Below are positions 1-42,420 of a stretch of DNA of 42,420 nt, piece after piece; the first letter of the stretch is position 1; the number at the start of each line of letters is the position of its first letter. Both the position numbers and the translations under genes were made by a program. A model generated the notes under the pieces. The model was not told the origin of the DNA. It searched no databases and was given only the letters and a program-made list of their open reading frames with translations. Origin of the DNA: Candidatus Competibacter sp. GTDB lineage: Bacteria > Pseudomonadota > Gammaproteobacteria > Competibacterales > Competibacteraceae. The DNA lies in the NCBI GenBank assembly GCA_029624815.1, contig JARSSH010000001.1:1-42420 (forward strand), given 5' to 3'.

Positions 1-189
1 GGCGGGAGAGGGGTCGGGGGTGAGGGCGTCCGTTATCACCGATCAATCCACAACTTACAGAGGATTGCTATAGTGATCCCCAAGTTTTGGGCAGTTAAAG
101 TGGTTTCCAAGGGTTGACCATCCCGTGCGTCGTCGGAGATTCCAGCAAAGATCCACTGTTGCTCGGAAAGCCTATATTGCTAAGCAAGG

Positions 190-288
190 CTATTGCGCCC
201 ACCCTCCGGAATTGGTGACCCCGCCAATTCGAGTAGCCAGATCCGGGTGTTCCTGAAACAGACGATAAAACAGGCTATAGGCTTCCAT
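190..288 (-). pseudogene. 32-aa ORF, possible truncated DUF2887/Rpn-like remnant
   Basis: A short ORF begins 12 nt after the stop of the upstream membrane-protein gene, with GAGATAAG ahead of the ATG as a weak ribosome site. It starts MEAYSLFYRLFQEHPDL and then runs to a stop after 32 residues. The beginning is reminiscent of the N-terminus of DUF2887 (Rpn/PD-(D/E)XK-like) proteins, which are normally over 200 aa, so this may be the stump of a truncated gene. It could equally be a chance ORF. I see no function in it. Confidence 0.3.
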
Positions 289-300
289 TTCGATCTTATC

Positions 301-1623
301 TCAAACCTCCAACATCGTCCCATATGCATACAGTAGCATCACCCCCACCCCCAGACACCTGAGCACGTAGTCGGCGTTCCAGCGCAGGAAGGCGTAGCCG
401 TCGATCCCATAGCGGCCTTGCATCATCAGGTGCAGGCCGGACAGCGGGTTGGCCGGCACGCCGATAGCCCAGCTCATCAATAGGGTGATCGCCAGCAGAT
501 TGGGTTCGGGGTGCAGCGGCGCCAGCCAGACCCCGAAGCTGGCGATGGTGATGACCGGATGCACGCCCAAGGCGGCGGCGCCGACCATGACCAGCAACAG
601 CAGGCTGGCCTGCGGCGCTCCGAATCGCTCGAACGGCAGCCAATCCCCCAGCGTTCCAGCCAAGCCAATCAGACCCGCCGCCAGCACGCCCGCCGCCAAA
701 AACAACGCCAATTCGTTGACCGTGCTGGCCAAGCCTTGCGTCACATGATCCTTGAGCGGGAGCCGCGCCGCGAATCCATGCCGCGCGACCAGAATCAGAA
801 CCGTCAGCAACGGCGCGCTGAGGGCGACGATGGCCAGGATCGACCAATCCGGCGTCCAGGCGTGGACGGTCAGCACGATAAGCACCAGCAGGCCGGGAAT
901 CCACAATGCGCTGAAACGCATGGGGTAACCGATGAACGGCGCCCCCAACTTGGGATTCTCGGGATCGATTTCGCGGGCGGTCAGCCAGAGGGCGAACGCG
1001 GCCATCGGCAGGCCCGCCAACACGACGACGCCCAGCCGCGCGCCCGGCGCGTAGGTCAGCGCGGCGGCCATGGCCGAAAAGAACGGCGACCAGAACGCCG
1101 CCGCCGCGAAACCCCGGGTCAGCGCCAGCGCCCGGCGCTTGCCCAGACGCCCGCGGGTGGCCATGCGGTCACCCAGGATCACCACGGTGGACAGGTTGAT
1201 CACCGCGCCGAACAGATGCACCCCAAGCAGGGTCCGCCATAAGGCTTTTCGACCGCGTGGCGCGGGTAGGCCGGGATCTGCTTCGCCCGGCCGGGTCACC
1301 AGCCGTAGAAAGGACACGGCCGCCAGCAGGCTGACCAGTCCCTGATTACCGGCAAGAATCCGGGTCGGATCGAGCGCTGCGCCATGCAGGGTTCCCCAGG
1401 CAATGCCGGCGACTCCGAGCCCGATCAACCAGGCGCTTTGAATGCGCTGCCGCCAGCTCAATCGATAACTTAGCAGCAGGGCGGCGGTCCAACCCAATAG
1501 TCCGGCGGGCAGCAGCGATACGCCTGGAGCGACCGAGGCGGCGATCATCAGCGCCAACAGAACGCCGGCCAGAGCGTCGCGACGAACAGGCGACAGCATG
1601 GAAGGAAGGGTGCGGTGTTGCAC
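301..1623 (-). CDS. Polytopic inner-membrane protein, transporter-like, family not recognised
   Basis: This 440-aa protein is almost entirely hydrophobic, with about ten to twelve likely membrane helices separated by short loops with Arg. A segment near residues 305-325 (VNELALFLAAGVLAAGL) and another near 345-370 (ALGVHPVITIASFGVWLAP) resemble the paired hairpins of secondary transporters of the ion-transporter superfamily. I cannot assign a substrate. The start is GTG at 1623 or ATG at 1599; neither has a good ribosome site. It is transcribed away from the lipoprotein gene that begins at 1760, so the 137 bases between them hold both promoters. Being membrane-embedded is near certain; being a transporter is an inference. 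Confidence 0.7.
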   Translation of the reverse strand: MQHRTLPSMLSPVRRDALAGVLLALMIAASVAPGVSLLPAGLLGWTAALLLSYRLSWRQRIQSAWLIGLGVAGIAWGTLHGAALDPTRILAGNQGLVSLLAAVSFLRLVTRPGEADPGLPAPRGRKALWRTLLGVHLFGAVINLSTVVILGDRMATRGRLGKRRALALTRGFAAAAFWSPFFSAMAAALTYAPGARLGVVVLAGLPMAAFALWLTAREIDPENPKLGAPFIGYPMRFSALWIPGLLVLIVLTVHAWTPDWSILAIVALSAPLLTVLILVARHGFAARLPLKDHVTQGLASTVNELALFLAAGVLAAGLIGLAGTLGDWLPFERFGAPQASLLLLVMVGAAALGVHPVITIASFGVWLAPLHPEPNLLAITLLMSWAIGVPANPLSGLHLMMQGRYGIDGYAFLRWNADYVLRCLGVGVMLLYAYGTMLEV

Positions 1624-1704
1624 GGCGAGAGATGGGAATCCATTGGCGGCGGGCAGTTCAGTCGCGATTCAGTGTCGCCGACTATGTTGACGGGTGAGTT
1701 TGGC

Positions 1705-1710
1705 TATAAT
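1705..1710 (+). promoter_or_regulatory. Candidate -10 box for the lipoprotein gene
   Basis: A perfect TATAAT lies 50 nt before the lipoprotein start codon. A TTGACG at 1687-1692 is only 12 nt upstream, too close for a normal sigma-70 -35 box, so the -35 element is unresolved and only the -10 is proposed. Confidence 0.35.
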
Positions 1711-1759
1711 GCCCGACCGATTTCAATTCGAACAATGCCGATGCGCGACGAGGTGGACG

Positions 1760-2230
1760 ATGCGATCGATGAAAACGACGGCGACGGTGGCGGTGGTGCT
1801 GGCGGCGGGCTTGGTGTTGAGCGGCTGTCCGGCCAGCATGTCCGGCGGTGCTTATAGCCGTAGTCAGGCCCGTGAAGCTCAGGATGTGCGCTTGGGCTAT
1901 GTGGAGAGCGTCCGTCAGGTACTGATCGAGGGAACCAAGAGCGGTGTGGGCGCGGTGGGCGGCGCGGCCTTGGGTGGCCTGGCCGGTAGCACCATCGGCA
2001 AGGGCCGGGGTCAGGTGGCCGGCGCCATCGGCGGGGCCGTGCTGGGTGGTTTGGCCGGCTCGGCGATCGAGGAGAACGCGACCCGGCAGCCGGGCCTGGA
2101 AATCACCGTCCAGTTGGACAACGGTCGGATGCTGGCCGTCACTCAGGCCGCCGACGAGCCGTTTTATCCCGGCGACCGGGTGCGAGTGTTGACCGGTTAC
2201 GACGGCACGACCCGGGTGGCGCATTATTGA
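1760..2230 (+). CDS. Glycine-zipper outer-membrane lipoprotein (SlyB / 17-kDa antigen type)
   Basis: This is a 156-aa lipoprotein of the SlyB/Rickettsia 17-kDa surface antigen type. A lipoprotein signal peptide ends in the lipobox LSGC with Cys23. A glycine-rich stretch at about residues 62-100 has the GxxxG spacing of a two-helix glycine zipper (GAVGGAALGGLAGSTIGKG, then GAIGGAVLGGLAGSAIEE). The C-terminal region (ITVQLDNGRMLAVTQ and PGDRVRVLTG) is the usual small beta-rich tail. Such proteins sit in the outer membrane and support envelope integrity. The ATG at 1760 was chosen because GAGGTGG precedes it closely and it gives a normal signal peptide; ATG at 1769 is possible. No neighbouring gene suggests a partner. 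Confidence 0.85.
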   Translation: MRSMKTTATVAVVLAAGLVLSGCPASMSGGAYSRSQAREAQDVRLGYVESVRQVLIEGTKSGVGAVGGAALGGLAGSTIGKGRGQVAGAIGGAVLGGLAGSAIEENATRQPGLEITVQLDNGRMLAVTQAADEPFYPGDRVRVLTGYDGTTRVAHY

Positions 2231-2279
2231 AATTGAAATGAACTGAAATTGAAATGGCTTGCCCGCATTCGGCCCTTTT

Positions 2280-2312
2280 CCCGTCACGGGACAGAGTCGA
2301 TGACGTGACGGG
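2280..2312. terminator. Inverted repeat between convergent genes
   Basis: Arms CCCGTCACG (2280-2288) and CGTGACGGG (2304-2312) form a perfect 9-bp stem between the lipoprotein gene and the convergent hypothetical gene. There is no T-tract on either side, so terminator function is only suggested by position. Confidence 0.4.
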
Positions 2313-2333
2313 TTGTCGGGCGTGCCCACCCTG

Positions 2334-3623
2334 TTAATGCAGCCGCTCCGTTGACGCCGGCAAGTCGGCGACGGTCGCGGCCCGCAAGTTTCGCCCGCTC
2401 TCCGAGTACAGCAGCCGGCCTGGATGCAGGACTTGCCGTTCGGTGCCCTGTTCGTCGCAGCGCTGGATCAGCCGGTCGACGATCGTATTTAAGCCCCGCG
2501 GTCGCAACGGGTAGTGATGTTCCAGTCGCAGCAATTGTCCGTTGTCGTCCAGGGTGGTGACCGTATAGGCCAGGGTGCCCAGTTCCGGGTCGGCCTGGTT
2601 GGTGATCGACATCCGCCGTTCCGGGTGCGCGCTGTCGTTCTGGAAAATCGCTTCGACCAGATAATCCCCCGACAGGCAGGGAATTTCCCGCAACGCCGCC
2701 TTCGCCGCCTCGCCGTCCGCGACGGCCAGCGTTGCTTCGAGTTGCGGGTTGGCCAGCACCCAGCGCACATGCAGTCCATAAGCCTCCAAAGCCAGGGCAT
2801 ATTGCCGCTGCGAGCGCGCCCAGCGCCGGTAACCTTCCCCCAGTTCGGCCGCCGGTAGGGAGCGGCCCGGCCCAAACTGCGCCCAGTCGTCGAAGGTATA
2901 AAACGGGGTATGGGCGTGATCGCCGGCCACCAGGAAGCGGTTGCCGCCGTCCAGAGTCACGGAGCGGACGCCGGGCCGTTCGAACCAGGACTGCTCCAGC
3001 AATTCCCACAGCGGCAGCAGACCGTTGCCATCCAGTTGTACCCGCAGCAGCGCGCACAGATCGCCGATGGTGGCGTAGGACAGATTCGTCGCGGTCAGTC
3101 CGAACGCCCGCTGGACCGCCTCGCGCGTAGCCTGCGAGGTTTCGCCATCTTGCAGCAGGGTGTTTTCCATGACGCGCGCCAACCGGGCGATGTCGTCGCG
3201 GGGGCCGACGAAACAGAACGGCAGCAACAGCAGGGGACCGGAACCGGGCCGGCGCTGTGGGTCGATGCCGGCGACGGGGAAATAGCCGCGGTCGCTGCCC
3301 AGGGCGATCAGGCGGGGTTTGAATATCCGGTCGCGGTCGCTGCCGCTGTACAATTCGCTTAGGGCGCCAATCAGGGGAAAGCCGGGGCGGAGAATCTCGG
3401 TCTGATCGTACAGCGCCCCCGGCAGGATCAATCCCAGATGGTGGATGCCGTCGAGAATACGGTCCAAATCCTTGGCAAGATGGCTGGCCAGGGCGGTGGC
3501 GGCCGTCACGCTCAGCGGTTCGGGCGGCACGCCGGTGAAATCGGCCCGTTGCGGGTCCAGTTCGAGCGCCAGCAAGCCGGCGTAGTGACTGATTTCGTTC
3601 GATGCGGTAGGGGTTATGGCCAC
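2334..3623 (-). CDS. Hypothetical protein, 429 aa, not recognised
   Basis: I do not recognise this protein. It has GTG at 3623 as start, with AAGAGAT upstream. It has no signal peptide and no obvious membrane helix, and is acidic and soluble-looking with mixed alpha/beta composition. Segments such as LLLLPFCFVGPRDDIARLARVMENTLL near residues 130-160 and a C-terminal TERQVLHPGRLLYSE are not motifs I can link to a family. Codon use is the same high-GC pattern as the neighbours, and the frame is open over its whole length, so it is very likely a real resident gene. It is divergent from mcd and convergent with the lipoprotein gene, so it stands as a single transcription unit. Confidence 0.7.
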   Translation of the reverse strand: MAITPTASNEISHYAGLLALELDPQRADFTGVPPEPLSVTAATALASHLAKDLDRILDGIHHLGLILPGALYDQTEILRPGFPLIGALSELYSGSDRDRIFKPRLIALGSDRGYFPVAGIDPQRRPGSGPLLLLPFCFVGPRDDIARLARVMENTLLQDGETSQATREAVQRAFGLTATNLSYATIGDLCALLRVQLDGNGLLPLWELLEQSWFERPGVRSVTLDGGNRFLVAGDHAHTPFYTFDDWAQFGPGRSLPAAELGEGYRRWARSQRQYALALEAYGLHVRWVLANPQLEATLAVADGEAAKAALREIPCLSGDYLVEAIFQNDSAHPERRMSITNQADPELGTLAYTVTTLDDNGQLLRLEHHYPLRPRGLNTIVDRLIQRCDEQGTERQVLHPGRLLYSESGRNLRAATVADLPASTERLH

Positions 3624-3959
3624 GATGGATCTCTTGCGTTACGGCGTCGCGCCCGAATTGCGGAGGCGCCCGCCATGACGATTGGAGGGGTGATTGGGGG
3701 AATCAGGGTCACGCCCCGGTTCTGGCAATCCCCGATTATAAGGGATAATCCCAGGCGGACCGACCCGCTCGCGCCAGGATCGGCAATACGGCTTACAGCG
3801 ACCGCATTGCGAAATGCAAGCGGCCGATTTCCACCGGAGTTTTTTGCCGCCGCGCCGCTTCAAACCGTGTGCTCCAAGCGATTTTCCCTTACACTTCGCC
3901 GTTAGAACTTACTAAATTTATGGTTTTCGCGAATAACCGTCACCAGATGAGGTAAACCC
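3624..3959. other. Divergent intergenic region upstream of mcd
   Basis: This 336-base stretch separates the unrecognised gene (minus) from mcd (plus). Short ORFs in it look like chance frames. It becomes AT-richer from about 3900, and ATGAGGT at 3950-3956 is the mcd ribosome site. Apart from a weak candidate promoter I see no RNA gene or repeat. Confidence 0.5.
3889..3918 (+). promoter_or_regulatory. Weak candidate sigma-70 promoter for mcd-mch
   Basis: TTACAC (3889-3894, 4/6 match) and TAAATT (3913-3918, 4/6 match) are 18 nt apart. They lie about 40 nt before the mcd start, in the only AT-rich part of the gap. The matches are imperfect. Confidence 0.3.
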
Positions 3960-5681
3960 ATGTCCGCACCGATCCAGAATCCGGCAGAGCAGTTGCAGCA
4001 GGCCGCCCTGGCGCTAAACGCCGTCCAGAAAGCGCTCGACTTTGCGTTGGCGGATCTCAAGGAACGGACCCAGAAAGCCGATGGCAAGGTATCCGCCGCG
4101 CTGCTCGACCAACACCAACTGGTGAGCTACGACCTGGCGCTGTCCTGCGCGGAAGTCACCGGCGCCCGCTTCATGCTCGATTACGCCCAGCGCGCGCGCG
4201 CGGCCGGCGGCGGCCCGACCGGCGAGGCGATCCTGGAAGAGCGGTTTGCGCTACTGTTCGCCGCCGAGGCCATTCAGGGCGTCCGCAACCGTCTGAGCGC
4301 CCGCCCGGCCGATTTCGGCCTGAACGACAACTGGCTGAACGCCACCGTGGATCATCCGGCGGTGCGTGGGTTCTGCCTGGCGCAATTGCCGGCGGCCACG
4401 CTCGCCGACCTGGGTCAGCGGGTGCGCAGTCAGGATGGCGTGACCGGCGCCTATCTGCTGGACGACCATCACGAGATGATGCGCGACACCTTCCGCCGGG
4501 TGGCCGAGGAAGTGGTGATGCCGCTGGCCGAGGAAATCCACCGCCACGATCTCGACATTCCCGACACCATCCTCGATCAGGTCCGGGAAATGGGCTGCTT
4601 CGGCATTTCCATTCCGGAACGCTTCGGCGGCATCCAGAGCGACGAGCACGAAGACAATCTGGGCATGATCGTGGTCACCGAGGAACTGACTCGCGGTTCG
4701 CTGGGCGCCGCCGGCAGCCTGATCACCCGGCCCGAGATCCTGTCCAAGGCGCTGCTCAAGGGCGGCACCGAGGAGCAGAAAGAGCAGTGGCTGCCGCAAC
4801 TGGCGTCCGGCGAACTGCTGTGCGCGGTGGCGGTGACCGAACCCAACTACGGCTCCGACGTGGCCAACATGCGGCTGAAAGCCACCCGAACCGAGGGCGG
4901 CTGGCTGCTGAACGGCGCCAAAACCTGGTGTACCTTCGGCGGTAAGGCCGGGGTGCTGCTGATTTTGGCCCGCACCAACCCCGACATTTCCATCGGCCAT
5001 CGCGGCCTGTCGATGTTCCTGCTGGAGAAGCCGACGTATCCCGGCCATGCCTTCGAGTTTACTCAGGAAAGCGGCGGCAAGCTGACCGGTAAGGCCATTT
5101 CCACCATCGGCTATCGCGGGATGCACTCCTTCGACCTGTTCTTCGACAACGTTTTTGTCCCGGAAGAAAACATGCTGGGCGGGCCGAAAGGCGAGGGCAA
5201 GGGCTTCTATTTCACCATGGCCGGTTTTGCCGGCGGTCGCATTCAAACCGCTGCTCGGGCGGTGGGCGTCATGCAGGCGGCTTACGAACGGGCGCTGAGC
5301 TACGCCCAGGAACGGGTGGTCTTCGGCTATCCCATCGGCGACTACCCGCTGACTCAGACGAAACTGGCGCGGATGGCGACCTATCTGGCGGTGAGCCGGC
5401 AGTTCACCTATTCGGTGGGTCGGCTGATGGATCAGGGCGAGGGCGACATGGAAGCCAGCCTGGTCAAGTTTTTCACCTGCAAGACCGCCGAGTGGGTGAC
5501 CCGCGAGGCCTTGCAGATTCACGGCGGCATGGGTTACGCCGAGGAAATGCCGGTCAGCCGCTATTTTATCGATGCGCGGGTGCTGTCGATCTTCGAAGGC
5601 GCCGAGGAAACCCTGGCCTTGAAGGTGATCGCCCGTTCGCTGGTGGACAACGCCAAGGCCAAGGCGGAAGTGGAGGTTTGA
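3960..5681 (+). CDS. mcd: (2S)-Methylsuccinyl-CoA dehydrogenase
   Basis: This FAD enzyme oxidises (2S)-methylsuccinyl-CoA to mesaconyl-CoA in the ethylmalonyl-CoA pathway. At 573 aa it is much longer than an ordinary acyl-CoA dehydrogenase (about 380 aa) because of an N-terminal helical extension of roughly 160 residues, a known trait of Mcd. The dehydrogenase core follows: the mid-domain VAVTEPNYGSDVANM, the substrate/FAD region GGKLTGKAISTIGYRGMHSF, and the C-terminal helical domain with ALQIHGGMGYAEE. The catalytic base is most likely Glu546 in the IFEGAEETLALK segment, where acyl-CoA dehydrogenases have YEG. The start has a good ribosome site (ATGAGGT). mch follows after 3 nt, consistent with a two-gene operon. 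Electrons would go to ETF, not encoded here. Confidence 0.93.
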   Translation: MSAPIQNPAEQLQQAALALNAVQKALDFALADLKERTQKADGKVSAALLDQHQLVSYDLALSCAEVTGARFMLDYAQRARAAGGGPTGEAILEERFALLFAAEAIQGVRNRLSARPADFGLNDNWLNATVDHPAVRGFCLAQLPAATLADLGQRVRSQDGVTGAYLLDDHHEMMRDTFRRVAEEVVMPLAEEIHRHDLDIPDTILDQVREMGCFGISIPERFGGIQSDEHEDNLGMIVVTEELTRGSLGAAGSLITRPEILSKALLKGGTEEQKEQWLPQLASGELLCAVAVTEPNYGSDVANMRLKATRTEGGWLLNGAKTWCTFGGKAGVLLILARTNPDISIGHRGLSMFLLEKPTYPGHAFEFTQESGGKLTGKAISTIGYRGMHSFDLFFDNVFVPEENMLGGPKGEGKGFYFTMAGFAGGRIQTAARAVGVMQAAYERALSYAQERVVFGYPIGDYPLTQTKLARMATYLAVSRQFTYSVGRLMDQGEGDMEASLVKFFTCKTAEWVTREALQIHGGMGYAEEMPVSRYFIDARVLSIFEGAEETLALKVIARSLVDNAKAKAEVEV

Positions 5682-5684
5682 GCC

Positions 5685-6857
5685 ATGAGTTTCTCGATGC
5701 GACTGAGCGAACAAGCGGAAGTGGCGGGGTCGGTGGCGGTCAACCTGGAATGGGTGCGGCGACCGCAGTACGGGCGCTATCTGGATGAGTTCGTACCGGG
5801 GCAGGTGTTCGTCCATCCGCGCGGCTACACCTTCGAGCGGGGTCCGATGCTGGATTTCGCCCGGGTGTTCATGCAGTGCAACCCGCTGTATCTGAATCTG
5901 GAATACGCCAGGGCGCACGGCTTCCCGGATTTGCCGGCCAGCCCGCAGATGGTGTTCAACGTGGTGCTGTCGCTGGGGGTGCACAACGATTCCGAAAAAG
6001 CCATCGCCAATCTCGGTTATTACAACGTGCAATTCCTCCGTCCGGTCTATCCGGGCGACACTCTGCGCGGCTACACCAAGGTGATGGATCGCAAGGCGCG
6101 CGGCGAAGACAAACCGGGTATCGTGTTGATTCGCACCTTGGGCGTGAACCAGCATAACCAGGTGGTGTTGCAGTACGAACGCAAGATCATGGTCGGCTAT
6201 CGCGGCGACCGCCTGCCGACCACCCCCGCGCCGACCACGCCGGTCGAATTTCCGTGGGTGGAGCATCCGGTGATGGATCTGCCGATCAACGCGGGTGGCT
6301 ATCCCAGCCAGTTGACCGGCCCCAACACCTATTTCGAGGACTTTTCCCTCGGCGACCTGATTGTCCACGCCAACGGCCGCACCATCACCGACGAGCACAT
6401 GGCCTGGACCTACTTGGTCGGTAATACCCATCCGCTGCATTTCGACCGGGTGTACAGCACCGGTCTATCGGGCAAGATGAGCGGCGAGCCGATTGTGTAC
6501 GGCGGCTTGGTGTTCGCCTGGCTGGAGGGCCTGGCCAGCCGCGATGTCAGTGAGAACGCGCTGTGGGAATTGGGTTTCACCGAGGGTTATCACACCCAGC
6601 CGGCGGTGTCCGGCGATACGGTGGCGGCGCTCTCCAGAGTAGTGGCGACCGAGACCCTGCTCAATAGCGACGCCGCTGGCATCGTGACCTTCCAGTTCAT
6701 TGGTGTGAAGAACATCAGCGCCGCCGCCGCGCTGGAAACCCATGGCGCGGATTTGTTTATCAAGGAGAACGATAAGCAGAAGCTGAGCAAGGAGAAGCTC
6801 AGCAGCAAGATCTTCGAGATCGAACGGCGGTTGTTGATCAAGCGGCGACCAGTGTGA
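5685..6857 (+). CDS. mch: Mesaconyl-C1-CoA hydratase (beta-methylmalyl-CoA dehydratase)
   Basis: This enzyme adds water to mesaconyl-CoA, giving beta-methylmalyl-CoA, the substrate of malyl-CoA lyase. The 390-aa protein has two MaoC-like hotdog units. The first is around residues 25-165 (FVHPRGYTFERGPMLDFARVF, NVQFLRPVYPGDTL). The second is around 205-340, with the hydratase-type segment DEHMAWTYLVGNTHPLHFD followed by GEPIVYGGLVFAWLEG. The first unit looks less canonical at its active site, as is usual for double-hotdog hydratases. It is slightly longer than the characterised enzymes (about 350 aa), with a lysine-rich tail. It starts 3 nt after mcd, preceded by GGAGGTTTGAGCC. Together they are the oxidation and hydration steps of the EMC pathway. 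Confidence 0.9.
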   Translation: MSFSMRLSEQAEVAGSVAVNLEWVRRPQYGRYLDEFVPGQVFVHPRGYTFERGPMLDFARVFMQCNPLYLNLEYARAHGFPDLPASPQMVFNVVLSLGVHNDSEKAIANLGYYNVQFLRPVYPGDTLRGYTKVMDRKARGEDKPGIVLIRTLGVNQHNQVVLQYERKIMVGYRGDRLPTTPAPTTPVEFPWVEHPVMDLPINAGGYPSQLTGPNTYFEDFSLGDLIVHANGRTITDEHMAWTYLVGNTHPLHFDRVYSTGLSGKMSGEPIVYGGLVFAWLEGLASRDVSENALWELGFTEGYHTQPAVSGDTVAALSRVVATETLLNSDAAGIVTFQFIGVKNISAAAALETHGADLFIKENDKQKLSKEKLSSKIFEIERRLLIKRRPV

Positions 6858-6872
6858 GGTGAGGATAAGGCT

Positions 6873-6890
6873 CTCCTCCGCAAGGGGGAG
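6873..6890 (+). terminator. Possible terminator hairpin after mch
   Basis: A 7-bp GC-rich stem (one G-T pair) with a GCAA loop starts 15 nt after the mch stop codon. No T-tract follows, so it may be only an RNA-stabilising hairpin. Confidence 0.35.
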
Positions 6891-6956
6891 GGCTATAAGT
6901 GCGGATAAGTTTTTCGCCTACTTTATCGGTTATTGACAACATACAAAGACAAGATT

Positions 6957-7586
6957 ATGCAAAGACTAAAAATTATTGAATTAAAAGATGGCGGTCAAGC
7001 TAAACATATTGGCTTACAAATTGGTGATTTTCTCAATACCTATAACAATATTCCACTAAAAACATCCGAATCTCTTTCGGAGGTAATGCGCAAGCATGAA
7101 GGTGAAGTACATAAGCTGCATATAATACGAGATTTTCAGGGATTTGAGATTAATGTAACTGCAGGTTCGCTTGGTATTGATGTTATACCTAATTATGTTG
7201 CCGATATTTCCGATCCAGAAGAGGTTAGGCAAGCACAGATAAGACGACTAGCAGAGAATATGCCAATAAGCACGACTCCATTTATGCCAGGGTTCCGAAC
7301 AGTTAAAGTGGTGAATATTGTTACATCAGAGTGTGTGCTGGGTATTAATATGTTAATGGATCTTTTTGCTTCAGTTTCTGATATTGTTGGAGGGCGTAGT
7401 AAGACTACTCAATCGGCACTCCGAGATGCTCGGTATACTTGTTTACGAGAACTCAAGTCTGAAGCTGCACAAATTGGCGCAAACGCAATTATCGGTGTTA
7501 GCTTTCATTACAGTGAGCTCTCAGGTGGTGGAAAATCAATGTTATTTCTTGTTGCATCTGGAACCGCTGTCTGCATTGAACCTTGA
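6957..7586 (+). CDS. PDZ-YbjQ (UPF0145) two-domain protein
   Basis: This 209-aa cytoplasmic protein combines two small domains. Residues about 1-80 look like a degenerate PDZ fold (LKIIELKDGGQAKHIGLQIGDFL, a ligand-groove-like start). Residues about 100-209 match the YbjQ/UPF0145 domain, including GINMLMDLFASVSDIVGGRS, AAQIGANAIIGVSFHY and a terminal VASGTAVCIE. YbjQ proteins form pentamers; their function is poorly defined. The base composition is far more AT-rich (about 40% GC) than mch just upstream, which suggests horizontal acquisition. ATG at 6957 is chosen; TTG at 6933 would add eight residues. Neither has a convincing ribosome site. There is no evident link to the EMC pathway. Confidence 0.8.
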   Translation: MQRLKIIELKDGGQAKHIGLQIGDFLNTYNNIPLKTSESLSEVMRKHEGEVHKLHIIRDFQGFEINVTAGSLGIDVIPNYVADISDPEEVRQAQIRRLAENMPISTTPFMPGFRTVKVVNIVTSECVLGINMLMDLFASVSDIVGGRSKTTQSALRDARYTCLRELKSEAAQIGANAIIGVSFHYSELSGGGKSMLFLVASGTAVCIEP

Positions 7587-7608
7587 ATTGATACCAAGAA
7601 CCTTTATC

Positions 7609-7713
7609 TGGCTCCCACGCTGGAGCATGGGGAGCCACGTTCTAGGCGACGCTCCGGCGTCGCGGGTCGCTGGAGCAGTCCAAGCGGCGTTCCCACGCTG
7701 GAGCGTGGGAACG
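7609..7713. repeat. Dispersed hairpin (REP-like) repeat
   Basis: Two hairpins flank a GC-rich centre. The left one pairs TGGCTCCC with GGGAGCCA (7609-7637). The right one is a perfect 12-bp stem, CGTTCCCACGCT-GG-AGCGTGGGAACG (7688-7713). Elements of this 'cgttcccacgctggagcgtgggaacg' type are scattered through many gammaproteobacterial genomes (recollection, not a search). It sits just after the PDZ-YbjQ stop codon and abuts a truncated antitoxin relic. Confidence 0.75.
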
Positions 7714-7726
7714 AGAATAAAAAGAA

Positions 7727-8004
7727 TTGGAACTTGCCATTTCCAAACTATCTTCCGATGAACTGACGAGCTTTGCTGAATGGGGCTGATCAATGGGATC
7801 GTCAAATCGAAGCTAACCAATCTTTGTCATATTAAATTAATAACTTATTGAATCATAAAATAAATTTAAATTTATGGCACTACACTAAAATAAGTTGGCA
7901 TGATTTTAATCTATTTAAATCAATAAAATAAATCGTATGGCACTACAATTGATAAAGATGGGTTAACATCTTTAGCGGGCCGATTAGATTCTGCCGGAAA
8001 ACGC
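7727..8004 (+). pseudogene. Decayed antitoxin-like gene interrupted by a MITE-like insert
   Basis: Starting at 7727 the sequence encodes LELAISKLSSDELTSFAEW and then stops. A different frame continues with ADQWDRQIEAN up to about 7817. After an AT-rich insert the reading resumes at about 7971 with LAGRLDSAGKR. Put together this matches the typical layout of small antitoxin-like proteins encoded upstream of RelE/ParE-type toxins (…FAEWF…QWDRQIEAD…LAGRLD…, from memory). It lacks a start codon region, has at least one frameshift, and no toxin follows. It is therefore a dead gene. Confidence 0.6.
7812..7967. mobile_element. MITE-like element with imperfect terminal inverted repeats
   Basis: The left end GCTAACCAATCTTTGTCA (7812-7829) and the reverse complement of the right end, GTTAACCCATCTTTATCA (7950-7967), agree at 15 of 18 positions. 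The roughly 156-bp element has no coding capacity and is very AT-rich. Inside it TATGGCACTACA occurs twice as a direct repeat (7873-7884 and 7936-7947). It interrupts the antitoxin relic exactly between QIEAN and LAGRLD. TAAC next to both ends could be a target duplication or part of the ends. Confidence 0.6.
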
Positions 8005-8083
8005 ACCGAATGAGATTTTTGAAGATGATTTAGCGTTATCTCCTTGAATTATCTTACCATCCCGATAGTTAAGGTTATTTTAT

Positions 8084-8266
8084 ATGGAAAAAACCCTCAG
8101 AATAGTATCGTTGCGCGAGCAGCCAAATGATTACGCATACTGGATTTCAAAGCCAGTTAGTGATCGCATTGATGCTGTAGAGATTCTCCGTAACCAATAT
8201 ATAAATTTCAGAAAAGATGTTGAGCCAAGACTTCAAAGAGTTTGTCGAATTATTAAACAAGCATAA
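8084..8266 (+). CDS. Small partner protein of a nucleotidyltransferase, 60 aa
   Basis: This 60-aa ORF begins MEKTLRIVSLREQPND and ends in a basic segment (PRLQRVCRIIKQA). Its 3' end overlaps the start of the following nucleotidyltransferase gene by 50 nt in another frame, pointing to translational coupling. Small proteins with this layout commonly precede AbiEii/DUF6036-like nucleotidyltransferases, so it may be the cognate partner or antitoxin; this is from memory of gene neighbourhoods and no biochemical role is known to me. AAGG about 9 nt upstream may be the ribosome site. AT-rich composition matches the island, not the flanking EMC genes. Confidence 0.6.
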   Translation: MEKTLRIVSLREQPNDYAYWISKPVSDRIDAVEILRNQYINFRKDVEPRLQRVCRIIKQA

Positions 8267-8663
8267 GGTTGAATATCTTATTGTCGGTGGCTATGCCGTG
8301 GGGATACATGGTTACCCAAGATACACGGGAGATTTGGATGTCTGGATAAATGCAACTATGGAAAATGCTCAAAAAATGGTAAGAGTGTTTGATGATTTTG
8401 GGTTTTCTTCTTTCGGGTTAAGAGAAGAGGATTTTATAAAGTCAGGCAATGTGATACAGATGGGCTATCCACCATTTCGTATAGATATTCTCACGACAAT
8501 TGATGGGGTCGGGTTTAAGGATTGTTATAAAAATAAAATGGTGGTTTTGCACGATGAGATGATTTTATATGTGATAGGCATTGAGGATTTAAAAAAGAAC
8601 AAAAAGGTGAGTGGAAGATTAAAAGATATCGATGATTTGGAAAATTTAAAAGATCCGAGTTAA
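8217..8663 (+). CDS. Nucleotidyltransferase-fold protein (AbiEii/DUF6036-like)
   Basis: This 148-aa protein has the minimal polymerase-beta-type nucleotidyltransferase signature: YLIVGGYAVGIHGYPR followed by YTGDLDVWI, with the paired Asp of DLD as likely metal ligands (residues about 39-41). A third acidic position may be the Asp in FRIDILTTI. Proteins of this type are found in toxin-antitoxin or abortive-infection modules, where they transfer nucleotides to RNA or protein targets, but many are uncharacterised. It overlaps the 60-aa ORF upstream by 50 nt. ATG at 8217 is used; TTG at 8220 is an alternative. Its AT-rich composition indicates recent transfer between mch and ecm. Confidence 0.75.
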   Translation: MLSQDFKEFVELLNKHKVEYLIVGGYAVGIHGYPRYTGDLDVWINATMENAQKMVRVFDDFGFSSFGLREEDFIKSGNVIQMGYPPFRIDILTTIDGVGFKDCYKNKMVVLHDEMILYVIGIEDLKKNKKVSGRLKDIDDLENLKDPS

Positions 8664-8749
8664 TAGATCGGTAATAAAATCGGCTCTCAAAGAATAACAG
8701 GGAAGTTAAGAACATTTACCCCTACAACAACTCCCAAGAGAGGTGCCTG

Positions 8750-10750
8750 ATGTCTACCCCCAAACGCGACAAACCCTGGCTGATGCGGACCTATTCCGGC
8801 CATTCCTCCGCCAAGGCATCCAACGAGTTGTACCGCACCAACCTCAGCAAAGGACAGACTGGTCTATCGGTTGCCTTCGATCTGCCGACCCAGACCGGCT
8901 ACGATGCCGATCATCCGCTGGCGCGCGGCGAGGTCGGCAAGGTCGGTGTGCCGATCTGCAACATCGGCGACATGGAGGCGCTGTTCGATCAAATACCGCT
9001 GGGACAGATGAACACCTCGATGACCATCAACGCCACCGCCGCCTGGCTGCTGTCGTTGTACGTCGCGGTGGCCGAACGGCAGGGCGCGGCGCCCGCGCAA
9101 TTACAGGGCACCACCCAGAACGACATCCTCAAGGAGTACCTGTCGCGCGGCACCTACATCTTCCCGCCCCAACCTTCGGTGCGCCTGATCACCGACATCA
9201 TCGCCTACACGGTCAAGAACATCCCCAAGTGGAACCCGACCAACATCTGTAGCTACCACTTGCAGGAAGCTGGCGCCACGCCGACCCAGGAACTGGCCTA
9301 CGCCCTGTCCACGTCCATCGCTATCCTGGATGCGGTTCGCGATTCCGGCCAGATTGGCGCGGAAGGCTTCGAGCAGGTCGTCGGGCGCATTTCCTTCTTC
9401 GTCAACGCCGGGATTCGCTTCATCGAGGAAACCTGCAAGATGCGGGCGTTCGGCGAAATGTGGGACAAGCTCACCCAGGAACGCTATGGCGTGCAGAGCG
9501 AGGACATGCGCCGCTTCCGCTACGGCGTACAGGTCAATTCGCTCGGCCTGACCGAAGCGCAGCCGGAAAACAACGTCCAGCGCATCGTGCTGGAAATGCT
9601 CGGCATCACCCTGTCCAAGAAAGCCCGCGCCCGCGCCCTGCAACTCCCGGCCTGGAACGAGGCGCTCGGGTTGCCGCGTCCTTGGGATCAGCAATGGGCG
9701 CTGCGGATGCAGCAGGTGCTGGCGTTCGAGACCGATCTGCTCGAATACGGCGACATTTTCGACGGCTCGCCGGTGATCGCCGCCAAGGTCAAGGCCCTGG
9801 TGGACGGCGCAACCGAGGAAATGGCCCGGGTGCAGGAACAGGGCGGGATGGTGCAGGCCATCGAATCCGGTTACGTCAAGCGGCAACTGGTCACCAGCCA
9901 TACCGAGCGGATGCGCGCCATCGAGCACGGCAATCTCAAAATCGTCGGCCTGAATTGCTACAAGGAAACCGAGGAATCGCCGCTGACCGGCGGCGTTGAC
10001 AGTGGCATCATGAAGGTCGATCCGCGCGCCGAACGCGAGCAGATCGAACGACTCAACGCCTTCCGCGCCCAGCGCAACAGCACCGAAGTCAAGGCGGCCC
10101 TGGCCAATCTGGCCGAAACCGCGCGCGGCGGGGCCAATATCATGCCCGCCTCGATCCTGTGCGCCCATGCTGGCGTCACCACCGGCGAGTGGTCGCAGAC
10201 CCTGCGCGACATCTTCGGCGAATACCGCGCTCCCACCGGCATCGACATTCCGGCCAACGACGACAGTCGCGGTGCTCAGGCGACGGCTATCCGTGCCCAG
10301 GTGGCCAAGACCGGCGAGGAACTGGGCCGGCCGCTGCGCCTGCTGATCGGCAAGCCGGGTCTGGACGGTCACAGCAACGGCGCGGAACAGATTGCCGTCA
10401 AGGGCCGCGATGTCGGTTTTGAGATCGTCTACGAAGGCATCCGCCTGACCCCCGAGCAAATCGCCAAGGCGGCGCTGGAGGAGGGCGTTCACCTGATCGG
10501 CCTGTCGGTGCTGTCCGGCAGCCATGTGGAAATGGTCGAGGATGTGTTCGGGCGGCTGGATCAGGCCGGTTTGAAAGGGCTACCGGTGGTGATCGGCGGC
10601 ATTATCCCGGAAAGCGATGCCAAGCTACTGAAAGAGCGCGGTATCTCGGCGGTCTATACGCCCAAGGATATCGACATGAACGGCATCATGGTCGATATCC
10701 TTAACCTGATTCGTAAAGCCCACGACCTGCAACCGGTCACGGTGGCATGA
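8750..10750 (+). CDS. ecm: Ethylmalonyl-CoA mutase
   Basis: This B12-dependent mutase rearranges (2R)-ethylmalonyl-CoA to (2S)-methylsuccinyl-CoA. At 666 aa it is one chain carrying both the substrate TIM barrel (from about residue 30, with YRTNLSKGQTGLSVAFDLPTQ) and the C-terminal cobalamin domain. The base-off B12 motif DxHxxG is DGHSNG at residues 539-544, followed by LSVLSGSH and VIGGIIP. The assignment to Ecm rather than methylmalonyl-CoA mutase rests on its short N-terminus, its divergence from the mutase at 28795-30975, and its position next to ccr. AGAGAGG lies 6 nt before the ATG. Its stop overlaps the start of the MeaB-like GTPase gene (ATGA). Confidence 0.9.
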   Translation: MSTPKRDKPWLMRTYSGHSSAKASNELYRTNLSKGQTGLSVAFDLPTQTGYDADHPLARGEVGKVGVPICNIGDMEALFDQIPLGQMNTSMTINATAAWLLSLYVAVAERQGAAPAQLQGTTQNDILKEYLSRGTYIFPPQPSVRLITDIIAYTVKNIPKWNPTNICSYHLQEAGATPTQELAYALSTSIAILDAVRDSGQIGAEGFEQVVGRISFFVNAGIRFIEETCKMRAFGEMWDKLTQERYGVQSEDMRRFRYGVQVNSLGLTEAQPENNVQRIVLEMLGITLSKKARARALQLPAWNEALGLPRPWDQQWALRMQQVLAFETDLLEYGDIFDGSPVIAAKVKALVDGATEEMARVQEQGGMVQAIESGYVKRQLVTSHTERMRAIEHGNLKIVGLNCYKETEESPLTGGVDSGIMKVDPRAEREQIERLNAFRAQRNSTEVKAALANLAETARGGANIMPASILCAHAGVTTGEWSQTLRDIFGEYRAPTGIDIPANDDSRGAQATAIRAQVAKTGEELGRPLRLLIGKPGLDGHSNGAEQIAVKGRDVGFEIVYEGIRLTPEQIAKAALEEGVHLIGLSVLSGSHVEMVEDVFGRLDQAGLKGLPVVIGGIIPESDAKLLKERGISAVYTPKDIDMNGIMVDILNLIRKAHDLQPVTVA

Positions 10751-11727
10751 TCCCGGCGCTTCCCGACCCAACGGCGCTGGCCGCCGCGGTCGGCGCCCGA
10801 GACCGGTTGGCGCTGGCCCAGGCATTGAATCTGCTGGACGACCGCCGGCCGGCGGCCCGCCAGTGCGCGGCGGCCTTTCTGGACGCGTTGCCCGCGGAGA
10901 AGCTGGATACCGGCGGACATTTGATCGGTATCACTGGTCCGCCCGGCGCGGGGAAATCCTCGTTGACCGCCGCCCTGATCCAGGTCTGGCGACGACGGAA
11001 ACTGAAGGTCGCCATCCTGGCGGTGGATCCGTCCAGCCCGATCAGCGGCGGCGCATTGCTGGGCGACCGGCTGCGGATGCATGCCAGCGGCGCCGACCGC
11101 GAGGTGTTTATTCGCTCGCTGGCCTGTCGCGGCGAGTTCGGTGGCCTGAGCGCCGAAGTCTGGCCGATGAGCCTGGCGATGCTGGCGGCCTTCGACATCG
11201 TGTTGGTGGAGACGGTGGGGGTCGGGCAGAAAGAGATCGACGTGTCCAAGATGACCGACACCACCTGCTTCGTCGCTCAACCGGCTTCCGGGGACAGCAT
11301 TCAGTTTCTCAAAGCCGGCATCATGGAAGTGCCGCATGTGATCGTGGTCAACAAGGAAGACATTGGCATGGCCGCGCGCAAGACTCTATCCGAGCTGAAA
11401 ACCACGCTGGGACGACGAACGGATGCCGAAGGTTGGCAGGCGCCGGCGTTGTCGGCTAGCGCCGCGCTGGGTAGTGGCATCGAGTCGTTGGCCGATGCCC
11501 TGGACGGACATCGGCGCTGGCTGCTGGAGCGGGGCCAGTTCACCGCCCGCCGCCAGCGTTGCCAGGCGGAATGGCTGGTCAAACACTTGCGCGAGGAATT
11601 CGGCCGTTACGGTATCGGCCTGCTGGGTGGTGAAAACGCCTTATTCGCGGAACTGATCCGCGCACCGCGCCGATCGCCGATCGCCGCCTACGAAGACTTG
11701 CGAACCCGAGTGGTTCCTTGTTTTTAA
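10747..11727 (+). CDS. MeaB/ArgK-family GTPase, likely chaperone of ethylmalonyl-CoA mutase
   Basis: This 326-aa P-loop GTPase of the MeaB/ArgK (G3E) family protects and reloads B12-dependent acyl-CoA mutases. Visible motifs are the Walker [10 protein letters not shown] (64-72), the switch region [30 protein letters not shown] (Walker B region) and VVNKED (NKxD). Its start codon overlaps the ecm stop as ATGA, so the two are translationally coupled and the partner is most likely Ecm. It is clearly different from the second MeaB at 25470-26600, for example GPPGAGKSS against GVPGAGKST and a shorter N-terminus. ccr begins about 50 nt downstream in the same direction. Confidence 0.88.
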
Positions 11728-11776
11728 CTGCTTGAGCTATAAACAAACAACCCCAACAGAGAGGAATATAGCAACC

Positions 11777-13528
11777 ATGGTCAAAGAACTTTACGCTTTA
11801 GGCGACCAACCGCCGCTGGGCGCGGTGCCCGCCAAGATGCACGCCTGGCTGATTCGCCCGGAACGTTTCGGGACGCCGATGGAAGCGTTTCAACAGGAAG
11901 TGGTGGACATCCCCCCGATTGCCGCCGACGAAGTGCTGGTCTACGTCATGGCGGCCGGGATCAACTACAACAACGTCTGGGCCGGGCTGGGTATCCCGGT
12001 CAACGTCATCGGCGCGCGCAACAAGGCCGGCGAAAAGGAAGACTTTCACATTGGCGGCAGCGACGCCTCGGGCATCGTCTACCAGGTCGGCAAGGACGTC
12101 ACCAACGTCCAGGTGGGCGACGAAGTGGTGATGCACTGCGGTCAATACAGCCGGAACTGCGACTGGGTCAAAAGCGGCGGCGACCCCATGTACTCGCCCA
12201 CCTTCCGCATCTGGGGCTACGAAACCAACTGGGGCAGCTTCGCCCAATTCACCAAGGTGCAGGCCCAGCAATGCATGCCCAAACCCAAGCACATGACCTG
12301 GGAAGAAGCGGCCGCCTACACCCTGGTCGCGGCCACCGCCTGGCGGATGCTGCACGGCTGGGGCGCCAACGCCATCAAGAAAGGCGACGTCGCCCTGATC
12401 TGGGGCGGGGCGGGCGGCTTGGGCTCCATGGCTATTCAGATCGCCAAGGCGGCCGGCGCCACGTCGATCGCCATGGTCTCCGGCGAGGACAAATTCGACT
12501 ACTGCATGAAGCTCGGCGCCAAGGGCTGCATCAACCGCAACGACTTCGACCACTGGGGCATGTTGCCGCACTGGAAGGACAACGTCGGCTACGCCAAATG
12601 GATGAAGGGCGTGCGCGCCTTCGGGGCCAGGATCTGGGAGGTGCTGGGCGAAAAGCGCGCCCCCAACCTCGTGTTTGAGCACCCCGGCGAAACCACCATC
12701 CCCACCTCCATCTTCGTCTGCGACACCGGCGGCATGGTGGTGGTCTGCGCCGGCACCACCGGCTACAACGCCACCGTCGATCTGCGCTACCTGTGGATGC
12801 GGCAAAAACGCCTGCAAGGCTCGCACTTCGCCAACACCGAGCAATCCAACCAAATGAACGCACTGGCCCTGCGCGGCCTGCTCGATCCCTGCCTGTCGCG
12901 GGCCTTCACCTACCAGGAAATCCCGGTCGCCCATCAACTGATGTACGAAAACAAGCACCCGCACGGCAACATGGCGGTGCTGGTCGGCGCGACCGCGTTC
13001 GGTCAGGGCGCCAGCGGCCCGCCGCCGGTGGCGATCCCGCATCCGACCCTGCCCCAGGGCGATATCCACACCACCCCGCACCCCTACCCGATGTCCGAAC
13101 CGCTGCCCAGCGTGGCCCAGGCCGAGGCCATCGCCATCAGCGACGACGGCGCCCGGGTCAAGGATCTGATGCATCGCGGCATCATCGCCTGCGGACCGGA
13201 CGACAGCGTCGCCCAGGTGGCGAAACTGATGATCGACCAGGAAATCCACGCGGTGGTGGTGATGGACGGCGGCCAGGCCACCGGCGTGGTGTCGCAGACC
13301 GATCTGGTGCTGGCCCGCCAGGGTCGGACACCAGAGGAAGCGCGCGCGCTGCTGGCCAAGAACGTCATGACCCCCGGTTGCGCCACCTGCGACGCCGACA
13401 TGCTGCTCAGCGAGGCGGTCAGCCTGATGACCGGTCGGCGCATGCACCGCCTGGTGGTCACCGAGAACCACCAGCCCACCGGCGTCATTTCCATGACCGA
13501 CGTGGTCCGGAAATTGATCGGGGCGTGA
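11777..13528 (+). CDS. ccr: Crotonyl-CoA carboxylase/reductase fused to a C-terminal CBS-domain pair
   Basis: Ccr performs NADPH-dependent reductive carboxylation of crotonyl-CoA to ethylmalonyl-CoA, the committed step of the EMC pathway. Residues 1 to about 405 are a full-length MDR-type Ccr. They include [14 protein letters not shown], the nucleotide-binding [13 protein letters not shown] (209-221), [13 protein letters not shown] (146-158) and LQGSHFAN (346-353); the Asn, Glu and His in these segments lie where CO2-binding residues of known Ccr are expected. The protein then carries a Pro/His-rich linker (about 406-460) and two CBS motifs (about 461-583; [20 protein letters not shown], then [13 protein letters not shown] and [12 protein letters not shown]). 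Known Ccr enzymes are about 430 aa. ATG at 11777 ([10 protein letters not shown]) matches the family start; an upstream TTG at 11732 was rejected. Confidence 0.93.
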
Positions 13529-13535
13529 ACCGGTG

Positions 13536-13571
13536 AAAAGCAAGGGCGCGCTGGCGCGTCCCTGCTTTTTT
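13536..13571 (+). terminator. Rho-independent terminator after ccr
   Basis: An imperfect stem AAAAGCAAGGGCGCG/CGCGTCCCTGCTTTTTT begins 7 nt after the ccr stop and ends in six T residues. It should close the ecm-meaB-ccr unit. Confidence 0.8.
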
Positions 13572-13602
13572 CGTCCAATCTGGGTTGAGAGGAGCGCGCG
13601 CC

Positions 13603-14580
13603 ATGAAAGCCGTCGTCTGTCGTGAATTGACCGGACCCGCCGCGCTGCGGCTGGAAAACGTGCCAGAGCCGCGTCCCGAATCCGGTCAGGTGCGATTGCG
13701 GGTGCGGGCCTGTGGGGTCAATTTCGCCGACAGTCTGATCACGCGTGGCCAGTATCAGGCCCAGCCAAAACCACCGTTTAGCCCCGGTTTCGAGGTGGCC
13801 GGCGAAGTACTGGAGTTGGGCGCTGGAGTCGAAGGGCTGGCGGTCGGCGATCGGGTGATCGCCATGCTTCCGCACGGTGGTTACGCCGAGCAAGTCGTGG
13901 TCGGCGCTCATCGCTGCGTGGCCATGCCGGCGGCAATGCCAGACGCGCACGGCGCGGCGTTTCCGGTGGTGTTCGGCACTTCGCATGTGGCGTTGTGGCA
14001 TCGGGCGCGGCTGCGAGCGGGCGAGACCCTGGTCGTGCATGGCGCCGCCGGTGGGGTCGGTTTGACGGCGGTGGCCATCGGCAAACGGTTGGGCGCGACG
14101 GTGGTCGCCACCGCCAGCGGTCCCGAAAAACTGGCGATCGCCCGCCAGCATGGCGCCGATCATCTGATCGATGTCGGCCGCGAGGACGTGCGGGCGCGGA
14201 TCAAGGATCTGACTGATGGGCGCGGCGCGGATGTGGTGTACGATCCGGTCGGCGGCGAGCTGTTCACCGCTTCGTTGCGCGCCATCGCCTTCGAAGGGCG
14301 GATTTTGGTCATCGGTTTCGCCGGTGGCACCGTGCCGCAAATCCCCGCCAATCATCTACTGGTTAAGAACGTGGATGTCATCGGCTTGAACTGGCCGGTC
14401 TACGCGGAACGCCATCCAGGGATCATGACGGAAAGTTTTCGGGTGCTCATCCAGTGGTATCTGGAGGGAGCGATTCAGCCTTATGTGTCGGCGATTTATT
14501 CCTTGGAACAAGCGATTGATGCTTTGGATCAGGTGGTTGCGCGCAAATCCACCGGCAAGGTGGTCATCGGTGTGGATTGA
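13603..14580 (+). CDS. NADPH:quinone oxidoreductase-like MDR protein
   Basis: This 325-aa medium-chain dehydrogenase/reductase is of the zinc-free quinone oxidoreductase type. The N-terminal GroES-like domain includes VRACGVNFADSLITRGQY and PFSPGFEVAGEV. The Rossmann domain has VHGAAGGVGLTAVAIGK (an AxxGxxG-type NADPH site) at about residues 145-162. The Cys ligands of zinc alcohol dehydrogenases are absent. ATG at 13603 is preceded by GAGAGGAG 8 nt upstream, so the TTG at 13585 is not needed. It follows the ccr terminator, so it has its own promoter. It belongs to the same superfamily as Ccr but lacks the long Ccr insertions. Substrate unknown; enoyl-CoA or quinone reduction are both possible. 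Confidence 0.85.
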   Translation: MKAVVCRELTGPAALRLENVPEPRPESGQVRLRVRACGVNFADSLITRGQYQAQPKPPFSPGFEVAGEVLELGAGVEGLAVGDRVIAMLPHGGYAEQVVVGAHRCVAMPAAMPDAHGAAFPVVFGTSHVALWHRARLRAGETLVVHGAAGGVGLTAVAIGKRLGATVVATASGPEKLAIARQHGADHLIDVGREDVRARIKDLTDGRGADVVYDPVGGELFTASLRAIAFEGRILVIGFAGGTVPQIPANHLLVKNVDVIGLNWPVYAERHPGIMTESFRVLIQWYLEGAIQPYVSAIYSLEQAIDALDQVVARKSTGKVVIGVD

Positions 14581-14586
14581 AGGCGC

Positions 14587-15054
14587 GTGAAGGCTGAACT
14601 TACCATTTGTCACCTGGGTCGGGTGACGCAAGCGACGGCGCGAGGCGGCGACGCCCAGTTCAAGCGATTCCGCGCCGCCTTGTTGCTGAAGGATTTCAAG
14701 ATAACCGGCGAACGCGAAGACCGGCTGGAGTTGCGGCGGCGGGCTTATCTACTCCAGGACGACTGGCCGATGCGGGTATTCGTCCGCCGCGACGGCAACC
14801 GTGTTGAAGTCGATTACTGGCTGTTCATTCCCTGGGGCTGGATCGTCGGTTTCGTGTTCTTGATGCTGGTGGTGTTGCCCTTCGCCGGTATTCCCAACGA
14901 GATCCTGATGTTCGGACTGGCGGCGCTGGTCGCGGCGCTGGCCGTCCACAAGCAAAAATTCGATTGCCGGCCCGATGCCCGGTTTTGGCAACAGCGACCG
15001 CGTCAGCGTTGGGGCGAAACCATGGAGCGGCTGCTGCGGGAAGCGTTTGGGTAA
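14587..15054 (+). CDS. Small membrane protein, 155 aa, not recognised
   Basis: A soluble basic N-terminal part of about 75 residues precedes two adjacent membrane helices (about residues 79-118: WLFIPWGWIVGFVFLMLVVL, then a loop with PNEI, then LMFGLAALVAALAVH). A short basic C-terminal tail (RFWQQRPRQRW) follows. The GTG start lies 7 nt after the oxidoreductase stop, with GAAGG just upstream, so it is probably cotranscribed. I do not recognise a family and cannot propose a function beyond inner-membrane location. Confidence 0.6.
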   Translation: MKAELTICHLGRVTQATARGGDAQFKRFRAALLLKDFKITGEREDRLELRRRAYLLQDDWPMRVFVRRDGNRVEVDYWLFIPWGWIVGFVFLMLVVLPFAGIPNEILMFGLAALVAALAVHKQKFDCRPDARFWQQRPRQRWGETMERLLREAFG

Positions 15055-15094
15055 AGCCTCGATCGAGCAGCGGAGGGAAGCCACGGGGCGGAAA

Positions 15095-15124
15095 CCGGCG
15101 GGCCGCGTCCAGGCCGCCCGCCGG
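15095..15124. terminator. GC-rich hairpin between convergent genes
   Basis: CCGGCGGGC (15095-15103) pairs perfectly with GCCCGCCGG (15116-15124). It lies between the small membrane-protein gene and the 3' end of mmdB. No T-run is present on either strand, so it is a possible bidirectional terminator only. Confidence 0.4.
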
Positions 15125-15132
15125 GTTGGGTC

Positions 15133-16404
15133 TCAGCCTTTCTGCACCAGAGGCAATAGGAAGGCGATAAACACCGCCGCGAAGATGGCGCTGGTGATGA
15201 CGCCGCTGATGCTCGCGCCGAGCGCGTGTGGCAAGACGATAATACCGGGGCCAACCGATTTCTGCGCCACCTTGGCACAGGTGGGCACGCAGCTCACCCC
15301 GGCGATGCCGGTCACCGGGTTGTACTTCTTGCCTGACCAGTAGTACATCACATAACCGCCCAGAATGCCGCCGATGCCGGAAATCAATAGCGCCAGAATG
15401 CCCAGTATCAGCAGTTTTAGCACCACCGGATTCAGGATGGTGCCGGCTTCGCACAGCACCCCCAACAGCAGCCCCAGAAAGAACGTCGCGCTGTACAGCA
15501 TCGTGTTCGAGAACAGTTCAAAGAAATAGGTCAGTTCGCTTTCACGAACGACCACTCCGATAAACAGCGATAGAAATAGCGGGGACGCGACCGGGAACAG
15601 CAGGCTGAGCAGCACGCAGGCGATCACGGCGAACACCAGCTTTTGGTTGGAGGTGATCGGCTGGGTTTTCTCCATCGGCATGGGCAGGTTGCGCAGCCGT
15701 TCGGGGATCAGCAGCTTGATCAGGTACGGATAGCCGCCGTAGGTCAGCCCCAGGTACAGGTAGGCCACCACCGTGATCGGCACGAACAGTTTCGGCGCCA
15801 GTTGCAGGGAGGTGAAGAGCACCATCGGCCCGTCGGCGCCGCCGATGGTCGCCACCGATGCCGCTTGTCCGGGTGTCAGTCCCAGCGCCACGGCGATCGG
15901 AAATACGAAGACCGTACCCAACTCCGCGAACAGGGCGACGAACATGCTCTGAAACGGGCGGGCCATCACAAACCCCACGTCCAACAGGGATCCGATGCCC
16001 ATGAACACCAGACAGGCGATCAGACCGTTGCTGAACATGAAGGTGTAGATCGGTTGCAGCCAGTTGATCTGGAGGATGTTCACCAGCGCGGTGGTGTCCG
16101 AGGCCAACGGTGCGACGAACAGGGTGCCGGGCAACTGCTGCGCTGCTTGGCCGGCGACGATGTTCATGCCGGTTGCCGGGTCGTAGGCGGAGAAGAACAT
16201 CACCCCGGCATTGATAGTGGCCATGCCCAAGCCCATCGGGATCATCAGCAGGGCTTCCAGCACCCCCTTGCGTCCCAGATAGAGCAACACAACCCCCAAC
16301 GCCATCAGAAAGATACGGCCGAAGGCGATCTTGGGGTCGGTGGCAAAGCCTTGAACCAGGGTGCTAATGCCCTGGAAGATATCAAGTACATTGAGGGATT
16401 CCAT
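15133..16404 (-). CDS. mmdB: Na+-translocating methylmalonyl-CoA decarboxylase, beta subunit
   Basis: This 423-aa integral membrane protein is the carboxybiotin decarboxylase and sodium channel of the Na+-transport decarboxylase family (MmdB/OadB/GcdB). It has about nine to eleven hydrophobic segments. Two hallmark regions are present: GGADGPMVLFTSLQLAP, with the Asp that binds Na+ in OadB, and NPVTGIAGVSCVPTCAKVA near the C-terminus, with the conserved Asn-Gly-Ser/Cys-Pro signature. It decarboxylates carboxybiotin on MmdC and exports Na+ in the process. It is the last gene of the four-gene minus-strand operon, 18 nt after mmdC. By sequence alone beta subunits of oxaloacetate, glutaconyl-CoA and methylmalonyl-CoA pumps are interchangeable; the alpha subunit in this operon decides for methylmalonyl-CoA. 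Confidence 0.92.
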   Translation of the reverse strand: MESLNVLDIFQGISTLVQGFATDPKIAFGRIFLMALGVVLLYLGRKGVLEALLMIPMGLGMATINAGVMFFSAYDPATGMNIVAGQAAQQLPGTLFVAPLASDTTALVNILQINWLQPIYTFMFSNGLIACLVFMGIGSLLDVGFVMARPFQSMFVALFAELGTVFVFPIAVALGLTPGQAASVATIGGADGPMVLFTSLQLAPKLFVPITVVAYLYLGLTYGGYPYLIKLLIPERLRNLPMPMEKTQPITSNQKLVFAVIACVLLSLLFPVASPLFLSLFIGVVVRESELTYFFELFSNTMLYSATFFLGLLLGVLCEAGTILNPVVLKLLILGILALLISGIGGILGGYVMYYWSGKKYNPVTGIAGVSCVPTCAKVAQKSVGPGIIVLPHALGASISGVITSAIFAAVFIAFLLPLVQKG

Positions 16405-16422
16405 AACGGAACGCTCCCGGCC

Positions 16423-16830
16423 TTAGCCAATGCTCAGCAATACCTGCCCCGCATCCACCGGATCTCCCGGTTTAACCGCGATGCTGGTCACTTTGCCGCC
16501 GCGCCGGGCGACCACATGGGTAACCATTTTCATGGCTTCCAGCGATACCAGTTTATCGCCCTCGTTGACCGCTTGGCCGACGTTGACATGGACCGTTTGC
16601 ACCACACCGCCCAACGGCGCGACCTCGTCGCCCGGACCCGCCGCGGTCGCTGCCGCTGGCGCGGAGGCCGCCGGCGCTGCGGGGGCGGTGGGGACCGGGG
16701 CCGCCGGCTGCGGCGCAACGCTCATGCTGCCCGGTTCCGGATAGATGCCCTGGGTGCCGCCGGTGCTGATGTCCTCGACCGCGACGATGTACTGTTTGCC
16801 TTCGACGGTGATGCGAAATTTCTTTTCCAT
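16423..16830 (-). CDS. mmdC: Biotin carrier subunit of methylmalonyl-CoA decarboxylase
   Basis: This 135-aa biotinyl carrier protein has an N-terminal region of about 35 residues (KKFRITVEGKQYIVAVE), an Ala/Pro-rich flexible linker (about 36-66), and a C-terminal biotinyl domain. The biotinylation site is the Lys in SLEAMKM. GDEVAPLGGVVQTVHVNVG and the terminal VKPGDPVDAGQVLLSIG are typical of the lipoyl/biotinyl fold. It shuttles the carboxyl group from the alpha subunit to MmdB at the membrane. The ATG at 16830 was preferred over upstream codons because MEKKFRITVEGK is the usual start and GAGAG lies 8 nt upstream. It sits 38 nt after mmdD and 18 nt before mmdB. Confidence 0.93.
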   Translation of the reverse strand: MEKKFRITVEGKQYIVAVEDISTGGTQGIYPEPGSMSVAPQPAAPVPTAPAAPAASAPAAATAAGPGDEVAPLGGVVQTVHVNVGQAVNEGDKLVSLEAMKMVTHVVARRGGKVTSIAVKPGDPVDAGQVLLSIG

Positions 16831-16868
16831 TTTGGGTACTCTCGCAAGGGAAGAAAAAAACGATGAAT

Positions 16869-17210
16869 TCAGGATTTGTGCGGGGTGTGGGACGTGTGAT
16901 GGACCGTGCGCGCCTCGGCGGTCCAACTGTAGCTGCGTCCCGGTGCTTCGATACGCACGATGCGATGGGCGCCGAGCATGGCGGCGATCGTCGCGGTAAT
17001 TACGGCCAAGTGTTCCTGCGGCACGCCCGCAACCACCGGTTGCAAGGCTGGCACGGGTTTGGCCGGCGCTTTCGCCGTCTCGGTCGGGCCGCGCGACAGT
17101 GCCCAGACGATGCCGCGGATGACCACGGCCACCAGCATCGAGACGACGATCACGATGCCGTAGATCACGAAGATGTCGCCGATGGCGTCCATCGTGGTGT
17201 AGGTCTTCAT
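16869..17210 (-). CDS. mmdD: OadG/MmdD-type small membrane subunit of the decarboxylase pump
   Basis: This 113-aa protein has a single N-terminal membrane helix (about residues 12-37; DIFVIYGIVIVVSMLVAVVI), a Pro/Ala/Lys-rich linker, and a C-terminal part with HLAVITATIAAMLGAHRIVRI. That layout matches the gamma/delta subunits of oxaloacetate and methylmalonyl-CoA decarboxylases, which hold the complex together at the membrane. The C-terminal segment resembles the helix found in OadG-like proteins that bind the carboxyltransferase subunit. It lies between mmdA and mmdC in the same operon. These subunits are poorly conserved, so the call leans on position as well as on sequence. Confidence 0.82.
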   Translation of the reverse strand: MKTYTTMDAIGDIFVIYGIVIVVSMLVAVVIRGIVWALSRGPTETAKAPAKPVPALQPVVAGVPQEHLAVITATIAAMLGAHRIVRIEAPGRSYSWTAEARTVHHTSHTPHKS

Positions 17211-17279
17211 CGGTGGATTCCCGTTAAGTGGGGTGGTGGCGGTCCGGACCGGCGCTGGCCGGTACCGGGGGCCTGAAGG

Positions 17280-18830
17280 TTAGAGCGGAATATCGCCGTG
17301 CTTCTTGGCCGGGCGCAACTCGCGTTTGGTCAGCAGTTTGCGCATCGCCAGAGCGATGGTGGCGCGGGTGTCGGCCGGTTCGATCACATCGGTGATGTAG
17401 CCGCGCGAGGCCGACATGTACGGTGAGGCGAACTTGGCGCGATACTCGTCGGCCAGCTCCTTGGATTTGGCCTTGCGGTCCTCGGCGCTCTTGAGCTCGC
17501 CGCGGTAGAGGATATTGACCGCGCCTTCGGCGCCCATCACCGCGATTTCGGCGGTCGGCCAGGCGAAGACCATGTCAGCGCCCATTTCCTGGGCGCACAT
17601 CGCTAGATAGGAGCCACCGTAGGCTTTGCGCAGGATGATGGTGATCTTGGGGACGGTCGCCGATGCATAGGTGTAGAGCATCTTGGCGCCGTGGCGAATG
17701 ATGCCGCCGCGTTCCTGCTCGATGCCGGGCAGAAAGCCGGGTACGTCCACCAGCGTCACCAACGGGATATTGAAGGCGTTGCAGAAGCGGATGAAGCGCG
17801 CGCCCTTGTCGGAGGCGTCGATGTCCATCGCGCCGGCCTTGACCAGCGACTGGTTGGCCAGAATGCCGACCACGATGCCCTGGATGCGGGCGAAACCGAT
17901 GACCAGATTGCCGGCCCAGCCGGCGTGCACTTCCAGGAACCGGCCGTTGTCCACCAGGCGCTTGATGATCGGTTGCACGTCCATCGGTTCCGAAGACGTT
18001 TCCGGAATCAAGGCATTAATCCCTTCGTCCGCCGACAGGTCGAGGTCGGGGTAGGGCTGGTGCGGCGGATCCTCGGTATTGTTGGACGGCAGATAGCTGA
18101 GCAATTCCTTGGCGATCTGGATGGCGTGGCGGTCGTCATCGGCGACGAAATGAACGTTGCCGCTGACCGTGGCGTGCATCAGGGCGCTGCCGACTTCGTC
18201 CAGGCTGGTGGTGCGGCCGGTGACCGCCTTGATCACCTCCGGGCCGGTGATGAACATGTAGGCGTTCTGCTTGGTCATGATGATGTAATCCATCAGCGCC
18301 GGCGAATAGGACGCGCCGCCGGCGCAGGGACCAGCGATGATGGCGATTTGCGGCACCACGCCCGATAGCAGGACGTTATTGTAGAACACCTCGCCGTAGC
18401 CGGAGAGCGCGTCCACCGCTTCTTGAATGCGGGCGCCGGCGGAGTCCTTGAACGCCACCACCGGCATGCCGGTCTTCAGGGCCAACTGCATGGACTGCAC
18501 GATTTTCTTGGCGTGCATCTTGCCTAGGGTGCCGCCCATGACGGTGAAATCCTGGCTGAACGACGCCACCGGACGGCCATCCACGAAACCGGTGCCGACG
18601 ATCACTCCGTCCGATGGCAGCTCCTTGTCCGCGAGGCCGAAATGCTTGGCGGCATGCTTGGCGTGCGTGCCTATTTCCTGAAAGGTATCGGGCTGGAATA
18701 GGGCCAGCAATCGCTCCCGGGCGCCCATCAGTCCCTTGGTATGCCGTTCCTGGAGTTTATCCTCGCCGCCGCCCGCTAGAACCTTGGCGCGGCGTTCCCG
18801 CAAAATATCGAGCTGTTTCTCGGAAAGCAT
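17280..18830 (-). CDS. mmdA: Methylmalonyl-CoA decarboxylase alpha subunit (carboxyltransferase)
   Basis: This 516-aa carboxyltransferase moves the carboxyl group from methylmalonyl-CoA to the biotin of MmdC. It has the two crotonase-like halves of acyl-CoA carboxylase beta subunits. The N-half has GARERLLALFQPDTFQEIG and the oxyanion-hole region AGPCAGGASYSPALMDY. The C-half has ILANQSLVKAGAMDID, VDVPGFLPGIEQERGGIIRHGAK and ILRKAYGGSYLAMC. Propionyl-CoA carboxylase beta subunits look alike, but the adjacent pump subunits and the absence of a biotin carboxylase favour the decarboxylase. ATG at 18830 is preceded by AGGTGAGG. It is the first gene of the operon; mmdD follows after 69 nt. It could still pair with a biotin carboxylase encoded elsewhere. 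Confidence 0.9.
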   Translation of the reverse strand: MLSEKQLDILRERRAKVLAGGGEDKLQERHTKGLMGARERLLALFQPDTFQEIGTHAKHAAKHFGLADKELPSDGVIVGTGFVDGRPVASFSQDFTVMGGTLGKMHAKKIVQSMQLALKTGMPVVAFKDSAGARIQEAVDALSGYGEVFYNNVLLSGVVPQIAIIAGPCAGGASYSPALMDYIIMTKQNAYMFITGPEVIKAVTGRTTSLDEVGSALMHATVSGNVHFVADDDRHAIQIAKELLSYLPSNNTEDPPHQPYPDLDLSADEGINALIPETSSEPMDVQPIIKRLVDNGRFLEVHAGWAGNLVIGFARIQGIVVGILANQSLVKAGAMDIDASDKGARFIRFCNAFNIPLVTLVDVPGFLPGIEQERGGIIRHGAKMLYTYASATVPKITIILRKAYGGSYLAMCAQEMGADMVFAWPTAEIAVMGAEGAVNILYRGELKSAEDRKAKSKELADEYRAKFASPYMSASRGYITDVIEPADTRATIALAMRKLLTKRELRPAKKHGDIPL

Positions 18831-19148
18831 GATCCTCACCTCACTTGGTGTTCGAGTTGGTCGGCAAACGGACAATCAATAAACCTTCCCCCACTGAGCC
18901 GCGTCACGGGAAGCGGGCTAGTTATTTAAGGCTTATGTGCGGGGGAAATCGCGATTTCAGCGAAACGGTAAGCGGCCGGCGGATTAAGGATAGCGCCCGC
19001 CCATCCCAAGACCACCGCTTTCAACTTCTGCCTAAGGGTAGTCGAAATCCAAATAAACGCGATAGCCGTCCATGGCTTTTGCGATGGGTCATTGACGTCG
19101 GTGTGTTCCCTCCCCGGAGAGTGAGGACGGAGCACACCGAGGCGAAAG
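18831..19148. other. Intergenic region upstream of mmdA
   Basis: These 318 bases hold the leader of the mmd operon (AGGTGAGG before mmdA at the left edge) and the 3' flank of the 60-aa ORF at the right. CGGTGTG (19099-19105) and CACACCG (19133-19139) form an imperfect hairpin after that ORF, a possible terminator without a T-run. ORFs here show no family resemblance and look like chance frames. I found no convincing promoter pair or RNA gene. Confidence 0.5.
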
Positions 19149-19331
19149 TCAGACCAGGGGCTTGACGGCTTGGCGGTCACCGGCATGCGCCTTGGGGTCC
19201 GATTGAACGGAGGTCGCGATTTCCTCCGAAATATACCGAATCAATTCGCCGCGGCGGTGGGAGCGTTTCATCGCCTCCTGGCTGAGCAGGCGGCGAGCGC
19301 GTTGGGCGTGCGCGACGGCGCGGCGCGTCAT
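19149..19331 (-). CDS. 60-aa basic ORF coupled to the malonyltransferase gene
   Basis: This 60-aa ORF starts with an ATG that overlaps the stop of the malonyltransferase gene as ATGA, the usual sign of translational coupling. The product begins MTRRAVAHAQRARRLLSQ and is strongly basic in its first half (many Arg), with no membrane helix. I do not recognise it. The overlap and the absence of any other gene in the 480-base stretch down to mmdA argue that it is real. The composition is ordinary, so a chance ORF cannot be excluded. Confidence 0.45.
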   Translation of the reverse strand: MTRRAVAHAQRARRLLSQEAMKRSHRRGELIRYISEEIATSVQSDPKAHAGDRQAVKPLV

Positions 19332-20311
19332 GATTTCAGGGTCGTCGCGGTTTCCCGCAGGGTCTGGCTGTTGATAGCGGCATGGTAGTGGGCGCTGAAG
19401 TCGGAGCCGCGCAGCGCTTTCTTGATCATGCTTTCCAAATTGGGGCGTTTATCCTCCGGCGTGGCGCCGGTGCCCAGGCCGCCTCCGAATTCGACGATGG
19501 TGGTGATGCCGTCGTGGAAGGCGGTTTCCAGGTTGTCGATCCAGTGGACCGGATGAAACAGTTGAAAGAACAGCCGGGTCTTGATGGCGGCGGGGTCGGG
19601 ATCGTGATAGGCGCCGGTATAGTTGGACAGCACGCGGACGGTGGGCGCGCTCATTTCGGCGGCGTCCAGCACCGGGCGGAAGTGCCGGGCCGCGGTGATC
19701 ATGTAAAAGGTGTGGAAAGCGCCCTCGGTCTTCAGACGGGTCGGTCGCTTGCGCGGGAATTGGGCGTGGGCGTCGATGGTCAGCCGGTCCAGGTCGTCGG
19801 GGAGACCGCCAACCACGGTTTGGTCGAGCAGGTTGCGGGCCGAGATGACGCAGTAATGTTTTTCCGCCATCGGGTGGATATTGTCGAGATGCAACGGGAA
19901 GGCCAGCATTTCCCCGGCGCCATGATCTCCCATGAACTCGCCCCGTTTCTGCACCAATCGCAGGGCGGTTTCGAAGTTCAGAGTGCCGGCGGCGACCAGG
20001 GCGCAGTATTCGCCAAGGCTGTGGCCGGCGGTCAGGACCGGCTGTACCTGGTTGTCGGTCAGTTCGCGGAAAATTTCCAGGCAGGCCAGCGAGTGGACCA
20101 GCAGCGCGGGCTGAGTGTGGCGGGTCAGTCGCAGATCGTCCTCCGGTCCCTCCAGACAGAGCTTGAGGAGGTTGTAACCCACGATGTCGTTGGCGTGCTG
20201 GTAAAGCCGCTGGGCCACCGGAAAATCGCGGATCAGGTCGCTGCCCATTCCGACATACTGGGAGCCCTGTCCCGGAAACACGAACATGATCTGCTGGTCA
20301 TGACTCGACAC
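19328..20311 (-). CDS. Stand-alone ACP S-malonyltransferase (FabD / trans-AT-like)
   Basis: This 327-aa acyltransferase has the FabD fold and all catalytic positions: GQGSQYVGMG near the start, the nucleophile Ser in GHSLGEY, the Arg in LVQKRGEFM, the His in GAFHTFYM and the Gln in FFQLFHPVHW. It would load malonyl groups from malonyl-CoA onto an acyl carrier protein. The His segment reads GAFH as in polyketide-type or trans-acting acyltransferases rather than the VPSH of housekeeping FabD. No ketosynthase, acyl carrier protein or other fatty-acid gene is next to it, so it is probably not the main fabD. GTG at 20311 is the start, with GGAG about 10 nt upstream. It is divergent from folD. Confidence 0.85.
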   Translation of the reverse strand: MSSHDQQIMFVFPGQGSQYVGMGSDLIRDFPVAQRLYQHANDIVGYNLLKLCLEGPEDDLRLTRHTQPALLVHSLACLEIFRELTDNQVQPVLTAGHSLGEYCALVAAGTLNFETALRLVQKRGEFMGDHGAGEMLAFPLHLDNIHPMAEKHYCVISARNLLDQTVVGGLPDDLDRLTIDAHAQFPRKRPTRLKTEGAFHTFYMITAARHFRPVLDAAEMSAPTVRVLSNYTGAYHDPDPAAIKTRLFFQLFHPVHWIDNLETAFHDGITTIVEFGGGLGTGATPEDKRPNLESMIKKALRGSDFSAHYHAAINSQTLRETATTLKS

Positions 20312-20546
20312 GATTGCTGCGCTCCTGTGGGGAGGTGTTTAAACAAGCGCGCAAAGATACGGCCAAGTGTCGGGCAAGGCAAGGTGTTTTCAATCGGGAT
20401 GGACGCATGGGAAGCGCGATGTCGCCAGTTCGAAATCCGCTGCCCAGGGCGATGTGGGCCCAGCATCGACAGGCGTTCCATGTCGTGCCGGTGTCGGTTA
20501 CGTTTGTAGTAACATGACAATAAGTCTAGATAATCGCGAGGAACTC

Positions 20547-21449
20547 ATGGCCAAAGCCACCATCATCGACGGCAAGCGTTTCGCCGCCCGCTTGCGTGCC
20601 AGTATCGCCACGCATAGCGCTCGACTCAAGGCAGATCACGATCTCGTTCCCGGTTTGGCGGTGGTGTTGGTCGGCGAGGATCCCGCCAGCCAGATTTATG
20701 TTCGCAACAAGGGTTTGCAGGCGCGGGAAGCGGGCATGAATTCCTTCGAACACCGTTTGCCGGTCGATACGAGTCAGACCGAACTGTTGGCGCGCATCGC
20801 CGAATTGAACCGGGATCCGGCGGTCAGCGGGATTTTGGTGCAACTGCCGCTGCCTAAACAAATCGACCCGGAGGCGGTGATCGAGGCGATCGCCGTCGAA
20901 AAGGATGTGGATGGCTTTCACCCGTTCAACGCCGGCTTGCTGGCGGTCGGCGGAGCCGGGATGGCGCCCTGCACGCCGCTGGGATGCCTGATGCTGCTCA
21001 AACGTCATGCCGGCGATCTGGCTGGCCAGCGGGCGCTGGTGTTGGGGCGCTCCAATATCGTCGGCAAGCCGATGGCGGCCCTGCTGCTGCGGGAACATTG
21101 CACGGTGACCATCGCTCATTCCCGCACCCACGATCTGGCGGACGAATGCCGGCGTGCCGATATTCTGGTGGCGGCGACCGGCCGGGCGCACATGGTTAAG
21201 GGCGATTGGTTGAAGCCGGGCGCGACCGTGATCGATGTCGGTATCAATCGTATCCCGACCCCGGACGGCAAGGGTCGACTGGTGGGGGATGTGGACTTCG
21301 AGTCGGCGGTTGCGATAGCCGGTGCCATCACCCCGGTACCGGGTGGGGTCGGCCCGATGACCATTGCCTGCTTGCTGCTGAATACCCTGATCGCCACTTG
21401 CCGGCAGCATGGCCTGTCGGCGCCCGAGGTCGAGCCGGTGGCGGAGTGA
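20547..21449 (+). CDS. folD: Bifunctional methylenetetrahydrofolate dehydrogenase/cyclohydrolase
   Basis: FolD interconverts 5,10-methylene-, methenyl- and 10-formyl-tetrahydrofolate with NADP+. The 300-aa protein is full length. Motifs are YVRNK (the YxxxK catalytic Tyr and Lys), [36 protein letters not shown], the NADP-binding [15 protein letters not shown] and the C-terminal [16 protein letters not shown] at 20547 is chosen because GAGGAA lies 3 nt before it and [10 protein letters not shown] is the usual start; a longer upstream reading is a false extension. The next gene begins 30 nt downstream in the same direction. It is a housekeeping one-carbon gene with no specific link to its neighbours. 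Confidence 0.95.
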
Positions 21450-21479
21450 TCTCCGCGCCTCTAGCATGATCGTGTTGCG

Positions 21480-21965
21480 ATGTTATCGGTCGAGTTGCAA
21501 TTGTTGCTGCTGATTTTGATCGCGAACGGCGCGCCGATTATGGCGACCGCGCTCTGCGGTGCTTGGGGAAGCCGGCCGATGGATGGCGGGCGGGTGCTGG
21601 CGGACGGCCATCGCTTGCTGGGCGATTCAAAGACCTGGCGGGGGCTGCTGCTGGCGCCGCTGGCCTCGGGCGTGGCGGCCGTATTGCTGGGGTTGCCGAC
21701 GATGGTCGGCGCGGTGATCGGTCTGGCCGCCATGCTGGGCGATTTGCTGTCGAGCTTCAGCAAGCGGCGGCTGGGCATGGCGGCCAGCAGCATGGCCTTC
21801 GGGCTGGATCAGATTCCGGAGGTGCTGCTGCCGCTGCTGGCGGTGTCAGTGCGGTTCGACCTCGCCTGGTCGGCAATGGTCTGGATGGTGGCTGGTTTCA
21901 TTATGCTGGAGCTGGCATTGTCGCGACTGCTGTACTGGCTTGGTATCCGTAAGCAGCCCTACTGA
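21480..21965 (+). CDS. CDP-archaeol synthase-like membrane protein (CarS/DUF46)
   Basis: This 161-aa integral membrane protein matches the CarS (DUF46) family. The signature segments are LIANGAPIM, a DGHRLLGDSKTWRGLL stretch with the GDSKTWRG core, GDLLSSFSKRRLGMAASS and LDQIPEVLLPL. In archaea CarS transfers CTP-derived CMP to unsaturated archaetidic acid. Bacterial homologues are common in proteobacteria and their substrate is uncertain; they belong to the CDP-alcohol/CdsA-like group. It has about four to five hydrophobic helices. It lies 30 nt after folD and converges with the phosphoesterase gene, overlapping its 3' end by 7 nt. Confidence 0.82.
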   Translation: MLSVELQLLLLILIANGAPIMATALCGAWGSRPMDGGRVLADGHRLLGDSKTWRGLLLAPLASGVAAVLLGLPTMVGAVIGLAAMLGDLLSSFSKRRLGMAASSMAFGLDQIPEVLLPLLAVSVRFDLAWSAMVWMVAGFIMLELALSRLLYWLGIRKQPY

Positions 21966-22987
21966 GCTGCTTGTGCCCGCAGGTGGTGCAGGGTGATTTC
22001 CGGCGGGCAGTTGAAGCGAACCCCTACCACCGATGAACCCGATCCCACCGAGGTATAGCCTTGCATGTGATGGTAGCGCCAAGCGCCGCGACAGAACCGG
22101 CGTGGGCAGTCGGCGTTGGTCATCAGCGCGACGCCGCCCGGCAGGCAGATCTGACCGCCATGGGTGTGCCCGCTCAGCATCAGATCGAAACCGGCGTGGG
22201 TGGCCAGCCGGTAGGGTTCCGGCGAATGCGACAGCAGGATGGCGATGGCATCCGCAGGGATGTGTTGGGTGGCTTTGTCGAAATTGTCCACCTGGAAGAA
22301 GTGTGGATCGTCGATACCGGCCAAGTGGACGAAGGCGCCGCCGCGCTCCAGAATCACCGACTCGTTGAGTAGCACGCCGATGCCTAGCGCCTCGATGCCG
22401 GGCACCATGCGGATGGAATCGTGGTTGCCCAGAATGGCGTAGACCGGATCGCTCAGATGCGGTCGCACCTGTGCCAGCGCCTCGATGGCGGCGTCATGGG
22501 GACCATGGGTTTTGGCCCGGAAGTCGCCAGTCATGACGCAGACATCGTAGCGCACCTGCCGCAGGCGTTCGATCAACGCGGTGGGGTAGCCGCTGTCCAT
22601 GTCCAGGTGCAGATCGCTAAGGTGGAGCAGGGTGAAATCGTGCAGGGCTTCCGGCAGTTCGGGAATAACAACTTCATTGTGATTGATCTGGATGGCGGTG
22701 GCGTTGCGCACCCCCCGGCGGTACAGTCCCAGGCAATGCAGGCTCAGGCGGATGAGGCTATGAATCGAGCGCCAATTCTCGATGTGGAAAAAAGTCCGGC
22801 CGCGCCCGAAAATTTGGGGGGCGTGATCGGCCTCGATGCCGAGGCGTTGCCGCAAATGAACCCGTCCGATCCTTTTTTCCAGTCGCTTCAGTTCGACCGT
22901 TTCCCGGTCGACGATCACGCTGCTTGCGGCGCGCGCGCCAAACGGTTTGGATAAAAGAGGATCGTCGTGAGCGGAAGGTTTTTTCAT
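21959..22987 (-). CDS. Calcineurin-like metallophosphoesterase (YaeI/YkuE-like)
   Basis: This 342-aa protein has the binuclear metallophosphoesterase motifs in order: LLHLSDLHLDM (DxH), MTGDFRAK (GDxx), ILGNHDS (GNHD), LLSHSPEP and LSGHTHGGQICLPG (GHTHxGQ). That set matches the YaeI/YkuE/LpxG-like branch, many members of which act on lipid or UDP-lipid phosphoanhydrides. The N-terminal 100 residues are basic and include a weakly hydrophobic segment (IHSLIRLSLHCLGL) that may touch the membrane. The start at 22987 is preceded by AGAGAG. The substrate is unknown. It converges on the CarS-like gene, an association with another phospholipid-type enzyme that may be coincidence. Confidence 0.85.
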   Translation of the reverse strand: MKKPSAHDDPLLSKPFGARAASSVIVDRETVELKRLEKRIGRVHLRQRLGIEADHAPQIFGRGRTFFHIENWRSIHSLIRLSLHCLGLYRRGVRNATAIQINHNEVVIPELPEALHDFTLLHLSDLHLDMDSGYPTALIERLRQVRYDVCVMTGDFRAKTHGPHDAAIEALAQVRPHLSDPVYAILGNHDSIRMVPGIEALGIGVLLNESVILERGGAFVHLAGIDDPHFFQVDNFDKATQHIPADAIAILLSHSPEPYRLATHAGFDLMLSGHTHGGQICLPGGVALMTNADCPRRFCRGAWRYHHMQGYTSVGSGSSVVGVRFNCPPEITLHHLRAQAAQ

Positions 22988-23116
22988 GATGGGCTCTCTG
23001 GGGCATCCGCGCCTCATGCCATGTTAGCACCATGGGAGCGACGGGGCGAAAGCGGGTCCGGCGGCTGGAGGCATGGCGCGGCCATGGCCGGAAAGCCGGC
23101 GATCCCGCTTGCCGAA

Positions 23117-24304
23117 TCATAGCCGTTGCGCGAGCACCTCGGCGATTTCGGCATCGCTCAGTACCAGTGGATTGGTCTTCATGCTGCCGCCGCGCGAATG
23201 GGCGACGACCCGCGCGAAATCGTTCTCCCGAATCCCGTAGGCGTTTAACCGGGGCAGCGCCAAGCGTTCGGTCCATTCGTCCAACAACGCCAGCAGCGCG
23301 GCATGGCCTTCATCGGGGCTGGGGAAATGCCGCCCATGCAGCAGGTCGCCGGCCCGGGCGTACTTGCACCAGGCGGGATTGTCGGGGTCACGTTCCCGTA
23401 GCGCGGCCAGATTGACGCGGGTGGCGGCGCCGACCAGAGTACCGCAGACCACGCCGTGGGGGATCGGAAAGAAGGCGCCCAGTGGCGAGGCCAGGCCGTG
23501 GACCGAACCCAAGCCGGTTTGCGCCAGGCAAACGCCCGACAGCAGCGCCGCGTAGGCCATGCGCTCCCGGCCGGCGGCGGCGTCCACCCCGCCTTCGTAC
23601 CAGGCGAACAAACCCTCGCGCACCGCTTTTAAGCCGCTTTCCGCCAGTGTATCGGTGAAGGGATTGGCTTTGACGGAGACATAGGATTCCAGCAGTTGCG
23701 TCAGCGCGTCCATGGCGTTGGCGGCGATCCGCGGCGGGGGGCAGCTCGCCAGCAGGTCCGGATCGAGCAGGGCGTATTCCGGCACCAACAATTCGTGGCG
23801 GAAGGATTTTTTGAATCCGTTCGGGCCGCGCACGCTCAGCACGGCGTTCTTGGTGGCTTCGCTGCCGGTGCCGGCGGTGGTAGGCACGGCGATGAATGGC
23901 GTGGCCGGACCCTGATAGGGTTTTTCCGGTCCGATCCCCTCCAGATAGTCCATGACGGAATCGCCGTCCGGCAGCAGGCCGGCGATGGCCTTGGCGGCGT
24001 CCAGCACGCTGCCTCCGCCGATACCGGCCACTGCGGCGATGCCCGCGCCGTGGAATTGCCGGACCGCTTCGTCCACGAGTTGCGGCGAGGGTTCGTCCTC
24101 GACCCGTACCTGTTCCCAGCCGATGCCGGCTTTGTCCAGTGCCGCCCGCAACGCCGACCAGTGCGGCGAGTCCACAAACGAACGTTGGCCGGTCACCAGC
24201 AGTACGCGGTTTCCGTATTGGGTGAGCAGGGCGGGCAGTTTGCCGATGAAACCGGCGCCGAATTCGATGCGGGGCAGACGGGCGATGGAGAACGGCTGGA
24301 TCAT
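23117..24304 (-). CDS. Iron-type (group III) alcohol dehydrogenase
   Basis: This 395-aa NAD(P)-dependent alcohol dehydrogenase of the iron-containing family shows GIGGGSVLDAAKA (dinucleotide binding), VPTTAGTGSEATK, and the metal region AANAMDALTQLLESYVS, then GLGSVHGLASPLGAFFPIPHGVV. Of the four usual metal ligands (Asp, His, His, His), the Asp in MDALTQ, the His of SVHG and the His of PHG are present. The second ligand His is a Gln (DALTQ instead of DALTH). A nearby conserved His is Ser (LASPLG instead of AHPLG). DALTQ is common in one subfamily, so activity is still likely. ATG at 24304 is used; a TTG at 24319 would add five residues. It sits downstream of mcl in the same direction, 93 nt away. 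Substrate unknown. Confidence 0.85.
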   Translation of the reverse strand: MIQPFSIARLPRIEFGAGFIGKLPALLTQYGNRVLLVTGQRSFVDSPHWSALRAALDKAGIGWEQVRVEDEPSPQLVDEAVRQFHGAGIAAVAGIGGGSVLDAAKAIAGLLPDGDSVMDYLEGIGPEKPYQGPATPFIAVPTTAGTGSEATKNAVLSVRGPNGFKKSFRHELLVPEYALLDPDLLASCPPPRIAANAMDALTQLLESYVSVKANPFTDTLAESGLKAVREGLFAWYEGGVDAAAGRERMAYAALLSGVCLAQTGLGSVHGLASPLGAFFPIPHGVVCGTLVGAATRVNLAALRERDPDNPAWCKYARAGDLLHGRHFPSPDEGHAALLALLDEWTERLALPRLNAYGIRENDFARVVAHSRGGSMKTNPLVLSDAEIAEVLAQRL

Positions 24305-24397
24305 GGACGGCTGTTCCAAGAAGCGGCGCGGCGGGAAGCGCGGCGGTGAGGGGGTTGACCCTCCCGTTCCGTGGTGGAGCGGGAGGCTTGGCAGGAG

Positions 24398-25450
24398 CTA
24401 GAACCCGTACAGCGCCTTATATTCGGCGTCGCGGCCGGCGATCAGTTGGGCAAGATTCAGCACCACCTTGCACTGTTTCCATGTGGCGTCGTCCTGCATC
24501 TTGCCGTCGATCATCACCGCGCCGCTGCCGTCGGGCATGGCTTCGACCACGCGCTTCGCCCAGGCGACTTCATCCGCCTTCGGGCTGAATACCCGCTTGG
24601 CGATGGCGATTTGGTTGGGATGCAGGCTCCAGGCGCCCACGCAACCCATCAGATAGGCATTGCGGAACTGGTCTTCGCAGGCGGTCAGGTCGGCGATGTC
24701 GCCGAACGGACCGTAGAAGGGCAGGGCGCCGACGCTGGCGCAGGCGTCCACCATCTTGGCCATGGTGTAATGCCACAAATCCTGCTGGGCGGTGGGGCGC
24801 GGGGCATCGGGATTCTTCGGATCGGGGTCGGTGCGCACCACATAATCGGGATGGCCGCCGCCGACCCGGGTAGTTTTCATCCGCCGCGACGCCGCCAGAT
24901 CGGCGGGACCTAGGCTCATGCCCTGCATCCGGGAACTGGCGTTGGCGATCTCGTCGACATTCGCCACGCCCAGCGCGGTTTCCAAAATGGCATGAATCAT
25001 CAACGGCTTCTTCACATTGTACTTGGCTTCGAGTTGCGCCAGCAGTTGATCGGCGAAATGGATATCCCAAGCCCCTTGAATCTTGGGCAGCATGATCACG
25101 TCCAGTTTGTCGCCGATCTCGCCGACCAGTCGGATCAGATCATCCAGAAACCACGGGCTGTCGAGGCTGTTAACGCGGGTCCAGAACTGCGTATTGCCGA
25201 AATCCACGGCCTTGCCGATCTGCACCAGCCCTTCGCGGGCGGCTTCCTTGCGGTCGATCGGCACGGCGTCTTCCAGATTGCCGAGCATGATATCCACGGT
25301 CTTGGCGATGTCCGGCACCTTGACCGCCATCTTGAGGTTGCTGGGATCGAAGAAGTGGATCATCCGCGAAGGTAATACCGGAATCTCGCGGAGTGGTTCG
25401 GGGGCGCCGACGACTTTGGGTTTAAAGAAATCGCGGGGACTGCGTAACAT
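24398..25450 (-). CDS. mcl: L-malyl-CoA / beta-methylmalyl-CoA lyase
   Basis: This CitE-family lyase cleaves beta-methylmalyl-CoA to glyoxylate and propionyl-CoA, and condenses or cleaves malyl-CoA with acetyl-CoA and glyoxylate. The 350-aa protein carries [19 protein letters not shown], the metal-ligand segment [30 protein letters not shown] and [16 protein letters not shown]. Its length is like the longer malyl-CoA lyases rather than the shorter citrate lyase beta subunits. ATG at 25450 (MLRSPRDFF) has GGGAGAA upstream; the reading extended back to 25567 overlaps meaB and is rejected. It follows meaB after 19 nt, so the two are cotranscribed, linking the B12 chaperone to the last EMC step. 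Confidence 0.93.
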
Positions 25451-25469
25451 TGGTTTTTCTCCCAGGGTT

Positions 25470-26600
25470 TTAACGGCCTTCGTATTTATGAATGAGTTGT
25501 TGGGCGGCCACGGTCGGCGGTATATGTCCGTTGAGCACGGCCTCCTCGATCTGCTTGCGAATGCCACCCACGCCGGCGTGATTGAAAAAGCTGGCGCGCA
25601 AATGCTCCTCGACCATCGAGTACACCCAATCCAGGGTTTGTCGTTGCCGGCGTCTCTCGAACGCGCCGTTCTTGGCGACGTGTTGGCGGAAATCGCCGAT
25701 CACCTTCCAGATGGCGTCGATGCCCTCGCCGTTGAGGGAAGAGCAGGTGTAGGCCTTGGTGTACCAGCCCTCGGTGGCCGGGGCGAGGTAGTGCAGCGCC
25801 CGGTTGTAGTCGGCGCGGGCGGCGTTGGCGCGGATCTTGTTGTCGCCGTCGGCCTTGTTGACCAGTAGGGCGTCGGCCAACTCCATGATGCCTTTCTTGA
25901 TGCCCTGCAACTCGTCGCCGGCTCCGGCGATCATCAGCAGCAAGAAGAAATCGACCATCGAGCGCACCGTGGTTTCGCTCTGGCCGACGCCGACGGTTTC
26001 CACCAGGATTACGTCGAAGCCGGCGGCCTCACAGACCAGGATGGTTTCGCGGCTCTTGCGAGTCACGCCGCCCAGCGTGCCGCTGGATGGGGAGGGACGG
26101 ATGAAAGCGCGCAGGTCGCGCGAGAGCAGCTCCATGCGGGTCTTGTCGCCGAGGATGCTGCCGCGCGTCACCGTACTGCTGGGGTCCACCGCCAGCACCG
26201 CGACTTTGTGGCCCTGTTCGCACAGGTGCAGGCCGAGCGCTTCGATGAAGGTGCTCTTGCCGGCGCCGGGGACGCCGGTGATGCCAATCCGAATCGAATT
26301 GCCAGTGTGGGGGATGAGTTGCCGCAACACTTCCTGGCCCATGTTGAAATGAGCCTGGGAATTGCTTTCCACCAGGGTGATGGTTTGTCCGAGGACGTTG
26401 CGGTTGCCGGCCAGCACGCCGGTTACGTATTCGTCCACCGTCAACCGGCGGCGGCGCGGGGTGTGCTTACGCGGCACCGCCACGCTGGCTTGGCCCGGAA
26501 TGCCATCGTGGCCGCCATCGACGCCGGACATGACCGAAGTGGTGAACTCCGCACCGGCATTTTCGGGAACCCAGTCGGGTTTATGGTGTTTTTTGGTCAT
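25470..26600 (-). CDS. meaB: MeaB GTPase, chaperone of methylmalonyl-CoA mutase
   Basis: This 376-aa MeaB/ArgK GTPase guards and reloads B12 mutases with adenosylcobalamin. It has Walker [10 protein letters not shown] (109-117), [30 protein letters not shown], a base-specificity NKADGDNK and a C-terminal dimerisation arm. An N-terminal extension of about 50 residues (rich in Gly, His and basic residues) precedes the usual RRLTVDEYV start. It is closer to canonical MeaB than the GTPase next to ecm, so it more likely serves the methylmalonyl-CoA mutase at 28.8-33.1 kb. No clear ribosome site precedes the ATG at 26600. mcl lies downstream in the same operon. Confidence 0.93.
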
Positions 26601-26760
26601 GGGAAGTGTTTTAGGATATTGATTGAGTGAGGTTAGGCAAGAGATTCAGACCAGTGATAAATTAGTTTTTCTAATGGCAACTGAAGGCAATTCCGTAACC
26701 TGTCGATTGGAAATTATTCAATGTTGGTTGGTTATAGTGCATTTCGAGTTATGAACTGAT

Positions 26761-26901
26761 TTACGTTTGGTTTCTTTGTTGGTTGCGTTTTCTGATTTTT
26801 GCTCCTACGTTTGAATTGGCGAGAGAAAGACAAACTCTCCTTAACTGATTAACTATTTTTAAGCGACCAGTAATCGCCTTCTTACTCATGTCAATCTTCA
26901 T
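26761..26901 (-). CDS. 46-aa basic protein coupled to a nucleotidyltransferase
   Basis: This 46-aa ORF starts at an ATG inside the last codons of the nucleotidyltransferase gene (11-nt overlap, GATGAAGATTGA). It reads MKIDMSKKAITGRLKIVNQL then RRVCLSL and ends in a very basic tail. Similar small proteins beginning M-x-x-D-M-S-x-x-A are frequently found directly downstream of this type of nucleotidyltransferase, from memory of gene neighbourhoods. It is likely the partner in a two-gene module. Activity unknown. Confidence 0.6.
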   Translation of the reverse strand: MKIDMSKKAITGRLKIVNQLRRVCLSLANSNVGAKIRKRNQQRNQT

Positions 26902-27355
26902 CGAGTAGACCTGATAAATACTTAATGTCGTCTCTGTCCTGACCACTATTTCTCAGTGATTTCAGTTGAATTAAGCCTCTTGGGGATATAACTTTTAGCG
27001 TTCCTCCTTCCCATTCAACTGTAATTCGACTATCCCAAGATAATTTGGTTTCAGGAGTTACAATCAACAAATCGAGCGATAGGTGCTCTCCGAGTTCATC
27101 ATCAAATTTTGTCATTCGATGAATTTGAACAGCGCCTCCTTTGAATTTCATCGGTGCGGCATGGACAGTAAATCCAAGTTTTTCTGCTTTTTTTTTGATC
27201 TTGTCAAGAAAATCAGACTGTACCATGATGTCAATATCAAGCGTGGCCCTTGGTTTCGCGTATACGGCGAGCGCCAAACCACCGCATAGCGCATAATCCA
27301 TTTTATCTTCTTCAAAAGCTTTGATTATTCTAGCTAGTTCAACTAGCAAGTCCAT
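26891..27355 (-). CDS. Nucleotidyltransferase-fold protein (AbiEii/AbiGii-like)
   Basis: This 154-aa protein has the nucleotidyltransferase signature MDYALCGGLALAVYAKPRAT followed by LDIDIMV, with the two Asp of DID as probable metal ligands. A later SLDLLIV may supply a third acidic residue. It is AbiEii/AbiGii-like but short. It could be a toxin, a nucleotide-modifying enzyme or an orphan. It overlaps the 46-aa ORF by 11 nt, giving a two-gene unit. The region is about 40% GC, against over 60% in meaB and mutA/B on either side, so it is likely acquired. No ribosome site is evident before the ATG. Confidence 0.75.
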   Translation of the reverse strand: MDLLVELARIIKAFEEDKMDYALCGGLALAVYAKPRATLDIDIMVQSDFLDKIKKKAEKLGFTVHAAPMKFKGGAVQIHRMTKFDDELGEHLSLDLLIVTPETKLSWDSRITVEWEGGTLKVISPRGLIQLKSLRNSGQDRDDIKYLSGLLDED

Positions 27356-27479
27356 ATGTTATCAACCGTATATTGTTGCATTTTGAGTCAAAATAAACGT
27401 ATCTGGTTAACGAGTATAATCTTAAATACATGGGTAGCATTACCCTACGGAAGAAAAAGGTTAGAGCAGGTTAGGACGC

Positions 27480-27554
27480 AAGTCCGTAACCCGGCAGTTT
27501 TGGCTTTCATTCAATTCCAGCGGGTTACGCTGCGCTAACCTGCCCTACGTGCTA
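27480..27554. repeat. Palindromic intergenic repeat, copy A
   Basis: The copy shares AAGTCCGTAACCC, TCAATTCC, GCGGGTTACGCTGCGCTAAC and GCCCTACGTGCTA with copy B at 28124-28197. Its arms CGTAACCCG and CGGGTTACG can pair. It ends 11 nt beyond the 3' end of the toxin gene on the minus strand. Confidence 0.75.
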
Positions 27555-27565
27555 TCAGACAAATT

Positions 27566-27829
27566 TCAAGAAAAGAATCGCTCATAATCGTCATGGTCGC
27601 CGATCCAAAACCATGTAACGGTGTCGCCCTCGAATATGCCAAGAGCGCGATAAGCCGATGTGATTCTTACTGACCAGATATTTTCTTCCCGATTGATACA
27701 TTTGAAGTGTAAAGAAGGATGGAAAGGATTTTCTGACCATAGGCGGTAAGCTTTGCGTGCGCTGCTTTTGAGGTCTGTTTCCAAATTTTTGTATGCGTCC
27801 CAAAAGGATGGAAGGCTCTGGGATTTCAT
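27566..27829 (-). CDS. RelE/ParE-superfamily toxin-like protein
   Basis: This 87-aa protein has the compact RelE/ParE fold signature: an N-terminal helix region (LPSFWDAYKNL), basic residues in the middle (KSSARKAYRLW), a core strand WSVRITSAYRALG and a C-terminal VTWFWIGDHDDYERFF. ParE-like members poison gyrase while RelE-like ones cut mRNA; this one ends like the IGDHDxYE group and cannot be placed further. ATG at 27829 overlaps the antitoxin stop as ATGA, so it is translated from the same message. The TTG at 27841 was not used. The gene ends just before repeat copy A. Confidence 0.82.
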   Translation of the reverse strand: MKSQSLPSFWDAYKNLETDLKSSARKAYRLWSENPFHPSLHFKCINREENIWSVRITSAYRALGIFEGDTVTWFWIGDHDDYERFFS

Positions 27830-28056
27830 AGCTCGCTGCAATCCATAGGGCGAGCTTTACCTTCAGCAACTTGCTTTTTTGCCAGCCGAGCCATTGCAAT
27901 AAGCTTGGATTGAGTTTTATTAAACAGATCATCCCAGCGGAGTTCATCTTGTACTTCCATGAGATGTGCCCGAAGATGTTCCACTATTTGATTTTGCGTT
28001 GGTTCAGGGAGCGATTCCATCATTTTTACGACTGTTTCGATAGCTTCGGATGACAT
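27826..28056 (-). CDS. Antitoxin of the RelE/ParE-like pair
   Basis: This 76-aa protein is encoded directly upstream of the toxin with an ATGA overlap. It is helical and acidic in the middle (LPEPTQNQIVEHLRAHLMEV, then DELRWDDLFNKTQSKL) and ends AEGKARPMDCSEL, a C-terminal pattern typical of antitoxins for this toxin group. It should neutralise the toxin and probably represses the pair. ATG at 28056 has AGGGTGG 6 nt upstream and was preferred to GTG at 28065. The pair is intact, unlike the antitoxin relic at 7.7 kb, which belongs to the same general class of small antitoxins. Confidence 0.82.
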   Translation of the reverse strand: MSSEAIETVVKMMESLPEPTQNQIVEHLRAHLMEVQDELRWDDLFNKTQSKLIAMARLAKKQVAEGKARPMDCSEL

Positions 28057-28123
28057 TTTAACCACCCTGTATTTCTGTATTTCAAAATTAATCTGCTTAT
28101 TAATAGTAGACAGATTATGATGT

Positions 28124-28197
28124 AAGTCCGTAACCCGCAGAGTGTGGAGTCGTTCAATTCCGGCGGGTTACGCTGCGCTAACCCGCCCTACGTGCTA
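28124..28197. repeat. Palindromic intergenic repeat, copy B
   Basis: This is the second copy of the element at 27480-27554. Its arms CGTAACCCGC and GCGGGTTACG form a 10-bp stem. It overlaps the last 3 nt of the orphan gene at 28195, providing its stop codon. Confidence 0.75.
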
Positions 28198-28725
28198 CGT
28201 GCCGTAGTGGTGAATAGTTCTTAACTGCACTTGACATATGACAGGGGCAATCCCTACAAATTGGTTTCTCATAAGAGCCGGCAAATGTTTTCCTTCAGAG
28301 TGTACGAAATTACCATCAATCATAATTAGTTGATTATTTAACATACGGATTTCCTCATAACTATCGCAAATAAATCTTACAGTATCAGTCATAGGATGAA
28401 GAGTTTCAAATTTCGTATTTAGTAAATTGAATCTACCTTGATTAGCTGGAAGTTGATAGTTATTAGGACGCCAACCAATAACATGAGTCCTATATCTTAT
28501 TTGTCCGCCCATCACATAAGACTTTCCAAAACCAGGCTTTCTATAATACATAAAAAGCCAAAATTGATCGTTTCGGGGAGTGTTTTCTATAAAATATTTA
28601 GGATAAATGTCAGCGAAAGGAAAACACAAATATGGTAATCTAGATGCTTCCCATTCTCGAAGCATATCTCTTAGCCATTCATTATCATAAGCGTCTGCTT
28701 GGGTAGGGTATATAAAATCAACCAC
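28195..28725 (-). CDS. Orphan protein, 176 aa, possibly 3'-truncated
   Basis: I do not recognise this protein. It starts with GTG at 28725, with GAGG 8 nt upstream. It is aromatic-rich (FWLFMYYRKPGFGKSYVMGG), has no signal peptide or membrane helix, and is strongly AT-rich, with codon use unlike mutB. Its stop codon lies in the first three bases of repeat copy B, so the original C-terminus could have been lost when the repeat arrived. It lies between the toxin-antitoxin pair and mutB and may be an accessory gene of the island. No function can be offered. Confidence 0.55.
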   Translation of the reverse strand: MVDFIYPTQADAYDNEWLRDMLREWEASRLPYLCFPFADIYPKYFIENTPRNDQFWLFMYYRKPGFGKSYVMGGQIRYRTHVIGWRPNNYQLPANQGRFNLLNTKFETLHPMTDTVRFICDSYEEIRMLNNQLIMIDGNFVHSEGKHLPALMRNQFVGIAPVICQVQLRTIHHYGT

Positions 28726-28752
28726 TTATTTATCCTCATTCTAATTAGTCAA

Positions 28753-28777
28753 GCAGGGTGGACAAAGCCCACCCTGC
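28753..28777. terminator. Hairpin downstream of mutB
   Basis: GCAGGGTGG (28753-28761) pairs perfectly with CCACCCTGC (28769-28777), 18 nt beyond the mutB stop on the minus strand. There is no T-run, so it is a possible terminator or a small palindromic repeat. Confidence 0.4.
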
Positions 28778-28794
28778 CATCCCTTACCTCACCC

Positions 28795-30975
28795 TCACGC
28801 CGCCAAGCGTTCGTTTAACTCCACCAGCACCTTTTGCGCGGCGATGGGAACCACCGTGCCGGGGCCGAAGATGGCCGCAGCGCCATTCGCCCGGAGGTAC
28901 TCGTAGTCCTGGGCGGGAATCACGCCGCCGATGACGACCATGATGTCTTCGCGGCCCAGCTTCTTCAGTTCCGCGATCAGTTGCGGTAGCAGAGTCTTGT
29001 GGCCAGCAGCCAGTGAACTCATGCCGACCACATGCACATCGTTCTCCACCGCCTGCCGGGCGACTTCTTCCGGGGTCTGGAACAGCGCGCCGATGTCCAC
29101 GTCGAAGCCGAGGTCGGCGAACGCGGTCGCGATCACCTTGGCGCCGCGGTCGTGCCCATCCTGGCCAATCTTGGCGACCAGAATGCGCGGCCGGCGGCCT
29201 TCGTTCTGCTCGAACTCGTCGGCCATCTGGCGGACCTTGGCGATCTCCTCAGCCTCGCCGAACTCGCTGCCATACACGCCGGAAATAGCGCGGATAATCG
29301 CCTTATGCCGGCCAAACACCTTCTCCATTGCATCGGAGATTTCGCCCAGACTGGCGCGAGCGCGGGCCGCTTCCACCGCTTTCTCCAGCAAGTTGCCGGA
29401 GCCAGCACTGGCGGCTTCGGTAATCGCGTTCAGGCAGGCTTTCACCTTGGACTCATCGCGATTGGCGCGTAGTTTCTGCAAGCGTTGCACCTGTGATTCA
29501 CGCACCGCCGTGTTGTCGATGCTGAGAATCTCCAACGGGTCTTCCTTGGGCAGCCGGTACTTATTGACACCGACGATGGTCTCCTTGCCCGAGTCGATAT
29601 GCGCCTGCCGTCGCGCCGCCGCTTCCTCAATGCGCATCTTGGGCAGCCCGGTCTCGATCGCCTTGGTCATGCCGCCCAGGCTTTCCACTTCCTGGATATG
29701 ACCCCAGGCTCGCTTGACCAACTCGTTGGTCAGCGCCTCGACATAATAGGAGCCGCCCCATGGGTCCAGCACCTTGCAGATCGCGGTCTCGTCCTGAAGA
29801 TAAAGCTGGGTGTTGCGGGCGATGCGCGCCGAGAAATCGGTCGGCAACGCAATGGCTTCGTCCAGGGCGTTGGTATGCAGCGACTGGGTATGACCCAGCG
29901 CCGCCGCCAGCGCTTCGACACAGGTGCGCGCCACGTTGTTGAACGGATCCTGCTCGGTCAGGCTCCAACCCGAGGTCTGGCTATGGGTGCGCAAGGCCAT
30001 CGACTTGTCGTTCTTGGGATTGAACTGCTTGATGATCTTGGCCCACAGCAGCCGTCCGGCGCGCATCTTGGCCACTTCCATGAAGTAGTTCATGCCGATG
30101 GCCCAGAAGAACGACAGCCGCGGCGCGAAGGTGTCGATATCCATGCCGGCCTTGACGCCAGTGCGCACGTATTCCAACCCATCCGCCAAGGTGTAGCCCA
30201 ACTCCAGATCCGCCGTCGCGCCGGCTTCCTGCATGTGATAGCCGGAGATCGAGATGCTATTGAACTTGGGCATCTCCTTGGAGGTGTAGGCGAAGATGTC
30301 GCCGATGATGCGAATCGACGGATCGGGCGGATAAATATAGGTGTTGCGCACCATGTACTCTTTCAGAATGTCGTTCTGAATGGTGCCGGTGAGCTTGTCG
30401 TGCGGAACGCCCTGTTCTTCAGCAGCAACGATGTAGAAGGACAGCACCGGCAGCACCGCGCCGTTCATGGTCATCGATACCGACATCTGATCCAGCGGGA
30501 TGCCGCCAAACAGCACTTCCATATCCAAAATCGAGTCAATCGCCACGCCGGCCTTGCCCACATCGCCGACCACGCGCGGATGGTCGGAGTCATAGCCGCG
30601 ATGGGTCGCCAGATCGAACGCAATCGACAGACCCTTTTGCCCGGCGGCCAGATTGCGCCGATAGAAGGCGTTGGACTCCTCGGCCGTGGAGAAGCCGGCG
30701 TACTGGCGCACCGTCCACGGCTGGGTGACGTACATGGCCGGGTAGGGACCGCGCAGGAACGGCGGCACCCCGGCGGCATAGCCCAAGTGCTTCAGATCCT
30801 TAATATCATCCCGCGTATAAAGCGGATTGACGTCGATTTGCTCCATGGTCGCCGAGACCCACTGCTCCAGGGTCTTGCCGGTGGTCTTCTCCACCATCGC
30901 CTTCCACTCGGCGAAACTGGGCTTGGGGAAGTCCAGGCCATAGGCCATGGTGGTGAAATCAGGTGATTGGCTCAT
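28795..30975 (-). CDS. mutB: Methylmalonyl-CoA mutase, large (catalytic) subunit
   Basis: This adenosylcobalamin-dependent subunit interconverts (R)-methylmalonyl-CoA and succinyl-CoA. It is 726 aa. The TIM barrel begins with an N-terminal linker and [21 protein letters not shown], followed by [23 protein letters not shown]. The C-terminal B12 domain has the base-off motif DGHDRG at 606-611 (DxHxxG) and [11 protein letters not shown]. The B12-ligating His is therefore His608. The ATG at 30975 overlaps the stop of the small-subunit gene as ATGA. It is the second gene of the two-gene mutase operon. Confidence 0.95.
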
Positions 30976-33116
30976 TGGGCGACCCCCATTTTCTTTTGCA
31001 ACGTGCTCAACAGCGCCAGGCAGTTGGCGTTCAGGTGAATGAAATCATCGATACCGGCAGCCTTGAAGGCTTCGATCTGATCGGCCGGGTAGCCAGCGAG
31101 CATGACGGTCAGACTGGCATTGGCCTGCTTGAGTTTCTGGACCAGCGGCGGGACGATTTCGGGATAGGTCGGGTCGGTGGAGCAGATCACCACGGCCTTG
31201 GCGCCCGAAGCCAACGCCGCCTCCGCTGCTTCATCAGGGGTGCTGAATCCGGATGGGTAAATCGTTTCAAAGCCGCCCACGCCCAGGAACGCGGTCGAGA
31301 AATCGGCGCGGCCCTTGTGCTGGGTCAGCGGCCCCATGGTGGCGAGAAAGACCAGCGGTCGCTGGCCGATACGGGCCACATAGGTTTCCGCCGCCTGTCG
31401 CAGCGCCTCGAAGGCTTGCGCGCCGCGATGGGCGTGGACGGGGTTGGTGGTGGGGCCGGCTTTGGCGCCGGTGCGTGCGGCTTGGGCGATTTCACCCAAG
31501 CTCGCCCCAGTCAGCGCGGCCTGAATCGCGGCATCGACGCTGTTCGTTCCCGCCTTGGCGAGCGCGTCCAGGGCCGCTTGCTTCCGGTCCGCGCTGGCCG
31601 TCGCCCGAAACTGGTTGATCGCCGCGGTTCGTTCCGTCTGAACCGCCCACGCATCCACCGACGCCGGTTCGATCCGAGTTTCCTTCATGTTCGGATACAT
31701 GTTGGTGCCGACGAAAATGTCCTTGCGCTTGGCGATGTTGGCGGCGCGCTTGGCGGCGGTGTCGGCAATTTGGGATTGCGGCCAGCCGGCCAGCAGCGTT
31801 TTCGTCATGCCACCCTGTTTCTCGACCTCCTGGAAGATCGTCCAGGTCTGCTTGGCCACCGCATCGGTCAGGGTTTCCACATACCAGGAGCCGCCCGCCG
31901 GATCGACGGTGTGCGTGATATGGGTTTCCTCGCGCAGCACGGTATGAGCGTTGCGGGCGACGCGCCGGGAGAAGTCGTCCGGGACACGCACCAATTCGTC
32001 GAAAGGCGAGATGTGCAGGCTGTCGCAGCCGCCGACCACCGCCGAGAACGCTTCGGTGGTGCCGCGCAACAGATTGACGTGCGGGTCGTAAACGGTCTGG
32101 TTCCAGGCCGAGGTGCGGGCGTGGATGCGCATCTTCTGCGACTCGACGTTGCCGCCGAACGCCTGGACGATCTTGGCCCACAGCAGCCGCGCGGCCCGCA
32201 GTCGGGCGATTTCCATGAAAAAGTTGGAACCGATCGACAGGGCGAAGCGGAAACGCGGCGCGGCATCGTCCACGCTCAGTCCGCGCGCTTGCAGGGTGCG
32301 GAGGTATTCGACGGCGGTGGCCAGTACGAAGGCCAGTTCCTGAGTGGTGCTGGCGCCACCGTTATGGTAGGGATGACCCTGCACGGTAATGGTTTGCAAC
32401 CGCGGGGCGTTGGTTTTGGCCCAGACGACGAGTTGCGCCATCACATCGTAGATACCGTCCAAATCGCGAGGTAGCCGACCATCGCGGGCCAACTGACCCA
32501 AGGGATCCATGCCGATGGCGCCGCGTGCTTTAGCGAGCGACTTGCCCTGTTTTTTCACCAATGCCGCCAGCAGCGCGGTGAAGGTCAGGGCGCTGGTGCT
32601 GGCCTGAATGAAAAGGGGCGTGTTTTCCAGATCGACACCGTCCAGTGCCTGCGCGAGATCGTCGACACTGGAAATGGACAAACCGCCTTTTCCCACATCG
32701 TCGGCTTCGGCTTGGTCGGCGTCGATGCCCGCCAGCGTCGGACGGTCAAGCACCAGGTTGACGGCATTCTGGCCGCGCGCCAAGTCGGCACGCAAGGCGG
32801 CATTGAAAGCCGTGGGCGTTCCGCAGGAAATTTCCTGAGCGACGTCCCAACCGCTGGCGACATAGCCCAGTGGGGCCGCGCCGCGCACGTAAGGGGCAAA
32901 ACCAGGCAGACTGTCGAGTTGCGGCAGGCCGGCAATATCTTCCTGCCGGTACATGGGTTGCAGGTCGATGTTTTCGTAGGTTTTGGTGACCAGCCGCTTT
33001 TCGAACGGCGCGCCCTTGAGGAATTTATCGACGACCTTTCGCCATTCCTCGTAAGAAGTAGGGGAAAACTCGTCGAAGGCGGGAGCGGGCAGATCCGCGG
33101 TTTGTGGGTTTGACAT
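30972..33116 (-). CDS. mutA: Methylmalonyl-CoA mutase, small subunit
   Basis: This 714-aa non-catalytic partner of MutB has the same barrel-plus-B12-domain layout. It has lost the base-off cobalamin motif: the place of DxHxxG reads [17 protein letters not shown]. It therefore should not bind B12 and only stabilises the heterodimer, as in the Propionibacterium enzyme. An [20 protein letters not shown] linker and [18 protein letters not shown] are visible in the N-terminal part. The second ATG, at 33116, was chosen because GGAGG lies 6 nt before it and directly abuts the first ATG at 33122. It overlaps mutB by 4 nt. Confidence 0.93.
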
Positions 33117-33320
33117 GCACATCCTCCAGTGGGACGGGAACGCGATAAGTTTGAGGGTATCTTCGAAAGTATAACTGAAGATTCGAACGATTCCCGGCGT
33201 GGAGCCGGCCGGAAAATCGAGATCCCGGTTGCAATAATAGTGTGGAATGACATACTGAAAAGGTCTGTTATCTTATCCTATCTCTTCCCAACCCGAACCC
33301 TAATCAACCAGGAGATCCTT

Positions 33321-33797
33321 GTGTCCGATAGACCGTTTAAAGTTCTGGGTATCCAGCAGATCGCCATCGGTGGGCTGGATAAGAGCAAGTTGAGCCGGCT
33401 GTGGGTGGATACCCTGGGCCTGACTCTGACCGGCAACTTCCGCAGCGAGCGGGAGAACGTGGACGAGGATATTGCCGCTATCGGTTCCGGTCCGTTCAAG
33501 GTGGAAGTGGACCTGATGCAGCCGATCGACCCCGGCAAGGCGCCCAAGGTTCACGAGCCGCAGCTCAACCACATTGGGTTGTGGATCGATAATCTGGCCT
33601 CGGCGGTGGAATGGCTGACCAGTAAGGGAATGCGCTTCACGCCCGGCGGTATTCGCAAGGGCGCGGCCGGTTACGATGTCTGCTTCCTGCATCCCAAGGG
33701 CAACGACGCCACGCCGCTGAGCGGCGAGGGTGTGCTGATCGAGCTGATTCAGGCGCCGCCGGAGGTGATCGAGGCGTTCGCCAAGGTTCAGGCTTAA
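33321..33797 (+). CDS. epi: Methylmalonyl-/ethylmalonyl-CoA epimerase (VOC fold)
   Basis: This 158-aa vicinal-oxygen-chelate enzyme interconverts the R and S epimers of methylmalonyl- and ethylmalonyl-CoA and is needed before either mutase. It has two beta-alpha-beta-beta-beta units. Likely metal ligands are the Gln in DLMQPID, the His in LNHIGLWID and the Glu in VLIELIQAP. The first ligand, His in characterised epimerases, is a Gln here (GIQQIAIGG). GTG at 33321 has AGGAGAT upstream and was chosen over earlier in-frame codons. It is divergent from mutA and ends before a terminator hairpin. Substrate range (C4 or C5 or both) cannot be decided from sequence. Confidence 0.85.
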
Positions 33798-33821
33798 GCG
33801 GCGGTCCGGGCAGCTTCCGAC

Positions 33822-33849
33822 AAAGCCCGGCGGCAGCGCTGGGCTTTTT
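33822..33849 (+). terminator. Rho-independent terminator after epi
   Basis: AAAGCCC (33822-33828) pairs with GGGCTTT, followed by TT and G. It begins 25 nt after the epimerase stop and separates it from the convergent pilR gene. Confidence 0.7.
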
Positions 33850-33885
33850 GATTGCCGAGGACGGAGGGATGAGTCCGAGCGGCGG

Positions 33886-35301
33886 CTATTCCAGTCCCAG
33901 TTTCTTCAGCCGGTAGCGCAGCGCCCGGAAACTGATGCCCAGCTTTTCGGCGGCGGCGGTTTTGTTGTAGCGAGTCGATTCCAGCGCCCGCATGATGGCC
34001 GTTCGCTCGATTTCCTCCAGGTAACCTTCCAGGTTGCCCGGCGGCGGTTGCAGGATCGGGACGGTTCTGGGCTCGAATTCGCCGCTTGGGGGTTGGGGTC
34101 GCTCGGGAGCAGGCTCCGGCGTCCGGGGCGGCGGCGGGCTTGGTCGGACCGCGGTCGACTCCGCCGGCAGCAACAGATCCCCGGCCTGGATCACCCCGCC
34201 CTCGCAAAGTGTGAAGGCCCGCTCCAGGATGTTTTCCAACTCGCGGATGTTGCCTGGAAACGCATAAGTGGCCAAAGTCGCCGAGGCGGTCGGCGCCAGA
34301 TCCGGCGGCGGCAAGCCGGACTGTCGGCTCAGCCGTTCGAGAATCGCCTCGACCAGCTCTGGAATATCCCGCGGGTGCTCGCGCAGGCTCGGCATTCGCA
34401 GATCGATGACGTTCAGTCGGTAGAATAGATCCTGGCGGAAGGCGCCTTGCTTGACCAGCGTGGCCAGATGCTTGTGAGTGGCGCTGAGTATGCGCACGTC
34501 GGTGGCCACCTCGGTCTGGGCGCCCACTGCCCGCACCGCCCGTTCCTGAATCGCCCGAAGCAGTTTGACCTGCATCGAGATCGGTAAATCGGCCACTTCG
34601 TCCAGAAATAAGGTGCCACCCTGCGCGGCCTGGAACAGGCCACTCTTATCCTGAGTGGCGCCGGTGAAGCTGCCTTTCTTGTAGCCGAAGAATTCACTCT
34701 CCATCAGGTGTTCGGGGATCGCCCCGCAGTTGACCGGCACGAACGGCTTGTCGGCTCGCGGCCCGGACAAGTGGATCAACCGCGCCGCCATTTCCTTGCC
34801 GGTGCCCGATTCGCCGCTGATCAAAATGGGCGCTTGGCTGCGCGCCAGTTTGGCAATCATCTGCCGCACGTTCTCCATCTCCGCCGAATGGCCGAGCAGA
34901 ACAGGGCGGTTGGCGTCGGAGTGGCTTTCGCCGCGGCTCAACCGCAGCGCGGTCGCCACCATGTTGCGCAGTACCGCCAACTCGAATGGTTTGGAGACGA
35001 AATCAAAGGCTCCCAGCTTGAGCGCTTCCACCGCGCTTTCCACGTTGCCATGCGCGGTGATCACTGCCACTGGCAGGTTGGGATGGTGCTTTTGAATATG
35101 CGCCACCAGATCCAGCCCACTGCCGTCCGGCAGTCGCAAGTCGGTGATGCAAAAGCCGAAAGGGTGGTGCTTGAGCAAGGCATGGGCCTCACCGAGATTT
35201 TCCGCTGGATGGCACGTTACGCCCAGCGGCAGCAAGGTCATCTCGATCAACTCGCGGATATCGGCTTCATCGTCCACGATCAAGGCGTTGCAGGCGTCCA
35301 T
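33886..35301 (-). CDS. pilR: Sigma-54 response regulator, PilR type
   Basis: This 471-aa NtrC-class regulator has a receiver domain (LIVDDEAD; phosphoacceptor Asp54 in FCITDLRLPDG; Lys in FVSKPFELA). The AAA+ domain follows with GESGTGKEMAARLIHL (Walker A), KGSFTGATQDKSG (the GAFTGA-type sigma-54 loop reads GSFTGA), and LFLDEVADLP. The C-terminal Fis-type helix-turn-helix is YNKTAAAEKLGISFRALRYR. The SFRALRYRLKKLGLE end is characteristic of PilR, which activates pilin transcription with RpoN. ATG at 35301 is used, overlapping the last base of the pilS stop as TGATG; a TTG at 35304 is rejected. No pil structural gene is in the window. Confidence 0.9.
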   Translation of the reverse strand: MDACNALIVDDEADIRELIEMTLLPLGVTCHPAENLGEAHALLKHHPFGFCITDLRLPDGSGLDLVAHIQKHHPNLPVAVITAHGNVESAVEALKLGAFDFVSKPFELAVLRNMVATALRLSRGESHSDANRPVLLGHSAEMENVRQMIAKLARSQAPILISGESGTGKEMAARLIHLSGPRADKPFVPVNCGAIPEHLMESEFFGYKKGSFTGATQDKSGLFQAAQGGTLFLDEVADLPISMQVKLLRAIQERAVRAVGAQTEVATDVRILSATHKHLATLVKQGAFRQDLFYRLNVIDLRMPSLREHPRDIPELVEAILERLSRQSGLPPPDLAPTASATLATYAFPGNIRELENILERAFTLCEGGVIQAGDLLLPAESTAVRPSPPPPRTPEPAPERPQPPSGEFEPRTVPILQPPPGNLEGYLEEIERTAIMRALESTRYNKTAAAEKLGISFRALRYRLKKLGLE

Positions 35302-37004
35302 CAATTCGTCTCCGATACGAAGTTCGCGGCGGTAAAGGTGATGCGGAAGCAGCTGCCACCCTCGGGCAGAGGGCGGTATTGCAGTTGGGCCCGGTTAGCC
35401 TCGCACAACTCCCGAGCCAGATACAGGCCCAGACCGGTGCCTTTGGCCCGAGTGGTAAAGAACGGTTCGAACAGTTTGGCGACATTGTCGGCGGCGATGC
35501 CGGGGCCCGTGTCGCGCACATCCAGAAACGGTCGCGCACGGCCATCGTCCAGGCCGGCATGCAGCTCGATTCGCGGCGTTTCGCCAGCCCGGCTACCGTG
35601 TTGGCAGGCGTTGGCGCAGAGGTTCCACAGTACCTGCCACAATTGATGCGGGTCGAACGTCACGGCCATTTCGGCGGGCTCCACGCTCTGGCGCCACTCG
35701 ATGGTTGGCTGGTCCAGCCCGCGCGGGAACTCCTGCCTGAAATCCTCCAGCCATGTTTTCAGCGCCAGTCGCTCCGGTTTGAGCTGGTCGCGCCGGGCCA
35801 GGTCGAGCACGTCGCTGATGATGCGGTTGGCCCGCTTGACATTGTTGTGAACAATTTGCGCAAGCCGCTGATCGCTAGCGCCGGCGCTGGCCGATTCCTG
35901 CAAGAGTTGGGCGGCGTGGCCGATCGCCGCCAGCGGATTGCGGATCTCGTGAGCGATGCCGGCGGTCAGCCGCCCCAGCGCCGCCAGCTTGATCTGTTGC
36001 AGCCGTTCGGCGGCTTGCTGGGAATCTTCCAGCAGCACCAATACGTTCGCCGCCTGGCGACCGCTGAGTCGAGTGAAGCGCGGAATCAGTTCCGGGCGGT
36101 GCTCGGCCGGTCGGAAGGCCGGGTGTTCCATACCGCCGTCCAGCCAGTTTCGCAGTCGTCCCGCCAGTGGCGGGGACAGCGCCTCCAGCGGTAGATCGGG
36201 CACGGCCCGCGGGCAGTCCAGCCACTCCTGGGCGGTTTCATTGAGCAATTGCACTTGACCGGTCGGGTCGACCACCACCACGCCGTTTTGCAGGTGGCGG
36301 ATGATGCCCTGGCTCAGTTCGGCCGCTTCGAAAAGCTCCAGGGTGCGCCGGCGCGCCAAGGCCTCGCCGCGCCGGGCGCGCTCGGCCAACGCATAAGTGA
36401 GTCCAGCGGCGATGAACAGCACGGCGCCCAGTACGCCCAGTCGCACCAAATCGTCGTTGACGTCGCCCAGTCGGCCCCACAAATGGGGAGGCCAGCCCAT
36501 CGCGCCGTGCTCCGCCCGCGCCAGCGCCTGGGCGGCGTGCCATTGATTCAGCAGCCAGGATGCCGCCAGCAGTATGAAGCCCATGGCGGCCGCCAGCAGC
36601 GCCGAACTGAGTGGAAGCAGGATACTGTTGGCGGCGACGGCGGTGATTAACAGACTGTTCAGGCTGCTGGTGATGCCGCCTGAAGCACTGATCATGACGG
36701 TCAGCACCACCAGGTCGGCAACCATCTGCAGGTGAGCTTGCACCACCATCCGCGGTCGTCGCCAGTAGGCGTTGGCGCTGGCGAGCAGCGCCAATGCCAG
36801 ATAGCCCAGCGCCGCCCACAGAAACAGTTGCGGGTTCTGCTTACCGAACAAGCGGTTCTGTTCATCCAGCGCCGCCGCTGCCAGCAGCAGCGCCGCCAGG
36901 ATTACCCGGAAAATACTGGAGGCTCGGAATACTCGCCATAGATGGCGGCGGTCCATGAAACGGTCGGGCAGCGACAGGGCGGCGGTCGGTTGGGCAACGA
37001 TCAT
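35301..37004 (-). CDS. pilS: Membrane sensor histidine kinase, PilS type
   Basis: This 567-aa kinase has an N-terminal block of about six membrane helices (residues about 25-190), then a PAS-like region, then the HisKA and HATPase domains. The phosphorylated His lies in AGIAHEIRNPLAAIGHA. ATP-binding motifs are LCANACQHG (N box), DTGPGIA (G1) and GTGLGLYLA (G2). It phosphorylates PilR. The gene overlaps pilR by 1 nt, so the pair is one operon. Placement between epi and sucC is likely coincidental, though direct control of the acyl-CoA genes cannot be excluded without RpoN-site searches. Confidence 0.9.
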   Translation of the reverse strand: MIVAQPTAALSLPDRFMDRRHLWRVFRASSIFRVILAALLLAAAALDEQNRLFGKQNPQLFLWAALGYLALALLASANAYWRRPRMVVQAHLQMVADLVVLTVMISASGGITSSLNSLLITAVAANSILLPLSSALLAAAMGFILLAASWLLNQWHAAQALARAEHGAMGWPPHLWGRLGDVNDDLVRLGVLGAVLFIAAGLTYALAERARRGEALARRRTLELFEAAELSQGIIRHLQNGVVVVDPTGQVQLLNETAQEWLDCPRAVPDLPLEALSPPLAGRLRNWLDGGMEHPAFRPAEHRPELIPRFTRLSGRQAANVLVLLEDSQQAAERLQQIKLAALGRLTAGIAHEIRNPLAAIGHAAQLLQESASAGASDQRLAQIVHNNVKRANRIISDVLDLARRDQLKPERLALKTWLEDFRQEFPRGLDQPTIEWRQSVEPAEMAVTFDPHQLWQVLWNLCANACQHGSRAGETPRIELHAGLDDGRARPFLDVRDTGPGIAADNVAKLFEPFFTTRAKGTGLGLYLARELCEANRAQLQYRPLPEGGSCFRITFTAANFVSETN

Positions 37005-37112
37005 GATGGCGCGGCGCGGGGTGACAATTCCTCTGGGATGAGCGATTCCAAGTATAATTTAATCGCACCGGCGCCGTGATGGACCGGTCATCGCCAATCT
37101 TGCGGTGAATGC

Positions 37113-37141
37113 GTGAAGATTGGGGTATTTCGGGATACAAT
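37113..37141 (+). promoter_or_regulatory. Candidate sigma-70 promoter for sucCD
   Basis: GTGAAG (37113-37118) and TACAAT (37136-37141) are 17 nt apart and 35 nt before the sucC start. A TATAAT at 37053-37058 is a second candidate -10 without a -35. Confidence 0.35.
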
Positions 37142-37175
37142 GGCGATCTCACTGTAAAAGGGGGATGTAATCCGC

Positions 37176-38339
<1,164 letters not shown>

Positions 38340-38388
38340 GCACCGGCCGACCTTGGGCCTCTCACCTCATCAGGGGAACTAGCGCACC

Positions 38389-39267
38389 ATGAGTATTTTG
38401 ATCGACAAAAACACCAAGGTGATCTGCCAGGGGTTCACTGGCTCGCAGGGCACCTTCCACGCCGAACAGGCCATCGCCTACGGTACTCATCTGGTTGGCG
38501 GCATCAGCCCCGGCAAGGGCGGTAGCACCCATCTGGGCAAGCCGGTGTTCAACACCATGTACGAAGCGGTTTCCGCCACCGGCGCCGACGCCAGCATGAT
38601 TTACGTGCCGGCCCCGTTCGCCGGCGACGCCATCCTGGAAGCGGCCGACGCCGGCGTCAAGGTCATCGCCTGCATCACCGAGGGCATTCCGGTGACGGAC
38701 ATGCTGAAGGTCAAGGCCACCTTGCAGATCAGCTATCCGGATGTCTATTTGATCGGCCCCAACTGTCCGGGCGTGATCACCCCGGGCGGCTGCAAGATGG
38801 GCATCATGCCCGGCCATATCCACCTGCCCGGCAAGATCGGCATTGTGTCCCGCTCCGGCACGCTGACCTACGAGGCGGTCTGGCAGACCACTCAAACCGG
38901 TCTCGGTCAGTCCACCTGCATCGGCATCGGCGGCGACCCGATCCACGGCATGAGCTTCGTTGACGTGCTGAAGCTGTTCAAGGACGATCCGCAAACCGAA
39001 GGCATCGTCATGGTTGGCGAGATCGGCGGCAGCGCCGAGGAAGAGGGCGCCGAGTACATTAAGGCCAACATCAAGAAGCCGGTGGTCGCCTACATCGCCG
39101 GCGTCACCGCGCCCCCCGGCAAGCGCATGGGTCACGCCGGCGCCATCATCATGGGCGGCAAGGGCACGGCGGCCGACAAGTTCGCGGCGCTGGAAGCCGC
39201 CGGCGCCAAGATCGTCCGCTCGCCGGCCGACATCGGCGCGGCGATGAAGGCGTATTTCCCCGGCTGA
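38389..39267 (+). CDS. sucD: Succinyl-CoA synthetase, alpha subunit
   Basis: This 292-aa CoA-binding subunit has the Rossmann start [55 protein letters not shown] and the phosphohistidine segment [16 protein letters not shown]. It carries the phospho-His intermediate used to pass phosphate between succinyl phosphate and nucleotide. AGGGGA lies upstream of the ATG. It is cotranscribed with sucC and followed by a strong terminator. Full length and unexceptional. Confidence 0.96.
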
Positions 39268-39300
39268 CCGAATCGAGTTTGCAGTCCGGTGGAATTGAAA

Positions 39301-39330
39301 GGGGCGCTTCGGCGCCCCTGTTCGTTTTTA
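39301..39330 (+). terminator. Rho-independent terminator after sucD
   Basis: A perfect 7-bp stem GGGGCGC/GCGCCCC closed by the stable loop TTCG (39301-39318) is followed by TGTTCGTTTTTA. It lies 34 nt after the sucD stop. Confidence 0.88.
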
Positions 39331-39382
39331 TGCTGTTCGGCTGGCAGGGTGGCCATGGGCGGCAAGTGGATGGACAGACGCG

Positions 39383-41014
39383 ATGAGTGATTCCGTTCCC
39401 GTTCTCCGGGTCGTCATGGCCCAACTTAACCTCTTGGTCGGCGATATTCCCGGCAACACCGAAAAGATCGTCGCTGCCGCCCGGGAAGCCCGCGACCGCT
39501 TGCGGGCCGATGCGATCGTGTTTCCGGAGCTGACCGTCACCGGCTATCCCCCGGAAGATTTGCTGTTGCGTCCCGGTTTCGTGGGCCAGGTGGAACCGGC
39601 CATGCGGCGGCTTTGCGCCGAAATCCAGGGGATAACCGCCGTCGTCGGCTATCCCGCCGCGACCCCGGAAGGATTGCGCAATTCGGCCGCCGTCATCGCC
39701 GACGGTGGGATTCGGGCGGTTTATCACAAACACCTGTTGCCCAATTACAGCGTGTTCGACGAGAAACGCTATTTCGTGGCGGGCACCGAACCGCTGGTGT
39801 TCGAACTCAAGGGCGCGCGGGTCGGCGTCACCATCTGCGAGGACATATGGCGGGCGGAGCCAGCACGCCAGGCCGCCGGGGCCGGCGCGCAACTGCTGCT
39901 CAATCTCAACGCCTCGCCCTTTCACGCCGGCAAGAGTCGATTGCGGTTGGAGATCCTGCGACAGCGGGCGACCGAAACCGGCTTGCCCATCCTCTACGTC
40001 AATTTGGTCGGCGGTCAGGACGAACTGGTATTCGACGGCGACTCGCAAGTGGTCAACGGACGCGGGGAATTGACCCAGCGGGCTCCGCTTTGCGCCGAGG
40101 GTCTGTACCCGGTGGATTTCAGCGTCGGCGCGACGGTGGAACCTTATCCCGGCGAAATTGCCTCGGAACTGACCGAGGAAGCCGCGATTTATCAGACCAT
40201 CGTGCTGGGCGTGCGCGATTATGTGAACAAGAACGGGTTCCCCGGCGCGGTGCTGGGGCTGTCCGGCGGCATCGACTCGGCGCTGACCCTGGCCATCGCC
40301 GCCGACGCGTTGGGACCGGAGCGGGTGGAAGGCGTGTTGATGCCGTCTCGCTACACCGCCGAAATGAGCAATTCCGACGCCGAGCGGGAGGCCCGGACTC
40401 TCGGGGTAAAATACCATCTCATGCCGATCGAACCGGCGTTCGAGGCTTTTCTCGGCATCTTGCAACCGGTATTGGCGGGACTGCCGCCGGACAGTACCGA
40501 GGAGAACATCCAGGCCCGTTGTCGAGGGGTGATCCTGATGGCGATCTCCAACAAGACCGGCAAGCTGGTGCTGACCACCGGCAACAAGAGCGAGACCGCC
40601 GTGGGTTATTCCACCCTGTACGGCGACATGGCCGGGGGATTCGCTCCGATCAAGGACGTGCTGAAGACCATGGTGTACCGGTTGGCGGCGTATCGCAACA
40701 GCCGGTCGCCGACGATCCCGCAACGGGTGCTGGATCGGCCGCCGTCGGCCGAACTGCGCCCGGATCAGACCGATCAGGACAGCCTGCCGCCCTATGACCT
40801 GCTGGATGCGATTCTGCAAGGGTACGTCGAGGAAGACCGTTCGGTGGAAGAGTTGGTCGCGGCCGGCTTCGACCGGGCGACGGTGGAGCGGGTGGCGCGG
40901 TTGGTGATCGTCAACGAATACAAGCGCCGTCAGGCCGCGCCCGGCGTGCGGATCACCCCGCGCGCCTTCGGGCGGGACCGGCGCTATCCGATCACCTCGG
41001 GATTTCGACGGTAG
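39383..41014 (+). CDS. nadE: Glutamine-dependent NAD+ synthetase
   Basis: This 543-aa two-domain enzyme makes NAD+ from nicotinate adenine dinucleotide, ATP and glutamine. The N-terminal nitrilase-like glutaminase has the triad Glu (VFPELTVTGYPPEDLL), Lys (VYHKHLLPNYSVFDE) and Cys (VGVTICEDIWRAEP). The C-terminal synthetase has the PP-loop LGLSGGIDSALTLAIA, TGNKSETAVGYSTLYGDMAGGF and the usual end with NEYKRRQAAPGVRITPRAFG. The start ATG at 39383 has only a weak ribosome site. It stands alone after the sucD terminator and converges on suhB. Confidence 0.95.
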   Translation: MSDSVPVLRVVMAQLNLLVGDIPGNTEKIVAAAREARDRLRADAIVFPELTVTGYPPEDLLLRPGFVGQVEPAMRRLCAEIQGITAVVGYPAATPEGLRNSAAVIADGGIRAVYHKHLLPNYSVFDEKRYFVAGTEPLVFELKGARVGVTICEDIWRAEPARQAAGAGAQLLLNLNASPFHAGKSRLRLEILRQRATETGLPILYVNLVGGQDELVFDGDSQVVNGRGELTQRAPLCAEGLYPVDFSVGATVEPYPGEIASELTEEAAIYQTIVLGVRDYVNKNGFPGAVLGLSGGIDSALTLAIAADALGPERVEGVLMPSRYTAEMSNSDAEREARTLGVKYHLMPIEPAFEAFLGILQPVLAGLPPDSTEENIQARCRGVILMAISNKTGKLVLTTGNKSETAVGYSTLYGDMAGGFAPIKDVLKTMVYRLAAYRNSRSPTIPQRVLDRPPSAELRPDQTDQDSLPPYDLLDAILQGYVEEDRSVEELVAAGFDRATVERVARLVIVNEYKRRQAAPGVRITPRAFGRDRRYPITSGFRR

Positions 41015-41033
41015 GCCGGCTGTCCCGCGCCCC

Positions 41034-41822
41034 TCAGTCGTGCAGATACGGCCGCATCTCTTGCAACAATGCTTTGAAGATCTTTGGGTTGCCGGCGACG
41101 ATGTTGCCCGACTTCATGAAATCGTTGCCGCCGCCGAAGTCGCTGACCAGTCCCCCGGCTTCCTGCACCAGCAGTGTGCCGGCGGCGATGTCCCATTCTT
41201 TCAGTCCGAACTCCCAATAACCGTCCAGCCGGCCAGAGGCCACATAAGCCAGATCCAGCGAGGCCGCGCCAGCCCGGCGCACTTCCACGCACTTGCCGAA
41301 CAGGCCGCCAAAGAAATTGAGGTAGGCGGGCTGGTGTTGGGGATGGCGAAATGGAAAACCCGTGCCGAGCAGGGCGTTTTCCATTTGCGAGATGCCGCTG
41401 ACGCGCATGCGCCGGTCGTTGATCTGTGCCCCGGCGCCGCGCGAGGCGGTGAACATCTCCTGCCGGATCGGATCGTAGATCAGTCCTGCTTCCAGCCGGG
41501 TCTTGTGGCGGAAGCCGATGGAGATGGCGAAATGCGGGATGCCGTGCAAGAAGTTGGTGGTGCCGTCCAGGGGGTCGATCACCCATTGATAGTCATCCTG
41601 GCCGTGCTGTTCGCCGCTTTCCTCGGCCACGATGCCGTGGTTGGGATAGGTCTTGCGCAGAACCTGAATGATCTCTTGTTCGGCTTGGATGTCCGCTTCG
41701 CTAACGAAGTCGTTGCGCTGTTTGGCGGTGACGCTCAGCCGTTCGAGGCGATCGAAATGGTGGAGTAGGATGCGGCTGGCGCTCAAGGCGGCGCGCTTGG
41801 CGATGGTCAGAACTGGATGCAT
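41034..41822 (-). CDS. suhB: Inositol-1-monophosphatase family protein SuhB
   Basis: This 262-aa Mg2+-dependent phosphatase has the metal-binding motifs VAEESGEQ, WVIDPLDGTTNFLHGIPHF and the C-terminal EWDIAAGTLLVQEAGG. In gammaproteobacteria SuhB also works as part of the ribosomal-RNA antitermination complex; the phosphatase activity itself acts on inositol or other sugar phosphates. Length is standard. It starts at 41822 (MHPVLTIAKRAA) and ends 19 nt from the convergent nadE stop. Confidence 0.93.
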   Translation of the reverse strand: MHPVLTIAKRAALSASRILLHHFDRLERLSVTAKQRNDFVSEADIQAEQEIIQVLRKTYPNHGIVAEESGEQHGQDDYQWVIDPLDGTTNFLHGIPHFAISIGFRHKTRLEAGLIYDPIRQEMFTASRGAGAQINDRRMRVSGISQMENALLGTGFPFRHPQHQPAYLNFFGGLFGKCVEVRRAGAASLDLAYVASGRLDGYWEFGLKEWDIAAGTLLVQEAGGLVSDFGGGNDFMKSGNIVAGNPKIFKALLQEMRPYLHD

Positions 41823-41914
41823 GGCGGATCGTATCGGTATTAGAGAACACGGGCGGCCGGAGTCTCCGGCGCGGGTCCGCCATGATAGCAGACTGGAGCC
41901 CGTGTCCGCGCTCG

Positions 41915-42420
41915 TCAGGCGTCTTGCAGCTCCACCTTATCGTAGACTTCCGCCAGTATCAGATCGCAGTCGATGGACGGTAGCCGCAGCGCGCCGTCAA
42001 GTTCGCTGCATTCCGTCAATAGCCATTGCTGGTCGGCTTGCCGCCGATACGATTCGATGTGTGGGCGGTTTTGAGCGATCAGTACGTATTCGGCCAGCGA
42101 GTCCAGCTTGCGGTAGTGCTCGAATTTGCGTCCCCGGTCATACGCTTCGGTGGATTCGGACAGGATCTCAACGATCAGGGTGGGATTCAGCAGGGTGTCG
42201 AGGTGCGTATCGTCGAATTGCTCCTTACCGCAAACCACCACTACGTCAGGGTAGGTGTACAGTCCGGTGGGATCGACCTTGACGCGCATGTCGTTGACGT
42301 AGGCCTTGCAGGGGCGCTGTTTAAGTTGTTGCCGAATTTCGGAGCCGATGTTCAGGACGATAGTGCAGCCCTGTAAAGGTGTGGTATTTTCATTAAGAAA
42401 GAAGCCTTGCTGTTGAAACA
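41915..42420 (-). CDS. Uma2-family PD-(D/E)XK nuclease-fold protein, 5' end outside the window
   Basis: The reading frame is open from the stop at 41915 to the window edge, so the N-terminus is missing. About 167 residues are present. The Uma2 (DUF820) signature is clear: CKAYVNDMRVKV, GLYTYPDVVVVCG, TLLNPTLIVEILSESTEAYD then RGRKFEHYRKL, EYVLIAQ and an ESYRR end. The PD-(D/E)XK-type residues (Asp in YPDVVVV, Glu in VEILSES) are in place. These proteins are very numerous in some bacteria and poorly characterised. Composition is ordinary for the genome. Confidence 0.88.
   Translation of the reverse strand, partial: FQQQGFFLNENTTPLQGCTIVLNIGSEIRQQLKQRPCKAYVNDMRVKVDPTGLYTYPDVVVVCGKEQFDDTHLDTLLNPTLIVEILSESTEAYDRGRKFEHYRKLDSLAEYVLIAQNRPHIESYRRQADQQWLLTECSELDGALRLPSIDCDLILAEVYDKVELQDA

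Follow-up and report, generated by a model that had tools for sequence, protein, structure and literature searches.

The chemistry of crotonyl-CoA carboxylase/reductase (Ccr) involves NADPH and CoA thioesters. The solved Ccr chains are tailless and have 410–467 residues; they include Methylobacterium extorquens Ccr (4gi2), AntE (4y0k) and 9kva. CBS pairs usually bind adenine nucleotides, and two of them make up AMPK gamma-1, a kinase regulatory subunit. A CBS pair is also found fused to a metabolic enzyme in IMP dehydrogenase and in the arabinose-5-phosphate isomerase KdsD. AcuB, which senses energy charge for acetyl-CoA synthesis in Bacilli, contains a CBS pair and an ACT domain and binds the deacetylase AcuC. 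In AcuB, Asp52 and Asp122 are reported to bind ribose and the AMP-loaded form to hold down acetyl-CoA synthesis at low energy charge; its co-purifying nucleotides were analysed by HPLC (PMC13121692). Enoyl-CoA carboxylase/reductases are described as fixing CO2 faster than any other enzymes and as tetramers, with one case of a dimer (PMC12632816).

In phosphate-removing and glycogen-storing bacteria, the ethylmalonyl-CoA (EMC) pathway is proposed as a source of propionyl-CoA and as a redox outlet (PMC8956781, PMC12604563). For Contendobacter it was described as providing propionyl-CoA for PHV, and of seven genes examined, Competibacter was reported to have five (PMC8956781). In Accumulibacter, type I above all, EMC transcripts increased under low phosphate and a redox-balancing role was proposed (PMC12604563). 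The pathway was also reported in Defluviicoccus (PMC9041414). The term ‘CBS’ is absent from the main text of these three EMC papers (PMC8956781, PMC12604563, PMC9041414). No earlier mention of a Ccr-CBS fusion was found in the literature searched, which left most subscription journals outside its scope; within this scope, the view taken in the preliminary description that the fusion is undescribed agrees with the search. Two papers that name both CBS domains and ethylmalonyl-CoA seem, judged from their titles, to deal with something else.

The window analysed here is the whole stretch of 42,420 nucleotides from Candidatus Competibacter sp. A single open frame at window positions 11777–13528 (+) encodes a protein of 583 aa in which a complete Ccr is followed by a Pro/His-rich linker and two CBS domains. 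The Ccr catalytic part (residues 1–405; 11777–12991, +) is supported by the TIGR01751 profile, by structure matches and by alignments. The match to TIGR01751 (NCBIfam, crotonyl-CoA carboxylase/reductase, equivalog) covers residues 16–412 and positions 3–396 of the 398 of the model, with 549.1 bits for a cut-off of 378.55. The 13 residues that close the Ccr part end at about residue 403. The linker (residues 406–457; 12992–13147, +) is supported by pLDDT, conservation and dN/dS. Two stretches of the 583-aa protein match PF00571 (CBS, Pfam; 85.2 bits, cut-off 24). CBS1 (residues 458–513; 13148–13315, +) contains G503-V-V-S-Q-T-D509, and CBS2 (residues 523–583; 13343–13525, +), the second PF00571 stretch, contains H557-R558 and G569-V-I-S-M-T-D575. 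The continuous frame and the Ccr/linker/CBS boundaries given in the preliminary description were thus correct, and its identification of a Ccr with a tandem CBS pair is supported by the profile matches and by structure models.

Structure prediction had been suggested in that description; in the resulting models the Ccr part resembles solved Ccr and the tail resembles CBS pairs. The AlphaFold2 model of the full protein, built from 53 aligned sequences (window and loci), has a mean pLDDT of 80.8 and a pTM of 0.70. Its low-confidence parts are the linker at 432–455 (pLDDT < 50) and a loop at about 327–348. The Ccr part of the model matches 9kva_A (Z 52.0, 397 residues aligned, rmsd 1.6) and 4gi2_B (Z 47.4). 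The likeness to the tailless Ccr proteins 4gi2, 4y0k and 9kva extends over about 405 residues at 53–55 percent identity when aligned by structure, whereas the linker and CBS pair add about 178 residues here. The CO2 pocket reportedly consists of an Asn, a Phe/Tyr, a Glu and a His, according to work on the Kitasatospora enzyme. In the window protein, N63-Y64-N65, Y148 and H350 are invariant among the 53 aligned sequences and E149 is present in at least 90 percent of them. Counterparts of N63/N65, Y148, E149 and H350 are found in 3hzz (F at 148), 4gi2 and 4y0k, and 9kva has N at 149; as the alignment was made without the Kitasatospora enzyme, either N63 or N65 may be the pocket Asn.

The tail was modelled alone (residues 404–583, 40 sequences) with a mean pLDDT of 78.3. 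Among the 50 matches listed, this model aligned with CBS pairs at Z 16.5–19.1, with 2rc3_A at Z 19.1. The match to AMP/ADP-bound AcuB (9s4v_C) had a Z of 18.6 and an rmsd of 1.8 over 124 aligned residues. D509 and D575 (106 and 172 in the model) fall at about the places of AcuB Asp52 and Asp122 when the aligned ranges (model 55–180 to chain 0–130) are compared as ranges rather than residue by residue. The Ccr tail and AcuB share the CBS fold, an Asp for each of two riboses and a place in acetyl-CoA metabolism. AcuB is a separate protein, whereas the Ccr tail is a covalent part of the enzyme, and the Pfam search gave no ACT domain match in the fused protein. The tail also matches the CBS parts of IMP dehydrogenase and KdsD models (structures 4o9k, 3k2v and 3fna are among the fold matches listed). 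Like the Ccr tail, the CBS pair of KdsD lies near the C-terminus, but the catalytic domains of IMP dehydrogenase and KdsD are unrelated to Ccr. With AMPK gamma-1 the likeness is one of module only: the tail profile matches it at 1.5e-14, and the match spans a single CBS pair. When the tail was compared by sequence with the PDB, the top matches were CBS proteins associated with archaeal ribosomes (9zni) and a chain named dehydrogenase (9sr9), which are not enzyme regulators of known ligand; CBS2 alone gave E-values of 5.6e-6 and weaker.

Both CBS domains are kept in all 28 representatives (< 85 percent identity). The tail positions invariant among them are A405, G411, V461, V495, G503, T508, D509, Q515, M531, A547 and G569, while S506, H557, R558 and D575 are each present in 27. 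Several of the conserved positions sit in G-x-x-S-x-T-D motifs of both CBS halves, and each half has a ribose-type Asp motif (D509 in 28/28, D575 in 27/28). The CBS2 motif is lost in one Myxococcota member (L103). The linker is the least conserved segment. Six pairwise comparisons against the window gene gave a dN/dS of 0.065–0.099 for the Ccr part, 0.107–0.231 for the CBS part and 0.177–0.623 for the linker; these are simple Nei–Gojobori estimates, with synonymous distances of up to about 1.26. Purifying selection acts on the CBS pair.

The gene lies in a group of EMC genes. Upstream on the same strand are an acyl-CoA dehydrogenase with an N-terminal extension, a probable methylsuccinyl-CoA dehydrogenase (mcd; 3960–5681, +; PF00441, PF02771 and PF02770, no NCBIfam model over cut-off), the mesaconyl-CoA hydratase (mch; 5685–6857, +; PF19315, PF01575), a B12-dependent acyl-CoA mutase, probably ethylmalonyl-CoA mutase (ecm; 8750–10750, +; PF01642 and PF02310, below the methylmalonyl-CoA mutase equivalog cut-off), and a MeaB-type GTPase (10747–11727, +; PF03308, TIGR00750). 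The names mcd and ecm were given from operon context. Downstream of ccr-CBS lies a gene for a quinone-oxidoreductase-like MDR protein (‘pig3’; 13585–14580, +; PF00107, and TIGR02824 at 248.7 bits, below its cut-off of 296.8). Counted by locus name, a ‘pig3’ homologue accompanies ccr-CBS in 12/16 Competibacter/Contendobacter loci and in 20/20 Accumulibacter loci. The one-strand arrangement of mcd-like, mch, ecm-like, meaB and ccr recurs across many related loci but is absent from those of Caenispirillum. Ten proteins, one of them a Defluviicoccus control, were tried around one Caenispirillum and two Myxococcota copies, and no pathway context was found there.

Two further genes lie between mch and ecm in the window. 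The first (6933–7586) encodes a YbjQ-domain protein with a PDZ match below cut-off; the second (8217–8663) encodes a weakly DUF6036-nucleotidyltransferase-like protein (below cut-off) with homologues in L037, L045, L052 and L054. After the EMC operon, the genes at 15133–16404 (–) and 17280–18875 (–) resemble the beta and alpha subunits of a sodium-pumping (methyl)malonyl-CoA decarboxylase, with NCBIfam scores below the cut-offs; two routes to propionyl-CoA may therefore adjoin. Elsewhere in the genome, a mesaconyl-CoA-hydratase-like protein (recognized by eye, no NCBIfam match), an HpcH/HpaI-family lyase and a 2-methylfumaryl-CoA-isomerase-like protein (607 bits, cut-off 725) are encoded in a row in L150 (G000:C57:140885-141583), and a second HpcH/HpaI-family lyase is encoded in L149 (C57:145380-146024). 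We take this gene row to resemble part of the 3-hydroxypropionate bi-cycle.

The source genome (3.63 Mb, 70 contigs, 99.97 percent complete) contains two full-length copies of ccr-CBS. The second copy is on another contig with different flanks (G000:C44:25101-26849, i.e. L146:8099-9850). The two copies differ by 1 base in 1728 bp (window 11803–13530), yet they diverge in the flanks and in the initial 26 bases of the gene. In the copy pairs of two Contendobacter genomes, L038/L041 and L039/L043, five and six of eleven 150-base bins were identical and the first bins were 81–91 percent identical. This pattern looks like gene conversion between old paralogues, with assembly effects possible. The L046 copy pair had no identical 150-base bin. 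A tandem pair of fused ccr-CBS genes with 67 and 66 percent identity to the window protein was seen at L093:5953-10294. Around the second copy (L146:5401-10652, G000:C44), a beta-carbonic anhydrase gene is directly upstream, so that the gene of a CO2-handling enzyme adjoins that of a CO2-fixing enzyme, and MarR and GTP-dependent PEP carboxykinase genes lie on the other side. This layout recurs in L041 and L043. L046 has the MarR and PEP carboxykinase genes after the first copy, and the carbonic anhydrase gene directly downstream of the other.

Other fusions were sought, as the preliminary description had suggested, by scanning a collection with peptide patterns from the window protein; the scan therefore favours its relatives. 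Among the best 80 of 90 confirmed stretches, 70 loci had the tail (one partial, one with a frame break) and ten did not. The hosts are Competibacteraceae (Gamma), Accumulibacter and Propionivibrio (Beta), Defluviicoccus (Alpha) and some others, Caenispirillum and Myxococcota members included. At least three proteobacterial classes contain the fusion, and a restriction to the genus of the window was rejected. The names Competibacter, Contendobacter, Accumulibacter, Propionivibrio or Defluviicoccus account for 41 of the 70 tailed loci and other names for 29. MAG binning may misname hosts, and bins called Kineosporiaceae, Actinomycetales, Anaerolineae or Synechococcaceae may be mis-binned. Within this relatives-biased scan, the fusion recurs in glycogen- or polyphosphate-storing bacteria that live through feast/famine cycles.

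In the family of the window, 22 of 59 genomes gave a match (own genome included, E up to 1e-40). The Ccr protein was complete in 18 of them and was fused in all 18; the remaining four matches were fragments, two of which had CBS residues. When 397 Pseudomonadota genomes were drawn evenly, a Ccr match (E up to 1e-80) turned up in 72; only two of these had the tail, the window's own genome and G292, so the idea that the fusion is a general Ccr feature was rejected. Of 369 genomes from the same class as the window, four had a Ccr match and three were fused, all three in the window's family (one being its own genome). In both draws the three best candidates per genome were scored, and second Ccr copies may therefore be missed. 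From these counts, few Ccr proteins are fused overall, yet in certain lineages the fusion is the norm. Among 25 genomes picked by hand via their loci, 23 had the fusion, and it was the only Ccr match (E up to 1e-70) in 20 of the 23. The other three were two Caenispirillum genomes with a fused and an unfused Ccr (55 percent identity) and one MAG with two further Ccr matches, both without the CBS pair. The family of G292 had a match in 21/59 genomes; five were fused, and all five also had a tailless Ccr-like gene, two at 55 percent identity (the Caenispirillum pair) and three at 39–42 percent. Treating the fused and unfused forms as simple alternatives thus fails in this family.

A set of 111 Ccr proteins was obtained after fragments and broken frames had been dropped (match start after residue 3 or end before 400; L026-L028, L033-L036, L092 and L101 among them) and 20 sequences identical over the first 400 residues had been merged. 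It contains 74 full-length fusions, distinct in the first 400 residues and from many assemblies. In a 99-row tree of the Ccr part, which left out 12 unfused rows, the fused proteins group with proteins of Oleiphilus and Pseudoduganella, close relatives in which the tail is absent. The neighbouring group is unfused and mostly Spirochaetota, and other unfused Pseudomonadota proteins are far away. The free 99-row tree needs three changes, of which the starred branches force two; alone, it speaks against a single origin. A free tree of 38 hand-chosen rows needs two changes. When its 23 fused rows were constrained to one clade, the log-likelihood changed by +10.08 (p-AU 0.71), and a single origin was not rejected. 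Placement is uncertain for the Oleiphilus, Pseudoduganella and Myxococcota rows. A tailless copy placed among the fused proteins (L100) was outside the 38-row test and would count as a loss. The simplest account may be one fusion event followed by a few losses. The stretch SQTDxxLARQG, around the invariant T508, D509 and Q515, is shared by most of the 28 representatives (L094, L096 and L098 are examples of exceptions) and suits a common origin of the tail. The Accumulibacter and Propionivibrio proteins (Beta) share 80–85 percent identity with the window protein, and in the 99-row tree they stand next to Competibacteraceae (Gamma). The loci of both share the gene order mcd-mch-ecm-meaB-ccrCBS-pig3, to which the window adds genes between mch and ecm. 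The identity, the grouping and the gene order together point to a transfer of the operon.

That a frameshift, a misassembly or a MAG chimaera produced the fusion has next to no probability. The sources are mostly MAGs and one locus (L101) has a frame break, but the fusion is also present in Caenispirillum salinarum AK4 and C. bisanense USBA 140, neither of them tagged as a MAG in its record title, and in a Defluviicoccus SSA4 MAG titled complete genome. A join of two genes was rejected because of the second full-length genomic copy and the 74 distinct, intact fusions. The two refuters named in the preliminary description, such a join and a lack of the tail in most homologues of the lineage, therefore do not apply, the latter in view of the 18/18 fused proteins. 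It is very improbable that the CBS pair was fused by chance and is idle. A natural copy without the pair exists: in a MAG whose other copy (L074) is fused, the frame of L100:6001-7356 stops inside the linker, which offers a natural comparison. Unfused relatives exist as well. Purifying selection on the CBS part, its presence in 28/28 representatives and the 18/18 complete family members with the tail argue against an idle domain.

We consider it probable, with some reserve, that the protein is a nucleotide-gated Ccr, in which an EMC-pathway enzyme is fused to an adenine-nucleotide-sensing CBS pair that tunes flux to energy charge. Regulation of Ccr by adenine nucleotides is plausible in view of the conserved Asp motifs, the purifying selection and the AMP-, ADP- or ATP-bound proteins among the closest folds. 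The pair might instead sense another adenosyl compound (SAM, Ap4A, c-di-AMP, a CoA or an NAD(P) species) and report one-carbon, stress or redox state. Close folds include MJ0100 with MTA/SAM, AcuB with Ap4A and DarB with c-di-AMP, and NADPH and CoA thioesters are at hand in Ccr chemistry. Among the 50 matches listed, AMP, ADP or ATP was named as ligand in ten and another ligand in eight (SAM/MTA 4, c-di-AMP 2, Ap4A 1, cGAMP 1); since six of the ten are one protein, AcuB, the preference for AMP, ADP or ATP is weak. The DarB rows are only 12 percent identical, however, and the tail profile reaches AMPK gamma. We regard a different ligand as unlikely. A mainly structural tail, which would set the oligomeric state or dock a partner such as carbonic anhydrase and hold a nucleotide as a constant structural cofactor, is rather unlikely too. 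The described tetramers and single dimer of the enzyme class (PMC12632816) would suit it, as would the beta-carbonic anhydrase gene next to the second copy, in L041 and L043 and next to one L046 copy. The conserved tail positions include the ligand-type motif in both halves, though, and the window copy is flanked by meaB and the MDR gene, not by carbonic anhydrase.

For the nucleotide-gated Ccr, we infer the ligand, the subunit pairing, the allostery and the sign of the gating as follows. The Ccr part would carry out the NADPH-dependent reductive carboxylation of crotonyl-CoA in the EMC pathway. The CBS pair probably joins that of a neighbouring subunit in the Ccr oligomer, the structure model being a monomer. 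AMP, ADP and ATP would compete at the two sites of the pair, and binding would act via the linker on the subunit arrangement or on domain closure. The likelier sign, by analogy with AcuB, is that AMP slows Ccr and ATP or ADP allows it. Flux from the PHB/crotonyl-CoA pool to ethylmalonyl-CoA, and on to propionyl-CoA, PHV or C4 acids, would then follow the energy charge. The preliminary description had placed such control at the committed EMC step. This wording needs a caveat, for isocitrate lyase is also encoded in the genome, and because of it the EMC pathway need not serve acetate assimilation alone. As the pathway is then not the sole route to use acetyl-CoA, a switch on Ccr would be useful.

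More tentatively, and rather as a possibility than as an expectation, Ccr-CBS may have arisen once and been passed with its operon among unrelated feast/famine bacteria (Competibacter, Accumulibacter, Propionivibrio, Defluviicoccus), in which it would switch the flow from the PHB pool into propionyl-CoA/PHV or C4 acids to the right anaerobic or aerobic phase only. If the gating is real, a natural allosteric Ccr would be a useful part for engineers, given the fast CO2 fixation described for this enzyme class (PMC12632816). How phosphate-removing and glycogen-storing bacteria direct their carbon and redox flows as anaerobic and aerobic phases alternate is a central question of wastewater biology. 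Were Ccr nucleotide-gated in them, transcript levels alone would not report flux, and community models would miss a control point.
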